Below, one piece after another: positions 1 through 64,000 of a DNA stretch of 64,000 bases. Each line of letters starts with the position of its first letter. Within the stretch, counting starts at the first letter, position 1. Source of the stretch: Epilithonimonas vandammei (GTDB lineage Bacteria > Bacteroidota > Bacteroidia > Flavobacteriales > Weeksellaceae); contig NZ_CP034161.1 of the NCBI RefSeq assembly GCF_003860525.1, positions 1,550,001 through 1,614,000 of the forward strand, written 5' to 3'. The notes under the pieces were generated by a model that was not told where the DNA came from, made no database searches, and saw only the letters and a list, made by a program, of their open reading frames with translations. The translations under genes were made by a program, and so were the position numbers.

Positions 1-730
1 AGGCGTGGGCGTTGAGCAAATCGAAGAAGAAACGCAAAAGATTTTTTCAGATGCTGAGGTTGACAGAATGGATGTGGATGCGATGCGAAAGAAATTTGCA
101 TACGAAAAACTTTACGAAAAGTTGGAAAACGGAGAAACCGACATTTTGGTTGGAACACAGATGATTTCCAAAGGTTTAGACTTTGATAATATAGAATTGG
201 TTGCGATTCCGAAAGCTGATTCTATGATTCACGTTCAGGATTTTCGTGCAGAGGAGAGAGCTTATCAATTGATAACACAAGTTGCAGGAAGAGCAGGAAG
301 AGTTTCTGGAAATGGAAAAATTTTGATTCAAACTTATAATCCATCACATTCGGTTTTTGAATTAATTAAGAATCAGAATGTTAAAGAGATTTATAATTAC
401 TTCCTTGATGAAAGAAAAAAGTTTCTTTATCCACCGTTTGTGAAATTAATAATGATTGAACTAAAACATAGGAAAGAAGACAAAATCAATAGAGCTTCTC
501 AATTTCTCGGTTCAATTCTTCGAAAGTATATTCCTGAAGAATGTATTCTTGGTCCGGAGAAATCACCTATTGCTAGGCTAAACAATCTTTATCAATATCA
601 GATTCTTCTCAAATTTCCAAAAAATAAAAACTACAAAATCTACAAAGAATTACTTTTTAAATCTTTGGATGAGTTTGATGAAATCACGGCTTATAAATCT
701 ATTAGAAAAGACATTTTTGTCGATTTTTAA
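1..730 (+). CDS. priA: Primosomal protein N' (PriA), C-terminal part, cut by window start
   Basis: This is the last 240 or so residues of PriA, the superfamily 2 helicase that restarts stalled replication forks. Codons are open to the left edge, so the start lies outside the window. Helicase motif V reads LVGTQMISKGLDF (about residues 48-60 of the visible part) and motif VI reads QVAGRAGR (92-99), both characteristic of PriA. The remainder matches the PriA C-terminal domain in length. The zinc-binding cysteines, Walker A and DEAH box are outside the window. No terminator-like hairpin is obvious after the stop; dacB follows about 150 bp later on the same strand. Confidence 0.93.
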   Translation, partial: GVGVEQIEEETQKIFSDAEVDRMDVDAMRKKFAYEKLYEKLENGETDILVGTQMISKGLDFDNIELVAIPKADSMIHVQDFRAEERAYQLITQVAGRAGRVSGNGKILIQTYNPSHSVFELIKNQNVKEIYNYFLDERKKFLYPPFVKLIMIELKHRKEDKINRASQFLGSILRKYIPEECILGPEKSPIARLNNLYQYQILLKFPKNKNYKIYKELLFKSLDEFDEITAYKSIRKDIFVDF

Positions 731-880
731 CTGTTTTTAACAAAAATTCTAGTTTTTTATTAGAGTTTGACACAGATTTCACGGCAATATTCTCTAACTT
801 TACTTAGTTATGATAATAAGATTAGACAATCTTAAACCTTAATTAAAAAAAATTCAATAAAAATTGTAATTGTTTTGAGA

Positions 881-2338
881 ATGAATAAAATCAGAAATTA
901 CGTTTCAATTTTCGCTATTGGTTTTTCCTCATTTGTTTTTTCGCAAGGGAGCGTCGCAGTTTCTACCTATCCACAAGTTGCTGATCAGCAGAATCTTGTA
1001 AAGGATATCACGGCAGAAAAGGCGCTGTTGTCTCCGAAAGAGCAGATTGAGTTTAACATCAATAAGATGTTTACAGACCCTGTTCTAAGGAATGCCAATT
1101 GGGGATTTGTGGTTTATGACCCAAAAACGGAGAAAATTGTAACAGCTTACAATGAAACAGCTCCGCTGATCCCAGCTTCTACAACCAAATTATTAACGAC
1201 CGAAACAGCCTTTGCTTTATTAGGACCGCAGTACAGATGGAACACACAATTAGAATATTCTGGAAGTATTGATGTTGAGGGGGTTTTGACAGGAAATCTT
1301 TATATAGTAGGAAGTGGCGACCCTTCACTAGGTGGAAATAGAGGTGGAGCAGCGAGTTATACGCAGATTGTTAATCAATATCTTGATGCTATAAGAGAAA
1401 AAGGAATTAGAAAAATTACAGGAGATATTATCATCCAAACTGCGATTTTTAAAGAGAATAAAAAGCAAGAGCTTCCTAAAAATATAGTATGGCTGGAACA
1501 GAAAAATTATTTTCTACCGGTAGGAACTACTAAAGATATTGACCCGAGAAACGAAAAGCTGATTATCAATCAGTCTAATAATCCTTTTAATCAGCAAAAG
1601 AAATTTTTTTATATTTCTCCCTATGCTGACAAACTGGTGTACGCAGATAAGTTTGAGGGAAACGGAATGACAACAAAAGTAGCTGAACCTCCTGCTTTTT
1701 TGGCTAATAAATTGAGAGAAAGTTTGGTTAAAAATAAAATCACTGTTTCTGGAAAAGTAACTCCTAAAATTGTCGATAGAGAGCCAGAGCCAAGAGAAAT
1801 TTTAACGACTTACAAATCCCCGACTTTAGCAGAAATCGTCAATTATACCAACCAAAGAAGTGATAACGGGTATGCAGAAGCATTATTGAAATCTAACGGT
1901 TTCCAAAGCTTAGGCGACCAAACTACAGAATCCGGGCGGCAAGTTGTAACAGATCATCTAAAATCCATAAACTTTGATATGAATGGTCTAAATTATATGG
2001 ATGGAAGCGGGCTTTCTAAATCGCATACCGTTACGCCACTCTCTCAAGTTAAGTTCTTAGCAAAAATGATGAAATCGCCTTATTATAAAGAATATTTCGA
2101 GTCATTGCCAATTGCAGGACAGTCGGGAACACTGAAGCATATGTTTATGCTGAATTCCAACGGACAGATTTTTGCAAAAACCGGAACTTTGAATGGTGTG
2201 AAATGTCTGGCAGGTTACATCAAAACAAGAAATAACAAAACCCTAGCTTTTTCTTTATTGATTAATAAATTCTCGGGTTCTGTTGCACAAGTGAAAGACA
2301 GAATGGAACAGTTGCTGGATCCAACTTTAGATTTGTAA
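881..2338 (+). CDS. dacB: D-alanyl-D-alanine carboxypeptidase/endopeptidase, PBP4 type (peptidase S13)
   Basis: Periplasmic low-molecular-mass penicillin-binding protein that trims or cleaves peptidoglycan cross-links. A signal peptide (hydrophobic to about residue 20, then FSQG) precedes the three S13 motifs: SxxK as S-T-T-K near residue 100, SxN as SDN near residue 330, and KTG in FAKTGTLNG near residue 437. I chose the ATG at 881 over an in-frame TTG two codons earlier because it directly precedes the signal peptide. The length of 485 residues is normal for the family. A strong intrinsic terminator follows at 2361-2390, so it is the end of its transcript. Confidence 0.92.
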   Translation: MNKIRNYVSIFAIGFSSFVFSQGSVAVSTYPQVADQQNLVKDITAEKALLSPKEQIEFNINKMFTDPVLRNANWGFVVYDPKTEKIVTAYNETAPLIPASTTKLLTTETAFALLGPQYRWNTQLEYSGSIDVEGVLTGNLYIVGSGDPSLGGNRGGAASYTQIVNQYLDAIREKGIRKITGDIIIQTAIFKENKKQELPKNIVWLEQKNYFLPVGTTKDIDPRNEKLIINQSNNPFNQQKKFFYISPYADKLVYADKFEGNGMTTKVAEPPAFLANKLRESLVKNKITVSGKVTPKIVDREPEPREILTTYKSPTLAEIVNYTNQRSDNGYAEALLKSNGFQSLGDQTTESGRQVVTDHLKSINFDMNGLNYMDGSGLSKSHTVTPLSQVKFLAKMMKSPYYKEYFESLPIAGQSGTLKHMFMLNSNGQIFAKTGTLNGVKCLAGYIKTRNNKTLAFSLLINKFSGSVAQVKDRMEQLLDPTLDL

Positions 2339-2360
2339 TAATCAATGTTTTATAAATTAA

Positions 2361-2390
2361 AAACTCATCTCGCTGGGATGAGTTTTTTTT
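2361..2390 (+). terminator. Intrinsic terminator after dacB
   Basis: Perfect 9-bp stem AAACTCATC/GATGAGTTT with a 7-nt loop and a run of eight T. It lies inside the longest open frame of the next gene, which is one reason to start that gene at 2420. Confidence 0.85.
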
Positions 2391-2419
2391 GTAGCTTTGA
2401 TTTGAAAATCATCAATCCT

Positions 2420-4351
2420 ATGAAAAAGTTTTACTCGTTATTTATCGTTTTATTTTCGGTTAATATCATTTTTGGTCAGTTATTTAATATTGATAGAAAA
2501 GGGATTATAGAATCTGAGAAAAATAAAAACCTAAAATCTATTTTGGATGTCAATGTCAATCCAAATACTTTGAATTATGATTTGCAATACGTCAGATTAG
2601 AATTAGATTTAGATCCAACACAACAATACATTTCTGGAATTGTCACATCACATTTCAAAATGCTGCAGAATTCTCCCGATATTTACTTTGATTTGAAGAA
2701 TAATTTAACGGTTTCCAATGTAAAATACCATGGTCAGGATTTGACTTTTCAGCAATTGAGTTCTGATGAAATTAGAATTTATTTTCCTTCAACATTATCT
2801 GCCCGGACAACGGATTCTTTATCTATCAATTACAGCGGAATTCCATCAACTGTTGAACAAGCTTTTGTTGCTACAACTACACCCGCGGGAGATCCAATTT
2901 TAGCTACTTTATCAGAGCCATTTGGGGCAAAACAATGGTGGCCTACAAAACAAAGTATGAATGATAAAATTGAAAAATTAGACATCAAAATTTTAACTCC
3001 TGCTCAGTACACAGTTGGTTCCAATGGAAAACTGATGTCAGAAACAATTTTAGGAAATGGCAAAAAATTAACTTACTGGCAAACCAATTATCCAATACCG
3101 GCTTATCTTTTCGCATTAGGAATTTCCAATTATACTAAGTTAAATTCTACAATTACAACAACCAATAGCTCATTTCCTTTCCTTAACTACGTTTACCCGT
3201 CTTGGGCAACTGCGGATACTCAGTCCAATTTGGATTGGACTGCAATCAGTATGCAGATCTTCGAAGATCATTTCGGGTTATATCCTTATAGAAATGAGAA
3301 ATATGGACATATGCAGTTCAATTGGGGTGGCGGAATGGAACACGCAACAATGACTTCTATGGGTTATTATGGATTGGATTTGATTGCGCACGAATTGGCT
3401 CATCAATGGTTTGGAGACAAGCTGACCTGTGGCGCATGGAATGATATCTGGCTCAATGAAGGTTTTGCTACAATGGGCGAATATGTGGTTTACGAAAAAT
3501 TGTTGATGTCACCAGCACAGTTTCAGACTTATCTGCAAAGCGAGATGGATAATATTACGAGTTTTGCCGGAGGGAGCGTTTATGTTCCTGACAATCAATT
3601 GACGTCAAATCGGATTTTTGATGGCAGACTCACTTATACCAAGGGAGGTTATGTTTTGAGAATGATCAAATGGATTTTGGGAGACGAGCAGTTCTATGCA
3701 ATGCTGAAAGCTTACCAGAATAATGCCGCCTTTGCTTATAATTACGTCAAAACAAATGATTTCAGGGATTTTTTATCATCTTACACAGGTCGAAACTTTA
3801 CAGAATTTTTTAATGATTGGATTTATGGGGAGGGATATCCAATATATCAGATAAAATGGACACAGGATCCAACATCCAAAAAACTGACTTTCCGAGTTGG
3901 GCAGACCAGAAGCTCATCTTCAGTTAGCTTCTTCGAATTGCCTTTACCAATCAAAGTTTCAGGATCTGAAGGTCAAACCGCCTATTTTGTTTTGGATCAT
4001 ACTTCCAACAACCAATATTTCACGCAAGATGTCGCTTTTGATGTTACAAGTGTAACCTTTAATTATGAAAAACAAATCATTACAAAAGGTTCTACTGTGA
4101 CGAAAGATAATAATCTGGCTGTTAATAATATTAATCAAAAAAATATAATTGTCTATCCTAATCCAGCTAAATCTTTCATCAAAATTTCTGGTTTGCAAAA
4201 ATCAACAGATTATGAAATTTTCTCAATTGATGGAAAACTAATTAAAAACGGAATTGCGAATCCGGATTCAGAGATCAATATTTCGGCTTTTGTTAAAGGA
4301 ACCTATATTTTGAAATTCAATAATCAATCGGTTAAGCTTATGAAAGATTAG
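2420..4351 (+). CDS. Secreted M1-family metallopeptidase with type IX secretion sorting domain
   Basis: Zinc aminopeptidase-like exoenzyme of about 643 residues. A signal peptide (MKKFYSLFIVLFSVNIIFGQ) starts at 2420; a longer open frame from 2345 runs through the dacB terminator and is not used. The M1 N-terminal beta domain is followed by the exopeptidase motif GGGMEH and the zinc site HELAHQW near residue 324 with the distal glutamate in NEGFA. The last 75 residues (IIVYPNPAKSFIKISG through a GTYILKF-type strand) are a type A T9SS C-terminal sorting domain, so the protein is probably exported and cleaved at the surface. It may be a housekeeping M1 peptidase used for nutrient peptides; the substrate is not known. 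Confidence 0.9.
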   Translation: MKKFYSLFIVLFSVNIIFGQLFNIDRKGIIESEKNKNLKSILDVNVNPNTLNYDLQYVRLELDLDPTQQYISGIVTSHFKMLQNSPDIYFDLKNNLTVSNVKYHGQDLTFQQLSSDEIRIYFPSTLSARTTDSLSINYSGIPSTVEQAFVATTTPAGDPILATLSEPFGAKQWWPTKQSMNDKIEKLDIKILTPAQYTVGSNGKLMSETILGNGKKLTYWQTNYPIPAYLFALGISNYTKLNSTITTTNSSFPFLNYVYPSWATADTQSNLDWTAISMQIFEDHFGLYPYRNEKYGHMQFNWGGGMEHATMTSMGYYGLDLIAHELAHQWFGDKLTCGAWNDIWLNEGFATMGEYVVYEKLLMSPAQFQTYLQSEMDNITSFAGGSVYVPDNQLTSNRIFDGRLTYTKGGYVLRMIKWILGDEQFYAMLKAYQNNAAFAYNYVKTNDFRDFLSSYTGRNFTEFFNDWIYGEGYPIYQIKWTQDPTSKKLTFRVGQTRSSSSVSFFELPLPIKVSGSEGQTAYFVLDHTSNNQYFTQDVAFDVTSVTFNYEKQIITKGSTVTKDNNLAVNNINQKNIIVYPNPAKSFIKISGLQKSTDYEIFSIDGKLIKNGIANPDSEINISAFVKGTYILKFNNQSVKLMKD

Positions 4352-4360
4352 AAATAATTC

Positions 4361-4450
4361 AAATCTTTGTTGAGTTTTACGTCTTGGCGTACTTTAAAAA
4401 TGTTTTCAATAATTTAAAAAAAAACTTTGCGGACTTTGCGTTTAAAATTA
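4361..4450. repeat. Intergenic repeat family B, copy 1
   Basis: About 90 bp of the pattern GTTTTACGnCTT..GCGnACTT-TAAAAATGTTTTCAAT-AATTT-CTTTGCGGACTTTGCG. The same arrangement recurs at 7211-7303, 41041-41130 and 45744-45840, always between genes. It contains no plausible coding sequence. Confidence 0.75.
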
Positions 4451-4476
4451 TTTTCTTCCAAACGTTAAATCATCAC

Positions 4477-4507
4477 AAAAAAGCACTTTATTACGGTGCT
4501 TTTTTTA
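4477..4507 (+). terminator. Intrinsic terminator after the M1 peptidase gene
   Basis: Stem AAAAAAGCAC/GTGCTTTTTT with a 9-nt loop and T tail. The tail merges with a TATTTTTG box (4506-4513) that resembles the Flavobacteriia -7 element and may serve kbl. Confidence 0.8.
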
Positions 4508-4535
4508 TTTTTGTTAAAATCGAAATTCAATAAAA

Positions 4536-5732
4536 ATGATATCACAAAAATTCCTTGAAAACATCACAAATGAATTAACAAACATAGAAAACGACGGACT
4601 TTTCAAGAAAGAAAGAATCATCACATCGCAACAAAGTGCGGAGATAGAAGTGGCTGGGAAAAAACTGTTGAACTTTTGTGCCAACAACTATTTGGGATTA
4701 TCCAACAATCCGCAAGTGATGAAAGCTTCGCAAGATGCTATCGAATCTCACGGTTATGGGATGTCCTCTGTTCGTTTCATTTGTGGAACTCAGGATATTC
4801 ATAAAGATTTGGAAGCTAAGATTTCTAATTTCTTAGGAATGGAAGATACAATCCTTTATGCTGCTTGTTTTGATGCGAATGGCGGTGTTTTCGAACCATT
4901 ATTCTCAGAAGAAGATGCTATCATTTCAGATGAACTGAATCACGCTTCTATTATTGATGGCGTAAGATTGTGTAAATCTGCAAGATACCGCTATAAAAAC
5001 AATAATATGGAAGATTTGGAAGCTCAATTGATTGCGGCTTCTGAAAAAAATCATAGATTTAAAATCATTGTAACTGACGGTGTTTTCTCAATGGACGGAA
5101 TTGTTGCTGACCTAAAAGGTGTTTGTGATTTAGCAGATAAATATGATGCTTTGGTAATGGTAGATGATTCTCATGCAACCGGATTTATCGGTAAAACTGG
5201 TCGTGGAACGCACGAAGCGAATGACGTTATCGGAAGAGTCGATATCATTACTTCTACTTTAGGAAAAGCTTTGGGCGGTGCTTTAGGCGGATTTACCTCA
5301 GGAAAAAAAGAAATCATCGATATGTTGAGACAGCGTTCTCGTCCTTATTTATTTTCCAATTCATTAGCTCCGGGAATTGTGGGCGCGGCTTCCAAAGTTT
5401 TGGATATGATTTCTGATGACACTTCTTTGAGAGATAAAGTAATGGAAAATGCAGAATATTTCCGAAAAGAAATGAAAGCTAAAGGTTTTGATATTCCAAA
5501 TGGCGACGCGGCGATTGTTCCGGTAATGCTTTACGATGCAAAACTAGCGCAGGAAATGGCGGAAAAACTGTTAGCTGAAGATATTTATGTGATTGGATTC
5601 TTCTATCCGGTTGTCCCAAAAGGCAAAGCGAGAATCAGAGTTCAGCTCTCTGCGGCGCATACAAGAGACCATTTGGACAAAGCTATTGCAGGCTTTGAAA
5701 AAGTAGGGAAGGAGTTAGGAATTATTTCATAA
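4536..5732 (+). CDS. kbl: Glycine C-acetyltransferase (2-amino-3-ketobutyrate CoA ligase)
   Basis: PLP enzyme of the alpha-oxoamine synthase family that cleaves 2-amino-3-oxobutyrate with CoA to glycine and acetyl-CoA in threonine catabolism. The 398-residue length is exact for Kbl. Visible family signatures include [10 protein letters not shown] near residue 50, the PLP ring-stacking segment [18 protein letters not shown] and the Schiff-base lysine in [12 protein letters not shown] near residue 244. Serine palmitoyltransferase is a related alternative, but the N-terminus and the [17 protein letters not shown] segment are Kbl-like. No threonine dehydrogenase gene is adjacent. Confidence 0.93.
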
Positions 5733-5748
5733 ATTCAAAAACAAAACT

Positions 5749-5850
5749 AAAATTCATCAAAATTATTTCCCCAACCCTAAAGGGAGTAATTTTGATGAAT
5801 TTTAAAGAAATTCTTTTCCCTTTAGGGCTGGGGTAACAGAATTTATTTAA
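5749..5850. repeat. Palindromic repeat family A, copy 1 (two CCCTAAAGGG cores with complementary arms)
   Basis: Core CCCCAACCCTAAAGGGAG (5769-5786) lies between arms AATTCATCAAAATTA and TAATTTTGATGAATT, which are perfect inverted complements. A second, inverted core (CCCTTTAGGGCTGGGG) follows and is itself enclosed by near-complementary arms (TTAAAGAAATTCT / AGAATTTATTTAA). Related copies lie at 18533-18615 and 39757-39871. Confidence 0.8.
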
Positions 5851-5862
5851 AATATAACAAAC

Positions 5863-5894
5863 AAAAAAACCAGCAAATAATTTTGCTGGTTTTA
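5863..5894 (-). terminator. Terminator after rplS, probably bidirectional
   Basis: 10-bp stem AACCAGCAAA/TTTGCTGGTT with a 4-nt loop. The T run on the minus strand fits the end of rplS, and the plus strand also has a short T tail that could serve kbl. Confidence 0.8.
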
Positions 5895-5917
5895 TATTTT
5901 TTGAGAAAGTCTCAAGA

Positions 5918-6277
5918 TTATTTCTTACCTCCGTAAGCTTTATCTTTGATTCTAGCTTTCTTACCTCTAAGGTCTCTGAAGTAGTAGATTCTAGCTCTTC
6001 TAACTTTACCTTGTCTGTTAACTTCAATTTTCTGAAGTGCAGGCATGTTGATAGGGAAAACTCTTTCTACACCTACATCACCAGACATTTTTCTGATAGT
6101 AAATGTTTTTGTAAGTCCAGTTCCTCTCAATTGGATAACAGTACCTTTGAAGAACTGAGTTCTAGTTTTGTTACCTTCTTTAATTTCTGTGTACACAGTG
6201 ATGGTGTCACCGGCTTTGAATTCTGGGAATTCTTTTTTCGTAATGTACTTGTCTTGTACGTACTTTAATAAATCCAT
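5918..6277 (-). CDS. rplS: 50S ribosomal protein L19
   Basis: The 119-residue protein aligns over its whole length with L19, which sits at the subunit interface of the ribosome. Recognisable segments are PEFKAGDTITVYTEIKEGNKTR, the RGTGLTKTFTIRKMS block and the C-terminal basic VRRARIYYFRDLRGKKARI block. It is transcribed alone, with its own promoter (6353-6382) and terminator (5863-5894), and not together with trmD or rpsP as in many other bacteria. The leader of about 70 nt may be regulatory. Confidence 0.97.
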   Translation of the reverse strand: MDLLKYVQDKYITKKEFPEFKAGDTITVYTEIKEGNKTRTQFFKGTVIQLRGTGLTKTFTIRKMSGDVGVERVFPINMPALQKIEVNRQGKVRRARIYYFRDLRGKKARIKDKAYGGKK

Positions 6278-6346
6278 TTTTTATAATAAAAAATTTGTTT
6301 TGTCAAGCTAAGCAACATTCACGTCCTTCGTCAGAGGTTGATTAAC
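6278..6346 (-). promoter_or_regulatory. Candidate structured leader of rplS (possible Flavobacteriia L19 leader)
   Basis: The roughly 70 nt between the rplS promoter and start codon are less AT-rich than neighbouring gaps. They contain nested pairing potential: CAAC with GTTG enclosing ACG(AAGG)ACGT on the minus strand. Ribosomal-protein leaders have been proposed for L19 in Flavobacteria, but I recall that from memory and cannot test the covariance model, so this is a candidate only. Confidence 0.4.
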
Positions 6347-6352
6347 AGGTTG

Positions 6353-6382
6353 CAAAAATATAAATAATTTTTATAACTGCAA
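6353..6382 (-). promoter_or_regulatory. Promoter of rplS (TTG-N19-TATTTTTG)
   Basis: On the minus strand TTG is followed by 19 nt and then TATTTTTG, a full match to the Bacteroidota primary sigma consensus (TTG about -33, TAnnTTTG about -7). It lies about 75 bp before the rplS start. Confidence 0.75.
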
Positions 6383-6406
6383 TATAATCTGAGAATTAAA
6401 TTTCAC

Positions 6407-6841
6407 TTATTTAATCTCCAGCAGCTCCACATCAAAAACCAAAGTACTGTTGGGACCAATTTCTTTGCTCACTTGCTGCTGACCATAAGCCAAATGTGGC
6501 GGAATCGTAAACCTGAATTTACTTCCTACAGACATCAACTGCAAACCTTCTGTCCAACCTTTTATAACTCTATTAAGAGGGAAAGAAGCTGGTTTTCCGC
6601 GTTTTACCGAGCTGTCAAAAACTTTACTCGTAATGGTTGTTCCGTGATAATGGCATTTTACAGTACTTTTCGCTGTCGGTTTTGGACCTTCAGTTTCCAC
6701 AAGGATTTCGTATTGCAAACCACTTGGCAAAGTTGTTACGCTTTCTCTTTTTCCGTTTTCAACCAAATAATCCTGACCACTTATCAAGTTTTTTTCAGCC
6801 AGTTCCTTTTTTCTTTTCAATAATAAATCCGCTACACCCAT
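6407..6841 (-). CDS. FKBP-type peptidyl-prolyl cis-trans isomerase
   Basis: 144-residue cytoplasmic FKBP. A short charged N-terminal segment (residues 1-40) precedes the FKBP domain, which shows YEILVETEGPKPTAKSTV, VKCHYHG, FDSS, the FPLNRVIKGWTEGLQLM core and IPPHLAYGQ. Aromatic and hydrophobic pocket residues of FKBPs are retained (FDSS, VIKGW, AYG). There is no signal peptide, which separates it from secreted FkpA-like paralogues. A TACCTTTG box at 6856-6863 on the minus strand is the likely -7 element, giving a very short leader. It is likely a general folding helper; the client is unknown. Confidence 0.9.
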   Translation of the reverse strand: MGVADLLLKRKKELAEKNLISGQDYLVENGKRESVTTLPSGLQYEILVETEGPKPTAKSTVKCHYHGTTITSKVFDSSVKRGKPASFPLNRVIKGWTEGLQLMSVGSKFRFTIPPHLAYGQQQVSKEIGPNSTLVFDVELLEIK

Positions 6842-6944
6842 TTCTAAATTTTTTTCAAAGGTATTAATTATAAGTAAGATTAGACATTATCAAATTTATT
6901 TGGAGCTTATTGACTTCATCGAACATTTTGTATTAATTTTTTTT

Positions 6945-7059
6945 TGGAGCTGTTTCCCGCTGTCCACTATATCTTTTTTGGCATTGCGAACAAAATGAAG
7001 TCATCTTTACAACATTTCCCCGCAATGCCAAAAAAGGATGCCGTTCCCATCGGGGCTAG
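6945..7059. repeat. Palindromic repeat family C/E, copy C1
   Basis: Begins CCGCTGTCCACTATATC and ends GATGCCGTTCCCATCGGGGCTA, with an inner inverted repeat TTTTTTGGCATTGCG/CGCAATGCCAAAAAA. A shorter relative is at 40832-40893, and the E-type copies at 49354, 55489 and 60484 have the same general layout. Confidence 0.7.
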
Positions 7060-7112
7060 GGCATTTGTCATAAATTTGCATTTTGTCATCAGAATAAGAT
7101 TAACATATATTT

Positions 7113-7140
7113 TGTCATTCCGTAGGAATCTCAACTATAG
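7113..7140. repeat. Palindromic repeat family D, partial copy
   Basis: GTCATTCCGTAGGAATCTCAA is one arm of the GTCATTCCGnnG...CnnGGAATGAC family seen complete at 21481-21554, 42310-42370 and 49479-49524. The second arm is missing here. Confidence 0.6.
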
Positions 7141-7210
7141 TTGATAAATACATTTAAAATATTGCATTTAAAATCTGCAAAATCCGCATAATCAGCGAGA
7201 AAAAAATAAC

Positions 7211-7303
7211 TCATTATCTCTTAGCTGAGCAAAGCGCCTTTGCGAACCTTAAAATATTTTCAATAAAGAACAAAAATCTTTGCGCACTTTGCGTTCAAAA
7301 AAA
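7211..7303. repeat. Intergenic repeat family B, copy 2
   Basis: Contains CTTTGCGAACCTTAAAATATTTTCAAT and CTTTGCGCACTTTGCG, aligned with the copies at 4361, 41041 and 45744. Confidence 0.72.
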
Positions 7304-7317
7304 CTAATAGCCATTTA

Positions 7318-7487
7318 GAGCCTGTTTAAAAATAATTAAAACCACATAGTCACATAGAAAAACTCAAGATTAATTGCAAAAAAGAAAAAATAGAAGTACA
7401 ATATTTACTATTTTTTCTCTTATTTTTCCAAAAACTATGTGTCTATGTGGTTATAAAATTATTTCTGATACAAATTTAAACAGGCTC
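7318..7487. mobile_element. MITE, copy 1 (170 bp, identical to 47674-47843)
   Basis: Non-coding element beginning GAGCCTGTTTAAA and ending TTTAAACAGGCTC, flanked on both sides by TTA, which looks like a 3-bp target duplication. The interior is a long imperfect palindrome containing CCACATAGTCACATAG and CTATGTGTCTATGTGG. The second copy, 40 kb away, is identical base for base. There is no transposase gene, so it would need one in trans. The short terminal repeats and TTA duplication suggest the IS5 superfamily, which is inference. Confidence 0.8.
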
Positions 7488-7516
7488 TTAATAACAAGAA
7501 ATATAACTATTTCCCT

Positions 7517-7524
7517 TAACTTTG
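7517..7524 (+). promoter_or_regulatory. -7 box of the metal ATPase gene
   Basis: TAACTTTG matches TAnnTTTG and lies 19 bp before the ATG at 7544. No TTG is found at the usual -33 distance, which falls within about 10 bp of the MITE end, so the insertion may have replaced the upstream half of the promoter. Confidence 0.5.
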
Positions 7525-7543
7525 TTTAGAAACATTACAAATT

Positions 7544-9490
7544 ATGGCAAATTGTAGTAGCGGCTGTTGCGGAACAGATGACCATCAAGAAGAACATTCT
7601 CATCAACATAATCACGACGACCACGACCATTCTCACAGCAGTTCAAAATTAGGATTGATTATAAGTCTCGTTATATTTTTCTCAGGACTTATTTTAGATT
7701 TCTGGATTAAAGCAGATTGGTTTACTAGTAGCGTTTGGTTAAGATTTGGATGGTATTTCGTGTCTTATATATTAGTAGCATTTTCAGTTTTCAAAGAAGC
7801 AGTTGAGCTGGCAAAGAAATTAGATTTCTTCAATGAGTTTTCTTTGATGGGAATCGCAACAATCGGAGCATTTGCTATCGGCGAATTTCCGGAAGGTGTT
7901 GCTGTAATGCTGTTTTATACGATTGGTGAAATGTTTCAGGAATCCGCAGTCAACAGAGCACGGAATAATATCAAAGCATTATTAGATGTTCGTCCAAAAG
8001 AAGCCACCGTTTTTCGAGACGAAAATTGGAAAACCATTGCTCCGAGCGATGTCAAAATTGGAGAAAAAATTCAGATAAAAGTGGGAGAGAAGATTCCGTT
8101 GGACGGGATTTTATTATCTGAAAAAGCAAGTCTCAATACATCAGCTTTAACAGGGGAAAGTAAACCTTCGTCAATCCAAAAATCGGAAGAAGTTCTTGCC
8201 GGAATGTTGAACCTCGACCAAGTCATCGAAATCGAAACAACCAAATTATTCGAAAATAGTTCAATTGTAAGGATTCTTCAAATGGTTCAGGACGCAAGTT
8301 CCAGAAAAGCCAAAACCGAATTATTTATCAGAAGATTTGCAAAGATTTATACACCAGTTGTTTTCCTTTTGGCACTTTTGGTAACGCTGGTTCCGTATCT
8401 TTTTGTTGAGAATTATGTTTTCAAAGATTGGCTTTACAGAGGTTTGGTTTTTCTCGTAATTTCTTGTCCGTGCGCTTTAGTTATTTCGATTCCTTTAGGA
8501 TATTTTGGTGGAATTGGCGCTGCTTCCCGGAATGGAATTCTTTTCAAGGGTTCCAATTTTATAGATATCATTTCCAATGTAACAACGGTTGTGATGGATA
8601 AAACAGGAACATTGACCAAAGGTGTTTTCAAAGTTCAGGATATTGTTCCGGAAAATATTTCGAAAGAAGATTTTTTATCAATTCTATCTTCTGTTGAAAG
8701 CCATTCTACACACCCGATTGCCAAAGCGATTTCTCAGTTTCATCCGGCCAGTAAAATACCGGATTCTGTTGAGGAAATTTCAGGTAAAGGAATCAAAGCT
8801 TTAGTTGATGATAAGAATGTTCTTGCCGGCAACACAAGTTTACTACAATCCTTCGGAATTCCATACCCCAAAGAGCTAGATAAAATTGTGGAGACAACAG
8901 TTGTTTTAGCCATTGATAACGAATACAAAGGTTACATCACAATTTCCGATGAGGTGAAGGATGATGCTGAGCTTGCGATTAATAATCTTCATAAAGCAGG
9001 TGTCAAAACAATGATGCTGAGCGGCGATAAAGATTCATTGACACAAAGTATCGCTAGAAAGCTAGGAATTGATTCTGCATTTGGAGGGCTCCTTCCGGAA
9101 GGTAAAGTGGAAAAGCTTGAAGCCCTCAAGAAAAATCCGAAAGAAGTGGTTGCTTTTGTGGGTGATGGGATCAATGATGCACCGGTTTTAGCATTAAGTG
9201 ATGTGGGAATGGCAATGGGAGGTTTGGGCTCAGATGCGGCAATAGAAACTGCGGATGTCGTGATTCAGACAGATCAACCATCGAGAATTTCTACGGCAAT
9301 AAATATTGGAAAAGCAACCAAGAAAGTCGTTTATCAAAATATAGCTCTTGCTTTCGGAGTAAAAATTATTGTATTAATATTAGGTGCTGGTGGGCTGGCA
9401 AACATGTGGGAAGCTGTTTTTGCAGATGTCGGAGTAGCGTTGCTGGCTATACTAAATGCTGTGAGAATTCAGAATATGAAATTTAAATAA
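7544..9490 (+). CDS. Zn/Cd/Pb-translocating P1B-type ATPase
   Basis: Inner-membrane heavy-metal exporter of 648 residues. The N-terminus has no HMA fold; residues 1-35 are instead a Cys/His-rich metal-binding tail (CSSGCCG, then many His and Asp). Then follow the actuator TGES (203-206), the transmembrane metal site SCPCALVIS with CPC at 308-310, the phosphorylation site DKTGTLTKG (D352), the class-typical HP dipeptide in SHSTHPIA, and the hinge GDGINDAPV near 540. The CPC motif with a histidine-rich tail indicates divalent Zn/Cd/Pb rather than Cu. No metalloregulator gene is adjacent. It stands alone downstream of the MITE. Confidence 0.92.
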   Translation: MANCSSGCCGTDDHQEEHSHQHNHDDHDHSHSSSKLGLIISLVIFFSGLILDFWIKADWFTSSVWLRFGWYFVSYILVAFSVFKEAVELAKKLDFFNEFSLMGIATIGAFAIGEFPEGVAVMLFYTIGEMFQESAVNRARNNIKALLDVRPKEATVFRDENWKTIAPSDVKIGEKIQIKVGEKIPLDGILLSEKASLNTSALTGESKPSSIQKSEEVLAGMLNLDQVIEIETTKLFENSSIVRILQMVQDASSRKAKTELFIRRFAKIYTPVVFLLALLVTLVPYLFVENYVFKDWLYRGLVFLVISCPCALVISIPLGYFGGIGAASRNGILFKGSNFIDIISNVTTVVMDKTGTLTKGVFKVQDIVPENISKEDFLSILSSVESHSTHPIAKAISQFHPASKIPDSVEEISGKGIKALVDDKNVLAGNTSLLQSFGIPYPKELDKIVETTVVLAIDNEYKGYITISDEVKDDAELAINNLHKAGVKTMMLSGDKDSLTQSIARKLGIDSAFGGLLPEGKVEKLEALKKNPKEVVAFVGDGINDAPVLALSDVGMAMGGLGSDAAIETADVVIQTDQPSRISTAINIGKATKKVVYQNIALAFGVKIIVLILGAGGLANMWEAVFADVGVALLAILNAVRIQNMKFK

Positions 9491-9588
9491 TACTCACTTA
9501 TTTTTTCTTCCAATTTTATTTATTAATAATTATTTCAAATTTATTTGCTGGAATAATAAATAAACTTATCTTAGTTTAAAATGAAATT

Positions 9589-10058
9589 ATGATAAGAACC
9601 ACCATATTTTGCGCACTTTTATTGTCTCATTATGGGACATCTCAGGACTTTTTAAAAACTCAAGGACAAAAAATTGTCAATCAGAAAGGTGAAAATGTTT
9701 ATTTGAAGGGTCTTGGTTTGGGCGGATGGATGTTACAGGAAGGTTATATGCTGAAGACTGCCGATTTTGCTGGACCCGGAAAACAGAAAACGGTGAATGG
9801 CTCCAATATACGTTGACTATTAACCTAACAAAAGAATATAAAATGGATATTCGATATAATAATGAATCTGCTACAAGTTCCAGAGTCAGCATAACAGATG
9901 AGTCAGGAGAAATATTGGCACAAATAGATCTGCCGCCAACAGATAAGGAATGGAAAACGATTATAGCGCAAAAAATTAATCTCTCAAAAGGGGAAAAGAA
10001 ACTCAGATTATATTTTGATATAGGTAATGTAAACATTAATTTTTTTGAATTGAAATAA
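9589..10058 (+). pseudogene. Remnant of a secreted glycoside hydrolase (GH5-like) with C-terminal carbohydrate-binding domain
   Basis: Two adjoining open segments in different frames look like the two ends of one gene. From 9589 there is a signal peptide and then FLKTQGQKIVNQKGENVYLKGLGLGGWMLQEGYMLKTADFAG, the start of a cellulase-like GH5 domain. After about 9775 the other frame gives WTRKTENGEWLQYTLTINLTKEYKMDIRYNN and so on to 10058, like the end of a carbohydrate-binding beta-sandwich. The catalytic barrel of several hundred residues is missing and the frames do not match at the join. The likely history is an internal deletion near 9770-9790. The gene is almost certainly inactive; the exact enzyme specificity cannot be told. 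Confidence 0.75.
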
Positions 10059-10086
10059 TTCTCACATTTATATTATTATTTTTTTG

Positions 10087-10117
10087 AACATTTCAAGTTA
10101 CTTTGGAATGTTTTTTA
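10087..10117 (+). terminator. Intrinsic terminator after the hydrolase remnant
   Basis: Stem AACATTTCAAG/CTTTGGAATGTT with two G-T pairs and a T6 tail. It still follows the remnant, consistent with it once being a functional transcription unit. Confidence 0.6.
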
Positions 10118-10200
10118 TTAGTAATAAACTTTAATTTTGTAACCAATACAAGTGACCCTTATTTATTCCAATTCTTACATTAAAAACTAAAAAAATATTG

Positions 10201-12660
10201 ATGAGACTCTATTTTACTTTTTTTCTATTTACTACAACTTTTTTGTTTTCTCAAAGTAAACTAAAAGTTTACAGTTCAGACAATCAAAAACCGATCAAAG
10301 GAGCAAAGGTTTATTGCAATGATAAACTTCTCGGCCATACTGATGAAAACGGCCTGCTTAATTTTACTACAAAATGCACAAAAGTAGATGTAGAAGCAAA
10401 TCAGTTTATTGGTGATGAAGTGGTGGTGGATAAAACCATGGAGATTGCATTGGACAAAGAAAGTTCCAAAACAAGAGATATAGAAGCAGTAACGCTTACC
10501 AATCAAAGCGATCCGCGAGCTCTGGCTATTCTGGATAAGGTTTTCAGAAGCTTCAAAGACAATTCACCAAATGCGTTGGACTCTTATTCATATAAATCTT
10601 ATGAAAAAATGTCTTTTGATCTGGATCAAGACAGTATAAATGATTATAGCCAATTTATTGCATCCAGAAAAGATTCGCTTTCGAAATTATCTAGCCGAGC
10701 ACTTCCAACCAAAGAAAAAGAAAAAAAAGACTCAATAGAAGGTGAAAAGGCAATGAGCGTTTTTGCAGAAAGTAAGATGTTCCTTTGGGAACGCGCCACA
10801 CAGTTTCTGTATTCAAAAAAATTTGGAGAAAAAATCAATGTACTGGATAACAGGATTTCTGGTTTGCAGGAACCAATTTATGAAATGATAACGCTGAGAT
10901 CCAACAGAAATAAAGTCCCGCGTGAAGTTTTGCCAGAAAACCACAGCCTCTACAGATATTTCCTCACAGATTCCATCACAATAGACGGACGTGAGAATTA
11001 TGTCATCAGATTCAGACAGGTAGATTATAAAACACCGGTTAATAGAAGAAAGTACAATGGCTATCTTTATATTGATAAAGCGACTTATGCCATTAAAAAA
11101 ATTGAAAGTAATAGCAAGATAAAATCAGACGGCAGCATTACTTCTATTTGGATTCCTATCAATAATAAGTGGTTTCTAAAGTCCGAAAACCTTAAAATCA
11201 GAATGGGAAGCTCTACATTTAGTACTGTGGCAAAGAAAAATAATGAAACCACTGAGGAAAAAAAAGAGCGTCTGGATAAGGTTAAAAAATTCGGAAACTA
11301 TGCTTATATGAAAGCCGATTATTTTGACTTTCAGAGTCCTGTAGATCTAAAGGCTAATCAGTTTAGTGGTTACACGATGAGTGTTAAAAATTCGGACGGT
11401 TCTCTTTTGGAGGATTATAGAACAGACAGCCTCACGACAAGGGAAAAACTAACCTATACTAAAATCGACTCTATCGGTAAAAAATATAAGTTAGACCAGA
11501 AGGCAAAAGTAATTACAGGTTTGCTAAGAGGTAAAATCCGTGTAGGGACGATCGATATCAATCCACTGCAGACCAAATATAACAGATACGAAGGTTTTCG
11601 TCTGGGTGCGGGATTCAAACTTAATGAACGGTTTAATAAATATATTTCGCCAGATGTTTACTTGGCTTATGGCTTTAAAGATAAAGGATTCAAGTACGGA
11701 GCAGGTGTAGATTTTAGAACAACTTTAGAGCGCAACTCATTCTTCCGCATCGAGTATTTCAATGATGTAGCCGCATCCGGACTTTTTAACCAGAATCTTT
11801 GGAATTTCAGAATGACCATTATGAATTCCGGAATGTCTATCCAGAATGATAAATATTATAAGTATGAAGGATTCCGTGCAGGTTATGAAGTGGATCTCAG
11901 CAATTCCTTAACGCTTAATGTTTCGGCAAAAAGACAAAAGGAAGAAGCCGTTTTTGATTATGCTTACAGAAACAGAACGGGAAGTTTCGACAATTTTAGT
12001 TCGTTGGCGACTATCAAATTTTCTCCAAACAGCAAGAATATAATGACACCGTCTGGAAAATATACCTTTGAACAAAATTTTCCGGAAGTTTATTTGAATT
12101 ATGAACAAGGTTTCAAAAGTCTGGGCGGGGAGCTGAATTACAGCCGCTTCGACATTCTTTATACTCACCAATTCCGAACAATACTGGGTGTTACTGGGAC
12201 AAGAGCTTATGGTGGTTACTTCACAGGTGATGCGCCGGTGTGGCATCAGTTCGAGATGGGCGGATTGGATTCCAGCAGGGAAAACAGTATTTTTTCAAAC
12301 TTTAACCTTACCACATACCTTGGCTTCGCTACGATGACATCGGGAAAGTATTTCAATGATAAATTTGCAGGCTATTATTTTACACACCGTATTCCTTGGT
12401 ATTTCAAAAGTATTGGAAAAAATACCTCCAGCTTTGATATTGTTTACAAAGGAATCATCGGGAATATGAAAAACCCGGAATATCACCAATTTGATTACAG
12501 TCCGCTAAATCATCTTTACCAGGAGATTGGTTTGGAAAATAATAATTTCCTAAGCACCAAGTTCAACCTGGGACTGTTTTATAGAGTTGGCTATTATAAT
12601 ACCAGTAAGTTTGCTGATAATTTTGCGATACAGCTAAAGTTGAAGGTTTTAGGTTTTTAG
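10201..12660 (+). CDS. DUF5686 outer-membrane protein with carboxypeptidase-like regulatory domain
   Basis: 819-residue secreted protein with a signal peptide (FFLFTTTFLFSQ). The first 80 mature residues form a carboxypeptidase regulatory-like beta-sandwich (KLKVYSSDNQKPIKGAKVYCND, GHTDENGLLNF), the usual N-terminal module of Bacteroidota outer-membrane proteins. The long middle and C-terminal beta-rich region, ending in a barrel-like FAIQLKLKVLGF, matches the DUF5686 family. The start is the ATG at 10201, directly after an in-frame TTG. A TAATTTTG box at 10132-10139 is the probable -7 element. The function of the family is not established; a TonB-receptor-like or transport role is possible. 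The stop is 2 bp before the next gene, so they are co-transcribed. Confidence 0.82.
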   Translation: MRLYFTFFLFTTTFLFSQSKLKVYSSDNQKPIKGAKVYCNDKLLGHTDENGLLNFTTKCTKVDVEANQFIGDEVVVDKTMEIALDKESSKTRDIEAVTLTNQSDPRALAILDKVFRSFKDNSPNALDSYSYKSYEKMSFDLDQDSINDYSQFIASRKDSLSKLSSRALPTKEKEKKDSIEGEKAMSVFAESKMFLWERATQFLYSKKFGEKINVLDNRISGLQEPIYEMITLRSNRNKVPREVLPENHSLYRYFLTDSITIDGRENYVIRFRQVDYKTPVNRRKYNGYLYIDKATYAIKKIESNSKIKSDGSITSIWIPINNKWFLKSENLKIRMGSSTFSTVAKKNNETTEEKKERLDKVKKFGNYAYMKADYFDFQSPVDLKANQFSGYTMSVKNSDGSLLEDYRTDSLTTREKLTYTKIDSIGKKYKLDQKAKVITGLLRGKIRVGTIDINPLQTKYNRYEGFRLGAGFKLNERFNKYISPDVYLAYGFKDKGFKYGAGVDFRTTLERNSFFRIEYFNDVAASGLFNQNLWNFRMTIMNSGMSIQNDKYYKYEGFRAGYEVDLSNSLTLNVSAKRQKEEAVFDYAYRNRTGSFDNFSSLATIKFSPNSKNIMTPSGKYTFEQNFPEVYLNYEQGFKSLGGELNYSRFDILYTHQFRTILGVTGTRAYGGYFTGDAPVWHQFEMGGLDSSRENSIFSNFNLTTYLGFATMTSGKYFNDKFAGYYFTHRIPWYFKSIGKNTSSFDIVYKGIIGNMKNPEYHQFDYSPLNHLYQEIGLENNNFLSTKFNLGLFYRVGYYNTSKFADNFAIQLKLKVLGF

Positions 12661-12662
12661 CA

Positions 12663-12962
12663 GTGGAAGAGTTATTCATACAGCAAGTTTATCAGGTCGT
12701 CAGGCTTATACCGGAAGGCAAAATTTCCACTTACGGCGCTATTGCAAAAGCTGTAGGCTATCCAAATCATTCCCGGCAGGTCGGACACGCGATGGGCGTT
12801 TGTCCGAAGGATGTTCCTGCACATCGTGTCATCAGTAGCTCTGGAAAACTATCCGTTCCATCGTTTCGGGAAAGGCTCGAAAAAGAAAATGTAGTGGTGC
12901 AGGACAACTGGAAAATCAAAGATTTTAAAAAACTCTTTTGGGATCCATTGAACGAGATTTAA
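12663..12962 (+). CDS. Alkyltransferase-like protein (MGMT family, active cysteine replaced)
   Basis: 99-residue protein with the O6-alkylguanine-DNA alkyltransferase fold: helix-turn-helix GKISTYGAIAKAVGYPNHSRQVGHAMG and the active-site loop. The loop reads V-P-A-H-R (residues 51-55) where true transferases have PCHR, so it cannot accept an alkyl group. Alkyltransferase-like proteins bind O6-alkylguanine and hand lesions to nucleotide excision repair. The GTG start is 2 bp after the DUF5686 stop, implying translational coupling with a functionally unrelated gene. A terminator follows immediately. Confidence 0.88.
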   Translation: MEELFIQQVYQVVRLIPEGKISTYGAIAKAVGYPNHSRQVGHAMGVCPKDVPAHRVISSSGKLSVPSFRERLEKENVVVQDNWKIKDFKKLFWDPLNEI

Positions 12963-12967
12963 AATAA

Positions 12968-13002
12968 ATAAAGGCTATCTCAAGTGGAGATAGCCTATTT
13001 TA
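12968..13002 (+). terminator. Bidirectional terminator between the ATL gene and the M1 aminopeptidase gene
   Basis: Stem AGGCTATCTC/GAGATAGCCT with a 5-nt loop; T-rich on both strands, serving two convergent genes. Confidence 0.8.
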
Positions 13003-13045
13003 TTAATCAATATTTTATTTTTATAAATAAATTGAATTTTGTAAT

Positions 13046-15556
13046 CTACTTATAAGATTCAATGGTTTTGTTAATCGCATCAATCTGCTGATTAATAGTT
13101 GGGCTGTTCGGATTATTTTTGAGAACTTCCATTTTCTTGTTCAATCCATCTTTCAGCATTTGGCTAATCATCATTTTAATTTGTGGATTATCCGGCATTT
13201 GAGATTTAGCCTGTTGTAGCACCTTAGTTATTTTTTCTGTCGCTTTCAGGTTGTCCGAAGACATTATCCAGTTGTAACCGTCTTCCGCAGATTTACCAAG
13301 CGTTGGATTTTGAAATTTGATGAACGGGTAAAAAGCCACAGTAGTTCCAATTGCCGGCATTTGTTTTTCAATCTTATTTTTCACAATGATTGGAAGCAAT
13401 TTAGAAATCAAATCGTCAGAAGCGCCATCCAAATCTATTTTTTCGATAGAAGCGGCTGCTTTTGTTGGATCTAATTCTGCAATTCCTGCTAATGAAGAAC
13501 CTTTTACAGCATTAGAAATAGCATTAAGTCCTTTTTCGTAAATAGAACTGTATTTAGCATTTTTAGTTTTCACTAAAGCTGAAATTGCTGCTGCCTGAAC
13601 CAAAGTTTTTGGATCGTTGGAAGCCAATTTTTCTACATCAGCAGTCAAAGCTTTTGCCTGCTCAGGAATTGTTAAATCAATTTGCTCCAAAGCTTGTTCT
13701 CTGATTCTGAAGAAAGGATCTTTCAGCGCTGCTGCAAACAATTTGATAGCTGCAGGGTTTTTTCCAGCGTCTTCTTTGATATTGCTTAAAGCGATGGATT
13801 TGCTCTTGTATTCTTTAGATCCTGTGAACTGAAGAAAACTTTGTTCAGGAGTTTTAGTCTCGGTAACATCTGTAACCAAGATTCCATCAGCATTAATGTT
13901 AATTAGATCCGGTGTTTTAGAAGAATCAAAAGTGAATGTATTTTTCGCTTTCGCATTTACCCAAACATTGAAACGCTTTGGTTTCCCATTATCATAAACA
14001 TCGATTGCCAAAGGAAATTCGAAAGGCTGATCCTGAGATTGATTAATTACTAAAGTAACTTGTTTTTTTACAGGTTCATAAGTTGAAGTATAATTCAACT
14101 TTGGGTGTCCGCTTCCAAAATACCATTGGTTGAAGAACCAATTCAAATCCTTTCCAGACACTTTCTCAAAAGCTAATCTTAATTGATGAGCTTCTGCATT
14201 TTGATATTCATAAGTTTTAAGAAACTCCGTGATTCCTGCGAAGAAAGCATCATCGCCAAGATAATTTCTCAGCATATGAAGAATGCCTCCACCTTTTTGA
14301 TAAGTTACCAAATCGAAAACATCCTCACGAGAAGCATAATCAAACCTTACCAAATCTTTTTTGAAATCTCCAGGATTGTGAATGTAATGGTTCACATCTT
14401 CCATCTGATGATAATCTGCCTGATCTTTCCCGTACTTATATTCGTTCCAGAGATATTCGGAATAATTAGCAAAAGATTCGTTAACGGTTAAGTTGCTCCA
14501 GCTTTCTGCCGTAACCAAATCTCCAAACCAATGGTGGAACAATTCGTGAGCAATGGTGTCTTCCCATTTATTCTCATCGATGAGTTGTCCCGGTTTTTGA
14601 AGAATATCACTTCCGTGAAGCGTTGCTGTCGTATTTTCCATTGCTCCCGAAACATAATCTCTACCAGAAATCTGTGCATATTTTGCCCAAGGATAATCGT
14701 AGCCTAATTTTTTAGAGAAAAACTCAATCATCTCAGGAGTGTTTCCGTAAATCTGTTTTGCATAAGGCTCATATTCTTTCTCGATGTAATAATCAACAGG
14801 AATATTTCTCCATTTGTCTTTCACAATCGCGTATTCTCCAACACCCATAAAGAAAAGGTAAGTAGAATGTCTCTTATCCATTACCCAATGGTCGGTTCTC
14901 ATATTTCCGGATTCTTTTTGAGAATCTTTCAGAATTCCATTGGAAAGAGTTACGTATTTATCAGGAACAGTCATATAGATTTCCTGAGTTGTTTTCTGAT
15001 TTGATTTATCGATTGTTGGGAACCAAGCCGATGAAGATTCTGTTTCTCCTTGAGTCCAGATTTGCGTTGGCTTGTCCGGATCTTTGCCTTGAGCATTGAT
15101 GAAATAAAGACCTTTTGCATCGCTGATTGCTTTGCTTCCTTCTTGTTTCACTTCATTCGGACGTGCTGTATATTTGATGTAAACTGTGTAATCCTGATTC
15201 TTCTGATAAGTTTTATCAAGCGTGATTTTCAGCTCATCATTTTTATAATCGAATTTAAGAGGCGACTTAGAGCCATTTTTATCCAAAGCCACTTCGTGAA
15301 TCAGCATTCCTTTTGCATCAAGCACCAGTTCATTGGTTGCATAGAAAAATGGGCTTGCAGTAAGCCATTCTTCACCGTTCATTTGTTCCTTCTGATAATC
15401 GAAATTGACTTTCAGTTTGGTATGTTTAAGTTCTGTAGTTTTGGTGTGTGTTGCTCTATAAGGAACATTTCTCCCTGAAGTTTCTGTCTGTGCAAAAGCA
15501 ACATTTGAATTAAAAATGGCGCCTAGAAAAAGTGCAGCTATGAATATTTTTTTCAT
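13046..15556 (-). CDS. Secreted M1-family aminopeptidase
   Basis: 836-residue zinc aminopeptidase. The signal peptide is MKKIFIAALFLGAIFNSNVAFAQ. The M1 fold shows YVSGAMENTTATLHG (the GxMEN substrate anchor), zinc motif HELFHHWFGD and the downstream glutamate in NESFANYSEYLW, followed by a C-terminal helical-repeat domain (about residues 580-836) resembling HEAT-type ERAP/aminopeptidase N tails. It has no T9SS sorting domain, in contrast with the M1 protein at 2420, so it is probably periplasmic or outer-membrane associated. It forms a single-gene transcript convergent with the ATL gene. Confidence 0.93.
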   Translation of the reverse strand: MKKIFIAALFLGAIFNSNVAFAQTETSGRNVPYRATHTKTTELKHTKLKVNFDYQKEQMNGEEWLTASPFFYATNELVLDAKGMLIHEVALDKNGSKSPLKFDYKNDELKITLDKTYQKNQDYTVYIKYTARPNEVKQEGSKAISDAKGLYFINAQGKDPDKPTQIWTQGETESSSAWFPTIDKSNQKTTQEIYMTVPDKYVTLSNGILKDSQKESGNMRTDHWVMDKRHSTYLFFMGVGEYAIVKDKWRNIPVDYYIEKEYEPYAKQIYGNTPEMIEFFSKKLGYDYPWAKYAQISGRDYVSGAMENTTATLHGSDILQKPGQLIDENKWEDTIAHELFHHWFGDLVTAESWSNLTVNESFANYSEYLWNEYKYGKDQADYHQMEDVNHYIHNPGDFKKDLVRFDYASREDVFDLVTYQKGGGILHMLRNYLGDDAFFAGITEFLKTYEYQNAEAHQLRLAFEKVSGKDLNWFFNQWYFGSGHPKLNYTSTYEPVKKQVTLVINQSQDQPFEFPLAIDVYDNGKPKRFNVWVNAKAKNTFTFDSSKTPDLININADGILVTDVTETKTPEQSFLQFTGSKEYKSKSIALSNIKEDAGKNPAAIKLFAAALKDPFFRIREQALEQIDLTIPEQAKALTADVEKLASNDPKTLVQAAAISALVKTKNAKYSSIYEKGLNAISNAVKGSSLAGIAELDPTKAAASIEKIDLDGASDDLISKLLPIIVKNKIEKQMPAIGTTVAFYPFIKFQNPTLGKSAEDGYNWIMSSDNLKATEKITKVLQQAKSQMPDNPQIKMMISQMLKDGLNKKMEVLKNNPNSPTINQQIDAINKTIESYK

Positions 15557-15621
15557 TCTTACGAATTTATCTCGTTGATTATTTTAAAGTTTTATAAGTC
15601 TTGATTTTTAAAGGTTTGTTA

Positions 15622-15651
15622 CAAAAAAAGTGAAGGTTTTAGCTTCACTAT
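15622..15651 (-). terminator. Terminator of the toxin-antitoxin operon
   Basis: Minus-strand stem AGTGAAG/CTTCACT followed by seven T. It ends the toxin gene transcript just before the aminopeptidase gene. Confidence 0.75.
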
Positions 15652-15655
15652 ATAT

Positions 15656-15961
15656 TTATTTTCCTAAAATTTTTATTACGTTTTCAGGATTACCTTTTGA
15701 GGGTAAAAATAATAAGATTTCAACAGAATCAGTTTGAATATCAAAATATACTTTCACTTGTTTCTTTCCTAACAAAACAAATCGTAGTTTGCTATCAGAA
15801 TCTACTGTAGGATAAGAAATGATTTTATCATTCAATGATTGTTTAAATTTCTTCAAATCTGTCTTGAATAGTTTTAATTCTTTCTGAGTCCAGCGATAAT
15901 TCAAAAAATCAGTTATTTCTTGAAGACTTTTAATAGCATCTTTTGAAAAAACTATTTTCAT
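15656..15961 (-). CDS. ParE/RelE-superfamily toxin
   Basis: 101-residue basic protein of the RelE/ParE fold: an N-terminal strand MKIVFSKDAIKSLQEITDFLNYRW typical of ParE-like toxins, paired helices, then the sheet strands KLRFVLLGKKQVKVYFDI and SVEILLFLPSKGNP. RelE members cut mRNA in the ribosome and ParE members poison gyrase; the sequence does not decide between them. Its start lies 5 bp after the stop of the upstream 78-residue gene, the standard antitoxin-toxin order. Confidence 0.78.
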   Translation of the reverse strand: MKIVFSKDAIKSLQEITDFLNYRWTQKELKLFKTDLKKFKQSLNDKIISYPTVDSDSKLRFVLLGKKQVKVYFDIQTDSVEILLFLPSKGNPENVIKILGK

Positions 15962-15966
15962 TTTTT

Positions 15967-16203
15967 TTATTTAAAAATAGAATCAATTAATTCATCTGAA
16001 AACTCTTCATATTCGCCATTTTTAATTTGATTTCGGCTTTGTTCAATTAGTTGTTTAAATTCATCAGAATTCTCAATTTCTTCCCAGGAATAAGTTTTAT
16101 CATCTTCAGTAATCTCAACATTCTTAACTCCTTTTATCTGAGACAAAAGTTTTTTAATGAAAGGAACATCTGCATATTCGTCTAAACTGATTTTAATTTC
16201 CAT
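15967..16203 (-). CDS. Putative antitoxin of the RelE/ParE-type toxin
   Basis: 78-residue acidic protein directly upstream of the toxin gene. The first 35 residues form a strand-helix-strand pattern (MEIKISLDEYADVPFIKKLLSQIKGVKNVEI) and the C-terminal half is helical and acidic (IENSDEFKQLIEQ, YEEFSDELIDSIF), suited to wrapping a basic toxin. I cannot place it in a named antitoxin family, and no classical ribbon-helix-helix is certain. The assignment rests on size, charge and position. Its -7 box is at 16221-16228. Confidence 0.68.
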   Translation of the reverse strand: MEIKISLDEYADVPFIKKLLSQIKGVKNVEITEDDKTYSWEEIENSDEFKQLIEQSRNQIKNGEYEEFSDELIDSIFK

Positions 16204-16220
16204 AATATCAGGATTTTATT

Positions 16221-16228
16221 CAAAGTTA
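16221..16228 (-). promoter_or_regulatory. -7 box of the toxin-antitoxin operon
   Basis: Minus-strand TAACTTTG, 18 bp before the antitoxin start. The upstream half of the promoter would overlap the end of thyA. Confidence 0.5.
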
Positions 16229-16247
16229 ATGAATTTATTACTAAAAA

Positions 16248-17042
16248 TCATATCGCCACAGGCGCTTTAATTCCCGGATGCGGATCATAATTTTCCAACG
16301 TAAAATCTTCAAAATCAAAATCAAAAATATCTTTGATTTCTGGATTCAGTTTCATAGTCGGTAAAGGTCTTGTTTCTCTTGAAAGCTGTTTGTTGACTTG
16401 CTCAAAATGATTATTATAAATATGAACATCACCAAAAGTGTGAACATAATCGCCAACTTCCAATCCTGTAACCTGCGCAACCATCATCAATAAAAGAGCA
16501 TAACTCGCAATATTGAAAGGAACTCCCAAGAAAACATCTGCACTTCTCTGATACAATTGAAGCGACAATTTTCCATCAGCTACATAAAACTGAAACAAAG
16601 CGTGACAAGGAGCCAAAGCCATATTTGGGATTTCTGCAGCGTTCCAGGCTGAAACTATTAATCTACGGGAATCCGGATTTTTTTTGATTTGTTCAATCAC
16701 TTCGGAAAGTTGGTCAACCACTTTTCCGTCGGCTCCGCTCCAGCTTCTCCATTGGGCGCCATAAACAGGACCTAAGTCTCCATTTTCATCGGCCCATTCG
16801 TCCCAAATTGAAACACCGTTATCTTTCAGATATTTGATATTCGTATCTCCTTTGATAAACCAAAGCAATTCGTAAATAATAGATTTCAAATGAACCTTTT
16901 TTGTCGTTACCAAAGGAAAACCTTTCGATAAATCGTAACGTAATTGGTAGCCAAAAACGCTTCGTGTTCCAGTTCCTGTTCTGTCGGTTTTGTCGGTTCC
17001 GTTATCTAAAATATGCTGAAGTAAATCTAGGTAGTTTTGCAT
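16248..17042 (-). CDS. thyA: Thymidylate synthase
   Basis: Folate-dependent enzyme that methylates dUMP to dTMP. The 264-residue product from the ATG at 17042 matches ThyA in length; the longer open frame up to 17219 is AT-rich upstream sequence. Key features are the dUMP/phosphate loop [19 protein letters not shown] near residue 20, the catalytic cysteine in [12 protein letters not shown] near residue 146, the [20 protein letters not shown] segment and the C-terminal [11 protein letters not shown]. It is not next to a dihydrofolate reductase gene here; downstream is the toxin-antitoxin operon. Confidence 0.97.
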
Positions 17043-17218
17043 TTTGAAAGCTAATAATTGGATTACAAAATAAAGAATTTTTAATTGAAATTTTCTTAAT
17101 TCATAAAATAAAAAGTGACAAAAATAATTGGTACTTCTATAAAATCCTTCGGTTTGTCTATTAGATTTGATATTATTTTCTATATGCAACAACTTTGTTC
17201 TCGTAAAACAGACGAACA

Positions 17219-18523
17219 ATGCAAAAATATCTCATCATAGCGCTTTTCATCGGAATCCTTGCTCCGGCTCAAAAAGTATGGACACTTGAGGATTGTCTAG
17301 ATTAAGCTGTAGAAAACAACATCACCGTGAAAAAAACGGTTTTGGACAAGACAACTGCTTCCCTGAATTACCAACAGCAGAAAAATAACAAACTTCCGAC
17401 AATCTACGGTTCTTCATCGCTTGGTTTGACGAATGGTTCCAGTATCGACCCGATTACGAGTTCATTTGTGAATCAGAATGTTTTATCAAATAGTTTTGGG
17501 TTGAGTGGAAATATGACGATTTATCAAGGAAATAAATTGAATCTTCAAATCGAACAGAATAAAATGATTCTTGACCAGTCTTCACTATATCAGAAACAAG
17601 CTGAAAACAGTATCGTTTTGAATGTTTTGAATGCTTACTTACAAGCTTTATATTATTATGAAGGAATCGAAAGTGCAAAATATACGGCAAGTTCTTCCGC
17701 TCAGGAATTGAAACTGACTCAGACCAAATTTAAAAACGGAGCCATTTCAAAATTGGATTTGGCAGATGTTGAAACTCAGGATGCGCAGAATCAATACTCG
17801 GTTGTGAACAGCGAAAATCTTTACAATCAACAGGTTTTGAAACTGAAACAATTATTGGAACTTGACCCAAGTGTTGATTTTCAAATTGAAAAGATAAAAC
17901 TGACCGATTTAATGGAATCAATTCCTGATAAACAACAAGTTTTTGCTCAAGCGATAGAAAATCTTCCTGATTTGAAAATTTATGATTCTCAAAATGAGAT
18001 TCTTGCAAAAGCACTTGAAATCACAAAAGCAGGTTACAAACCGACACTTTCTGCAACTGCCGGCTTGAACACAGGTTTTACGAGCACTCAGGATTATAGT
18101 TATTTGAATCAAATCAAGAATAATTTCAACAAATCAGTTGGTTTATCTCTGAACATTCCGATTTTCTCGAAAAAGCAGAATGATACGAATGTGAAATTAG
18201 CTCAAATCGATATCGAACAAAATAAACTCGATAAAATCAGTGCAAGCAAGACTTTGTATTCATCCATTGAAACAGCTTGGCAGAATGCAATTGCTAATCA
18301 AGCTCAGCAAAAATCTTCGAAAGTGGCAAGAGACAATGCAAAACTCGCTTATGATTTGGCAAGTAAAAAATATGAATTCGGAGGTTTGACAACTACGGAA
18401 TTGGCTGTAAGCAGAAACACTTATTTGACGAATGAGCAAACGTATCTTCAGTCAAAATATATGGCAGTTTTGTACACTCAGTTACTGAATTTTTATCAAG
18501 GGAAAACACTAACTGCTAATTAA
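17219..18523 (+). pseudogene. TolC-family outer-membrane efflux protein interrupted by a nonsense codon
   Basis: Reading from the ATG at 17219 gives a good signal peptide ([18 protein letters not shown]) and the typical mature start KVWTLEDCLD, then a TAA stop at 17303-17305, then in the same frame AVENNITVKKTVLDKTT and an intact 400-residue TolC-like barrel/alpha-helical protein to 18523. TolC homologues usually have an aromatic or other residue at the stop position, so this is a point nonsense mutation or a base-call error. The downstream frame could restart at a GTG (17327) but would lack a signal peptide. It is the first gene of a MacAB-type tripartite efflux operon that is damaged further downstream. 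Confidence 0.85.
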
Positions 18524-18532
18524 TAAATTAAC

Positions 18533-18615
18533 AAGAATCAATTAGTTGCCCCAATCCTAAAGGGAGCAAATTGATTTTATTCCACCCTTTAGGTTCGGGG
18601 AAAGAATAAAATCAA
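18533..18615. repeat. Palindromic repeat family A, copy 2
   Basis: Core CCCCAATCCTAAAGGGAG sits between arms AATCAATT-GTTG and CAAATTGATT, and the second core ACCCTTTAGGTTCGGGG between perfect arms TTGATTTTATT and AATAAAATCAA. Located between the tolC and macA genes. Confidence 0.8.
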
Positions 18616-18627
18616 AATATCAAGATT

Positions 18628-19881
18628 ATGAATCCAAAATATAAAAAATACTTCAAAAATTCCATTATTGTTCTTGTTGCTGCAATTGTCGTATTCTTCG
18701 GATACAAATATTTTACGACAGAGAAAAAAGCGAGTATCGCCGCTCAGACCGTGAAATTATCCAAACAGAATGTCACAACTTCTGTTACCGCAACCGGAAC
18801 AGTAGAACCGGTAGACCAAGTTGATGTCGGAACGCAGGTTTCAGGAATTATCAATCACATTTATGCAGATTACAATTCTCCCGTAAAAAAAGGTCAGCTT
18901 TTGGCAGAATTGGACAAAACCAATCTTCAGGAATCTGTGAACAATGCGTTAGCTCAATATAATGCATCGCTGAACGAGCTGAATTATTACCAACAGAATT
19001 ACAATCGTCAAAACAATATGTATAAATCTGGAGTAATTAGCAAAGCAGATTACGAACAGGCGGCTTATCAGGTTAAAAATTCTCAGGAAACGGTAAGTCA
19101 GAGAAAAACAGCTTTGGCGCAAGCGAGAACCAATTTGAGTTATGCTAATATTTATGCTCCGATTGACGGAATTATCCTAAGTAGAGAAGTGGAAGAAGGA
19201 CAAACGGTCGCCGCTACTATGACGACACCAACCTTATTCACGATTGCGAAAGACATCACAAAAATGCAGGTGGAAGCGAATGTAGATGAAGCCGATATCG
19301 GCGGTGTTGAAGTTGGTCAGCGAGTGAGTTTCACAGTTGATGCTTATCCACAGGAAGAATTCAGCGGTCGTGTTCGTCAAGTTCGTTTGTCGGCAACTAC
19401 AGAATCGAATGTTGTGACTTACACGGTAATCATCGATGCAGACAATCCCGAACAAAAATTGAAACCAGGATTAACAGCAACTATTACGATTTTCACTCAG
19501 GAATTGAAAGGTACGAATACAGTTCCGGCTTCGGCAATCGCTTTCAGTCCAGATACGGAAACTTTGCAGAAATATTATCAGCAAAACCAAATCACAGCCA
19601 AAATTCCTGAAGTCAAAACCGGAAAAAACAAAGAAAAATACATTTGGATTAAAAATAATGACGGAAGTCTTTCCCAAAAACAAATTACAATCGGAATCAA
19701 TGACGGAATCAATATTCAGGTGGTTAGCGGACTTTCAGGAAACGAACAAATCGTAACCTCACTAGACGAACAGACAGAACCAGTTGCAAAATCAGAATCT
19801 GACGAAAGCAGCCCATTTATGCCGAAAAGACCAAATAATAACAACAAAAAGTCTAGTTCAAACCAAGGTCCACCGAATTAA
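18628..19881 (+). CDS. Periplasmic adaptor subunit of a MacAB-type efflux pump
   Basis: 417-residue membrane-fusion protein anchored by one N-terminal membrane segment (residues 11-27). It shows the order expected of MacA: a lipoyl half (TGTVEPVDQVDVGTQVSGIINHIYADYNSPVKKGQLLAELD), a coiled-coil hairpin (residues 95-165), the second lipoyl half (YAPIDGIILSREVEEGQTV), beta-barrel (NVVTYTVIIDADNPEQKLKPGLTATI) and membrane-proximal domain. The C-terminus is a low-complexity Ser/Asn/Lys/Pro tail. The gene itself is intact, but its outer-membrane partner has a nonsense codon and its ABC partner is truncated, so the pump is probably not functional. Confidence 0.88.
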   Translation: MNPKYKKYFKNSIIVLVAAIVVFFGYKYFTTEKKASIAAQTVKLSKQNVTTSVTATGTVEPVDQVDVGTQVSGIINHIYADYNSPVKKGQLLAELDKTNLQESVNNALAQYNASLNELNYYQQNYNRQNNMYKSGVISKADYEQAAYQVKNSQETVSQRKTALAQARTNLSYANIYAPIDGIILSREVEEGQTVAATMTTPTLFTIAKDITKMQVEANVDEADIGGVEVGQRVSFTVDAYPQEEFSGRVRQVRLSATTESNVVTYTVIIDADNPEQKLKPGLTATITIFTQELKGTNTVPASAIAFSPDTETLQKYYQQNQITAKIPEVKTGKNKEKYIWIKNNDGSLSQKQITIGINDGINIQVVSGLSGNEQIVTSLDEQTEPVAKSESDESSPFMPKRPNNNNKKSSSNQGPPN

Positions 19882-19981
19882 TTGTGTTGAGAGTTTTCGG
19901 TTGATAGTTGATAGAACTTCAAACCTCAAATCTCAACCTTAAATTAAACCAACAGCCATCAACTGTAAACCAACAACTAAA

Positions 19982-20614
19982 ATGAAACCCATCATCAAAA
20001 TAGAAAACCTGAAACGCGAATTCAAAATGGGCGACGAAATCGTTCACGCTTTGAAAGGCATAGATTTGACTATTAACGAAGGCGAGTTTGTGACGATTAT
20101 GGGAACCAGCGGTTCTGGAAAATCAACATTCCTTAATGTTTTAGGATGTCTCGACCAGCCGACTTCTGGAACTTATGAACTGGACGGCGTTTTGGTCAAA
20201 GATTTAAACAACAACCAACTGGCGGAAATCAGGAATACCAAAATCGGATTCATATTTCAATCATACAATTTATTGGCTAGAACCAGCGCGCTGGAAAACG
20301 TAGAGTTGCCTTTGCTCTACAATTCCAAAGTGTCGGCGGAAGAGAGAAGGGAGCGCGCTGTGAAAGCCTTAAAACAGGTCGGATTGGAAAGCAGAATGGG
20401 ACACGTTCCGAGTCAGCTTTCAGGCGGACAACAACAGAGAGTTGCAATTGCGAGAGCCTTGGTCAATCATCCAATCATCCTTTTAGCAGACGAGGCAACA
20501 GGAAATCTCGACACCAGAACTTCCTACGAAGTGATGAATCTTTTTCAGGAGCTCAACGACCAGGGAATCACGATTGGATTTGTAACCCACGAGGATGATT
20601 ATATTTTATCTTAA
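19982..20614 (+). pseudogene. MacB-type ABC ATPase, truncated at the C-terminus
   Basis: 210 residues of a LolD/MacB-class ATPase with Walker A GTSGSGKST (about 40-48), Q-loop FIFQSYNLL, signature LSGGQQQR, Walker B ILLADEAT and the H-loop FVTHEDD. Directly after the H-loop the frame ends (YILS, stop); the normal last 20 or so residues and the permease domain or separate permease genes that belong downstream are absent. The next gene, the sensor kinase, is missing its own beginning. A single deletion with its junction near 20590-20610 explains both. An isolated nucleotide-binding subunit without a permease cannot drive export. Confidence 0.75.
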
Positions 20615-21470
20615 TTATTTTATCATTGTCAAATGGCTTTTTGAGAATAAAAAACTGTGGTTTTTCGCATCCAATTTTTTGTTATTGATTTTGCTAATTT
20701 TTGTCAAAAGTCAGATTTTCGAATTACTCGAACCAGACCGACCAAAAATGCTGGGAAAACGTCCACCAGAAGCTTTGCGGTACTTTTTCGATTTTCTGAT
20801 TTATCTAATTCCTGTTGCGTTTTCGATTGCCATCAATGCGAGTAAAAAAATGCAGAAGGCTGAAGAAATGAATATAGAAGCGGATAATATCAAACTACAG
20901 TCTGAACTTCAACACTTGAAATATCAGTTACAACCGCACTTTTTCTTCAATGCGCTTAATAATATCTATTCTTTGATTGATTTTGATTCGGAGAAAGCGA
21001 AACAAAGTGTTCACAGTTTGAGTAAACTGATGCGACATCTTTTGTACAAAACCGATGTTGATAAAATCAGTCTTTCCGAAGAAATCGATTTTCTGAATAA
21101 GTATATCGACTTGATGTCATTAAGACTGAATGATAAAACGAAAGTTTACACCAATTTTCCAACGAAAATTCCGAGTTTGGAAGTTGCGCCGTTGTTGTTT
21201 ATTTCAATTGTGGAAAATGCTTTTAAACACGGCGTTTCAGCAACGCAACATTCGGATATTAGTTTTAAAATGGAAGTTATCGAAGATGAAATTCAGTTCA
21301 CCGCTTCTAATTCCAATTTTCCGAAAACCGATACAGACAAAAGCGGTTCTGGAATTGGCGTGGAAAATCTGAAAAAAAGACTTAACTTGCTTTATCCCAA
21401 GAAACACGAGTTTCATTCTTGTCTGAACGACGGAATGTACATCGCGGAAGTGAAATTGAAAACGAATTAA
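20595..21470 (+). pseudogene. LytS-like sensor histidine kinase, N-terminally truncated
   Basis: Contains the last two predicted membrane segments (about 14-36 and 66-82), a short coiled linker and the His_kinase domain QLQPHFFFNALNNIYSLI with the phosphoacceptor His near residue 115, then the N-box SIVENAFKHGV and the G-box GSGIGVENLKKRL. Members usually have four membrane segments; here the first two are missing and the open frame begins inside the end of the ABC ATPase gene. It may still be translated as a shortened protein. Its partner response regulator gene at 21577 is intact. Confidence 0.72.
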
Positions 21471-21480
21471 TTAGGATTTT

Positions 21481-21554
21481 GTCATTCCGAGGAACGAGAA
21501 ATCTCTACATTAATAATTAGATTCTTCACTACATTTTATTTCGTTCAGAATGAC
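21481..21554. repeat. Palindromic repeat family D, complete copy
   Basis: GTCATTCCGAGGAACGAGAAATCTC at one end and CGTTCAGAATGAC at the other form an imperfect inverted repeat of about 74 bp between the kinase and regulator genes. Confidence 0.75.
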
Positions 21555-21576
21555 AAGGCTCAAAAAATAATCAAAG

Positions 21577-22302
21577 ATGAAAAAAATAACCTGCCTAATT
21601 GCCGACGACGAACCAATGGCTTTGAACTTAATCGAAAGTTACGTTCTGAAAACGCCTTTTCTGGAACTGAAAGCCAAATGCAACAGCGCCATAGAAGCAA
21701 TGCAGGTTTTGGAAGATCAAAAAGACATCGATTTGTTTTTTTTGGATATTCAAATGCCTGATTTGACAGGCTTGGAATTTTCAAAGCTACTTCTTCAAAA
21801 CAGTCGTGTGATTTTTACGACCGCTTTTGACCAATATGCGATTGACGGTTACAAAGTGAATGCGTTGGATTATCTGCTGAAACCTTTTGATTATAATGAG
21901 TTTTTAAATGCTTCTACAAAAGCCAGAAGTTATTTTGAATCTCAACAATCTGTTTCCGTTTCAAAACCAGAAAAAAAGCAGGAGTTTTTCTTTGTAAAAT
22001 CGGAATACAAACAAATCAAAATCAACTTTTCTGAAATCCTTTACATAGAAGGTTTGAAAGATTATGTGAAAATCTATCTAAAAGACAATCCAAAACCGAT
22101 TTTGACTTTGATGAGTTTAAAAAAATTGGAAGAAGAATTGCCTTCGGAAAATTTTATGAGAATTCATCGTTCTTACATCATCGCTCTCGATAAAATTGAA
22201 GCAATCGAAAGAAACCACATTGTCATCGGAAAGGAACAAATAGCTATTGCTCCGAATTATAAAGATTCTTTGATGGAATATATTGGCGGGAAAAGTTTAT
22301 AA
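21577..22302 (+). CDS. LytTR-family response regulator
   Basis: 241-residue two-component regulator. The receiver domain has the acidic pocket IADDEP (Asp 10-11), the phosphorylated aspartate D57 in FFLDIQMPD, the Thr/Ser switch in FTTAFDQYA and the lysine in LLKPFDY. The C-terminal LytTR DNA-binding domain begins near residue 135 (FFVKSEYKQIKINFSEILYIEGLKDYVKIYL) and includes the FMRIHRSYIIALDKIEAI segment. It pairs with the LytS-like kinase immediately upstream and probably controlled the adjoining efflux operon. It ends where the convergent GreA-like gene ends. Confidence 0.92.
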   Translation: MKKITCLIADDEPMALNLIESYVLKTPFLELKAKCNSAIEAMQVLEDQKDIDLFFLDIQMPDLTGLEFSKLLLQNSRVIFTTAFDQYAIDGYKVNALDYLLKPFDYNEFLNASTKARSYFESQQSVSVSKPEKKQEFFFVKSEYKQIKINFSEILYIEGLKDYVKIYLKDNPKPILTLMSLKKLEEELPSENFMRIHRSYIIALDKIEAIERNHIVIGKEQIAIAPNYKDSLMEYIGGKSL

Positions 22303-22758
22303 TTACTGAATATCCACAATCTTCTGACTCATATTATTCAGAGAAAAAACATCACCTTTTAGTTTCCCATTCATTGCTTTTGCCAAAGGAGATTCGGGAG
22401 AAATACAAATGATTTTTTGATTGTCAAAATTAATTTCGCCCAAAGAAACCGAGATAAAAAACAAACCTTTTTCAGTTTTTACAATCGCTCCTTTTTCAGC
22501 TTTATCAAATTTTTTTGTCATCCTGAGCTTGTCGAAGGATGTTTTAAGAAAATCCTGTTGCTTCAAAACTTCATTCAGCTGAACTTGTAGGTTGTTGATT
22601 TCCTGCTGTAGCATTTCTCTTCCTGTTTCGTATTTATCTCCCATCGAGCTTTTGGTGTCGTTGTTGGAAGCACGGGTTTCCGCAATCAGCTTTTCGAAAT
22701 TCTGGATTTTTCCGGAGAGCTTTTGACTGATTAGTTTAATTAATTCTGTTTTATTCAT
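22303..22758 (-). CDS. GreA/GreB-like protein carrying an in-frame palindromic repeat
   Basis: 151-residue protein with an N-terminal helical hairpin (MNKTELIKLISQKLSGKIQNFEKLIAETRAS through NNLQVQLNEVLKQQ) that includes SSMGDKYETGREM, and a C-terminal FKBP-like GreA domain (VSLGEINFDNQKIICISPESPLAKAMNGKLKGDVFSL). Such proteins in Flavobacteriia are sometimes mislabelled as acyl carrier protein synthases. Residues 73-82 (SFDKLRMT) are encoded by a palindromic intergenic-type repeat at 22517-22541 that seems to have inserted in frame in the connector between domains. The gene is probably functional; the role in transcript cleavage is inferred from fold only. Its start is 1 bp from the stop of the upstream cca gene, so they form an operon. 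Confidence 0.72.
   Translation of the reverse strand: MNKTELIKLISQKLSGKIQNFEKLIAETRASNNDTKSSMGDKYETGREMLQQEINNLQVQLNEVLKQQDFLKTSFDKLRMTKKFDKAEKGAIVKTEKGLFFISVSLGEINFDNQKIICISPESPLAKAMNGKLKGDVFSLNNMSQKIVDIQ
22517..22541. repeat. Palindromic repeat inside the GreA-like coding sequence
   Basis: GTCATCCTGAGCTTGTCGAAGGATG contains the inverted pair CATCCT/AGGATG. It is normally an intergenic-type element related to family D, here sitting in frame within a gene. Confidence 0.75.
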
Positions 22759-22759
22759 A

Positions 22760-24181
22760 TCAAACCATATTTAATCCCAATTTCTCTGCTTCAGCAATCA
22801 CAAAATCCTTCGCTTCTATTTTATCATTTTTGATTTCTCCTTCCAGAATGGCTTCCTTCACTTTTTCTTTCAGAATTCCGATTTCTCTTCCGGGTTTCAG
22901 GTTGAACATTTCCATAATCTCTTCTCCGGAAATAGGTGGTTGGAAATTACGAACTTGATCTTTTTCTTCAACCTCTTTTATCTTTTGCGCTACATATTCG
23001 AAATTCTTTTTGAAACGAGCTTGCTTTGAATAATTTTTGGTTGTTATATCAGATTTACAAAGCGTGAAAAGGTCTTCCAAGTCTTCACCGGAATCAAAAA
23101 GTAACCTTCTGAGTGCGGAGTCCGAAGCATCATCCGTAATCAAAGCAATTGGACGGGCGTGCATTCTTACCAGTTTTTCGACATATTTCTGTTCTTGCCC
23201 AAGCGGAAGTTTCAGCCTTTTGAAAATCGATTTTATCATTTTAGAACCTACAAATTCGTGACCGTGAAAAGTCCAGCCGATTCCTTCGACATATTTTTTG
23301 GTTGGCGCTTTTCCAATATCGTGAAGCAAAGCCGACCAACGCAACCAAAGTTTATCTGTACTTTCAGAAATATTATCAACCACTTGCAACGTGTGATAAA
23401 AATTGTCTTTATGCGTTTGTCCGTCGATATCTTCAATGCCTTTCAATGCCGTCAATTCCGGAAGAATATAATCGAGTAGGGAAGTTTCTTCTAATAATTT
23501 CAAACCTTTTGAAGGTCTGTCGGAAAGCATTATTTTATTAAACTCCACCATAATGCGCTCCATTGAAACGATTTTCATTCGCTCGGCTTCTTCTTTAATG
23601 GCTTTCAAAGAATGTTCTTCGATTTCGAAATCCAAAGTTGTTGCAAAACGAATTGCTCTCATCATTCTCAATGGGTCATCGGAATAGGTTTGATGAGGTT
23701 CCAAAGGTGTTCTCAGTATTTTGTCGGAAAGATCCTGCATTCCGCCAAACGGATCAATCAATTCTCCGAAATTATCTTTGTTGAGAGAAATTGCCATAGC
23801 GTTGATGGTAAAATCTCTGCGTTTTTGGTCATCTTCAATCGTCCCGATTTCTACAGACGGCTTTCTGGAATCCTCGCTGTAGCTTTCTTTTCTGGCGCCC
23901 ACAAATTCCAGTTCTAAAGCTTTGTAACGAAACATCGCTGTTCCATAAGTTTTGAAAACTGCCACTTTAGTTTTTGGATCAATTTCTTTAGCGATGCTTT
24001 CTGCCAATTCTATTCCGCTGGATTCTGTGACGAAATCAATATCTGTTGGGGCTTTTCTTTGCATCAGCAAATCTCTTACGAATCCACCAACAGCGTAAAC
24101 GGATTGTCCGTTTCTGTCGGCGACTTCAGAAATGGTTTTGAAAAGTTTAAGATTTTTATTTTGGTTGAGGTTGATGAACAT
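22760..24181 (-). CDS. cca: CCA tRNA nucleotidyltransferase with HD domain
   Basis: 473-residue class II nucleotidyltransferase that adds or repairs the CCA end of tRNAs. The head has YAVGGFVRDLLMQRKAPTDIDFV (about residues 28-50) with the metal-binding DxD, then RRDFTINAMAISL and the neck motif YSDDPLRMMRAIRFATTLDF. An HD phosphohydrolase-like domain follows (SALLHDIGKAPTKK, FHGHEFVGSKM). Because polyA polymerases share the fold, activity cannot be proven by eye, but a single such gene with this head motif is normally the CCA-adding enzyme. It is the first gene of a two-gene operon with the GreA-like protein. Confidence 0.9.
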   Translation of the reverse strand: MFINLNQNKNLKLFKTISEVADRNGQSVYAVGGFVRDLLMQRKAPTDIDFVTESSGIELAESIAKEIDPKTKVAVFKTYGTAMFRYKALELEFVGARKESYSEDSRKPSVEIGTIEDDQKRRDFTINAMAISLNKDNFGELIDPFGGMQDLSDKILRTPLEPHQTYSDDPLRMMRAIRFATTLDFEIEEHSLKAIKEEAERMKIVSMERIMVEFNKIMLSDRPSKGLKLLEETSLLDYILPELTALKGIEDIDGQTHKDNFYHTLQVVDNISESTDKLWLRWSALLHDIGKAPTKKYVEGIGWTFHGHEFVGSKMIKSIFKRLKLPLGQEQKYVEKLVRMHARPIALITDDASDSALRRLLFDSGEDLEDLFTLCKSDITTKNYSKQARFKKNFEYVAQKIKEVEEKDQVRNFQPPISGEEIMEMFNLKPGREIGILKEKVKEAILEGEIKNDKIEAKDFVIAEAEKLGLNMV

Positions 24182-24609
24182 TAAAACTGATAAGTACTGA
24201 AATTGAATTTAAAATATTGCAACAACATAGGCACATAGATGTCTTCTAATTTAAAAGGAAAAATAGAAGTTATTAATTGCGTTTTTAATTTGATACTAAG
24301 ATTTCTATGTGGCTATGTGGTTTGAAAAACTTTTGATAGAATAATAAACTCTTTGATAGTTTGCTAATCATCCGCAAAGATAAGTTTTTTCGAAATTTTG
24401 TCTTAGGTATTAAAAATATCAAATTCAATTTTTTTTGAATTTCAAGACTTTTTGTCTTTTGATTTTATTTTAATTATTGAAAATCAGACATTTTGCTACG
24501 AAAATGTGCGCGGTATTCTTTTTGAGATTAGAGTCAATACAAAAAGTAGTTTTTTTTCATAGTTTATTTTCCGGCGGATGGTCTTGCAAAAGGTTATCCG
24601 CCGGTTTTT
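24182..24609. other. 430-bp gene-free region with a repeat and an orphan terminator
   Basis: Between two minus-strand genes. It holds a family F palindromic repeat (24221-24324), AT-rich sequence, and a strong hairpin at 24571-24604 with a T tail on the plus strand. No open frame, tRNA or known riboswitch shape is seen. Confidence 0.7.
24221..24324. repeat. Palindromic repeat family F, copy 1
   Basis: AACATAGGCACATAG and CTATGTGGCTATGTGGTT are inverted complements about 70 bp apart. The same pair forms the core of the MITE but here lacks the GAGCCTGTTTAAA ends. Confidence 0.7.
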
Positions 24610-24611
24610 TT
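24571..24611 (+). terminator. Strong intrinsic terminator without an upstream plus-strand gene
   Basis: Perfect stem CCGGCGGAT/ATCCGCCGG, 16-nt loop, then T7. On the minus strand the hairpin is followed by AAAATAAAC, so it is not a good terminator for tsaC. It may end an unannotated plus-strand small RNA starting somewhere in 24400-24550. Confidence 0.6.
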
Positions 24612-24612
24612 A

Positions 24613-25164
24613 TTCTCTTAGGATTTTGATTTGGTTGTTGTTCCAGACTTTGATAACAGACGAACCGGAAAACTCCGAAACCTTATCGTGATTATCTTCT
24701 ACTATATAATCAACTGCATTTTTTATTTCATCAGAGATATCACTGAATTTCATAGGAGATTTTTGTCCACTCAAATTAGCTGAGGTTGAGACTAAAGGTT
24801 TGTTAAGTTTTGAAATCAGTTTTTTGCAATAATCATTTTTTACGATTCTGATTCCGATGCTTCCGTCTTCTGCTAATAGTTCTTTTGGAAGATTCTTTGG
24901 GTTTTCATAAACAATGGTGACGGGTTTCTCGCTAAGATCGATGATTTGCCAGGCCATTTCCGGTACATCCACCAAATCCTGCAATCTTTTTTCGGATTCT
25001 ACTAATATAATAAGAGACTTGTTTGGTTCTCTTTTTTTGATGTCGAATATCTTTTTTATGGCTTCAGGATTGGTCGCGTCACAGCCGATTCCCCAGATAG
25101 TATCTGTTGGATAAAGTATGGTTCCGCCGGATTGTAGTATTTCTATTGTCTGATTTAAGTCCAT
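24613..25164 (-). CDS. tsaC: L-threonylcarbamoyladenylate synthase (Sua5/YciO/YrdC family)
   Basis: 184-residue enzyme that makes threonylcarbamoyl-AMP from threonine, bicarbonate and ATP for the t6A37 modification of tRNAs. Family landmarks are GGTILYPTDTIWGIGCDA near residues 14-31, the KxR...SxN-type ATP site IKKREPNKSLIILV, GSIGIRIVKN and PLVSTSANLSGQ. The tsaE gene of the same pathway is in this window at 52239. The stop codon at 24610-24612 overlaps the T tail of the plus-strand hairpin. Confidence 0.92.
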
Positions 25165-25449
25165 ATAAGTTCTGATTTTGGTGAAAACCGAATGTGAATA
25201 ACTATTAAAGCTTTTAATATTTTGATTTTCAGGTGATTGTTTATTTCAGGTGTGGTTTTCAGTAAAAATTATCTGTTGCAAATTTAATGATAAATGAACA
25301 GATTTTTAAATTGTATTAACCTGTTAAGGTTGATTTAACATAATCCTGATTTTCGTAATGCTTAATTAAAGATTATTTAAAAATTCTTATACATTCCAAT
25401 CGGTTCTCATACCATTTCTTTGGCAACGAAGAAAAAGGAAAGTAAAAAA
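25165..25449 (+). promoter_or_regulatory. Upstream region of the TonB receptor operon
   Basis: 285 bp without a gene. Notable is a cluster of spaced TTAA words at 25316-25341 (ATTAACCTGTTAAGG, then GATTTAACATAATC) that could be a regulator site. No consensus -33/-7 pair and no known riboswitch motif could be recognised. Confidence 0.3.
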
Positions 25450-28014
25450 ATGAAAGCAAAAACGATAAGCATCAGTGCATTGTTTCTTTGTATGTCAACC
25501 ACAGCTTTGTTGGCACAATCTACCCAAGATACACTAAAGGGTGAAAAGAAAATCGATGAAGTTAAAATCATCGGGAATACTAAAAAAAGCAGCGAGTCAA
25601 ACATCATCACAGTTCAGAAAAAATCTATTGAAGTGATTGAACGAGTAGGTTCTGTACAGTTGGAAAAACAAGGGATTGGAGATGCTGCCGTAGCTGTTAC
25701 AAAAGCAACTGGTTCCCAAAAACAAGAGGGAAGTGGACAGATATTCATCCGTGGATTAGGTGATAGGAACAACTCAACAACCATTAATGGACTTCCCGTT
25801 CCTTCCAATGATCCGATATACAAAAATCTTGACTTATCTATTATCAAAACAGATATGATTGATTTTGTGGGATTGGAAAAAGTCTATCAGCCAAAACTTT
25901 GGGGTGATATCTCAGGTGCAAACGTAGATATTGTGACCAAAGTTTATACAGGCAAGCCTTATTTTAAAGTTAACTTAGGTTCTTCTGTTAATACAAATGC
26001 GCTTAGTAAAAATAATTTTTATCTTCAGGATGGTCCCAATTATTTTGGATTCAAACAGCTCAATAAACCTAGTAATGCATTATTAGCAACACAGGGTTAT
26101 GCTTTTTCTACATCTTGGAATAATAGAGAAGTTGCTACACCCATCAATTCCTCTTTAGGTTTTGATTTTGGAACTAATTTCAAAGTAGGAAACCAAGGTA
26201 AACTAAGTATTTTCGGTTATGGATCTTTTGATAATGACTATTCTTTTGTAGAAGGAAATATTGGTTCATCATTTAATAATGAAGGTTCTGCATTGAAACA
26301 ACTCAATGGGCAAGAGTTCAAGTACCTTACAAATACAACTGGTCTATTGAATGTTAATTATCGTATCAATGCCAATCACAATATTAATTATAGTTCTAAT
26401 TACATCCATACCACAGAACAAAAATTAGGAAATTACAGTGGCTACATCCGTGATGTCAACGAGCTTTTAAACGAAAATCAAGAACGCATCGAAGTTGCAA
26501 ATATGAGAAGAGCGTTGTATAAAACCAACGACCTGTTCATCAATCAGCTTCGTGGAGAGCATAAGATTTCTGACCCGTTCAAAATTGTTTGGAACCTTGG
26601 ATACAATAGATTGGACAGCAGAAGACCTGATAGACAACAGAATATCTCCGTATATAATATAGAAACAGGTAATAATTATTTTGCGAATAGTAATCCTGGA
26701 GCCAATCAAAGGTATTTTGATAAGTTGATAGAAAATGATTACGTTGGTGATCTTCACGCAGACTATAACTTTTCAGATGACCTTAAAGTAACTTTAGGAT
26801 ATAGCGGAAGAAAGAAGGATAGTGATTTCAGAGCATATCAATACAATTTCAGGATTCTTCAGCCACAAGGCAACTATTATTTGGATCCGCAAAACTACGA
26901 TGGTTTCTTTAATTTGGGTAATTACACAACAGGTAACTTATTTCAGATTGCAACATTCTGGGGAGATATCAAAGATCCTCAACAAGCTCTTAAGCCACAG
27001 TTCTATCAGTCAGAGTTGTTTAATAATGCGGGATATGCTAATGTAGAATATAAATTCAATGAAAAAATCACAGGGCAACTAGGACTTCGCTATGATAATA
27101 TCGATCAGAAAATCACTTACATGACAGCTATTTTCTCAAATGGAGGAATCATTAATAAAAATTATTCAAAACTACTTCCGTCTTTGAATTTAAAATATGC
27201 GGTCAACGACAAAAATAACCTGAGATTTTCAGCGTCCAAAACATACACGACACCACTCTTGATAGAGTTGGCACCTTACGAATATGAGGAAATTGACGAA
27301 TTAAGTTTCGGAAATGTAGATCTTAATCCTGCAGACAACTACAACGTGGATTTGAAATGGGAATGGTTTCCAAAAAGAGGGGAGGTCATCTCTGTTACCG
27401 CATTTGGGAAATACATTATTGATCCAATTGCAAGAGTTACGGTCAACTCATCATCCAACTCAGTTTCTTTTGTTAATACAGGAGATAGCGGAAGAGTATT
27501 CGGAGCAGAGTTAGAGATCAGAAAAGACTTATATGAAGTAGGCAATACCCGCTTATATACATTCCTGAATGGTTCTTATATCAATACACAACAGGATCTT
27601 GACAATAACAAAGTAGTTGCAGAAAATCCAAACTCCAGAGTCTCTGTAGATTTCATAAAAGACAAAGACAAGATGCAGGGTGCTTCCGATTTTCTTGCCA
27701 ATATCAATTTGGGTTGGGAGCAAAAATGGGGAGACAAGAATGCTTTAGATTTTGTTCTTTCATACTCATACATATCAGACAACATCTATGCATTAGGGTA
27801 TCAGACAAAAGGAAATATTGTGGACAAAGCAATCAATACTTTGGATGCAATAGTAAAAGTTAAGCTTTCCAGTGGTTTAGGTATCTCTTTTACCGGAAGA
27901 AACTTACTGAATCCCGAGTACAAAAGAGTACAAGCCAACCAAAACGGCGACGTAGCAGTTAGAAACTTCAAAAAAGGAATGAACTACGGAATCGGATTCT
28001 CTTATGAATTTTAA
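25450..28014 (+). CDS. TonB-dependent outer-membrane receptor
   Basis: Outer-membrane transporter of about 854 residues starting at the ATG of MKAKTISISALFLCMSTTALLAQ; ten extra upstream codons of the open frame lack support. After a short TonB-box-like stretch (KIDEVKIIGNT) comes the plug with IFIRGLGDRNNSTTINGLPVPSNDP and GLEKVYQPKLWGDISGANVDIVTK, then a 22-strand type barrel ending GIGFSYEF with terminal Phe. It has no carboxypeptidase regulatory-like domain and is not followed by a SusD gene. A surface lipoprotein gene starts 35 bp later, so the pair probably captures and imports one ligand; what that is cannot be read from sequence. Confidence 0.88.
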   Translation: MKAKTISISALFLCMSTTALLAQSTQDTLKGEKKIDEVKIIGNTKKSSESNIITVQKKSIEVIERVGSVQLEKQGIGDAAVAVTKATGSQKQEGSGQIFIRGLGDRNNSTTINGLPVPSNDPIYKNLDLSIIKTDMIDFVGLEKVYQPKLWGDISGANVDIVTKVYTGKPYFKVNLGSSVNTNALSKNNFYLQDGPNYFGFKQLNKPSNALLATQGYAFSTSWNNREVATPINSSLGFDFGTNFKVGNQGKLSIFGYGSFDNDYSFVEGNIGSSFNNEGSALKQLNGQEFKYLTNTTGLLNVNYRINANHNINYSSNYIHTTEQKLGNYSGYIRDVNELLNENQERIEVANMRRALYKTNDLFINQLRGEHKISDPFKIVWNLGYNRLDSRRPDRQQNISVYNIETGNNYFANSNPGANQRYFDKLIENDYVGDLHADYNFSDDLKVTLGYSGRKKDSDFRAYQYNFRILQPQGNYYLDPQNYDGFFNLGNYTTGNLFQIATFWGDIKDPQQALKPQFYQSELFNNAGYANVEYKFNEKITGQLGLRYDNIDQKITYMTAIFSNGGIINKNYSKLLPSLNLKYAVNDKNNLRFSASKTYTTPLLIELAPYEYEEIDELSFGNVDLNPADNYNVDLKWEWFPKRGEVISVTAFGKYIIDPIARVTVNSSSNSVSFVNTGDSGRVFGAELEIRKDLYEVGNTRLYTFLNGSYINTQQDLDNNKVVAENPNSRVSVDFIKDKDKMQGASDFLANINLGWEQKWGDKNALDFVLSYSYISDNIYALGYQTKGNIVDKAINTLDAIVKVKLSSGLGISFTGRNLLNPEYKRVQANQNGDVAVRNFKKGMNYGIGFSYEF

Positions 28015-28049
28015 AAAATAACAACATATTAATCTATAAAAATAAAGAA

Positions 28050-29216
28050 ATGAAAAAGTCGTATTTAAAACTGATTGCAGCTGCATTCATAATCTCAACA
28101 ACAACGGTAACATTTGTATCTTGTAGTAATGATGATGATGATATCCCTACTGTAACACCTACTGGTATTGCTTCCAATCCAGCAGATTTTAAAGGTGAAG
28201 TTAAATCTGGAGAAACTGTAACATTGGATGCTACCAAGATTTACAAAATTACAGGTGCTGTAATTGTACGTGAAGGTGGGAAATTGGTAATTCCTGCAGG
28301 TACAAAACTAGAAGCATCAGGCGGTACTTCTGCTTTCGTAGTAGTGGAGCAAGGTGGACAGATTTTCGCAAACGGAACAGCGTCCGCACCTGTTGTTTTC
28401 ACATCACCTACTGCTACGCCAGGAAGCTGGGGAGGTGTCGTTCTTTGTGGTAGAGCACCTATCAACAAGGGAACTACTGCAACTTCAGAAGTGGGGAATG
28501 CAACCTATGGAGGTACAGTGGCTAATGACAACTCTGGATCTATGACTTTCGTAAGAATCGAGTACGCTGGAGCTATCTTCACTGGAGAAAAAGAATTCAA
28601 CGGGCTTTCTCTTTTCGGAGTAGGTAATGCAACTAAGATTGACAATATATCTTTAGTAAATGGTTCTGATGATGGCATCGAATTTTTCGGTGGAACTGTA
28701 AATGTTTCAAACATCGTTTCTATTTATAATGAAGATGATGCTTTTGACTGGACAGAAGGTTGGAACGGTACTGCAACCAACATTTATACAAAAAGAAGAG
28801 CAAATGGTGTGGGTAATAGAGGAATTGAAGCAGACAACAACTCAAACAACAGAGATGCTAATCCAAGATCCAATCCTACTATCAAAAATGCTACATTCAT
28901 CGGAGCTACTTCTGGAGAAGCAGATGGGATGAAATTAAGAGAGGGTACTCACGCTACAATTGACAATGTGGTTTTATCTAACTGGACAACTGGTATAAAC
29001 GTAGAGCACGATCAATCTGTAACATTCTTCAACGGAGCTAACAAAATCACTAATGTAAAATTTGAAAATGTTACAACAAAAGCTTCTGTAAAAGCAACTG
29101 CAGGTAGCCCTGCTGCAACACTTTTGGATAACACTTATACAGAAAATGCTAACGCAACTGGTGCTGGAGCTGGTACATCTACACCATCTTGGGCTAACGG
29201 CTGGGCAGGTTTGTAA
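28050..29216 (+). CDS. Surface-exposed beta-helix lipoprotein, partner of the TonB receptor
   Basis: 388-residue lipoprotein. Signal peptide and lipobox end TFVSC; the mature start CSNDDDD has the acidic residues typical of the Bacteroidota lipoprotein export signal, indicating the cell surface. The rest is a right-handed beta-helix: repeated short turns of the type GGKLVIPAGTKLEA, GNATKIDNISLVNGSDDGIEFFGGTVNVSNIVSIYNEDDAFDW. No catalytic residues of polysaccharide lyases can be singled out. In databases such proteins often carry uninformative names. It is co-transcribed with the receptor at 25450 and ends with a terminator at 29268-29296. Confidence 0.8.
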   Translation: MKKSYLKLIAAAFIISTTTVTFVSCSNDDDDIPTVTPTGIASNPADFKGEVKSGETVTLDATKIYKITGAVIVREGGKLVIPAGTKLEASGGTSAFVVVEQGGQIFANGTASAPVVFTSPTATPGSWGGVVLCGRAPINKGTTATSEVGNATYGGTVANDNSGSMTFVRIEYAGAIFTGEKEFNGLSLFGVGNATKIDNISLVNGSDDGIEFFGGTVNVSNIVSIYNEDDAFDWTEGWNGTATNIYTKRRANGVGNRGIEADNNSNNRDANPRSNPTIKNATFIGATSGEADGMKLREGTHATIDNVVLSNWTTGINVEHDQSVTFFNGANKITNVKFENVTTKASVKATAGSPAATLLDNTYTENANATGAGAGTSTPSWANGWAGL

Positions 29217-29267
29217 GAGCCTAATTTAGAAAATTTCTTTTTCTTCATATCAAATCAAAAATTTTTG

Positions 29268-29296
29268 AACCTGCAGGTCCTCTGCAGGTTTTTTGT
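29268..29296 (+). terminator. Terminator of the TonB receptor operon
   Basis: Perfect stem AACCTGCAG/CTGCAGGTT with a 5-nt loop and T-rich tail. Confidence 0.82.
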
Positions 29297-29312
29297 TTAT
29301 ATTCTTACACCT

Positions 29313-29522
29313 GTAAGTTATATTCTCACTACTGCAATTTATATTCTTACGACTGTAAACAATATAGGGGCATCCGAAATCAATATTCTTCCCCCTGTAA
29401 GTTATATTCTCGTTACTGCAATTTATATTCTTACGACTGTACACAATATTGGAACAACTGTAAACTATATTCTTGCACCTGTAATTTATATTCTTCCATC
29501 CGTAAACAATATTTTCTATTCC
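29313..29522. repeat. Tandem array: ten 21-bp units with an 84-bp higher-order period
   Basis: Ten uninterrupted 21-bp units of the form GTAAnYWATATTCTTnCnnCT, plus a partial unit before 29313. Units 2 and 6 are identical (GCAATTTATATTCTTACGACT); units 1 and 5, 3 and 7, 4 and 8 are closest to each other, giving a period of four units. Both strands remain open because 21 is a multiple of three, but there is no start signal and no reason to call a gene. Confidence 0.85.
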
Positions 29523-29601
29523 AAAACAAAAAAATCTGCCCCAATCCCTAAAATCTGCGAGACATTATCAAGCATTTTAAAATAACATTCCCGAAATTTG
29601 C

Positions 29602-29643
29602 CATCAATCATCAATCATCAATCATCAATCATCAATCATCAAT
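29602..29643. repeat. Six tandem copies of CATCAAT before pepE
   Basis: Perfect heptanucleotide microsatellite ending 2 bp before the pepE ATG at 29646. It occupies the ribosome-binding region. Confidence 0.9.
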
Positions 29644-29645
29644 CA

Positions 29646-30338
29646 ATGAATATCATCCTCGCATCCACATCCACTCTTTTCGGAGGTCAATATTTAGAAT
29701 ATCTCAAGCCAGAACTTCAGATTCTTTTTAAAGGGATTAATGAATTAATATTCATTCCCTTCGCAAGACCAGGCGGAATCTCTCACGACGATTATACAGC
29801 CAAAGCCAAAGAATTTTTTACAACAATCAATATCAATGTCAAAGGTCTTCACGAGTTCGATAATAAAAAAGAAGCTATTAGTTCAGGCAAAGCTTTTTTC
29901 ACAGGCGGTGGCAACACATTTCTTTTAGTGAAAACACTTCACGAGTTAGGATTAATGAATGTTTTGAAGCAAAATGTAGAATCAGGAAAACCATACCTTG
30001 GTTGTAGTGCGGGAAGCAACATCGGCGGAATTAATATGAAAACGACCAACGATATGCCTATTGTTTATCCACCAAGCTTCGATTGTATGGGATTAGTGCC
30101 GTTCAATATCAATCCACATTACCTCGACCCAAATCCTGAAATCAAACACAACGGAGAAACAAGAGAAACCAGAATCAAAGAATTCCTGACTCAAAATGAT
30201 ATCAAAGTGGTTGGACTGAGAGAAGGTAACTGGATTAGAAGAATCAATGACAAAATCACTGTCGAAGGTTCAGAACTCACAAGAATCTTTGAAAAAGGAA
30301 AAGAGCCTTACGAAGTGGAGCCCGAAACCCAATTGTGA
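29646..30338 (+). CDS. pepE: Dipeptidase E (peptidase S51, alpha-aspartyl dipeptidase)
   Basis: 230-residue cytoplasmic serine peptidase specific for N-terminal aspartyl dipeptides. The fold is recognised by FTGGGNTFLLVKTLHELGL, the nucleophile elbow YLGCSAGSNIGG (Ser within GCSAGS) and the PFNINPHYLDP histidine segment. The open frame extends upstream through the CATCAAT repeats from a TTG at 29598, but homology begins at MNIILASTSTLFGG, so I start at 29646. The repeats right before the start could tune translation. The next gene follows after 102 bp. Confidence 0.88.
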   Translation: MNIILASTSTLFGGQYLEYLKPELQILFKGINELIFIPFARPGGISHDDYTAKAKEFFTTININVKGLHEFDNKKEAISSGKAFFTGGGNTFLLVKTLHELGLMNVLKQNVESGKPYLGCSAGSNIGGINMKTTNDMPIVYPPSFDCMGLVPFNINPHYLDPNPEIKHNGETRETRIKEFLTQNDIKVVGLREGNWIRRINDKITVEGSELTRIFEKGKEPYEVEPETQL

Positions 30339-30440
30339 TTCTTAGCAACGAAGTTGCGACATACTGTTAGAATATAATTGATACAAAAATCCAAAGGAGC
30401 GAAGCTCAGATATATTGGTACTTTATAATCATCATTTAAA

Positions 30441-31028
30441 ATGAAAATCCAAAAAGAAATAGATTTCATCTTGGCAGTAGATGCCTTGAAAAATGTACAA
30501 AGGAGAAATTACAACGCAGACGATTCCAGAAGAGAAAACACTGCGGAACACAGCTGGCAGATCATCATATTAGCTCAGATTCTTTTTCCTTATGCCAAAA
30601 ACAATACAGAAATTAATTTGTTGAGAGTTATCAGAATGTTGTCCATACACGACTTGGTAGAGATAGATGCTGGCGACACTTTCCTTTTTGATGAAGAAGG
30701 GATGAAAGGTAAGTTCGAAAGAGAAAAACTCGCCGCTAAAAAAATCTTCGGGATTTTGGATGAACCATTGTCATCAGAGTTTTATAATCTTTGGATAGAA
30801 TTTGAAGAAGAAGAAACACCGGATGCTATTTTCGCTAGTGCTATTGATAGGATGATGCCCTTTATTCTCAATACATACACATCTGGTAAAAGCTGGACAG
30901 AAGCTGGTGTTACAGAAAAGCAGGTTAGAAATATGTTAGAAAATGCTATTTGCAGAGCTTCAGATGATATGGGAGATTGTTTTCAATTATTGATGAAAAA
31001 ATGTTTTGATGAGAAAAAGTTTTCCTAG
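30441..31028 (+). CDS. HD-domain hydrolase (YfbR/HDDC2-like, possible 5'-deoxynucleotidase)
   Basis: 195-residue metal-dependent phosphohydrolase. The HD-domain ligands appear as ENTAEHSWQ (first His), MLSIHDLVEIDAGD (His-Asp pair and the downstream Asp) and the late Asp in FASAIDRMMPF. Proteins of this size and motif spacing include E. coli YfbR, which dephosphorylates deoxynucleoside monophosphates. The exact substrate is not determined by the sequence. It ends in a terminator shared with the convergent secG. Confidence 0.83.
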   Translation: MKIQKEIDFILAVDALKNVQRRNYNADDSRRENTAEHSWQIIILAQILFPYAKNNTEINLLRVIRMLSIHDLVEIDAGDTFLFDEEGMKGKFEREKLAAKKIFGILDEPLSSEFYNLWIEFEEEETPDAIFASAIDRMMPFILNTYTSGKSWTEAGVTEKQVRNMLENAICRASDDMGDCFQLLMKKCFDEKKFS

Positions 31029-31033
31029 AAATA

Positions 31034-31066
31034 AAAAAAACGCTTCCAAAAATGGAAGCGTTTTGC
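31034..31066. terminator. Bidirectional terminator between the HD hydrolase gene and secG
   Basis: Stem AAAACGCTTCCA/TGGAAGCGTTTT with an A-rich 4-nt loop, T runs on both strands. Confidence 0.83.
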
Positions 31067-31086
31067 TTATGGATAATTATTTCTGA

Positions 31087-31428
31087 TTAATTAGTTGCGG
31101 GCATCTGAGTAGTAGGTGCCGTGTTAGCAGGAGCCTGTTTTACAGGAGTTTCTGTTTTTACCGGAGCTGCCATGGTTGGTAAAGTTTGGGATGGTTTTCC
31201 CGTAAGAATAATGCTAAGCAAAATTAAAACTACAATTACTGTTCCCAGAGTCCAGGTTGCTTTTTCCATGAAATCATTGGTTCTCTGAACCCCAAATGTT
31301 GCAGAAGAAGCTCCTCCAAAGGTTCCGGAAAGTCCGCCCCCTTTTGGATTTTGCGCCATAATGATGATAACTAATAAAATGCTAGCGATGATAATTAGAA
31401 TCATAAATAGCGTAAATATTGTGCTCAT
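31087..31428 (-). CDS. secG: Preprotein translocase subunit SecG
   Basis: 113-residue inner-membrane protein of the SecYEG channel. Two membrane helices (about residues 4-25 and 58-78) flank the conserved cytoplasmic loop AQNPKGGGLSGTFGGASSATFGVQRTNDFMEKAT. The C-terminus is a Pro/Thr/Ala-rich tail not needed for recognition. A TATATTTG box on the minus strand at 31459-31466 is the probable -7 element. It is transcribed alone. Confidence 0.95.
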   Translation of the reverse strand: MSTIFTLFMILIIIASILLVIIIMAQNPKGGGLSGTFGGASSATFGVQRTNDFMEKATWTLGTVIVVLILLSIILTGKPSQTLPTMAAPVKTETPVKQAPANTAPTTQMPATN

Positions 31429-31611
31429 AGTATTGTCTTAATAATAAAATTTGAAGCGCAAATATAATGATTATAAATCAATAAATAAAAACTTATTTCT
31501 TAAGAAACTTCACAACATCGTTTTCGTTGATGAGAGAATTTGATGAAATTACTCATTTTTACAATTACAGCAATATTTAATACCTTCGCTAAGTTTTTAA
31601 AATTATTATTA

Positions 31612-33603
31612 ATGAAACTAAAACATATTCTTGTTGCAACCGCAGCACCTTTTATGATGAATGCACAACAGGTAATGACACCGGAAATAATGTGGACACT
31701 CAACCGACTTGGGGTTCAGTCCGTTTCTCCGGATCAATCTTCTCTGATTTACAAAATCAGCAAAACAGACCTTAAAACCGAAAAATCAAATTCCGAAGCT
31801 TTTTGGCTTAATGCTTCCGGACAATCAACCAAAATTGATTTGGGAAAGAAAAGCCTGATTCAATGGGATAAAAATGGAATTTATGCTTTAGAAAATAATA
31901 AAATTTTCTTGTCAAAAGACTCTGGGAAAACTTGGACAGAATTTTATGACATTGGCGAAGTTGATAATATTATAATTTCTCCTGATGCTAAAAAAATCGC
32001 ATTTAGTAAACAAGTTTTGGTAGAAAATCTTTTAGGAAAAGACAAATACAAAGACTTGCCAAAAACAACAGCTCAAATTTACACAGACCTTAACCATCGT
32101 CATTGGGATGCTTGGAACGAAGGTTCTTACAATCACGTTTTTGTGATGAATGTTTCAGAATCTGTAGATAAAGCAAAAGATTTGTTGGAAGGAAAAGCAA
32201 TTGATTCTCCTCAGAAACCATTTGGAGGCGCAGAAGATTTTGTCTGGAGTCCGGATTCTTCGGAATTGCTTTATGTGACTAAAGCCAAATCGGGTGCAGA
32301 ATATGCTCAAAGTACAAACACCGATATTTTCGCTTATAATCTAGCTTCCGGAAAAACTGTGAATTTAACAGAGGGAATGATGGGTTACGATGTGAATCCT
32401 AAATTCAGTAATGACGGGAAATTCCTGCTTTGGAATTCTATGGAAAGAGATGGTTATGAAGCGGACAAAAATGACATCGTCATAATGGATTGGAAGTCCA
32501 AATCAAAAACCAATTTAACCAAAGCTTGGGACGAAAGTGTAACGGGCGATGTAAAATGGGCTTCGGATTCTAAATTGATTTATTTCACATCGGCTTTCAG
32601 GGGAACTAAACAGTTGTTTTCGGTTGATGTCAAGAACAAAACAGTAAAACAATTGACGAAAGGTGATTTTGATATCAATGATGTGGTTTTGGAGAACAAA
32701 GGTAAACTTTGGGTAACCAAAACCGATATCAACCACAATGCAGATTTGTTCGAAGTTGATGCAAAAGGTTCTTTGAAACAGATTACTGATATTAATAAAG
32801 ATAATTATTCCAAATTAGTCGCAGGAAAATCTGAACTAAAAATGGTGAAAACAACGGATGGAAAAGAAATGGGCGTTTGGTTCCATTATCCACCGAACTT
32901 TGACCCGAAAAAAAAATATCCAACTTTGGTTTATTGTCAAGGTGGACCGCAATCTGGATTAACCCAATTTTTCTCCACAAGATGGAATTTCGCTTTGATG
33001 GCAGCTAATGGTTACATTGTAGTGGCACCAAATAGACGCGGAATGCCAGGTTGGGGCGTGAAATGGAATGAAGAAATCAGCGGCGATTGGGGCGGACAAC
33101 CGATTAAAGACTATTTGTCAGCAACGGATTTTGCCAAAACGTTACCTTATGTAGATGGAGATAGAGTAGCGGCGGTTGGAGCAAGTTACGGCGGTTATTC
33201 TGTGTTTATGTTGGCAGGCGTTCACGAGAATAGATTCAAGACTTTTATTGCGCACGATGGATTGTTTGATATGAAATCTTGGTACGGAACAACTGAAGAG
33301 CTTTGGTTCGCTAACTGGGATTTGGGCGGAAACTATTGGCAGAAACCAACTCCGAAAGCTTATTCAGAATTCAATCCAAGTAATTTTGTGGACAAATGGA
33401 ATAAACCAATTATGGTGATCCAGGGCGGAATAGATTTCCGAGTTCCTTATGAGCAAGGTCAGGAAGCTTTCCAAGCTGCAAAACTGAAAGGTCTAAAAAC
33501 GAAATTTCTCTACTTCCGGAACGAAAACCACTGGGTTCTTCATCCACAAAACGGTTTGGTTTGGCAAAGAGAATTCTTTGATTGGTTGAAAGAAACTTTG
33601 TAG
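31612..33603 (+). CDS. S9-family serine peptidase (prolyl oligopeptidase/acyl-peptide hydrolase-like)
   Basis: 663-residue exopeptidase. From the ATG at 31612 there is a signal peptide (MKLKHILVATAAPFMMNAQQ); upstream codons of the open frame are promoter sequence (TACCTTCG at about 31582). Residues 30-380 form a WD40-like beta-propeller (PDQSSLIYK, SPDAKKIAFSK, SPDSSELLYVT, SNDGKFLLWNS). The alpha/beta hydrolase domain carries the triad S525 in GASYGGYS, D608 in GGIDFRVPYEQG and H640 in NENHWV. It is probably periplasmic and releases dipeptides or oligopeptides; the substrate preference cannot be read. Confidence 0.92.
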   Translation: MKLKHILVATAAPFMMNAQQVMTPEIMWTLNRLGVQSVSPDQSSLIYKISKTDLKTEKSNSEAFWLNASGQSTKIDLGKKSLIQWDKNGIYALENNKIFLSKDSGKTWTEFYDIGEVDNIIISPDAKKIAFSKQVLVENLLGKDKYKDLPKTTAQIYTDLNHRHWDAWNEGSYNHVFVMNVSESVDKAKDLLEGKAIDSPQKPFGGAEDFVWSPDSSELLYVTKAKSGAEYAQSTNTDIFAYNLASGKTVNLTEGMMGYDVNPKFSNDGKFLLWNSMERDGYEADKNDIVIMDWKSKSKTNLTKAWDESVTGDVKWASDSKLIYFTSAFRGTKQLFSVDVKNKTVKQLTKGDFDINDVVLENKGKLWVTKTDINHNADLFEVDAKGSLKQITDINKDNYSKLVAGKSELKMVKTTDGKEMGVWFHYPPNFDPKKKYPTLVYCQGGPQSGLTQFFSTRWNFALMAANGYIVVAPNRRGMPGWGVKWNEEISGDWGGQPIKDYLSATDFAKTLPYVDGDRVAAVGASYGGYSVFMLAGVHENRFKTFIAHDGLFDMKSWYGTTEELWFANWDLGGNYWQKPTPKAYSEFNPSNFVDKWNKPIMVIQGGIDFRVPYEQGQEAFQAAKLKGLKTKFLYFRNENHWVLHPQNGLVWQREFFDWLKETL

Positions 33604-33620
33604 AATCAAAATTTAATAAC

Positions 33621-33658
33621 AAACCCTTTCAGAGTTCAAAACTCTGAAAGGGTTTTTC
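33621..33658 (+). terminator. Terminator after the S9 peptidase gene
   Basis: Long stem AAACCCTTTCAGAGTT/AACTCTGAAAGGGTTT and T5 tail, one of the strongest in the window. Confidence 0.9.
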
Positions 33659-33712
33659 TTTGCGACTTTTTAATAATCTTAGACGATTTTTTATGCGACT
33701 TCGCGATAAAAA

Positions 33713-34579
33713 TTACTCAATTTCAACCGCCCAATTCGCTTTCCAATCTCCATTTTTTTCCAACTTCAAAATCCCAAATTTCTTCGTCAACTCCTGATTA
33801 TGGTTTTCCAAATCTGCAATGCCTTGCCAAGGTTCTAGGCAAACAAAATCCGCATTTTTAGCTGCCCAAATTCCGAAATAAGGAAAATTAGAGAAAGTGA
33901 AAATTACTTTATCTGTATTTTTATGATTTCTCAGAATCAATTCTCTGCTTTTCATTGTAGTCATTACGAGAGCATCTTTAGCGAAAGTTTCATAAGACAA
34001 ATGCAACGTTTTATTTTCTAGTTCAATCGTTTGAGTTTCGTTACTGATAAGATTATCAATCAAAGGATGGATTTCTAGTTTTTCATCATTAGAAAAAGCA
34101 ATTTCGTAATCATTATAATTCAAACCATTTTTTGTGTCAATTGCAAATCCCGGATGTGCGCCTAGCGAAAAATACATTTCATTTTCAGAAAGATTTTTTA
34201 CTTGATAAGAAACCGTCAGTTTGTTCTCAACCAAAGTATATTTGATTTCCAAACTGAATTCGAAAGGATAGATTTTCAGAGATTCTCCATCAGATTTCAA
34301 TTCAAAAATAACTTCGTTTTCAGAAGAATTTTTGATGTCAAAAACGCGTCTTCTTGCAAAACCGTGGCGAGGCAGTTCATAAGTTTTACCTTCGAAAATA
34401 TATTGTTCATTTTTCAAAGCGCCAACCGTAGGAAAAAGAACCGGACTTTGTCCGCCCCAGAAATCAGGATTGCCTTCCCACATTATTTCTTTTCCGGTTT
34501 CTAGATTGATAAGAGAAGTTAATTCTGCTCCCAGTTCATTGAAAGTAGCTTTTAGTTTATTATTTTGAATTGTTATCAT
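33713..34579 (-). CDS. Aldose 1-epimerase family protein
   Basis: 288-residue galactose mutarotase-like protein of the LacX/YihR-type subgroup. Conserved parts are ELGAELTSLINLETGKEIMWEGNPDFWGGQSPVLFPTVG, ELPRHGFARRRVF (catalytic His), the second His in FSLGAHPGFAI, and the glutamate near the end in FVCLEPWQGIAD. It interconverts sugar anomers; the substrate is not identifiable. It is a lone gene between two plus-strand units. Confidence 0.85.
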   Translation of the reverse strand: MITIQNNKLKATFNELGAELTSLINLETGKEIMWEGNPDFWGGQSPVLFPTVGALKNEQYIFEGKTYELPRHGFARRRVFDIKNSSENEVIFELKSDGESLKIYPFEFSLEIKYTLVENKLTVSYQVKNLSENEMYFSLGAHPGFAIDTKNGLNYNDYEIAFSNDEKLEIHPLIDNLISNETQTIELENKTLHLSYETFAKDALVMTTMKSRELILRNHKNTDKVIFTFSNFPYFGIWAAKNADFVCLEPWQGIADLENHNQELTKKFGILKLEKNGDWKANWAVEIE

Positions 34580-34694
34580 TTTTATAATTTATGTTGATAC
34601 AAATATCAATATTAATCTTCAAATTAAAAGAAGTCTGTTCACTATCGTCTGAACTATTACAATATTTTTCTAAATTGCCGTTTTATAAGTAATA

Positions 34695-35864
34695 ATGAAG
34701 GGTTTTAATTTTCTGAAACGGATAAACAGTTGGGTCGTATATTTTATAATGACCGCCATCGTCTTTGGAATTTCCGTTTCTTCTTTCCTGATGATAGACC
34801 AATTACGTAAACAAGAGATTCAGAAAATCAACTTGATTGCAACAGCGCTCAAGGCTTACACAGACGATGAAATTTCTGCCGACCCGAAAATTCAGGAATT
34901 ATATCTCGCTGTGATGCAGGATAATACCAATCTTCCAATAGTAGTAACAGACAAAAAGAAAAATCCGATTTTCCAGGCTAATATTCCTCCGAATATAGAA
35001 CAGGACTCTATAAAGCTGAAAAATCTGATCAGGAAAATGGAGAATTCTTATGAACCTTTCGTTGTAGAACTTCCGTCCGGAGAAAATCAGTATATTTATT
35101 ACGATAACTCAGATTTGCTGAATTATTTTCGGTATTATCCATACATTTTAGCCTTATTCATCGGTGCCTATTTGCTTTTTTCTTTTTGGTTTCTAAGAAC
35201 GCTTAAAAAAACCGACGAAGGTTTTGTTTGGGCGGGTCTTGCAAAAGAAACAGCGCACCAGATTGGAACGCCATTGTCATCAATGATTGGCTGGGTCGAG
35301 ATTATGAAGCTGGAAGATGAAAATGGATTAGGCGTGAAAGAATTGGAGATGGATGTCAATCGTCTCAAAACCATTTCCGAACGTTTTTCTAAAATAGGTT
35401 CCATTCCCGAACTGACGGATCTTGATATCAATGAAACAATTCAGCAAAACTTTGATTACCTGAAAAAAAGAATTTCAACAAGAGTCAATTTTACGTTGAG
35501 AAAAACATACGAGCCGGTTTTGGTTCCTCATAGCAGGATTTTGATGAGTTGGGTGATTGAAAATCTCGTAAAAAATGCGGTAGATGCAATGAAAGGTGAA
35601 GGCAAACTGGAATTGTCACTTTACAAAAAAAACAAAAATATTTATATCGATGTGACGGATACAGGAAGCGGAATGACCAAGCAACAGATCCGAAACGCTT
35701 TCAAACCTGGATTTTCTACCAAAAAACGGGGTTGGGGTTTGGGTTTGTCTTTAACGAAAAGAGTAGTGTCAGAGTATCACAAAGGCGATGTGAGAATTGC
35801 AAGTTCCGAGCTTGGAAAAGGAACGACTTTTAGGATTATTTTGAAGGAAGAGCAGAAATCTTAA
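34695..35864 (+). CDS. Sensor histidine kinase (orphan)
   Basis: 389-residue membrane kinase. Two membrane segments (about 13-34 and 147-167) enclose a periplasmic domain of roughly 110 residues. The HisKA-like dimerisation helix has AKETAHQIGTPLSSMIGW with H188 as phosphoacceptor. The ATPase domain has the N-box ENLVKNAVDAM, G1 DTGSGM, F-box FKPGFSTKKRG and G2 GLGLSLTKRV. No response regulator gene lies beside it. The signal sensed is unknown. A family F repeat follows its stop codon. Confidence 0.9.
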   Translation: MKGFNFLKRINSWVVYFIMTAIVFGISVSSFLMIDQLRKQEIQKINLIATALKAYTDDEISADPKIQELYLAVMQDNTNLPIVVTDKKKNPIFQANIPPNIEQDSIKLKNLIRKMENSYEPFVVELPSGENQYIYYDNSDLLNYFRYYPYILALFIGAYLLFSFWFLRTLKKTDEGFVWAGLAKETAHQIGTPLSSMIGWVEIMKLEDENGLGVKELEMDVNRLKTISERFSKIGSIPELTDLDINETIQQNFDYLKKRISTRVNFTLRKTYEPVLVPHSRILMSWVIENLVKNAVDAMKGEGKLELSLYKKNKNIYIDVTDTGSGMTKQQIRNAFKPGFSTKKRGWGLGLSLTKRVVSEYHKGDVRIASSELGKGTTFRIILKEEQKS

Positions 35865-35870
35865 TCTTAA

Positions 35871-35960
35871 AAACCACATAGGCACATAGTTTTTGGGCTA
35901 AGGATAAATAGCTTTCTATTTTCTACTTTTTTAATTTTATCCTATGTGTCTATGTGTTGA
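35871..35960. repeat. Palindromic repeat family F, copy 2
   Basis: AACCACATAGGCACATAG pairs with CTATGTGTCTATGTG about 50 bp later. Matches the core of the MITE without its terminal repeats. Confidence 0.72.
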
Positions 35961-36016
35961 AAATATTAAAATTGTTTAACTACGAATCACTAATTTTCCT
36001 TTGATTTCAAAATCCA

Positions 36017-36024
36017 TATCTTTG
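36017..36024 (+). promoter_or_regulatory. -7 box of the DEAD-box helicase gene
   Basis: TATCTTTG, 4 bp before the ATG at 36029. Transcription would start almost at the initiation codon, implying a leaderless or near-leaderless mRNA. Confidence 0.5.
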
Positions 36025-36028
36025 CAAA

Positions 36029-37381
36029 ATGAATAAAACCACTTTTGCAGATTTCGATTTACCGGAAAAGATTCTTGATGTTTTAGCTGACCTCAAGCTT
36101 TTTGAACCAACACCAATTCAGGAAAAAAGTTTGAAACCAATCCTTTCAGGTCGTGATGTGATGGGAATTGCACAGACCGGAACCGGAAAAACTTTGGCTT
36201 ATCTGCTTCCTGTTCTCAAAACTTGGAAATATAACAAATCTGGAAATCCAACGGTTTTGGTTCTCGTTCCTACAAGAGAATTGGTGGTTCAGGTAACGGA
36301 AGTTCTTGAAAAACTGACGGAAAATATCACTGCAAGAGTTATCGGCGTTTATGGTGGAAAAAACATCAATACACAGAAATTATTGTTCAATGATGGATGC
36401 GACATTTTGGTTGGAACACCGGGTCGTGTAATGGATTTGTCGATTGATAATGCGATTTCTCTAAGAGAAGTTAACAAATTAATCATTGACGAATTCGACG
36501 AAATGCTGAATCTAGGTTTCCGTCCACAACTGACTCACATCTTCGAAATGATGAAAGAGAAAAGGCAAAACATTCTTTTCTCAGCAACAATGACCGAAGC
36601 TCTAGACGAAATATTGAATGAATATTTCGCTTCTCCAATCGAGATTTCTTTGGCAAGGTCGGGAACGCCTTTGGAAAAAATTGCGCAATCTGCGATTCCT
36701 GTAGATAATTTCAATACCAAATTGAACTTGTTGATTCATCTTTTGAAAACAGAAGATAATCTGGAGAAAATCTTGATTTTCGCTAATAATAAAAAACACG
36801 CAGATTTAATTTTTGATAAACTGAATGTTGAGTTTCCGGATGAGTTTGGAGTCATTCATTCCAATAAATCTCAGAATTTCAGATTAAGAGTAATGCAAGA
36901 ATTCAGTAATGAAGAATTGCGCGGTGTGATTACGACAGATATTATGGCGAGAGGTTTGGATATTCCTGATATTTCTCACGTTTTCAACTTCGAAGTTCCA
37001 GAAGTTCCTGAACAATACATTCACAGAATCGGTAGAACCGGACGTGCAGACAAGGACGGAATCGCTATTACTTTCTTCACCAAAAAAGAAGAAGCTCAAC
37101 TTCTCGACATCGAATTATTGATGGATAAAGAAATCAATAAAACCGAATTCCCGGAAGAAGTAACAATTTCTAAAGTCAAAATCGCTTCGGAACAGGATGA
37201 AGTGAAAATGAAATTCCTAACCACAGCCAAACTCAACGAAGGCGAATCTGCTTTCCACGAGAAAAAAGACAAGAACAAGAAAATCAATCTTGGTGGACCA
37301 AGTAAGCGAAAAGCACCTAAAAAATTTGGAGCGAATAGAGCGCAACAAAAGCAAAAGTCAAAAGCTAAGAAAAAGAAATAA
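36029..37381 (+). CDS. DEAD-box ATP-dependent RNA helicase
   Basis: 450-residue RNA helicase. Motifs in order: Q-motif PTPIQEKSLKPIL, motif I AQTGTGKT (about 50-57), PTRELV, GTPGRV, motif II as DEFDE where most members have DEAD, motif III SATMTE, then ARGLDIPDISHV and motif VI HRIGRTGRADK. The last 40 residues are very basic (KRKAPKKFGANRAQQKQKSKAKKKK region) and suit RNA binding. The DEFD variant keeps the catalytic Asp-Glu pair. It is probably a cold-shock or ribosome-assembly helicase; the specific role is unknown. Confidence 0.92.
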   Translation: MNKTTFADFDLPEKILDVLADLKLFEPTPIQEKSLKPILSGRDVMGIAQTGTGKTLAYLLPVLKTWKYNKSGNPTVLVLVPTRELVVQVTEVLEKLTENITARVIGVYGGKNINTQKLLFNDGCDILVGTPGRVMDLSIDNAISLREVNKLIIDEFDEMLNLGFRPQLTHIFEMMKEKRQNILFSATMTEALDEILNEYFASPIEISLARSGTPLEKIAQSAIPVDNFNTKLNLLIHLLKTEDNLEKILIFANNKKHADLIFDKLNVEFPDEFGVIHSNKSQNFRLRVMQEFSNEELRGVITTDIMARGLDIPDISHVFNFEVPEVPEQYIHRIGRTGRADKDGIAITFFTKKEEAQLLDIELLMDKEINKTEFPEEVTISKVKIASEQDEVKMKFLTTAKLNEGESAFHEKKDKNKKINLGGPSKRKAPKKFGANRAQQKQKSKAKKKK

Positions 37382-37404
37382 ATAAAATTGTCGGATTCAA
37401 GGTT

Positions 37405-38340
37405 ATGAAGAAATATATCGTTTTCGCTATTGTTTTCTTTTCGTTAATGATGGAATCGCAAACTTTTGACATTGTTCCGTTGGGTATTTATGGAGGCGAG
37501 GAAGAAGATAATTTGTCATCGTATTTGATTTCAAAACACAATGCTAATCAGTTTTTGGCACTTGATGCTGGGACTATTAATGCAGGAATTAAAAAGTCTA
37601 TAGAAAAAGGTACGTTTTCGGTTTCAAGAGATGTTGTTCTCAAAGATTATATCAAAGCTTATTTTATATCACATGGTCATTTGGATCATATTTCCGGTTT
37701 AATCATCAATTCTCCTGCAGATTCTAAGAAAAACATCTATGCCATTACGTTTGTGCAAGATATTATAAAGAAACATTATTTTATTAATGATACTTGGGCC
37801 AATTTTACTGATGAAGGTGTTGCTCCTATTGGAAAATATACGTTGAAAAATTTGGATACTCAGAGTTATACAGAAATCCCAGAAACTGGATTGAAAATAA
37901 AAGCTTTCGAACTGAGTCATACCAAAGATTATAAAAGTTCTGCAGTTTTGGTTAATCACAACAATCAGTATGTTTTATATCTTGGCGATACTGGAGCAGA
38001 TAGAATTGAGGAAAGTAAAGATTTAGAAATTCTTTGGAAAAGCATTGCCGAATTAATCAAGAAAAATAGTTTAAAGGCGATTTTGATAGAAGTTTCTTTT
38101 CCTAATAATCAACCCGAGAAATTTCTTTTTGGTCATCTTACTCCCAATTTGCTGAACGAAGAATTTTCTAAATTGGCAAAACTTGCAAGCAAGGAAAAGA
38201 TGAAAAATTTTAAGGTTATAGTTACCCATAGAAAACCAACCGGCAACAACCCAGAGATTATAAAAAAAGAATTGCTGCAAAATAATTCTTTGGAACTTAA
38301 TTATATTTTCCCCGTTCAGGGAGAAAAATTAAGTTTTTAA
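37405..38340 (+). CDS. Class II 3',5'-cyclic-nucleotide phosphodiesterase (CpdP-like)
   Basis: 311-residue metallo-beta-lactamase-fold enzyme with a signal peptide (MKKYIVFAIVFFSLMMESQ), hence periplasmic or secreted. The metal site is H90-G-H92-L-D94-H95 in ISHGHLDHISGL, followed by ELSHTKDYKSSAVLV, LYLGDTGAD and a late His in FGHLTPNLL and VTHRKPTG. This set matches the class II cAMP phosphodiesterases (yeast PDE1, Vibrio CpdP). It begins 24 bp after the helicase gene and may be co-transcribed with it; a terminator follows. Confidence 0.85.
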   Translation: MKKYIVFAIVFFSLMMESQTFDIVPLGIYGGEEEDNLSSYLISKHNANQFLALDAGTINAGIKKSIEKGTFSVSRDVVLKDYIKAYFISHGHLDHISGLIINSPADSKKNIYAITFVQDIIKKHYFINDTWANFTDEGVAPIGKYTLKNLDTQSYTEIPETGLKIKAFELSHTKDYKSSAVLVNHNNQYVLYLGDTGADRIEESKDLEILWKSIAELIKKNSLKAILIEVSFPNNQPEKFLFGHLTPNLLNEEFSKLAKLASKEKMKNFKVIVTHRKPTGNNPEIIKKELLQNNSLELNYIFPVQGEKLSF

Positions 38341-38373
38341 TTACAGAATTTGATTTTGTTTTTAGCTAAAATA

Positions 38374-38406
38374 AACCCTCAGAATTTTCTGAGGGTTACT
38401 TTTTTA
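38374..38406. terminator. Terminator between the phosphodiesterase and ABC permease genes
   Basis: Stem AACCCTCAGAA/TTCTGAGGGTT with T6 on the plus strand, shared by two convergent genes. Confidence 0.78.
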
Positions 38407-39717
38407 TCAATTCCTAATCCACTTCCAAATCTCCTTCAAAGTCGCCTTATTTCCATACATCAGGATTCCAACTCTATATATTTTCGCAGCAATGTAAACC
38501 ATCAATAGAGTAGAAGCAATCAATAGGAAAATCGATAACAAAATCTCCCAAAGCGGAACACCAAATGGGATTCTCGCAATCATTGCAACTGGCGACGTAA
38601 ACGGAATAATAGACAACCAAAAAGCCATCGGTCCATCTGGATTATTCATAATAGTGAAACTTCCGTAAAGTCCTAACATCAAAGGAACAATCGCAAACAT
38701 CGTGAACTGTTGAGTTTCCGTTTCATTATCAACTGCACTTCCAATCGCGGCGTACATCGAGCTATAAAAAATATAACCGAACAAAAAGAAGAACACGAAA
38801 ACACTGATGATTCCGATATAATTCATATCCAAAAGAACGTGAGAAATCTCTGTAGCTGTTTGTTGGAAATCCATATTTTTCATTATTTCGCCTTGTTCCG
38901 CAGGCATATTTTTTTGCATTGCCGCAAATCCTGTATTAAGGAAAAGCGCAGCAGTCACAGACATCGCAATCCAAACAATAAACTGGGTCAAAGCAACCAA
39001 AGTTACACCTAAGATTTTCCCCATCATCAGTTCAAATGGTTTTACAGATGAGATGATGATTTCCACAACGCGGTTGTTTTTCTCTTCCAAAACGCTTCGC
39101 ATTACTCTTACACCATAGATGATGATGAACATAAAAACGACATACATCAATCCAAAACTCAAAGCTGTTTTGATTCCGAAAGCCAGGTCACTTTCAGGTC
39201 GGTCACTTTCCGTTACGTTTTGAGAAATAATTTTGAAGCTTTTATCAAGATTCACGATTCTGTCTTCGGAGATTCCGAGCATTTTGATTTTTTCTTTTTT
39301 CAAGATTTCGCTCAAATCTCTGGAAACAGCAGTTTTTGTATCAACACCAATTTTCTTGTTGGTTAATAATTTTGTTCCACTTTCCAATGCGTCAAAATTC
39401 TTGTCTTTCAACTCCGGGATGATGAGGATTCCGTCTGACCCTTTTAGTTCTTTCAGATTTTTGACCAAAGCATTTTCCGTATTGGTTGGCACAAAAGTGT
39501 AAGTAATATCTTTTGTCGATTTCAATTGACCAGCAAAAATTCCGCTTTTGTCAACCACTTCAAAATGGTATTCAGCCTCGTTGGCTTTGAACATAAAACC
39601 AATTAACGCACCAAATCCAACTATCATTAATGGCGCCAAAATCGTCAAAATAATAAAAGATTTTTTCTTAACCTGCGTCAGAAATTCTCTTTTCGTTATG
39701 AGGAATATATTTTTCAT
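38407..39717 (-). CDS. ABC-2 type transporter permease (NatB-like)
   Basis: 436-residue membrane subunit. The first membrane segment (about 18-40) is followed by a large extracytoplasmic domain (residues 50-180), then a cluster of five membrane segments in the C-terminal half with the hallmark VMRSVLEEKNNRVVEIIISSVKPFELMMGKILGVTLVALTQF of the NatB/YhaP group. It works with the ATPase encoded 154 bp upstream on the same strand. NatAB systems export Na+ or other solutes in Bacillus, but the substrate here is open. Between the two genes lies a family A repeat. Confidence 0.88.
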   Translation of the reverse strand: MKNIFLITKREFLTQVKKKSFIILTILAPLMIVGFGALIGFMFKANEAEYHFEVVDKSGIFAGQLKSTKDITYTFVPTNTENALVKNLKELKGSDGILIIPELKDKNFDALESGTKLLTNKKIGVDTKTAVSRDLSEILKKEKIKMLGISEDRIVNLDKSFKIISQNVTESDRPESDLAFGIKTALSFGLMYVVFMFIIIYGVRVMRSVLEEKNNRVVEIIISSVKPFELMMGKILGVTLVALTQFIVWIAMSVTAALFLNTGFAAMQKNMPAEQGEIMKNMDFQQTATEISHVLLDMNYIGIISVFVFFFLFGYIFYSSMYAAIGSAVDNETETQQFTMFAIVPLMLGLYGSFTIMNNPDGPMAFWLSIIPFTSPVAMIARIPFGVPLWEILLSIFLLIASTLLMVYIAAKIYRVGILMYGNKATLKEIWKWIRN

Positions 39718-39756
39718 TTATTGTAAAAAGTAAAATGTATTAAGTAAAAAGTATTT

Positions 39757-39871
39757 TGATTTTCTTTGTTTCCCCGACCCTAAAGGGAGCGAAGAAAATC
39801 AATTTTTACCTCAACCCTAAAAGGAGTGAAGAAAATCAATCCTCCCTTTAGGGCTGGGGTAAAAATTGATT
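39757..39871. repeat. Palindromic repeat family A, copy 3 (three cores)
   Basis: Three cores (CCCCGACCCTAAAGGGAG, then an eroded CTCAACCCTAAAAGGAG, then CTCCCTTTAGGGCTGGGG) are interleaved with arms TTGATTTTCTT/AAGAAAATCAA and AATCAATTTTTACC/GGTAAAAATTGATT. It lies inside an operon, between ATPase and permease genes. Confidence 0.8.
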
Positions 39872-40777
39872 TTATGACTTCACAGCATTAATGAAGACCT
39901 CATTCATACTAGGGATTTTCTCGTTGAAGGTTCTTATCGTTCCCGTTTTCAATAAATCCTGAAGCAGAACATTTTGATTCTCTGTATTTTTCAACTCAAA
40001 ATTGAACAATCCATTTGCCGTTCCCAGATTTTCGATTTGATATTTTCTCGTCAGTTCCTCCAGATTTTCAGAATTTACGTCTGACAAAACCACCGAGAAA
40101 ACATTTTGTTTAAACTGTTCACGAACATCAAAAACTTTCCCGTCCAGAACTTTTTTAGAATTATTAATCAATGCTACAAAATCACACATTTCCTCTACAC
40201 TTTCCATTCGGTGTGTTGATAGGATGATAGTCGTTCCGTCGTTTTTCAATCGGATGATTTGGTCTTTAATAAGATTCGCATTTACAGGGTCAAAACCCGA
40301 AAAAGGTTCATCCAGAATCAACAATTTCGGACGATGCAGAACTGTCACCACAAATTGGATTTTCTGCGCCATCCCTTTGGAAAGTTCACTCAGTTTTTTC
40401 TTCCACCATTGGTCGATATTCAGTTGCTCAAACCAGAATTTTGCTTGCGAAAGTGCTTCTTGTCGGGACATTCCTTTTAGTTCTCCAAAATATAGAAGTT
40501 GGTCGCCCACCGTCATATTCTTGTAAAGACCACGTTCTTCCGGCATATAACCGATGTTTTTGATATGTTCCGGATTCAGTTTTTCACCATCAATCCAAAC
40601 ATTTCCTTCGTCGGCTTGAGTAATTTGATTAATAATTCGGATAAACGACGTTTTTCCTGCGCCATTTGGACCAAGAAGTCCATAAATACTTGCAGTTGGA
40701 ACTTCAATCGAAAAGTCCTGAAGCGCAATTTTTTTTCCAGCGTTGTACGTTTTTTTGATATTTTCTGCTTTCAGCAT
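39872..40777 (-). CDS. ABC transporter ATP-binding protein (NatA-like)
   Basis: 301-residue ATPase. Walker A GPNGAGKT at residues 36-43, Q-loop YMPEERGLYKNMTVG, signature LSKGMAQKIQF (variant of LSGGQ as common in NatA/CcmA types), Walker B LLILDEPFSGFDP and H-loop STHRMES. A C-terminal extension of about 90 residues (DUF4162-like) is typical of exporters of this type. It forms an operon with the NatB-like permease gene downstream. No substrate-binding protein is present, in line with an exporter. Confidence 0.92.
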   Translation of the reverse strand: MLKAENIKKTYNAGKKIALQDFSIEVPTASIYGLLGPNGAGKTSFIRIINQITQADEGNVWIDGEKLNPEHIKNIGYMPEERGLYKNMTVGDQLLYFGELKGMSRQEALSQAKFWFEQLNIDQWWKKKLSELSKGMAQKIQFVVTVLHRPKLLILDEPFSGFDPVNANLIKDQIIRLKNDGTTIILSTHRMESVEEMCDFVALINNSKKVLDGKVFDVREQFKQNVFSVVLSDVNSENLEELTRKYQIENLGTANGLFNFELKNTENQNVLLQDLLKTGTIRTFNEKIPSMNEVFINAVKS

Positions 40778-40831
40778 ACAGATTTTTTATTTTTTTTAGG
40801 AGCAACAAGATTGGTCCTTCGGTTCACTATT

Positions 40832-40893
40832 CCAACCCGCTGTCCGCTATATCTTTTTTTTGCAAAAAAGGATGCCGCTACCATCGGGGCTAT
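40832..40893. repeat. Palindromic repeat family C/E, copy C2
   Basis: CCGCTGTCCGCTATATC at the left and GATGCCGCTACCATCGGGGCTA at the right, with inner TTTTTTTTGCAAAAAA. Shorter version of the element at 6945-7059. Confidence 0.7.
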
Positions 40894-41040
40894 GTTGAGG
40901 TTTTGTCTTCTTTCTCAACCGATTTTTAAAACCTTACAAAATTAGTTTAAAAAAGACAAAAATGTTACAGAATACGAAATTCAAAATATGATATTAATTC
41001 TTTGATGAGCGTCAGTGTCTTTATCTCCTATATTTATTAT

Positions 41041-41130
41041 CTTTAAAGGAATCGATGAATCTATGATTTGCGAACCTTAAAAATGTTTTCAATAATTTCA
41101 AAAATCTTAGCGGACTTTGCGTTCAAAATT
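41041..41130. repeat. Intergenic repeat family B, copy 3
   Basis: Contains TTGCGAACCTTAAAAATGTTTTCAAT, AATTTCAAAAATCTT and GCGGACTTTGCGTTCAAAA. Confidence 0.72.
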
Positions 41131-41191
41131 CCAAAGTCGAATTTAAAATAATTAAATTTGCCGAACAAAGCAATTCGCTAAAATTCAAACT

Positions 41192-42250
41192 ATGACTCAA
41201 GAATTTTTGGGAAATTCCCAATTCCAGATATCCAATCAACTCATTTCTGCAAGCTGTCCTTCCAATATTGCATTGATTAAATATTGGGGAAAATACAAAA
41301 ATCAAATTCCGGCCAATCCAAGCATCAGCTATACTTTGAACCATTGCAGAACCAATACGACAATGGAGTTTTTTGCCGGAGAAGATTTTTCTGTTCAGAC
41401 TTTTTTAGCAGGAAATGAAGAGAAGAAATTTGCTGAGAAAATTGAAAAATATTTCAAAAATATTGAGCCATATCTGCCTTGGGTTTTGAAAGGAAAATAT
41501 ATCATTAAAACCAAAAATACCTTTCCTCACAGTTCAGGAATCGCCAGTTCAGCCTCTGGTTTCGGAGCGATTGCAAAATGTCTGATGAACTTAGATGAGA
41601 TATTCAATTCTAACAACCAACAATCAGAATTTGCCAACCAAAAAGCTAGCTTTTTAGCAAGATTGGGAAGTGGAAGTGCTTGCAGAAGTCTTTACGAAGG
41701 TTTGGTGGTTTGGGGAAAAACCGCAGAAGTAGAAGGAAGTTCGGATTTGTTTGCAGTTCCTTATAATAACGATGAGATTCATCCGATTTTCAAAAACTTC
41801 AACGATTGGGTTTTGTTGATTCACGAAGGGCAAAAGTCTGTTTCCTCCACGGTTGGTCACGGTTTGATGAACACCAATCCTTACGCAGAAAGACGTTTCC
41901 AGGAAGCTCACGAGAATTTCGCCAAACTGAAGACGATTCTTTCATCCGGTGATATGGAAGGTTTCATCAAATTGGTTGAGCACGAAGCATTGACACTTCA
42001 CGCAATGATGATGATGAGCGAGCCTGCTTTCATTTTGATGCAAACAGGAACCCTGCAAGTCATTAATAAAATTTGGGAATTTAGAAGAATTACAGGTTTG
42101 GCTTTGTTCTTCACATTAGACGCAGGAGCCAACGTTCATTTGCTTTTCCCGAATGATATCGATAACGACAGAATTACAGATTTCATCCAGACAGAACTGA
42201 TTCCATTGACACAGAAAGGTGGAGTAGTGAAAGATGTGATGAGGTTTTAA
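41192..42250 (+). CDS. mvaD: Diphosphomevalonate decarboxylase
   Basis: 352-residue GHMP-family enzyme giving isopentenyl diphosphate from mevalonate diphosphate, the last step of the mevalonate route. Markers are CPSNIALIKYWGKY near residue 27, the ATP-binding loop FPHSSGIASSASGFGAIA near 110 and the SGSACRSLYEGLVVW block containing the phosphate-binding serines and arginine. The catalytic Asp is expected in LDAGANVHLLF near residue 310. Flavobacteriia generally use the mevalonate pathway. No other mevalonate gene is adjacent. Confidence 0.92.
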   Translation: MTQEFLGNSQFQISNQLISASCPSNIALIKYWGKYKNQIPANPSISYTLNHCRTNTTMEFFAGEDFSVQTFLAGNEEKKFAEKIEKYFKNIEPYLPWVLKGKYIIKTKNTFPHSSGIASSASGFGAIAKCLMNLDEIFNSNNQQSEFANQKASFLARLGSGSACRSLYEGLVVWGKTAEVEGSSDLFAVPYNNDEIHPIFKNFNDWVLLIHEGQKSVSSTVGHGLMNTNPYAERRFQEAHENFAKLKTILSSGDMEGFIKLVEHEALTLHAMMMMSEPAFILMQTGTLQVINKIWEFRRITGLALFFTLDAGANVHLLFPNDIDNDRITDFIQTELIPLTQKGGVVKDVMRF

Positions 42251-42309
42251 TTTTTGTAAAATGTATTATTTACAAAGTCAAATGTACTTTAATAATAAAA
42301 TAACAGTTT

Positions 42310-42370
42310 GTCATTCCGGAGAAATCTCAACATAGAAGTAAAAAAGTAGTTTAGATTTTTCCGGAATGAC
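42310..42370. repeat. Palindromic repeat family D, complete copy
   Basis: GTCATTCCGGAGAAATC and GATTTTTCCGGAATGAC, inverted arms of about 17 bp around an AT-rich centre. Confidence 0.78.
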
Positions 42371-42402
42371 AAACTTTGTGGATAATGACTATTCTTATCT
42401 TT

Positions 42403-42912
42403 ATGGAAAAATTAGAGTTTGCAGAATTTTTAAAATTAAGAAGAAGAGAAAGATATTTTAAATTTGGAGTTTATAAAGAGATTCCAACACAAAAGGTATT
42501 TCGTCAAAGCGGAAGTTTATTTTGGGTGATCTTGATTACTACATTAATTTTATTTTTTTACATTTATAGAACCAATAATTCTGATCAAGCTTACAAGCCT
42601 GCAATGGCAGTAGTAGTTTATTCAATTTTTACTTTTGGTCTTTTTGTTAAATTTATTTTAAGTTTATTTTTTCCGGAATTAATTTTAAATGAAAAAGGAA
42701 TGAAATTTTTGGGAAGAAAATTCATAAACTGGAAAGAAATTAGAAAAGTCAAAATTGAGTATGTTGGGAATTCAAAAATAATGTTTATTGTCACTAAAAA
42801 TAATTCCAAAAAGATTATTGTAAATCTTAATCTTACAAATATTGCTAACTTAAAAATTTATACGAGATCTTATCTTAAAAAATTTGGTTCAAAAAGATTT
42901 TTTTTACAATGA
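42403..42912 (+). CDS. Small membrane protein, possibly PH-like domain
   Basis: About 169 residues, not assigned to a named family. A charged N-terminal segment (EFLKLRRRERYFKFGVYKEIPTQK) leads into two closely spaced membrane helices (about residues 37-52 and 65-85), then a basic soluble domain of alternating strands (FPELILNEKGMKFLGRKFINWKEIRKVKIEYV and KIMFIVTKNNSKKIIVNL) that looks like the PH-like fold of bacterial membrane proteins. The start is uncertain: ATG at 42403 or 42385. It overlaps the next gene by 4 bp (ATGA), so they are translationally coupled. Confidence 0.65.
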   Translation: MEKLEFAEFLKLRRRERYFKFGVYKEIPTQKVFRQSGSLFWVILITTLILFFYIYRTNNSDQAYKPAMAVVVYSIFTFGLFVKFILSLFFPELILNEKGMKFLGRKFINWKEIRKVKIEYVGNSKIMFIVTKNNSKKIIVNLNLTNIANLKIYTRSYLKKFGSKRFFLQ

Positions 42913-43286
42913 ATATCCACCACATCGCCATCATCTGTTCAGATTATGAAGTCTCAAAAAAATTCTATACAGAAGTTTTAGGACTTAATATCATTCGTGA
43001 AGTTTATCGTGAAGAAAGACAGTCTTACAAACTGGATTTAGCAAACGGAGAACATTATGTGATTGAATTATTCTCATTTCCTAATCCACCAACTCGACCT
43101 TCAAGACCAGAAAGTTGCGGACTTCGTCATCTCGCTTTTTCTATAGATAATGTCGAAGAAAAACGAAACGAATTGATATCGAAAGGCTTAGAATGCGAAG
43201 AAATCAGAATCGATGAATTTACGGATAAACAATTCTTCTTTACAACTGATCCTGATAATTTGCCTTTGGAATTTTATGAGAATTAG
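42909..43286 (+). CDS. VOC/glyoxalase-fold protein, YaeR/GloA2-like
   Basis: 125-residue vicinal-oxygen-chelate protein with two beta-alpha-beta-beta-beta modules. Metal-ligand positions are seen as MNIHHIAIICSD (His 5), HYVIELF (Glu), LRHLAFSI (His) and PLEFYE (Glu). The overall pattern SYKLDLANGEHYVIELFSFPNPPTRPSRPESCGLRHL is that of the YaeR/SMU1112c group, whose substrate is not known; it should not be assumed to be lactoylglutathione lyase. Start codon overlaps the stop of the upstream membrane protein gene. Confidence 0.83.
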   Translation: MNIHHIAIICSDYEVSKKFYTEVLGLNIIREVYREERQSYKLDLANGEHYVIELFSFPNPPTRPSRPESCGLRHLAFSIDNVEEKRNELISKGLECEEIRIDEFTDKQFFFTTDPDNLPLEFYEN

Positions 43287-43359
43287 ACTTAGAGATAATA
43301 GACGGATAGATGATAGACTTTAAAAATCATTTATCATTCATCAATGATCATTTATAATT

Positions 43360-43746
43360 TTAATGTGCGTAACCAGTCAAAAAGCTAACAATCATAATGG
43401 TGAGCACTATCATAGAAATCACCACATAAGTGTAATCTTTCTCTTTGAGGTATCCTATCAATGCAAATATAATTCTTACCAAAGGTGTAAGGATTAGGAA
43501 CAAAATTCCCAACTGAATAATCGCCATTCCTTCAGCTTTCATAAGCGAAGTCCAAAAACTCCCCCATACCTTTTCAGATGAATCGCCCATTTCCAAAAGA
43601 TTGTATTTTCTAGGCATTTTGAAACCTTCTGTAAACAGTTTGATAAATCCAACAAGTGATGTCACTACAGAGAGTAATACCCCTAGTCGCAGTAGATTGC
43701 CAACAGAACGATTCAGGTCTACATCGGTAAATGGTCTGGTTCTCAT
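43360..43746 (-). CDS. DUF1634 membrane protein, coupled to TauE-like transporter
   Basis: 128-residue protein with three membrane helices (about 17-36, 74-95 and 104-124), a DUF1634 family member. These are almost always encoded next to TauE/SafE permeases, and here the ATG overlaps the stop of that gene by one base (TAATG), so the two are translated together. It is probably a subunit or modulator of the transporter, but no activity is known. Confidence 0.8.
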   Translation of the reverse strand: MRTRPFTDVDLNRSVGNLLRLGVLLSVVTSLVGFIKLFTEGFKMPRKYNLLEMGDSSEKVWGSFWTSLMKAEGMAIIQLGILFLILTPLVRIIFALIGYLKEKDYTYVVISMIVLTIMIVSFLTGYAH

Positions 43747-44576
43747 TATTGGAAATTTTTGGCAACGCCGTTATACATCATATAAATCGAAAGTAGTGTG
43801 ATTACAATCGCAAAAAATGTCTTTAGTTTTTTTGTCTTGGAAACCATCAAAGTTTTTGAACCAATGAAACTGCCAACTACAACGCCAATTAGAACCGGAG
43901 CTGCGATCACAGGAATAATCTGACCTCTCTGGAAATAAATCAAAGCGCCCGCAACTGCCGTCACCCCAATCATAAAATTACTCGTTGTCGTAGATACTTT
44001 GAAAGGTAATTTCATCATATTGTCCATTGCCAAAACCTTCAAAGCGCCAGAGCCGATTCCCAGAAGTCCGGACATTGCGCCTGCAAAAACCATCATACAA
44101 AATCCTCCAATACTGTTTCTGGCAGCGTAGCTTTTGATGCCGTCTTTGTCTGGAAAAGTTCCGTAGAGTTTCAGTTTGTGTTCCAAACTTCCTTTGATTA
44201 ATTCTTCCTGATGATCAGGTTTCCCCCGTAAATTCAATAAAACTGTCAAAATCAAGATACTTGCGAAAATAATTCCAATGGTATTAGGATTGAGAAATCC
44301 CGAAACCAATGCGCCCACAACAGCGCCCATTGTGGTGGCAATTTCAAGAAACATCCCGATCCGCATATTGGTAAAGCCTTCTTTTACAAAAGCTACTGCA
44401 GCGCCTGAAGAGGTTCCGATTACAGAAACAAGCGAAGCACCAATTGCATAATGCATCGGAACACCAAAACCAAGTGTAAGTAGAGGAATAATGATGACAC
44501 CGCCGCCCAATCCTGTAAGAGAACCCATCAATCCGGCAGCTATGGCTCCAATGAATAGAATTATGATTTCTGACAT
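43746..44576 (-). CDS. TauE/SafE-family transporter
   Basis: 276-residue inner-membrane permease with seven to eight helices. It has the two family repeats beginning GAIAAGLMGSLTGLGGGVIIIPLLTLGFGVP (residues 8-38) and GAMSGLLGIGSGALKVLAMDNMMKLPF. The start at 44576 is chosen because the extra upstream codons of the longer open frame cover a TATATTTG -7 box at 44581-44588. The family exports sulfite, sulfoacetate or other organosulfur anions in some bacteria; the substrate here is unknown. It forms an operon with the DUF1634 gene. Confidence 0.87.
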   Translation of the reverse strand: MSEIIILFIGAIAAGLMGSLTGLGGGVIIIPLLTLGFGVPMHYAIGASLVSVIGTSSGAAVAFVKEGFTNMRIGMFLEIATTMGAVVGALVSGFLNPNTIGIIFASILILTVLLNLRGKPDHQEELIKGSLEHKLKLYGTFPDKDGIKSYAARNSIGGFCMMVFAGAMSGLLGIGSGALKVLAMDNMMKLPFKVSTTTSNFMIGVTAVAGALIYFQRGQIIPVIAAPVLIGVVVGSFIGSKTLMVSKTKKLKTFFAIVITLLSIYMMYNGVAKNFQ

Positions 44577-44710
44577 AGTACAAATATAGACTTTTGAGCA
44601 GTATTTTTCCCTGCAAAAAATATTTTTTTTCAAATTAATTAATTCATAGATAGTTGATTAATATTATAGGAATTGATGTTTTTAATTATTCCGAAAGGGC
44701 GGTTTTCGGA

Positions 44711-44742
44711 TTGTATTTTACATAATATTTTGAGTATTTTTG
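44711..44742 (+). promoter_or_regulatory. Promoter of the DUF1543 gene (TTG-N21-TATTTTTG)
   Basis: TTG at 44711-44713 and TATTTTTG at 44735-44742 match both elements of the Bacteroidota consensus; the ATG at 44760 is 17 bp downstream. Confidence 0.6.
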
Positions 44743-44759
44743 TGAAACATTTTGTCGGA

Positions 44760-45293
44760 ATGAAATTATTTTATGTCATTTTAGGTGCAACTCCAAAAGG
44801 TAGAAATATTGAACAACACGATGTTTTTTTTGGCATTGCAGAAAATTTTGATGACTTGATTCCAGAGATGAAAAATTTCTGGAAAGATGCCAAAATCCAT
44901 GTCGATTGTTATCAGGAAGTGAGATTTGCTGATGGTTTTGAAGTGAAAATCATTGAAAAAAACTCCGAAAAATTATCTGACCAATTATTTTTTATCAATC
45001 TTGGCGGATACAAACTGGGGCATTTTGAAGAATTGCATGAACAGCATTTGATGGTTGGGACGTCACTCAGCGAGGTTATTAAAAGAGCAAAACAAACTCC
45101 ATTTTATAAAACAATGGGTTTTAAAAACGCTATAAGTCATATTGATAACAAGCACGGTGTAGATATTGATGATATTTATAATGTTAATGATTTATTATCA
45201 AGAGACGCCAAAGAAAAATATTCCATTGTACTGGAAAAATCTGATGCTGAAAATCAGGAAAATAAAATGAAAATCGGATACATAAAAGTTTAG
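44760..45293 (+). CDS. DUF1543 domain protein
   Basis: 177-residue cytoplasmic protein. The N-terminal part MKLFYVILGATPKGRNIEQHDVFFGIAENFDDLIPEMKNFW is characteristic of DUF1543; residues 65-110 contain a second related half (KLSDQLFFINLGGYKLGHFEELHEQHLMVG). The start at 44760 fits the promoter and the family start; the longer open frame from 44673 runs through the promoter. No function is established. The next gene begins 5 bp after the stop. Confidence 0.8.
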   Translation: MKLFYVILGATPKGRNIEQHDVFFGIAENFDDLIPEMKNFWKDAKIHVDCYQEVRFADGFEVKIIEKNSEKLSDQLFFINLGGYKLGHFEELHEQHLMVGTSLSEVIKRAKQTPFYKTMGFKNAISHIDNKHGVDIDDIYNVNDLLSRDAKEKYSIVLEKSDAENQENKMKIGYIKV

Positions 45294-45298
45294 TAACT

Positions 45299-45739
45299 AT
45301 GAGAATATGGCCATTTATTCTAATTTTTACATCGTCAATACTTTATGCTCAAAAATCCGAGGAAGATGCTGTAAAAAAAGCTGTAAATCAATTATTTAAC
45401 GGAATGAAAACTTCTGATTCTATATTGATTAAAAAATCATTTCATAAAAATGCTGTTTTGCAGACTATTACAAAAACTTCGGAAGTTAAAAGTGAAAGCA
45501 TTAAGGATTTCGTATTGAGTATTTCAAAAGCTGAAAAAGGCAGTCTGGATGAGAGAATCACGTTCTCAAATATCTTGATTGATGAAAATCTGGCTTCGGT
45601 TTGGACACTTTATGAATTTTATTACAAAGGTCAGTTCTCACATTGCGGTGTCAATTCTTTTCAATTGGTAAAATCGAATAACGAATGGAAAATCCAATAC
45701 ATTATTGATACGAGAAGAAAAGATAATTGTAAAAAGTAG
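45299..45739 (+). CDS. Secreted NTF2-like (SnoaL/DUF4440-type) protein
   Basis: 146-residue protein with a signal peptide (MRIWPFILIFTSSILYAQ). The mature part follows the NTF2 cone fold: first helix AVKKAVNQLFNGMKTSDSILIKKSFHKNAVLQT, then sheet strands with ASVWTLYEFYYKGQFSHCGVNSFQLVKSNNEWKIQYIIDTRR. This resembles lumazine-binding/DUF4440 proteins common in Flavobacteriia. No catalytic residues can be identified. It is in one transcript with the DUF1543 gene. Confidence 0.75.
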   Translation: MRIWPFILIFTSSILYAQKSEEDAVKKAVNQLFNGMKTSDSILIKKSFHKNAVLQTITKTSEVKSESIKDFVLSISKAEKGSLDERITFSNILIDENLASVWTLYEFYYKGQFSHCGVNSFQLVKSNNEWKIQYIIDTRRKDNCKK

Positions 45740-45743
45740 AATA

Positions 45744-45840
45744 AGCTTTGAATTAAATCTTTGATAAGTTTTACGCCTTTGTGAACTTAAAAACACTGAA
45801 TTGAGTCCAAAAACTTTGTGAACTTTGTGTTCAAAAAAAT
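45744..45840. repeat. Intergenic repeat family B, copy 4
   Basis: Contains GTTTTACGCCTTTGTGAACTTAAAAA and CTTTGTGAACTTTGTGTTCAAAA, a diverged copy with GTG in place of GCG. Confidence 0.68.
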
Positions 45841-45921
45841 AAATCTAAAAAATAAAAGAAAGTAAAAAATGAAATCGCTTCTGCGATTCCATCTAACAAA
45901 TTAAAAAAAATAAGTATTAAT

Positions 45922-47031
45922 ATGAAAATCGGAATTTTAGGAGGTGGACAACTCGGTCGAATGTTCATTCAGGAAGCATTGAAATATGATGATGAATTCT
46001 ATGTTCTGGACCCCAATCCGGAATGTTCTTGTGCGAATATTTCACATTTCACAAGAGGAGATTTCAATGATTATGACACGGTTTTGGAATTTGGAAAAGA
46101 CAAAGATGTTGTCACGATTGAGATTGAACACGTGAATGCAGATGCGCTGGAAGAACTGGAAAATCAAGGTATAAAAGTAGTTCCGAATTCTAAAATTATC
46201 AAAATTATTCAGCAGAAGATTCTTCAGAAACAATTCTATGAAGAAAATAGAATTCCGTCTCCCGAATTCGAAATTATGGATGGAAGTGAGGATGAAATAA
46301 AAATTCAAATTCCGTTCGTTCAAAAGTTGAATACAGGAGGTTATGACGGAAAAGGTGTTCAATTGCTTCGTTCCAATGACGATTGGAGAAATCTTTGGAC
46401 TCAGGAATCTGTTTTGGAAAACTTGGTGGATATTGACAAAGAATTATCTGTAATTGTTGCTAAAAATGAAAACGGAGAAGTGAAGACTTTTCCGGTAACA
46501 GAAATGGTTGCTGACCCAAAACTGAATCTTCTCAATTTCAATATTTGTCCGGCTGACATTTCTGATGAAACTCAGAAACAGATTGATGTAATTGCAAATC
46601 AGTTCATCCGAAGTGCAGATTCTGCAGGACTTTTCGCGATTGAATTATTCCTTGATAAAAACGGAAAAGTTTGGGTTAATGAAACGGCACCAAGACTGCA
46701 TAATTCTGGGCATCAATCGCAAGAAGGCAATGCCAATTCTCAGTTTGAGCAATTTTATAGAGTTGTGACCAACTCGCCTTTAGCGGATACAGAAGTTTTC
46801 GGATTTTCAGGAATGCTGAATCTTGTTGGTGAAGAAAATCACTCTGGGAAAGTAAAATATCAAGGCTTACAAGAAGTTCTGAAGCTTCCAAAAACCTATG
46901 TTCATCTCTATGGAAAAAAAGAAACCAAACCCGGCAGAAAAATGGGACACATTAATGTTCTGGCAGATTCCAGGGAAGAGTTGATGGAAAAACTGATTCA
47001 TATAAAATCGCTTATGCGAGTTATTGCATAA
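45922..47031 (+). CDS. purK: 5-(carboxyamino)imidazole ribonucleotide synthase
   Basis: 369-residue ATP-grasp enzyme of purine synthesis that forms N5-CAIR from AIR, bicarbonate and ATP. The N-terminal Rossmann-like part begins KIGILGGGQLGRMFIQEA; the ATP-grasp domain has PFVQKLNTGGYDGKGVQ, the EKEL-equivalent DIDKELSVIVAKN and the metal site WVNETAPRLHNSGH. PurE, which uses its product, is encoded 1.8 kb downstream rather than adjacent, with a broken lipoprotein gene and a transporter in between. A terminator follows directly. Confidence 0.95.
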   Translation: MKIGILGGGQLGRMFIQEALKYDDEFYVLDPNPECSCANISHFTRGDFNDYDTVLEFGKDKDVVTIEIEHVNADALEELENQGIKVVPNSKIIKIIQQKILQKQFYEENRIPSPEFEIMDGSEDEIKIQIPFVQKLNTGGYDGKGVQLLRSNDDWRNLWTQESVLENLVDIDKELSVIVAKNENGEVKTFPVTEMVADPKLNLLNFNICPADISDETQKQIDVIANQFIRSADSAGLFAIELFLDKNGKVWVNETAPRLHNSGHQSQEGNANSQFEQFYRVVTNSPLADTEVFGFSGMLNLVGEENHSGKVKYQGLQEVLKLPKTYVHLYGKKETKPGRKMGHINVLADSREELMEKLIHIKSLMRVIA

Positions 47032-47037
47032 AAAAGT

Positions 47038-47067
47038 AAAGCAAGGTCTAAAACCTTGCTTTTTTTG
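47038..47067 (+). terminator. Terminator after purK
   Basis: Stem AAAGCAAGGT/ACCTTGCTTT with a 5-nt loop and T-rich tail. Confidence 0.8.
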
Positions 47068-47084
47068 TTATAAAAAAATGAAAA

Positions 47085-47585
47085 TTATTTGGCTTTCATT
47101 TTCTCAAGTGTATTATTGTAAGCTTCTTTAGTATCATCTGCTGCTTTCTTGCTGGCTGTTTTTGCATCTTGTGTTGTTTTATTGATGGCTTCTTTGGTAT
47201 CATGAGCAACATCTTTCATATCTTGTTTGGCATTTTCAGCAGCAACTTTGGTTTTGTCTATAGCCTGATCTACTCCTTCTTTAGCATCTTGGGCGGCATT
47301 TCCCACTGCTGCTTTTGCATTGTCCCAAGCTGTATTAGCATCAGCTAAGGCTTTTCTGGAAGCAGCTTCAGCATCTTTATCACCTTTTTTGATGGCTGCA
47401 TCCAGGTCAGCTTGAGCTTTGTCAACAGCAGCTTTCGCTTCTACTTCCGTCAAAGGTTTTGTTTCCGTGGTCACTACGGCCTAGGTATCTTTGTTAGCAT
47501 CGGTAACAACAGTTTCTTCTTTTTTTGTACAAGATGTTGCTAAAAATAATCCAGCTGCGGAAGCTGTTAATAAGATTTTTTTCAT
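47085..47585 (-). pseudogene. Ala/Lys/Asp-rich lipoprotein gene with an early amber codon
   Basis: From the ATG at 47585 the frame gives a lipoprotein signal (MKKILLTASAAGLFLATSC) and KKEETVVTDANKDT, then TAG (47481-47483, codon 35), then AVVTTETKPLTEVEAKAAVDKAQ and about 120 more in-frame residues to 47085. CAG to TAG, restoring DTQAVV, is the simplest explanation. The rest is a long low-complexity helix of 11-residue-like repeats (DAKEGVDQAIDKTKVAAENAKQDMKDVAHDTKEAINKTTQDAKTASKKAADDTKEA), similar to LEA-like or apolipoprotein-like stress proteins. A GTG at 47474 could restart translation but without a lipidation signal. Base-call error is possible. Confidence 0.78.
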
Positions 47586-47673
47586 TGTAAGATTTTATTT
47601 TGATTAAATAATTTTAGATAGATGTAAATATAACAATTTGAAGCCTATTTTAAAAATAAATTTTATGGATTTA

Positions 47674-47843
47674 GAGCCTGTTTAAAAATAATTAAAACCA
47701 CATAGTCACATAGAAAAACTCAAGATTAATTGCAAAAAAGAAAAAATAGAAGTACAATATTTACTATTTTTTCTCTTATTTTTCCAAAAACTATGTGTCT
47801 ATGTGGTTATAAAATTATTTCTGATACAAATTTAAACAGGCTC
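47674..47843. mobile_element. MITE, copy 2 (170 bp, inserted at the 3' end of the EamA gene)
   Basis: Identical to 7318-7487, again with TTA on both sides and GAGCCTGTTTAAA terminal inverted repeats. Its right end overlaps the end of the minus-strand transporter gene and supplies the last residues and stop codon. Confidence 0.8.
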
Positions 47844-48804
47844 TTATACATTTTCGTATTATTCTGGACTTCAACATCCCTGGTTTGTAGTTGATAATAA
47901 AAACACCGCTGATGATAAGTGCTGTAGCAATAATGAATTTTGCAGAAATTGTTTCCCCGAGGATCAGCCAGCTCAAAAAAATACTGATAATTGTATTAAC
48001 ATAAGACAAAATCGAAACCTGCGTTGGGAGCAATGTTTTTAATAAATAATTATAAGCAAAAAACGCCAACACAGAACCGAAAATTGCCAAATAAATAATA
48101 GCTGAAATACTTTTTACAGACCAAGCTGAAACATCAATCGTATCGAAAAATGTGAACGCCAAAATCAACTGAACAATCCCAGCCCAAGCAAATTGGTAAA
48201 ATAAATTAAGGAAAAGATTATTGTTTTGAACGTGCAATTTTTTTGTGTAAATCGTTCCGATTGCCCAGCAAAGTAATGCTAAAATCATCACAATCAATCC
48301 ATTTCTGTAATCCGGATTGGCCAATTCGCTCAAACCGTCCCAAAAGATAAAAACAACACCGAAAAAACCCATCAACAGGCCAATCAAAGTTCTGATGGTG
48401 AATTTTTCCATTCCGATAATAATACTTCCAATAAAGATAAAAACTGGAGAAAGTGCACTGATTAAAGAAGCTAAACTACTGGTCAGATTTTTTTCTGCAA
48501 CCGTTGTCAAACCATTGGCACCAATTAAAAGTAATGATGATAAAGTCAATTGAATTCTAAAATTCTTCCAACCAATCCATTTTAGATTTTTTGTAAATAG
48601 TAAAATTGGCAATAAAATCAATGAAGCTAAAAACTGACGAAATCCTGCAACAAACCAAGGCGGAACAGTTTCCACTCCGATTTTTATACCAAGGAAAGTA
48701 GTTCCCCAAACGACGGCGACAATGCAAATAGCGATAATAATTTTGGAATTCAAACCAGAAAATATAAGTAACAAAGATATTTCAAAAACTTCGCTTTTAC
48801 GCAT
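47815..48804 (-). CDS. EamA/DMT-family transporter with C-terminus rewritten by a MITE
   Basis: Inner-membrane carrier of about 310-329 residues with ten predicted helices in two EamA repeats (ICIVAVVWGTTFLGIKIGVETVPPWFVAGFRQFLAS at the first, IVMILALLCWAIGTIYTKKL at the second, and SILSYVNTIISIFLSWLILGE near the end). The substrate is unknown; relatives export amino acids or metabolites. The last eight residues ACLNLYQK and the TAA lie in the MITE, so the original tail after KPGMLKSRIIRKC was replaced, which is unlikely to disturb the membrane core. The start is uncertain: ATG at 48804, or TTG at 48753 giving NSKIIIAIC, which has a TATCTTTG box 18 bp before it. Confidence 0.85.
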   Translation of the reverse strand: MRKSEVFEISLLLIFSGLNSKIIIAICIVAVVWGTTFLGIKIGVETVPPWFVAGFRQFLASLILLPILLFTKNLKWIGWKNFRIQLTLSSLLLIGANGLTTVAEKNLTSSLASLISALSPVFIFIGSIIIGMEKFTIRTLIGLLMGFFGVVFIFWDGLSELANPDYRNGLIVMILALLCWAIGTIYTKKLHVQNNNLFLNLFYQFAWAGIVQLILAFTFFDTIDVSAWSVKSISAIIYLAIFGSVLAFFAYNYLLKTLLPTQVSILSYVNTIISIFLSWLILGETISAKFIIATALIISGVFIINYKPGMLKSRIIRKCIRACLNLYQK

Positions 48805-48811
48805 AAATTTT

Positions 48812-48819
48812 TATCTTTG
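48812..48819 (+). promoter_or_regulatory. -7 box of purE
   Basis: TATCTTTG, 23 bp before the purE ATG, in the short gap between the divergent EamA and purE genes. A clear TTG at -33 is not seen. Confidence 0.5.
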
Positions 48820-48842
48820 AACATCTAATAAAAAAAAATGAA

Positions 48843-49346
48843 ATGGTAGGAATAATAATGGGCAGCCAAAGCGATTTGCCAATAATGCAGCAAGCTGCAG
48901 ATTTTCTAAAATCGCTGGAAATCCCTTACGAACTAACGGTCGTTTCTGCGCACAGAACGCCCGAACGTATGTTCGATTATGCAAATACAGCGAAGGAAAG
49001 AGGTTTGAAAGTCATTATCGCTGGAGCTGGTGGAGCGGCGCATCTTCCCGGGATGGTTGCCAGTTGTACCACTTTGCCCGTTGTTGGCGTTCCTATTTTG
49101 TCCAGCAATTCTATCGATGGTTGGGATTCGGTTTTATCGATTCTGCAAATGCCTTCTGGGATTCCCGTTGCCACGGTTGCTCTAAATGGCGCTACCAACG
49201 CCGGAATTCTCGCTGCAAAAATTATTGGAACTTCCGATTCTGAGGTTTCTGAAAGACTACAAAAATATCAAGATTCGCTGAAAGATAAAGTTCTTGGAAC
49301 AGTTGATGAAATTAAGAAACTGCATCCGAATCAGTTTGATAAGTAA
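48843..49346 (+). CDS. purE: N5-CAIR mutase, catalytic subunit PurE
   Basis: 167-residue class I PurE that moves the carboxylate of N5-CAIR to give CAIR. Signature parts are MGSQSDLPIMQQA (residues 6-18), the catalytic histidine segment VVSAHRTPERMFDYA and GAGGAAHLPGMVA, then GVPILSSNSIDGWDSVLSILQMPSGIPVATVA. An overlapping out-of-frame ATG at 48838 would encode only two codons. It partners functionally with purK at 45922. Confidence 0.96.
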   Translation: MVGIIMGSQSDLPIMQQAADFLKSLEIPYELTVVSAHRTPERMFDYANTAKERGLKVIIAGAGGAAHLPGMVASCTTLPVVGVPILSSNSIDGWDSVLSILQMPSGIPVATVALNGATNAGILAAKIIGTSDSEVSERLQKYQDSLKDKVLGTVDEIKKLHPNQFDK

Positions 49347-49353
49347 GATGTGT

Positions 49354-49434
49354 TGGGCAGCTTAATCCGTCTTCCGCTCTCGCTTTTTTCTTTTTTGTGA
49401 AAAAAGAAAAAGAGCTCCGCTCAAGCCGGGCTGC
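49354..49434. repeat. Palindromic repeat family C/E, copy E1
   Basis: GGGCAGCTTAATCCGTC at the left and CTCAAGCCGGGCTGC at the right surround a hairpin CTTTTTTCTTTTTTG/AAAAAAGAAAAAG. Copies E2 and E3 lie at 55489-55570 and 60484-60590. Confidence 0.75.
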
Positions 49435-49478
49435 AGATTCAGCATAAAAACAACACTTTTTCATAGGCACGCAATTTT

Positions 49479-49524
49479 GTCATTCTGTAAGAATTTCATA
49501 AGTCTAGATTCCTTCGGAATGACA
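49479..49524. repeat. Palindromic repeat family D, short copy
   Basis: GTCATTCTGTAAGAATTTC and GATTCCTTCGGAATGAC, arms of the family D inverted repeat with a short centre. Confidence 0.72.
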
Positions 49525-49531
49525 AATAAAG

Positions 49532-50377
49532 CTATTTATCCAAAATCCCCCTAATCTTATTCGCATTTCTAATCAACTCTTCCAAATAATCAAAATTCTC
49601 TTTCTCCAAAGCAGATTTGAATTTTCTAAGCTGCGAAATATGTTCGTTCAAAACATCCAAAACATTTTCTTTGTTCTGGCGGAAAATAGGAACCCACATT
49701 TCTGGGTGAGATTTTGCCAAACGAACGGTGCTTGAAAAACCAGAACTTGCCAATTGGAAAATCGTGTCTTCTTCACGTTCCTTTTCCAAAACGGTGTTAG
49801 CAAGTGCATAAGAAGTAATGTGTGAAATATGCGAAATGTAAGCGGTGTGAATATCGTGCGCATCAGCATTCATATAAATGGGATGCATTTCCAAAGTATT
49901 GATGACTTGTTCTACAATTTCCAAAGCATTTTCGTCAGATTCTTCTTTGTTGCAAATCACGGCTGCTTTTCCTGTAAAACTGTCTTTGGTTGCGGCTTTT
50001 GGACCAGAATTTTCCGTTCCCCACATTGGGTGAAAAGCTACAAAACGCTTTCTGTTTGGGTGATTTTTGATTGAATCTACAATTCCGGATTTTGTAGAAC
50101 CAACATCCATCACGACTTGTTTTTCATTAATCAAATCCAAAACATCAGGCAATATTTTTTTGGCAGAATCTACCGGAACAGAAATGATAATTAATTCCGA
50201 ATTCTTGATTCCGTTTTCGAAATCTGCTTTTTCATCAATGATATTAAGTTCAAGCGCTTTGTTGAGGTTTTCTTCATTCTGGTCAATTCCGCAAACAAAG
50301 TCTGTGAAGTTTTTTTCTTTTAATTTCAATGCAATGGAACCTCCAATTAATCCGGTTCCGATAATTCCAATTTTCAT
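49532..50377 (-). CDS. tyrA: Prephenate dehydrogenase
   Basis: 281-residue NAD(P)-dependent enzyme of tyrosine synthesis. The nucleotide-binding glycine motif IGTGLIGGSIALKLKE occupies residues 5-20; later landmarks are VMDVGSTKSGIVDSI, the active-site histidine in AFHPMWGTENSGP and the helical C-terminal domain with HTAYISHISHITSYALANTVL. It is monofunctional, with no chorismate mutase domain. It is a single gene; the upstream neighbour on the same strand ends 230 bp earlier. Confidence 0.93.
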   Translation of the reverse strand: MKIGIIGTGLIGGSIALKLKEKNFTDFVCGIDQNEENLNKALELNIIDEKADFENGIKNSELIIISVPVDSAKKILPDVLDLINEKQVVMDVGSTKSGIVDSIKNHPNRKRFVAFHPMWGTENSGPKAATKDSFTGKAAVICNKEESDENALEIVEQVINTLEMHPIYMNADAHDIHTAYISHISHITSYALANTVLEKEREEDTIFQLASSGFSSTVRLAKSHPEMWVPIFRQNKENVLDVLNEHISQLRKFKSALEKENFDYLEELIRNANKIRGILDK

Positions 50378-50457
50378 CTGTAAATTCCTATTTATTATTC
50401 TGTCAGATGGAACGCAAAGCGTTTCATCTATAATATTTTTCTATTAATAATTTAAAA

Positions 50458-50490
50458 CAAAAAACCCCGTCTTTAGGACGAGGTTTTGAT
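50458..50490 (-). terminator. Terminator of a small minus-strand unit
   Basis: Minus-strand stem AAAACCTCGTC/GACGGGGTTTT (one mismatch pair) followed by a T-rich tail. It lies 114 bp after the stop of the gene at 50604, and a possible promoter lies in between. Confidence 0.72.
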
Positions 50491-50575
50491 ATTTTTACAT
50501 ACGAATCCTAATCCTGTTTCAGGGTCAAAATTGCGTAATAATATGTTCTGTTTGTTGTTTTCACAAAACGAAGAT
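50460..50575 (-). ncRNA. Candidate small transcript or short peptide gene
   Basis: On the minus strand a TATCTTCG box (about 50576-50569) resembles a -7 element and the terminator at 50458-50490 ends about 110 nt later. Between them is an 18-codon frame (GTG at 50564, TAG at 50508) reading MKTTNRTYYYAILTLKQD. Whether this is a small RNA, a peptide gene or just the 3' end of the ald operon cannot be decided. Confidence 0.35.
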
Positions 50576-50603
50576 AGAAATTAATTCTGAATTTTTGAGA
50601 TAA

Positions 50604-50975
50604 TTATTTCAGTTTTTTTAAAGAAGTAAATTCTGCTTTTTCTTTACATTTAGAATAATTGACTTCGAATTTTGGATTCTTTTTCGGGTAAGTCAAAAGA
50701 TATTCTGGGCAAGGTTCGTTCTGCGGTTTGCTTCTATCAAAATCGATTTCTCCTTTTGCGATAATGCTGTCTTTTAGAAATTGTTCTGAGATTTTGTTAA
50801 GTTCCATTTCCGTTTTGAAAGTAGGAGAATAGGTAAAATCTTTGGTCAAAGTTTCCGCAATTACTCTGTCATTAGGGAAATAAGAACAACTTGTCCCTTT
50901 TTGATTGAGTATGAAAAATACGATTAACAAGCCTGGAATCAAACCGATAGCGTAGAATTTTAATTTTTTTAGCAT
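50604..50975 (-). CDS. Small single-pass membrane protein of unknown function
   Basis: 123 residues, family not recognised. A membrane helix at about 6-24 (KFYAIGLIPGLLIVFFIL) is followed by an extracytoplasmic domain with cysteines in TSCSYF, EPCPEYLL and YSKCKEKA that might form disulfides. The start is 10 bp after the alanine dehydrogenase stop, so the two genes are co-transcribed, which is the only hint of context. Confidence 0.7.
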   Translation of the reverse strand: MLKKLKFYAIGLIPGLLIVFFILNQKGTSCSYFPNDRVIAETLTKDFTYSPTFKTEMELNKISEQFLKDSIIAKGEIDFDRSKPQNEPCPEYLLTYPKKNPKFEVNYSKCKEKAEFTSLKKLK

Positions 50976-50984
50976 TAATACAAT

Positions 50985-52181
50985 TTAGAAAATCAAAAGA
51001 TTGATATCGTGATAAGGAAGGTCGAACTTGTTGCAAATCAATTGTTTCGTATGTCTTCCTTTGTACATATAAAGAGATTGTTTGATTTCGTTTTTATGAA
51101 TCAGCATATTCTCGAAACCGCCTTCTTCGTCGTAACCTAACAGATAACTTAGGAAGAAATTGCTCACAGCTTTCGTTGTGGTTCTCGGCATTCGTGAAGT
51201 CAAATTCGGTAAACCGCAATGGATAACGTCGTGTTTTACAATGAATGGTTTTTCTGTTGTCGTCAATTCCGAAGTTTCAATCACTTTTCCGTTATCGATG
51301 GTGATATCGATGATGACACTTCCTTTTTTCATTTTCATTACCATATCTTCGGTAACGATTGGTGGAAGATTAAGTCTTGGTAAAGCTCCTATAACGACAT
51401 CGGCTCTTCTAAGCGATTTTGTCAATTCTTTTGGATCGATGACAGATGTTGGAACGCGGCTGTCCACCAAAGTATGAAGTCTTCGAAGTTTTGATAATGA
51501 ATTATCAAATACCTTGACACTTGCTCCAAGTCCAATCGCCGCTTTGGTTGCAAATTCTCCCACAATTCCCGCTCCTAGAATCACAACTTCCGTCGGACGA
51601 ACACCAGTGATTCCGCCAAGCATCAATCCGTTGGACATTGCCAAAAGTTCAGATGCATAAAGGATGGAGACGCTCCCAGCGATTTCGCCAATTAATCTTA
51701 CTAATGACAATTGCTTGTACTCATCCATTATGAATTCGAAAGCAATAGCATTGACTTTTTTACAAGCTAGTTTCAGGAAATATTCTTTGTCACGAAGGTT
51801 GATTTGTAAAGCCGAAATCAAATAAGTCATCGGTCTTAGATAATCAATTTCCTCTTCGGTTGGTGGATTTATTTTCAGAACCAAGTCCTGAGAAAAAGCG
51901 ACTTTTGGGTCGTTTGTAATCTCTGCACCAGCTTCGGAATACAAGATGTCGGCAAAATGCGAACCTTCTCCTGCGCCACTTTCTATGATAACTTTGTGTC
52001 CATTATTTACCAAAATCTGAACTGCATCCGGAATGATGCACGTTCTTTTTTCGTTCAGACAAGTTTCTTTTGGAATCCCAATGCTGAAGGTTTTTCCTTT
52101 TTTTACAACTTCTAGTTTTTCTTCCTTTGGAATCAGTTCTTCTTCTGTAAAAGGTGTAAATATGGTTGATGTACTGCTCAT
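50985..52181 (-). CDS. ald: Alanine dehydrogenase
   Basis: 398-residue NAD-dependent enzyme interconverting alanine with pyruvate and ammonia. Seen are the pyruvate/substrate segment IGIPKETCLNEKRTCIIPDAV, IESGAGEGSHFAD, LVLKINPPT and the Rossmann motif VVILGAGIVGEFATKAAIGLGASVKVFD near residue 225. Compared with classical Ald it has an N-terminal extension of about 35 residues and a C-terminal tail, as usual for the Bacteroidota version. I prefer the ATG at 52181 to the TTG at 52202. A TATCTTTG box on the minus strand at 52212-52219 is the likely -7 element. Confidence 0.9.
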   Translation of the reverse strand: MSSTSTIFTPFTEEELIPKEEKLEVVKKGKTFSIGIPKETCLNEKRTCIIPDAVQILVNNGHKVIIESGAGEGSHFADILYSEAGAEITNDPKVAFSQDLVLKINPPTEEEIDYLRPMTYLISALQINLRDKEYFLKLACKKVNAIAFEFIMDEYKQLSLVRLIGEIAGSVSILYASELLAMSNGLMLGGITGVRPTEVVILGAGIVGEFATKAAIGLGASVKVFDNSLSKLRRLHTLVDSRVPTSVIDPKELTKSLRRADVVIGALPRLNLPPIVTEDMVMKMKKGSVIIDITIDNGKVIETSELTTTEKPFIVKHDVIHCGLPNLTSRMPRTTTKAVSNFFLSYLLGYDEEGGFENMLIHKNEIKQSLYMYKGRHTKQLICNKFDLPYHDINLLIF

Positions 52182-52238
52182 AAAAAACGAATCATTGTTC
52201 AAAATCTAAAGCAAAGATAAAACAATTTACTGTTATGA

Positions 52239-52646
52239 TTAATTAAACTCGATTTCTCTTCCAGATTCTGTATTAGTAATGATCATTTCGTGAAAATCGT
52301 AACCTTCCAGTTCGTCCGTATAGATTTCTGGCCATTCTATAATCGAGAGATAACCATTGTCAAGATACTCCTCAATTCCGAAATCGTACGCTTCTTCCAC
52401 AGATTTTAATCGGTACAAATCAAAATGAAATACTTTTCCTTTCGGTGTATCATATTCATTCACAATAGAGTAAGTTGGAGAAGAGATTTCGTCTGAGCTT
52501 CCCAATTCTTTAAGCAAAAACTGAGAAAAAGTTGTTTTTCCTGAGCCCAAATTGCCTTTTAGAAGAAGAATGTTATGTTGAAGATTCGGAATGATTTGAT
52601 TGACAATATCTTTCCATTCTTCGAGCTGATGAATTGTAAATTGCAT
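52239..52646 (-). CDS. tsaE: tRNA threonylcarbamoyladenosine biosynthesis ATPase TsaE
   Basis: 135-residue P-loop protein that activates the TsaD/TsaB complex in t6A synthesis. The P-loop is LKGNLGSGKTTFSQFLL (about residues 29-45), followed by SSPTYSIVNEYDTPKGKVFHFDLYRLKSVEEAYDFG and the C-terminal IEWPEIY, all typical of TsaE. Its pathway partner tsaC is at 24613. A TATTTTTG box at 52660-52667 on the minus strand is the probable -7 element. Confidence 0.93.
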   Translation of the reverse strand: MQFTIHQLEEWKDIVNQIIPNLQHNILLLKGNLGSGKTTFSQFLLKELGSSDEISSPTYSIVNEYDTPKGKVFHFDLYRLKSVEEAYDFGIEEYLDNGYLSIIEWPEIYTDELEGYDFHEMIITNTESGREIEFN

Positions 52647-52725
52647 CTGATTTTTTTTACAAAAATAAGGTTTCTGCAGATTTTGTTTCAGAATAAAAAT
52701 TAAAACTAATTATTACCTTTACATC

Positions 52726-54651
52726 GTGATTACGAAAGAGACGATTGATAAAATATTTTCTACCATCCGTGTAGAAGAAATCATTGGTGAATATGTTCAG
52801 TTGAAAAGAGCCGGCTCCAACTTCAAAGGTTTGAGTCCTTTTCACGAAGAAAAATCGCCAAGTTTTGTGGTTTCTCCAAGTAAACAGATTTGGAAAGATT
52901 TCTCCTCTGGTAAAGGAGGTACGGCGATTTCTTTCTTGATGGAAATCGAAAATTTTACTTATCCCGAAGCGCTTCGGTATGCGGCAAAAAAATACGGAAT
53001 CGAGATAGAAGAAAATGTCCGAGAATATTCTGAAGAAGAAAAACAGTCCCAAACCGAAAAGGATTTACTTTATAAGATTCACGAGGTTGCGAATGACTTT
53101 TTTCAAGATCAACTTTGGGAATCGGAAGAAGGCAAAATGATTGCTTATTCTTATTTCAAAGAAAGAGAACTTCGGGATGATATTATTAAGAAATTCCAAC
53201 TCGGTTATTCGCCTGAAAAGAAAAATGCTTTTACCGAATTTGCCTTAGAAAAATCTTATTCCAAAGAGATTCTTGAAAAATCAGGACTCTCTATTTTTCC
53301 TGAAAATTCGCCTTCAGGAATTGATAGATTCCGTGATAGAGTGGTTTTCCCGATTCATAGTTTTTCTGGTCGAGTTTTAGGTTTTGGGGCGAGAATTCTT
53401 AAAAATAATGTTAAAACGGCAAAATATCTCAATTCTCCAGAAACCGAGATTTATCATAAATCCAACGTTTTATACGGTCTGAATCAAGGGAAACAAGCGA
53501 TTTCCAGAAAGAATCTTTGCCTTTTGGTAGAAGGTTATATGGACGTGGTTTCGCTTCATCAGTCTGGAATTGAAAATGTTGTGGCGAGTTCCGGAACATC
53601 TTTGACAACGGAACAAATCAAACTCATCAAAAGATTAACGGAAAATGTAACCATTCTTTTTGACGGCGATAAAGCAGGAATCAAAGCCAGTTTCCGAAGC
53701 ATCGATATGTTGCTTTCTGAGGGAATGAATATCCGTGTTCTTCTCTTTCCAGATGGCGATGATCCCGATTCTTTTGCGAGAAAACATCCACAGGAATATG
53801 TGGAGAATTTCATTGATAAAGAAGCCAAGGATTTCATCGATTTCAAAGCAGAAATTCTCCTGAAAGATGCAGGAAATGACCCCATCAAAAAGGCAGAATC
53901 TATCCGTGATATTGTAAAATCGGTCGCTTTTGTTCAGAATGCTTTGAAACGTGAGGTTTATCTTAAAGAAGTTTCGAATAAATTTGGGTTGAGCGAACAA
54001 AGTTTGTTTAATGAACTTCAGATTCAGACTAATGTTACACAACAGCAGGAATCAAAGCCTAAATTTGAAGAGAAAAAGGTTGCTCCAAAATTAGAAATAG
54101 TTCAGGAAGGTACTTTTTCTGTAAACCCATTGGTGCTGCAGGAGGAAAAATTGGTTGATTTGATGCTGAAATATGGCGATTTTGTCCTAGACAGAAAAGA
54201 TTCCGAAGGCAATGATTATAAAATCACAGTCATTGAAGAAATTCTAAATCATTTAGAAGAAGATGAATGTGAAATTCAATTGGACATTCATAAAACCATT
54301 ATTTCCGAAATCAAAGAAGGTATTCTTCAAAACGAAATAAGATCGGGTAATTTTTTCTTCAATATGATGGATGAAGAAATCTCTGGCAAACTAGCCAATG
54401 CACTCATAGAAAACTATCATACAAGCAATTGGAATAAGTTCAATATCTATTTCAGTTCCGAGGAAGAAGTGGTTCCAAAATTAGTTTCTGATATTATTTT
54501 GAGACATAAAAGAGAATATGTTGTGAAGTTAATCAACGACCTCAAGAATACAACAGATAATGAGCAAGATAACACAAATATTTATCAAAAAATAATTCTC
54601 TTGACTCAACTCAAAAACAAATTAGACAGCGAATTATTTCGTATTTTGTGA
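52726..54651 (+). CDS. dnaG: DNA primase lacking the usual zinc ligands
   Basis: 641-residue replicative primase that makes RNA primers at the fork. The N-terminal CHC2-type fold is present (KRAGSNFKGLSPFHEEKSPSF, QIWKDFSSGKGGTAISFLM), but the three zinc cysteines are S37, D58 and S61; only the histidine (H40) remains. The RNA polymerase core follows with FPIHSFSGRVLGFGARIL, the TOPRIM glutamate motif LLVEGYMDVVSLHQSGIENVVASSGTSLT and the DGD metal site TILFDGDKAGIKAS. The C-terminal helicase-interaction domain completes the protein. The start is a GTG (52726) preceded by TACCTTTA. Absence of zinc ligands appears to be common in Flavobacteriia. Confidence 0.93.
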   Translation: MITKETIDKIFSTIRVEEIIGEYVQLKRAGSNFKGLSPFHEEKSPSFVVSPSKQIWKDFSSGKGGTAISFLMEIENFTYPEALRYAAKKYGIEIEENVREYSEEEKQSQTEKDLLYKIHEVANDFFQDQLWESEEGKMIAYSYFKERELRDDIIKKFQLGYSPEKKNAFTEFALEKSYSKEILEKSGLSIFPENSPSGIDRFRDRVVFPIHSFSGRVLGFGARILKNNVKTAKYLNSPETEIYHKSNVLYGLNQGKQAISRKNLCLLVEGYMDVVSLHQSGIENVVASSGTSLTTEQIKLIKRLTENVTILFDGDKAGIKASFRSIDMLLSEGMNIRVLLFPDGDDPDSFARKHPQEYVENFIDKEAKDFIDFKAEILLKDAGNDPIKKAESIRDIVKSVAFVQNALKREVYLKEVSNKFGLSEQSLFNELQIQTNVTQQQESKPKFEEKKVAPKLEIVQEGTFSVNPLVLQEEKLVDLMLKYGDFVLDRKDSEGNDYKITVIEEILNHLEEDECEIQLDIHKTIISEIKEGILQNEIRSGNFFFNMMDEEISGKLANALIENYHTSNWNKFNIYFSSEEEVVPKLVSDIILRHKREYVVKLINDLKNTTDNEQDNTNIYQKIILLTQLKNKLDSELFRIL

Positions 54652-54723
54652 CAGAAAGTCCTACTTTAGCAAAGGAATAGAAATTGCAAACTCAGTACAG
54701 ATTTTAAAATAACCAAATATAAT

Positions 54724-55401
54724 ATGGACATTAAAAAAGAATTCAGAGATTTCTCAGTAAAACATATGGGAAACAACGGTCTGGTAACGGATCAATATAT
54801 GGGAATGTTCAACCCAACCAATCTTACACCTTATATTATGGAGGAAAGAAGGATGAACGTTGCACAGATGGACGTTTTTTCAAGATTGATGATGGACAGA
54901 ATCATTTTCCTTGGGACAGGAATCGATGACCAGGTAGCGAATATCATCACAGCGCAGTTATTATTCTTAGAAAGTTCTGACTCTGCGAAAGATATTCAAA
55001 TCTACATCAACTCTCCAGGAGGAAGTGTTTACGCAGGATTGGGAATTTATGATACAATGCAAATCATCAAACCGGATGTAGCGACAATCTGTACAGGAAT
55101 TGCTGCTTCTATGGGTGCGGTTCTTTTGGTAGCGGGCGAAAAAGGGAAACGCTCTGCTCTTAAGCATTCTCGAGTAATGATTCACCAGCCTTCTGGTGGT
55201 GCACAAGGTGTAGCTTCTGATATGGAAATCAACCTAAGAGAGATGTTGAAGTTGAAAAAAGAATTGTACGACATTATATCTAACCACTCTGGCCAAACTT
55301 ACGAGTGGGTAGAAAAAGCCTCTGACAGAGATTACTGGATGACCTCTACCGAAGCCAAAGAATTCGGAATGGTAGACGAAGTTCTCGAAAGAAAAAAATA
55401 A
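54724..55401 (+). CDS. clpP: ATP-dependent Clp protease proteolytic subunit
   Basis: 225-residue serine protease that forms the barrel chamber of the ClpXP/ClpAP machines. The triad is S129 in GIAASMGAVLL, H154 in MIHQPSGG and D203 in SDRDYWM. The N-terminal 40 residues (propeptide and axial loops) are a little longer than in E. coli, as usual for Bacteroidota. The usual partner clpX is not in the window. It begins 72 bp after dnaG and ends in a terminator. Confidence 0.97.
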   Translation: MDIKKEFRDFSVKHMGNNGLVTDQYMGMFNPTNLTPYIMEERRMNVAQMDVFSRLMMDRIIFLGTGIDDQVANIITAQLLFLESSDSAKDIQIYINSPGGSVYAGLGIYDTMQIIKPDVATICTGIAASMGAVLLVAGEKGKRSALKHSRVMIHQPSGGAQGVASDMEINLREMLKLKKELYDIISNHSGQTYEWVEKASDRDYWMTSTEAKEFGMVDEVLERKK

Positions 55402-55420
55402 TTACCGAAATGTAAGTTTC

Positions 55421-55452
55421 AAAACCTGATTCACCCGAGTCAGGTTTTTTTT
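55421..55452 (+). terminator. Terminator after clpP
   Basis: Stem AAACCTGATTC/GAGTCAGGTTT (one mismatch) with a short loop and T8 tail. Confidence 0.82.
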
Positions 55453-55488
55453 ATTCTCAAACTCAAGATTCACTTCAATCTATTAATT

Positions 55489-55570
55489 TGGGCGCCTTTA
55501 TCCGCCCTCCGTTCCCGCTTTTTTCTTTTTTGCAAAAAAAGAAAAAGAGCTCCACTCAGGTCGGGGCGCG
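55489..55570. repeat. Palindromic repeat family C/E, copy E2
   Basis: GGGCGCCTTTATCCGCCCTCC and CTCAGGTCGGGGCGC flank a hairpin of CTTTTTTCTTTTTTG/CAAAAAAAGAAAAAG. Confidence 0.75.
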
Positions 55571-55685
55571 CTTCGCAAAGCTGAAACATTTGTTCTTCGA
55601 TTAGCGATTTGTAATAAAACTAAGACAAATTAATTAGACAAATTACATTTTACTTTTTACATCATACATTTTACAAAAAATAATT

Positions 55686-55715
55686 TTGCAGAAAATCTCA
55701 TTTTCACTACTTTTG
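55686..55715 (+). promoter_or_regulatory. Promoter of the small lipoprotein gene (TTG-N19-TACTTTTG)
   Basis: TTG at 55686-55688 and TACTTTTG at 55708-55715 with a 19-bp spacer match both Bacteroidota promoter elements exactly. Confidence 0.7.
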
Positions 55716-55721
55716 ACACGT

Positions 55722-55824
55722 TAAATAATAAAAAATGACATCGCCATATGTCAAAACCTGATTAAAATAGGTAATAGTTCAAGATGGCGATTGCATATGA
55801 CCTATTGTAAATAAAGATAAACAT
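55722..55824 (+). promoter_or_regulatory. Leader with mini-ORF and mutually exclusive hairpins
   Basis: An 8-codon frame MTSPYVKT (55735-55761) is followed by inverted repeats. TCGCCAT (55741-55747) can pair with ATGGCGA (55784-55790), or instead GACAT can pair with ATGTC (55737-55752) while AATAGGT (55766-55772) pairs with ACCTATT (55800-55806). This looks like an attenuator or sensor leader, but matches no known class I can recall. Confidence 0.35.
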
Positions 55825-56082
55825 ATGAAAAAATCTGTAATATTGTTGGCTTCTGCTATTTTAGTTGTGTCTTGTGATCTTCCTGCTGGTGGGAACAAAG
55901 GACGTTTGAAAAAAACGGATGAAGTAGTAAGATATGACGATCCAAACGCGCCTCACGGAACTTATCATCCAACTGCAGATTCTACAAAAGCTGTTTCTCA
56001 CGTTGTAGCAGATTCTGCTAAGACAGTAACTTCAGAAGCTAAACCAGCTGCAACAGCTGAAGCTCCTGCTGAGCACCACTAA
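55825..56082 (+). CDS. Small lipoprotein of unknown function
   Basis: 85 residues. Lipoprotein signal MKKSVILLASAILVVSC with Cys 17 as lipidated residue; the mature part is hydrophilic and low in complexity (KGRLKKTDEVVRYDDPNAPHGTYHPTADSTKAVSHVVADSAKTVTSEAKPAATAEAPAEHH region), ending in two histidines. No domain is recognised. It has its own promoter, a long structured leader and a strong terminator, so it is a monocistronic, possibly regulated gene. Confidence 0.72.
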   Translation: MKKSVILLASAILVVSCDLPAGGNKGRLKKTDEVVRYDDPNAPHGTYHPTADSTKAVSHVVADSAKTVTSEAKPAATAEAPAEHH

Positions 56083-56105
56083 TAATTTTATAAAAATATT
56101 ATAAT

Positions 56106-56138
56106 AAAAAATGTCTTGCGTTTGCAGGACATTTTTTA
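56106..56138 (+). terminator. Terminator after the small lipoprotein gene
   Basis: Stem AAAAAATGTCTTGC/GCAGGACATTTTTT with a GTTT loop. The longest open frame of the next gene passes through it, which argues for the later start at 56219. Confidence 0.85.
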
Positions 56139-56218
56139 TTTTTACGAACCAACTTTGTCAAAGTTTCAGATCCTTGACAAAGTTTCAAATCATTTATCAA
56201 TCATCATTTATAATAAAA

Positions 56219-57601
56219 ATGAGTACAACACAAACATACATCCAAGAAAACAAACAACGTTTCCTTGATGAATTATTCGATATCCTTAGAATTGCTTCCA
56301 TTAGCGCAGATCCTGCTTACAAGTCAGAAGTCCTGAAATGTGCAGATGAGGTGGCAAAACATCTTAAAGTGGCAGGAGCAGATAAAGTAGAAATCCTAGA
56401 GACCAAAGGCTATCCCATCGTTTTTGGAGAAAAAATAATTGATACTAATTTGCCTACAGTTTTGGTTTATGGTCATTACGACGTTCAGCCAGCAGATCCG
56501 TTGGAATTATGGACTAGCGATCCTTTCGAACCTGTTGTAAAAACGACTGAACTTCATCCGGAAGGTGCGATTTTCGCAAGAGGATCTGCGGATGACAAAG
56601 GACAATTCTTTATGCACGTCAAAGCTTTCGAGGCAATGATGAAAACAGATTCTTTGCCTTGTAATGTCAAATTTTTGATTGAAGGAGAAGAAGAAGTAGG
56701 TTCGACAAGTTTGGCAGATTTCCTCGAAAAAAATAAAGAAAAATTAAGCTGTGATGTGATTTTGATTTCAGATACTCATATCTATTCTAATGAACAGCCA
56801 ACGGTTACAACAGGTTTACGCGGTCTAAGTTATGTGGAAGTTGAAGTAGAAGGTCCGAATCGTGACTTGCATTCTGGGCTTTATGGAGGAGCAGTTCCGA
56901 ATCCAATTAATGTTCTGTCAAAAATGATTGGCGGATTAATTGATGACAAAGGACACATTACCATCGATGGCTTTTACGACAATGTTCTGATTGTTTCAGA
57001 TGAAGACAGAAAGGAAATGAACAAACTGAAAGACGATCCGGAAGCTTACAAAAAATCAATCAATCTTAGTGATATTCAAGGAGAAGAAGGTTATACAACT
57101 TTGGAAAGAGCTTCTATCAGACCAACTCTTGATGTTAACGGAATCTGGGGCGGTTACACTGGAGAAGGTGCAAAGACTGTAATTGCGTCAAAAGCTTTTG
57201 CTAAGATCTCAATGAGATTGGTTCCGAATCAAACACCTGAAGAAATCACTGAAAAATTCACTCAATATTTTGAGAAAATTGCTCCTAAAAGCGTGAAAGT
57301 AAAAGTAACGCCACATCACGGTGGAATGCCTTATGTTCTAGAAAGTGATACCAAAGAATTCTTGGCGGCTAAAAAAGCAATGGAAAAAGCATTTGGTAAA
57401 GAAGTTTTACCATACAGAAGTGGTGGAAGTATTCCTATCACATCTTTGTTCGAGAAAGTTCTTGGAGCTAAATCTGTATTGATGGGATTCGGTTTGGATT
57501 CGGACGCGATTCATTCACCAAATGAACATTACGGTTTATATAACTATTATAAAGGAATCGAAAGTATCCCTTATTTCTTTGAGTTTTACGCAAAAGGATA
57601 A
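56219..57601 (+). CDS. M20-family dipeptidase
   Basis: 460-residue cytoplasmic di-zinc peptidase of the M20 (carnosinase/PepV-related) group. The zinc ligands and catalytic residues appear in order as VLVYGHYDVQP (His, Asp), ARGSADDKGQ (Asp), GEEEVGS (catalytic Glu and ligand Glu), LISDTH and the C-terminal DAIHSPNEHY (His). DLHSGLYGG marks the dimerisation lid. The ATG at 56219 is favoured because earlier codons cover the terminator and repeat-like AT sequence. It is probably involved in peptide turnover. Confidence 0.9.
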   Translation: MSTTQTYIQENKQRFLDELFDILRIASISADPAYKSEVLKCADEVAKHLKVAGADKVEILETKGYPIVFGEKIIDTNLPTVLVYGHYDVQPADPLELWTSDPFEPVVKTTELHPEGAIFARGSADDKGQFFMHVKAFEAMMKTDSLPCNVKFLIEGEEEVGSTSLADFLEKNKEKLSCDVILISDTHIYSNEQPTVTTGLRGLSYVEVEVEGPNRDLHSGLYGGAVPNPINVLSKMIGGLIDDKGHITIDGFYDNVLIVSDEDRKEMNKLKDDPEAYKKSINLSDIQGEEGYTTLERASIRPTLDVNGIWGGYTGEGAKTVIASKAFAKISMRLVPNQTPEEITEKFTQYFEKIAPKSVKVKVTPHHGGMPYVLESDTKEFLAAKKAMEKAFGKEVLPYRSGGSIPITSLFEKVLGAKSVLMGFGLDSDAIHSPNEHYGLYNYYKGIESIPYFFEFYAKG

Positions 57602-57607
57602 AAATGT

Positions 57608-57634
57608 AAAGACAGTTTAGGCTGTCTTTTTTAT
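57608..57634 (+). terminator. Terminator after the M20 dipeptidase gene
   Basis: Stem AAAGACAG/CTGTCTTT with a 6-nt loop and T6 tail. Confidence 0.75.
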
Positions 57635-57655
57635 TAATATAAAATCAGAAAAATT

Positions 57656-58357
57656 ATGTCAAAAGTTATTTATATCACAGGTGGAACCAAAGGAATCGGT
57701 TTCGGGATTGCAGAAGTTCTGTTGAAAAATGGTCACAAAGTGGCTATTAGTGGAAGAAAACAACAAGACGTTGATAAAGCTGTTTCTGAACTTAAAGCTA
57801 TTTCAGAAAGTGTTTTTGGAGTAAGTTCAGATGTTAGAAATTTCGAAGATGAAGAAAATGCTATTTCCAAAATTGTTGGAAGATTCGGAAGAGTAGATGT
57901 TGTGATTGCGAATGCGGGTTTAGGAATCTTCAAACCGGTTGATGAATTGTCAATCGAAGATTGGAACGCAATGCAGGAAACTAATTTGACAGGTTGTTTC
58001 TACACATTGAAGGCTTCTGTTGAGGAACTGAAAAAGTCAGAAGGTTATTACATTACAATTGCAAGTCTTGCAGGAACTAATTTCTTTGAAAATGGCTCAG
58101 GTTACAACGCTTCGAAGTTCGGGGTTGTTGGTTTTACACAAGCTGCGATGATTGACCTTAGAAAATACAATATCAAAGTTTCAACCATAATGCCAGGTTC
58201 TGTTGCCACTTATTTCAACGGAAATGTTCCTTCTGAAAAAGATGAATGGAAAATCCAGCCGGAAGATATGGGAAATCTTGTCCTCGATATGCTGAATATG
58301 AATCCTCGTGTTTTGCCAAGTAAAATTGAATTCAGAGCGAGTCAGGTAAAGAAATAA
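57656..58357 (+). CDS. Short-chain dehydrogenase/reductase
   Basis: 233-residue classical SDR. Cofactor motif TGGTKGIGFGIAEVL (residues 8-22), NAG in VIANAGLGIF, catalytic Ser in ITIASLAG and the Y-N-A-S-K active site in SGYNASKFGVVG. The arginine-containing ISGRKQQD after the second strand favours NADP(H). The substrate is unknown; E. coli YgfF or 3-oxoacyl-reductase-like roles cannot be distinguished by eye. Alone in its transcript. Confidence 0.87.
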   Translation: MSKVIYITGGTKGIGFGIAEVLLKNGHKVAISGRKQQDVDKAVSELKAISESVFGVSSDVRNFEDEENAISKIVGRFGRVDVVIANAGLGIFKPVDELSIEDWNAMQETNLTGCFYTLKASVEELKKSEGYYITIASLAGTNFFENGSGYNASKFGVVGFTQAAMIDLRKYNIKVSTIMPGSVATYFNGNVPSEKDEWKIQPEDMGNLVLDMLNMNPRVLPSKIEFRASQVKK

Positions 58358-58581
58358 AAATTATTAGTTTTTTGAAAATTCGATAATTTAACCTCAATAT
58401 TTGTAAAGAGTTGAATCTGCTAAATCGCTTTAAAACGGACAAAATTATTTGTAAAAATTCTAAATACCCTATTAATAAAGCATTTCAGAAAACTATTTAA
58501 TAAATAACAATAAATTATGCATGCATAGTATTTTTTATATAAATTAGCGACATTCATATAACAAAATATATCAATAATACG

Positions 58582-59328
58582 ATGAAAATATTAGTTTGTA
58601 TCAGTAGTGTACCAGATACTACAAGTAAAATTAATTTTACAGCAGATAAATCTGCTTTTGACAAAAACGGAATTCAATGGGTAATTAATCCATTAGATGA
58701 GTTTGCTTTAACAAAAGCTATAAAATTACAAGAATCTCAAGGTGCAACCGTTACAGTTCTGAATGTTGGAGATGCAGGTACAGAAGCAGTTATCAGAAAA
58801 GCTTTGGCAATCGGGGCAAATGATGCAGTGAGAGTTAATGCAGAAGCGAAAGACAGTTTCTCTGTTGCAAAAGAAATTGCAAAAGTGGCTCAAGACGGAG
58901 GTTATGACCTAATTCTTACAGGAAAAGAATCCATTGATTATAATGGAGGAGCAGTTCCAGGAATGGTGGCTCAGTTGCTTAATATTCCTTTTGTGAATGC
59001 AAGTGTTGGTTTGGACGTTAATGGATCTGAAGCGACTGTAGTTAGAGAAATCGAAGGTGGAAAAGAAACTATTTCTGTGAAATTACCGGCTGTTGTTGCA
59101 GGGCAAAAAGGTTTGGTAGATGAAAAAGATTTGATTATCCCGAATATGAGAGGTATTATGTCTGCAAGAACAAAACCTCTTCAGGTGGTGGAACCTTCCA
59201 ATTCTGAAGTGAAAGTGGAAGCCGTTTCTTTTGATAGTGTTGCGCCAAGAGCAGCTGTTAAATTGGTTTCTGCGGATAACCTTGACGAGTTGGTAAGATT
59301 ACTTCACGAAGAAGCGAAAGTAATCTAA
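58582..59328 (+). CDS. etfB: Electron transfer flavoprotein, beta subunit
   Basis: 248-residue subunit of the FAD-containing carrier that takes electrons from acyl-CoA dehydrogenases. Characteristic segments are MKILVCISSVPDTTSKINF, GIQWVINPLDEFALTKAIKL, the AMP-site loop LTGKESIDYNGGAVPGMVAQLLNIPFV and the recognition-loop region NMRGIMSARTKPLQVVEP. The alpha subunit gene follows after 135 bp, a gap that carries an inverted-repeat sequence. The upstream 220 bp are AT-rich with no clear promoter boxes. Confidence 0.95.
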   Translation: MKILVCISSVPDTTSKINFTADKSAFDKNGIQWVINPLDEFALTKAIKLQESQGATVTVLNVGDAGTEAVIRKALAIGANDAVRVNAEAKDSFSVAKEIAKVAQDGGYDLILTGKESIDYNGGAVPGMVAQLLNIPFVNASVGLDVNGSEATVVREIEGGKETISVKLPAVVAGQKGLVDEKDLIIPNMRGIMSARTKPLQVVEPSNSEVKVEAVSFDSVAPRAAVKLVSADNLDELVRLLHEEAKVI

Positions 59329-59329
59329 A

Positions 59330-59460
59330 GTTGGAAGTCGGAAGTTAGATGTCCGATGAGAATTCCACCTTTAATAAAAATATTATTTAGTTAATCAAAT
59401 TCACGATTTCAGAGTCAAGTTCAAAAACTTCTGACTTCTGACATCTGACAAAAATTAAAA
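59330..59460. repeat. Inverted repeat between etfB and etfA
   Basis: GGAAGTCGGAAGTTAGATGTC near the left and CTTCTGACTTCTGACATCTGAC near the right are imperfect inverted complements about 80 bp apart, each made of short GAAGT(C) iterations. Confidence 0.65.
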
Positions 59461-59463
59461 ATT

Positions 59464-60411
59464 ATGGCAGTATTCGTATACGCAGAAAATATAAACGGAG
59501 TTTACAAAAAAGCAGCATTTGAAGCGGTTTCTTATGCAAAAGCTATTGCAACAAAAACTGGAGATTCAGTAACTGCAATTTCTATCAACCCTACAGATTC
59601 TTCAGATTTACTTTACAAATATGGAGCGGATAAAGTAGTGAATGTAAAAGATGCAGGTCTTAAGAATTTCAGTGCTAAGGCTTATGCAGAAGCGATTAAT
59701 CAGATTGCTGACGGAAATATTATCGTTTTCCCTCACACGACAGACGCTTCTTCTATTGCTCCAATGTTGGCAATTCAGAAAAATTATTCATTGATTACGA
59801 ATGTGATTGATGTTCCAGAAAGCATTTCACCGTTTCAGGTAAAAAGAAGAGCATTCTCCGGAAAAGGTTTTATGCACGCAAAAGCTGATGCAGCTGGTGT
59901 TATCGTAACAGTTTCTCAAAATGCTTTTGGTGTAAAAGAAAATCCTGTGCAGGGATCAGAAGAAGTGAAAGAATTAAGCATTACAAACGAAGATACAAAA
60001 GTGATTAATCACGAGCAGTCTTCAGGTAAATTAGACCTTAAAGAAGCGGAAATTGTAGTTTCTGCAGGTAGAGGTCTTAAAGGTCCTGAAAATTGGGGAA
60101 TGATTGAAGATTTAGCAAACGTTCTTGGAGCAGCAACAGCTTGTTCAAAACCAGTTTCCGATATCGGTTGGAGAGGTCACAACGAGCACGTTGGACAAAC
60201 TGGGAAAGCAATTTCTCCCAATCTTTACATTGCAGTTGGTATTTCTGGTGCGATTCAGCATTTGGCGGGTGTTAACAGTTCCAAAACCATTGTTGTAATC
60301 AATAATGACCCGGAAGCACCTTTCTTCAAATCTGCGGATTATGGCGTAGTGGGGGACGCTTTCCAAATTATTCCTGCATTGACAGAGAAAATCAAAGCAT
60401 TGAAAGCTTAA
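59464..60411 (+). CDS. etfA: Electron transfer flavoprotein, alpha subunit
   Basis: 315-residue partner of EtfB. The N-terminal domain resembles EtfB; the C-terminal FAD domain begins near residue 195 with IVVSAGRGLKGPENWGMIEDLANVLGAATACSKPVSDIGW and continues with GQTGKAISPNLYIAVGISGAIQHLAGV and VINNDPEAPFFKSADYGVVGDA, which bind FAD. The pair is the normal bacterial fatty-acid/branched-chain type. A terminator follows. Confidence 0.96.
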   Translation: MAVFVYAENINGVYKKAAFEAVSYAKAIATKTGDSVTAISINPTDSSDLLYKYGADKVVNVKDAGLKNFSAKAYAEAINQIADGNIIVFPHTTDASSIAPMLAIQKNYSLITNVIDVPESISPFQVKRRAFSGKGFMHAKADAAGVIVTVSQNAFGVKENPVQGSEEVKELSITNEDTKVINHEQSSGKLDLKEAEIVVSAGRGLKGPENWGMIEDLANVLGAATACSKPVSDIGWRGHNEHVGQTGKAISPNLYIAVGISGAIQHLAGVNSSKTIVVINNDPEAPFFKSADYGVVGDAFQIIPALTEKIKALKA

Positions 60412-60431
60412 TCCAAATTTCATAAAAATAT

Positions 60432-60462
60432 AAACCTGAGTCAGTGATTCAGGTTTTTTTGT
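60432..60462 (+). terminator. Terminator after etfA
   Basis: Stem AACCTGAGTCA/TGATTCAGGTT (one mismatch) followed by T7. Confidence 0.8.
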
Positions 60463-60483
60463 TTTTAATAAGTATCATTATTT

Positions 60484-60590
60484 GGACAGCTTAATCCGTC
60501 TTCCGCTCCCAAACCTTTAGGTTCGACGAAGTCAATCTTTTCACTCCACTACGTTGCGTAAAAAGGATTTTCGCTCAAGTCGGGTTGCTG
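60484..60590. repeat. Palindromic repeat family C/E, copy E3 with family A-like insert
   Basis: GGACAGCTTAATCCGTCTTCC and CGCTCAAGTCGGGTTGC are the ends of the E element; in the middle the usual hairpin is replaced by CCCAAACCTTTAGGTTCG, which resembles the family A core. Confidence 0.65.
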
Positions 60591-60701
60591 CAATTCAACA
60601 CTTTAAGGATTCGGAAAAGAAAATGCTGAAAAATATAATAGTTTTATAACGCAAACTATGTAAAAATCGACAAATCCTAAATGAAAATTAACAAAAAATT
60701 T

Positions 60702-60709
60702 TATATTTG
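60702..60709 (+). promoter_or_regulatory. -7 box of the bifunctional nuclease gene
   Basis: TATATTTG lies 4 bp before the ATG at 60714, another near-leaderless arrangement as at 36017. Confidence 0.5.
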
Positions 60710-60713
60710 CTAA

Positions 60714-61313
60714 ATGGATTATAAAAAATTAATCATTAGAGGAATCTCCTACAGCCAGTCGCAATCTGGAGCTTATGCGCTGTTATTGGAACATGAAGAA
60801 ACATCGGTTAAATTACCAGTTGTTATCGGGAATTTTGAAGCACAATCCATTTCTTTAGGATTAGAAAAAGATCTCAATCCGCCACGTCCTTTGACGCACG
60901 ATCTTTTCGCTCAGTTTGTGAAAAATACAGGTTTTAAATTAGAATCTGTCATTATTTATCAAATCAAAGACGGCGTTTTTTTCTCCAATATTAATTTCAA
61001 AAATCCGTTAACAGAAGAAGAACTGATTTTGGATGCAAGAACTTCTGATGCTGTTGCAATGGCTGTTCGTTTTGATGCACCTATTTATACAACTTCAGAC
61101 GTTTTAAACGAGGCTGGGATTTTATTAGAACTCGAAGAAACTCAGAAAATGGAAGCGGAAGAGGAAGAAGTTTTAACGGATTTCAACGATCTCTCGGAAG
61201 TTTCTGTAGAAGAACTAAACCAATTGCTGAATGATGCTGTAAAAGAAGAAGATTATGATACAGCACTCAGGTTACAGGAGGAAATCAAACGAAGAAATAA
61301 AAAAATAGAATAA
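60714..61313 (+). CDS. Bifunctional nuclease-domain protein (DUF151) with UVR motif
   Basis: 199-residue protein. Residues 1-130 are the BFN/DUF151 domain (LPVVIGNFEAQSISLGLEKDLNPPRPLTHDLF and ARTSDAVAMAVRFDAPIYTTSDVLNEAGI). After an acidic linker the C-terminus has a UvrB/UvrC motif (VEELNQLLNDAVKEEDYDTALRLQEEIKRR). The family was named for a nuclease activity in plants; the bacterial role is not settled. It precedes the nucleoside transporter gene by 22 bp, so the two may be one transcript. Confidence 0.88.
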   Translation: MDYKKLIIRGISYSQSQSGAYALLLEHEETSVKLPVVIGNFEAQSISLGLEKDLNPPRPLTHDLFAQFVKNTGFKLESVIIYQIKDGVFFSNINFKNPLTEEELILDARTSDAVAMAVRFDAPIYTTSDVLNEAGILLELEETQKMEAEEEEVLTDFNDLSEVSVEELNQLLNDAVKEEDYDTALRLQEEIKRRNKKIE

Positions 61314-61335
61314 ATATATATTATCATTTTAAGAT

Positions 61336-62670
61336 ATGAATTTAAAATTACGATTAATTATACTTAATTTCCTGCAATTTGCAGTTTGGGGCGCTTATTT
61401 GACATCGATGGGCAATTATCTAGGTGCGGTAGGACTAGGTTCCAAAATTGGACTTTTTTATGCGATGCAGGGAATTGTTTCTATTTTTATGCCGGCAATT
61501 ATGGGGATTATTGCGGATAGATGGATTCCGGCACAAAAACTATTAGGGATATGTCATCTAGTTGCTGCGGTTTTTCTTGCTGCTGCGGGCTACTATGGAA
61601 TGACTTCTGGCTCCAATGTTGATTTTTCTACTTTATTCTCCTTATATTCAGTAAGTGTGGCGTTTTATATGCCCACTATTGCTCTTTCAAATTCTTCTGC
61701 TTATGGAATACTTGTAAGTAATGGTTTTGATACAATAAAGGCTTTTCCACCGATAAGAACTCTGGGTACAGTTGGTTTTATCTGTGCAATGTTGTTTGTC
61801 AATTTTGCGGGAACTTTGGATGGACAGTTTTCTATTAGCTTTACGGGAGATAAGAATTTTTTAAGTTTCCAGAATAACTACAATCAATTTTTTGTTTCGG
61901 CAATATTGGGCTTACTTTTGTTTCTATATTCCTTTACATTACCAAATGTTTCTATTAGTAATAATAAAGAAAAGAAATCACTTTCTGATGCGCTTGGACT
62001 TAAAGCCTTTGCATTGTTCAAAGAAAGAAAGATGGCAATTTTCTTTATTTTTTCTATGTTTTTAGGAGTTTCTCTGCAGATCACGAATGGTTATGCTAAT
62101 CCTTTTATAACAAGCTTTAAAGATATTCCAGAATATACAAATACGTGGGGAGCAAACAATGCCAATGCGCTAATATCTCTGTCGCAGGTTTCGGAAACAC
62201 TTTGTATTCTTTTAATCCCGTTTTTCTTAAAAAAATTCGGAATCAAAAAAGTAATGTTGATGTCGATGTTTGCTTGGTTTTTGAGATTTGGCCTCTTCGG
62301 TTTAGGTGATCCAGGTTCCAACGTTTGGATGTTTATATTATCAATGATTGTTTACGGTGTTGCATTTGATTTTTTCAATGTTTCAGGTTCACTATTCGTG
62401 GATAAAGAAACCTCTCCGGAGATCAGATCTAGTGCGCAAGGCGTTTTTATGATGATGACCAATGGTTTTGGTGCTACTCTAGGGATGTTAGTTGCTGGTG
62501 AAGTTGTTAATCATTTTGTTTTTTCTAAAACTGATATTATCGAACAATTAAGAGGCTGGGAAATAAGTTGGTATATATTCGCCATTTACGCCTTGATAAT
62601 TGGGATTTTATTTGCTATTGTTTTTAGATATAAACACTCACCAGAAGATGCTAAAAATATCACGCATTAA
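61336..62670 (+). CDS. MFS nucleoside transporter (NupG/NHS family)
   Basis: 444-residue inner-membrane carrier with twelve predicted helices. The opening LNFLQFAVWGAYLTSMGNYLG and GIVSIFMPAIMGIIADRWIPAQKLLG, followed by a central segment with PPIRTLGTVGFICAM, are typical of the nucleoside:H+ symporter family. The second half has FFNVSGSLFVDKETSPEIRSSAQGVFMMMTNGFG. It probably imports nucleosides by proton symport. It is in line with the bifunctional nuclease gene upstream and a lipoprotein gene 39 bp downstream. Confidence 0.87.
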   Translation: MNLKLRLIILNFLQFAVWGAYLTSMGNYLGAVGLGSKIGLFYAMQGIVSIFMPAIMGIIADRWIPAQKLLGICHLVAAVFLAAAGYYGMTSGSNVDFSTLFSLYSVSVAFYMPTIALSNSSAYGILVSNGFDTIKAFPPIRTLGTVGFICAMLFVNFAGTLDGQFSISFTGDKNFLSFQNNYNQFFVSAILGLLLFLYSFTLPNVSISNNKEKKSLSDALGLKAFALFKERKMAIFFIFSMFLGVSLQITNGYANPFITSFKDIPEYTNTWGANNANALISLSQVSETLCILLIPFFLKKFGIKKVMLMSMFAWFLRFGLFGLGDPGSNVWMFILSMIVYGVAFDFFNVSGSLFVDKETSPEIRSSAQGVFMMMTNGFGATLGMLVAGEVVNHFVFSKTDIIEQLRGWEISWYIFAIYALIIGILFAIVFRYKHSPEDAKNITH

Positions 62671-62709
62671 CTTGGCACATATTTATATGCATAATACCAA
62701 AGAATAGAT

Positions 62710-63279
62710 ATGAGAAAATTAATTGTTAGTTCAATAATGCTTTCTGTGTTGCTTTTTTCAGCAGGTATAAGCAATAGTTGTAGTAAATTAGATGATATTA
62801 TAGATATCACTATTCCAGTTCCTTTTGCGATTAATAATAATTTTGATGCTGATATTCCTTTTGTCGTTACAACAGAATATGTAGTATCACCGGATATGCC
62901 GCTCAATCTGAATCTGGATGAGGAAATCAAAAGCAGATTCCAAAATATGTCTGTCAACAATCTAAAGTCGGCAAAACTATCCAGCTTTTCTATAGATTAT
63001 ATAAGTTCGTCTAATAATAACGAAATTAAATTGAATAAAGTAAAAGATGCAGAATTGTGGATCAAAGCGCCCAATGTAGGTGAGATTAAAGTAGCTTCGG
63101 TATCAAATAATACAAGCGAGACCGCTCTCAATTTTACGCCAGATGCAGATCTAGAATTAATGAACTATCTTAAATCTTCACAAGCGTCTATTTATTTAAA
63201 AATGAGAGGTACAGAATCTGTTGCTACTCAAATGAAGATCAGAATTAATTCAGCATTTAAAATCCAGGTAAGTTTATAA
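62710..63279 (+). CDS. Lipoprotein of unknown function
   Basis: 189-residue predicted lipoprotein: signal segment MRKLIVSSIMLSVLLFSAGISNSC with lipidated Cys 24 and an acidic SKLDD start. The rest is a beta-rich domain (ADIPFVVTTEYVVSPDMPLNLNLDEEIKSRF, SSFSIDYISSSNNNEIKLNKVKDAELWIKA, MKIRINSAFKIQVSL) with no family I recognise. It is likely co-transcribed with the transporter and ends with a terminator. Confidence 0.72.
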   Translation: MRKLIVSSIMLSVLLFSAGISNSCSKLDDIIDITIPVPFAINNNFDADIPFVVTTEYVVSPDMPLNLNLDEEIKSRFQNMSVNNLKSAKLSSFSIDYISSSNNNEIKLNKVKDAELWIKAPNVGEIKVASVSNNTSETALNFTPDADLELMNYLKSSQASIYLKMRGTESVATQMKIRINSAFKIQVSL

Positions 63280-63298
63280 TAACTCAAAGAAAATACTA

Positions 63299-63333
63299 AA
63301 AAAAAGATGACCATAATTGGTCATCTTTTTTAT
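63299..63333. terminator. Bidirectional terminator between the lipoprotein and isochorismate synthase genes
   Basis: Perfect stem AAAAAGATGACCA/TGGTCATCTTTTT with a TAAT-type loop, T/A runs on both sides. Confidence 0.85.
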
Positions 63334-63364
63334 GATATAGGTAAGGTTAAATCTTCCCAAGAAA

Positions 63365-64000
63365 TCAGATGAAAACAAGATTGTTTTGTATTGCAAGAGA
63401 TTTTAGCTCTGTTTCAGTCCATTCTTTTTGAGCGTCACTTTTTAAAGTAATTCCACCGCCGGCGAAGAGTATTGCGTAATTTTTAAAAAAGCTGGCACAC
63501 CGAAGATTTACAAAATAATAAATGAAATCTTCAGTCTCTACTTTTATATAACCAGCATACAGCTCACGGTTAAAATGCTCTATACTTTTAATACCTTGTG
63601 CACATAGTTCTTTAGGAAAACCACAGACAGCCGGTGTGGGATGTAATTCTGAAATAATTTTGTCCAGACTTTCAGAGTTAATTTCTGCGGAAAAATCTGT
63701 TTTAAGATGTTTGATATTGCCGGAAATCAAATCTTTGGTAGAAGAGACTTTAAGATTAGAAGAAAATTTTCTGAGAATAGAGTGGATGTAATCCGTTACA
63801 GCTTTCTGCTCTTCTATTTCCTTATCACTCCAATTTTCCTCCAGTGGAAGTGTTCCTGCAACACTCATTGTTTCAAAAATATTAGTTTTTTTATCAAACT
63901 TTCCTAATACTTCGGAAAAACCTCCCATCCAGATTTCACCATTTTTCTCGAATAAATAACAAAATGCAGAAGGGTAACTTTCAGAAAATTTCAGAAAGCT
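63365..64000 (-). CDS. Isochorismate synthase, C-terminal part, cut by window end
   Basis: The frame is open to the right edge, so the start is outside. The visible 212 residues are the C-terminal half of the chorismate-binding fold: GGFSEVLGKFDKKTNIFETMSVAGTLPL, the ISELHPTPAVCGFPKE motif, the HFNRELYAGYIKVE catalytic Glu segment and FAGGGITLKSDAQKEWTETELK. HPTPAVCG with RELYAG distinguishes isochorismate synthase (menaquinone or siderophore synthesis) from anthranilate synthase. Menaquinone synthesis is the likely role; the rest of the cluster would lie beyond the window. Confidence 0.88.
   Translation of the reverse strand, partial: SFLKFSESYPSAFCYLFEKNGEIWMGGFSEVLGKFDKKTNIFETMSVAGTLPLEENWSDKEIEEQKAVTDYIHSILRKFSSNLKVSSTKDLISGNIKHLKTDFSAEINSESLDKIISELHPTPAVCGFPKELCAQGIKSIEHFNRELYAGYIKVETEDFIYYFVNLRCASFFKNYAILFAGGGITLKSDAQKEWTETELKSLAIQNNLVFI

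Follow-up and report, generated by a model that had tools for sequence, protein, structure and literature searches.

The 170-bp unit that occurs twice in the window (the whole stretch of DNA analysed here, 64,000 nucleotides, corresponding to positions 1550001-1614000 of the single-contig genome of Epilithonimonas vandammei, 3,276,391 bases, labelled G000 below) is very probably a non-autonomous MITE of the IS5 family. The unit is short (170 bp), non-coding and multicopy (13 copies in the chromosome), and its window copies are bounded by perfect 13-bp terminal inverted repeats (TIRs). It is flanked by target-site duplications, for which empty sites exist in relatives, and its ends match those of an autonomous element, namely an IS whose ends were found in the genomes G003, G005 and G007, the helper itself not being found in the chromosome of G000. 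We posit that an IS5-family transposase would bind both ends and move the 170-bp unit in trans, that this helper may have been lost from the chromosome or may reside on an unseen replicon, and that the interior would be a cargo palindrome, existing also without these ends in other Bacteroidota, that was once enclosed by the ends of an IS.

Structure and surroundings of the window copies

Copy 1 (7318-7487, plus strand) sits between divergent genes, and copy 2 (47674-47843, plus strand) is located at the 3' end of an EamA-family transporter gene. The initial annotation had described the two as the same base for base, which holds over their full length (100% identity over 170/170 bases, E 2.1e-84 each), and it had also drawn the borders correctly: both copies begin with GAGCCTGTTTAAA, end with TTTAAACAGGCTC and have TTA at either side. 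The left and right target-site duplicates of copy 1 occupy 7315-7317 and 7488-7490, and the flanking triplets of copy 2 lie at 47671-47673 and 47844-47846. In copy 1 the left TIR, GAGCCTGTTTAAA, spans 7318-7330 on the plus strand, and the right TIR spans 7475-7487 on the minus strand. When the window was scanned with the perfect 13-bp repeat, exact matches were obtained only at the two ends of each copy, four in all, together with one further match with 2 mismatches. We can see no special meaning in the 40-kb distance between the two copies.

Between the TIRs, folding predicts a core palindrome with the outer arms CCACATAGTCACATAG (7342-7357) and CTATGTGTCTATGTGG (7435-7450) and an inner stem made of AAGAAAAAATAG on its 5' side (7382-7393) and CTATTTTTTCTC on its 3' side (7408-7419), all on the plus strand. 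Most of the 5' side of the inner stem is predicted to pair with the 3' side, and an equivalent stem is present in copies of the core that are devoid of IS5-type ends, termed core-only copies in the following. The long palindrome that had been claimed for the element is thereby recovered, in that the single strand is predicted to form one long, imperfect hairpin. The RNA fold of a copy reaches -51.3 kcal/mol, where shuffles average -19.1 (z -9.4; 0 of 200 shuffles equally stable), and the DNA fold of the MITE strand compared with shuffles gives a z of -8.8.

Downstream of copy 1, a gene for a P-type (E1-E2) ATPase (7544-9490, plus strand) starts 56 bp from the end of the element. The EamA-family ORF next to copy 2 (47815-48804, minus strand) has its final 29 bases, including the stop codon, inside the element. 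Several further features were observed in the surroundings. The segment immediately to the left of copy 1 (7219-7303, containing CTTTGCGCACTTTGCGTTC) belongs to a dispersed repeat, to which each of the six genomes searched has several matches. Two matches to Flavo-1 RNA (RF01705), which is a hairpin repeat of Flavobacteriia, exceed the gathering score (6949-7061 and 40829-40895, both on the minus strand), and an L19-Flavobacteria ribosomal protein leader is present at 6313-6340 (minus strand), upstream of ORF 5918-6277. A lipoprotein-like ORF that adjoins copy 2 (47082-47585, minus strand) contains an in-frame TAG after residue 34.

Copy number and target sites in the chromosome

A genome-wide count of copies had been proposed on the basis of the two in the window. 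A search of the chromosome with the 170-bp query returned 32 matches, and the genome does hold more copies: 13 matches cover at least 165 of the 170 bases at 88-100% identity, and these near-full-length copies are distributed over 11 sites. Three of them are identical, the third being located at genome 1082246-1082415, two show 99% identity, one 96%, two 94% and five 88-89%. Three copies form a tandem array with a period of 220 (genome 1285981-1286589), whose orthologue comprises two copies with that same spacing in G011 and at least one copy in G017.

The 3-bp flanks match at 10 of the 11 sites, although two of these 10 (1983453 and 3156879) were read with decayed ends. Five of the matching sites have TTA, three have TAA, the array has TGA, and site 1919162 has ATA, which is not TNA; at site 1503017 the flanks differ (TAA/TCA). 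Within the IS5 family, the IS1031 and IS427 groups are characterised by a short TNA duplication and a transposase composed of DUF4096 and DDE, and the MITE resembles these groups in its duplicates, which conform to TNA (TTA, TAA or TGA) at 9 of the 11 sites, the other two being the ATA site and the mismatched pair. TIR matches with at most 2 mismatches occur at 98 places in the genome versus 105 for the reversed control, and there is thus no surplus of solo ends. Degenerate TIR pairs of MITE size were seen at 1277628-1277816 and 3156479-3156641.

Empty and occupied sites in related genomes

For 9 of the 11 sites, the flanks were joined with one triplet left between them and searched in six genomes of the genus, and 14 pairs were aligned. 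Empty sites with a single triplet, which the initial annotation had suggested looking for, are present in related genomes. Site 1774452 is empty in G011 (98.7% over 381 columns, single TAA) and site 1919162 is empty in G017 (95.3% over 381 columns, single ATA), with clean junctions in both cases; the latter site is occupied in G011. Window copy 1 is absent in G017 (87%) and G011 (88%), each of which has a single TTA with indels near the junction. Site 1082246 lacks the element in G009 (81%), where a single TTA with small indels nearby is found, and site 1774452 is also empty in G017 (90%), where the triplet reads TAC. The element is absent from the place of window copy 2 in five relatives and from site 2255452 in three, at junctions too diverged for the duplicated triplet to be read. 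Sites 1983453 and 3156879 and the array, on the other hand, are occupied at the orthologous places in G011 and G017. This mix of filled and empty orthologous sites implies that insertions took place before and after the species split, or that some copies were precisely lost.

One orthologous pair differs in the core. At genome 739036, G000 carries a full copy where G017 has a 44-bp element with the same TAA flanks that consists of the two ends and lacks the core. We read the 44-bp element as a core deletion; the reverse, in which a core entered an element that consisted of the ends alone, seems less likely to us.

An IS with the same ends in sister genomes

The relation to the IS5 superfamily had first been drawn from the TIRs and the 3-bp duplication, with the proposal to search for an IS with the same repeats. 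We searched 23 genomes of the genus with GAGCYTGTTTRAA; G005 and G007 proved to have many such ends near the ends of contigs. Among the 17 of 24 places in these two genomes that were fetched, 16 run into IS sequence up to the contig end; one locus (L267) was left out, being a different sequence without a TTA/TAA flank. With the addition of two G003 ends (L287 and L289), 18 IS ends were read from the three genomes, and TTA or TAA precedes every one of them. The left end of the IS starts with GAGCCTGTTTAAAAAT and the right end with GAGCCTGTTTAAATTT, and the ends of the MITE carry these same 16 bases each: the left TIR plus the next three bases of the MITE is the left end of the IS, and the right TIR plus the next three bases, read on the minus strand as GAGCCTGTTTAAATTT, is its right end. 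The 16 bases shared by IS and MITE differ between the left and the right end.

One type of IS end leads into the N-terminus of a transposase (PF13340, E 1.2e-18) and the other into a transposase C-terminus (PF13586 and PF01609), all three domains scoring over their cut-offs on the two fragments. Both fragments also match NF033580, 'IS5 family transposase', below the whole-protein cut-off, each being a fragment. The IS places found sit at or near contig ends, with no complete IS within one contig among those read, and the two transposase pieces are assumed to be parts of one element. This IS is like the MITE in its identical 13-bp TIR, its 16 end bases and its TTA/TAA flanks; it is unlike the MITE in that it encodes a transposase, and the interior parts that were read share nothing with the MITE beyond the ends by eye. 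The placement in the IS5 superfamily is now backed by IS5-family transposase fragments behind these ends in 3 of the 23 genomes of the genus.

Matches to the C-terminal piece and to PF13340 occur in these three genomes (G003, G005 and G007), with 0 in the other 20, G000 among them. A helper among the PF01609 loci of G000 was considered and rejected: G000 has 46 PF01609 matches, and the 30 PF01609 loci read (17 in G000, the others in two further genomes) have no facing TIRs within 2 mismatches. Facing TIR matches with 3 mismatches at the PF01609 loci L089, L100 and L112 were taken as chance, as was the one facing pair with IS-length spacing found in G000 (1082246 to 1083456, 1.2 kb), which is made up of the end of a known MITE copy and a 2-mismatch match. 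The helper may be elsewhere or lost, and with G000 represented by one contig an unseen plasmid is possible. Viral contigs contained neither the core palindrome nor a relative of the helper. The best plasmid relative of the helper (62% identical over 89% of the fragment) is located on an Emticicia plasmid, looks broken and has a GAGGCTGTTTAAATTTTATTCAAT end; a more distant relative (48%), on a plasmid of Bacteroides fragilis, has the ends GAAACTGTTTTGA/GAAGCTGTTTTGA with TTA at both sides.

The core palindrome beyond the element

The interior of the MITE has no likeness to the IS and is a palindrome of the CACATAG type, CCACATAGnCACATAG...CTATGTGnCTATGTGG. Within the family, 13 of 296 genomes contain the pattern CCACATAGnCACATAG-N50..80-CTATGTGnCTATGTGG, compared with 0 for the reversed control pattern, and it occurs in at least 120 stretches of named genomes. 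The 80 stretches listed are all from Bacteroidota by name, among them Epilithonimonas, Chryseobacterium, Saprospiraceae, Chitinophagaceae, Cyclobacteriaceae, Algoriphagus and Leadbetterella. The window itself holds a core-only CACATAG palindrome without IS5-type TIRs (35874-35957, no strand assigned), part of which matched the MITE query (L025). It starts 9 bases past the stop codon of ORF 34695-35864, which we take to be a histidine kinase by its look. No Rfam family matched the MITE in the window or the cores of the seven loci scanned, and the MITE and its core differ from Flavo-1 RNA in that neither matched RF01705 at these places.

Both IS5-type ends within 3 mismatches were seen at 3 of the 70 named core loci that were classed, and 67 of the 70 have no pair of ends. 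In our view, the core is a repeat in its own right, around which IS ends came to lie at some time in the past. The opposite course, in which the core would have started as the interior of an ancient IS5-type MITE and the core-only copies would be old MITEs with decayed ends, concerns the origin of the core and does not compete with the MITE reading; we consider it possible, if on the unlikely side. Room for it is left by the gradation seen among 54 distinct copies in which both arms are exact; these were drawn from the first-listed places of the family scan and the MITE loci of the chromosome and stem, in all but two cases, from the window's genus. Both TIRs are present within 3 mismatches in 11 of the 54 (control repeat 0) and with at most 8 mismatches over both in 21 (control 3), in some copies a single end can be recognised where its distance from the core would place it, and the rest have little or nothing. 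Against decay stands the finding that arms and ends change about equally often in orthologous MITE copies (variable columns: arms 7/128, ends 5/104, flanks 61/786). This comparison of arms and ends gives no sign of purifying selection on the arms of the MITE copies, so that conserved arms alone do not account for the many exact-arm copies without a trace of ends. The 67 of 70 classed loci without a pair of ends and the quite different flanks of the cores in Saprospiraceae likewise speak against decayed ends and for an independent core.

In one Saprospiraceae assembly, the flanks of some core-only copies (L151, L157, L187 and L200) are, by eye, locus-specific inverted repeats, which lengthen the palindrome past the CACATAG arms.

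The same ends also enclose other interiors. In G012 and G003, a second family of about 145-150 bp contains a palindrome of the CCCTAAAGGG type; the third element, found in G017, is 182 bp long and has CACAAAG-type arms. Fragments of CACAAAG-type arms (CTTTTGTGACTTTTGTGG) adjoin MITE copies in the window's genome as well, in the left flank of L008 and the right flank of L013; for the L008 fragment, the matches listed include several in G017 and one in G011.

It is very improbable that the 170-bp unit owes its spread to a Y1 (RAYT-type) transposase, as a palindrome of the REP/BIME kind with incidental TIRs. Such an origin would agree with the occurrence of the core palindrome without TIRs in other Bacteroidota and with the presence of Y1_Tnp (PF01797) matches in 12 of 12 genomes searched, but the unit is sharply bounded by IS5-type repeats, has 3-bp duplicates and is missing from empty sites, and HUH enzymes do not make 3-bp duplicates with such ends. 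Moreover, the CACATAG double arm was found within up to 1.5 kb at 0 of the 30 Y1_Tnp loci read (35 matches listed). A single heptamer lies near 4 of the 30, and four of the Y1_Tnp loci contain no inverted repeats. For the core-only copies alone, a RAYT origin is conceivable, though the Y1_Tnp loci read lend it no support. The core-only form is like REP/BIME in being a dispersed intergenic palindrome with a preference for gene 3' ends, and unlike it in that no linked Y1 transposase was found and that the sequence is not known to be related.

Placement and pairing of core-only copies

Gene context was assessed on the 80 listed of at least 120 stretches, of which 70 were classable and 67 core-only. 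Core-only copies lie between convergent genes in 23 of 67 cases versus 29 of 226 other gaps of the same loci (Fisher p 1.8e-4), a comparison in which many loci come from few assemblies and are not independent and in which ORFs follow a simple longest-ORF rule. In tandem gaps, 24 of 35 core-only copies are closer to the upstream stop than to the next start (p 0.04). We infer from this placement that core-only palindromes may act at gene ends. The 13 TIR-bearing MITE copies tested (the 11 sites of the own genome, one copy of G011 and one of G017) are distributed over 1 convergent, 7 tandem and 5 divergent gaps, and no intrinsic terminator was found near copy 1 (0 in 7100-7700). The preference of core-only copies for gene 3' ends would also suit the least probable reading, that all copies are immobile, conserved regulatory or terminator hairpins resembling a MITE, which is hardly credible for the 170-bp unit given that its TIR-bearing copies do not share this placement (1/13 convergent), are polymorphic between species, with empty sites that contradict immobility, and vary alike in arms and TIRs.

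Pairing was assessed in 30 of 39 core-only sequences, which were chosen by hand; their arms are exact by the way in which the copies were found, and the inner stem alone is informative. In the inner stem, 86% of cells pair. Its covariation score is 0.066 versus 0.038 (sd 0.006) in shuffles, with 0 of 500 as high, and 17 cells are altered on both sides versus 9.4 in shuffles (1 of 500). Two other covariation measures are not above shuffles, and with the partners slid by one column the values are still 0.057 and 14 cells. The covariation of the inner stem is therefore suggestive only.

Beyond the MITE reading itself, we offer a broader and distinctly speculative proposal. Palindromes of the host genome may have been enclosed, more than once, by the ends of one IS5-family IS (CACATAG here, CACAAAG and CCCTAAAGGG in sister genomes) and carried along to other places as ready-made 3'-end signals, and CACATAG may represent a phylum-wide class of hairpins with a mover and a role of its own.

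Comparison with known elements and implications

IS5-type MITEs with unrelated interiors are already known from Porphyromonas gingivalis, and the present element is ordinary in kind, a conclusion that is well supported. In that species, several MITEs have the ends of IS5-family ISPg elements around interiors that are unrelated (PMC4596501). The MITEs named there (BrickBuilt, MITE464/PgRS, MITE239 and MITE700) are, like this one, non-autonomous and present in roughly 10-20 copies, and their ends resemble the TIRs of ISPg elements, e.g., GAGACTGTTGCA of ISPg4; in both cases several families have similar ends and different, unrelated interiors. They differ in other respects: BrickBuilt and MITE464/PgRS contain tandem repeats, whereas this MITE contains an independently occurring palindrome; BrickBuilt duplicates vary in length, whereas those of this MITE are 3 bp long and mostly TNA; and the P. 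gingivalis genome contains matching ISs, whereas the helper of this MITE was not found in the chromosome. In other reports, a MITE of Cardinium was compared with ISCca4, listed as IS982 (PMC9769881), and Amoebophilus was described as having elements of the IS1031 and IS427 groups, 893 and 860 bp in length and lacking direct repeats (PMC3196728).

In the open literature searched for the CACATAG repeat and for MITEs or palindromic repeats of Flavobacteriia, Epilithonimonas and Chryseobacterium, we found no description of the element. Less ordinary than its kind is its cargo, a palindrome that is spread across the phylum. The element also provides a testable case of a MITE with a likely helper that is present in sister species and was not found in the chromosome of the host. 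The core could represent a class of 3'-end signals spread over the Bacteroidota, and if IS ends repeatedly enclose hairpins, such insertions could be portable terminators rather than neutral debris.
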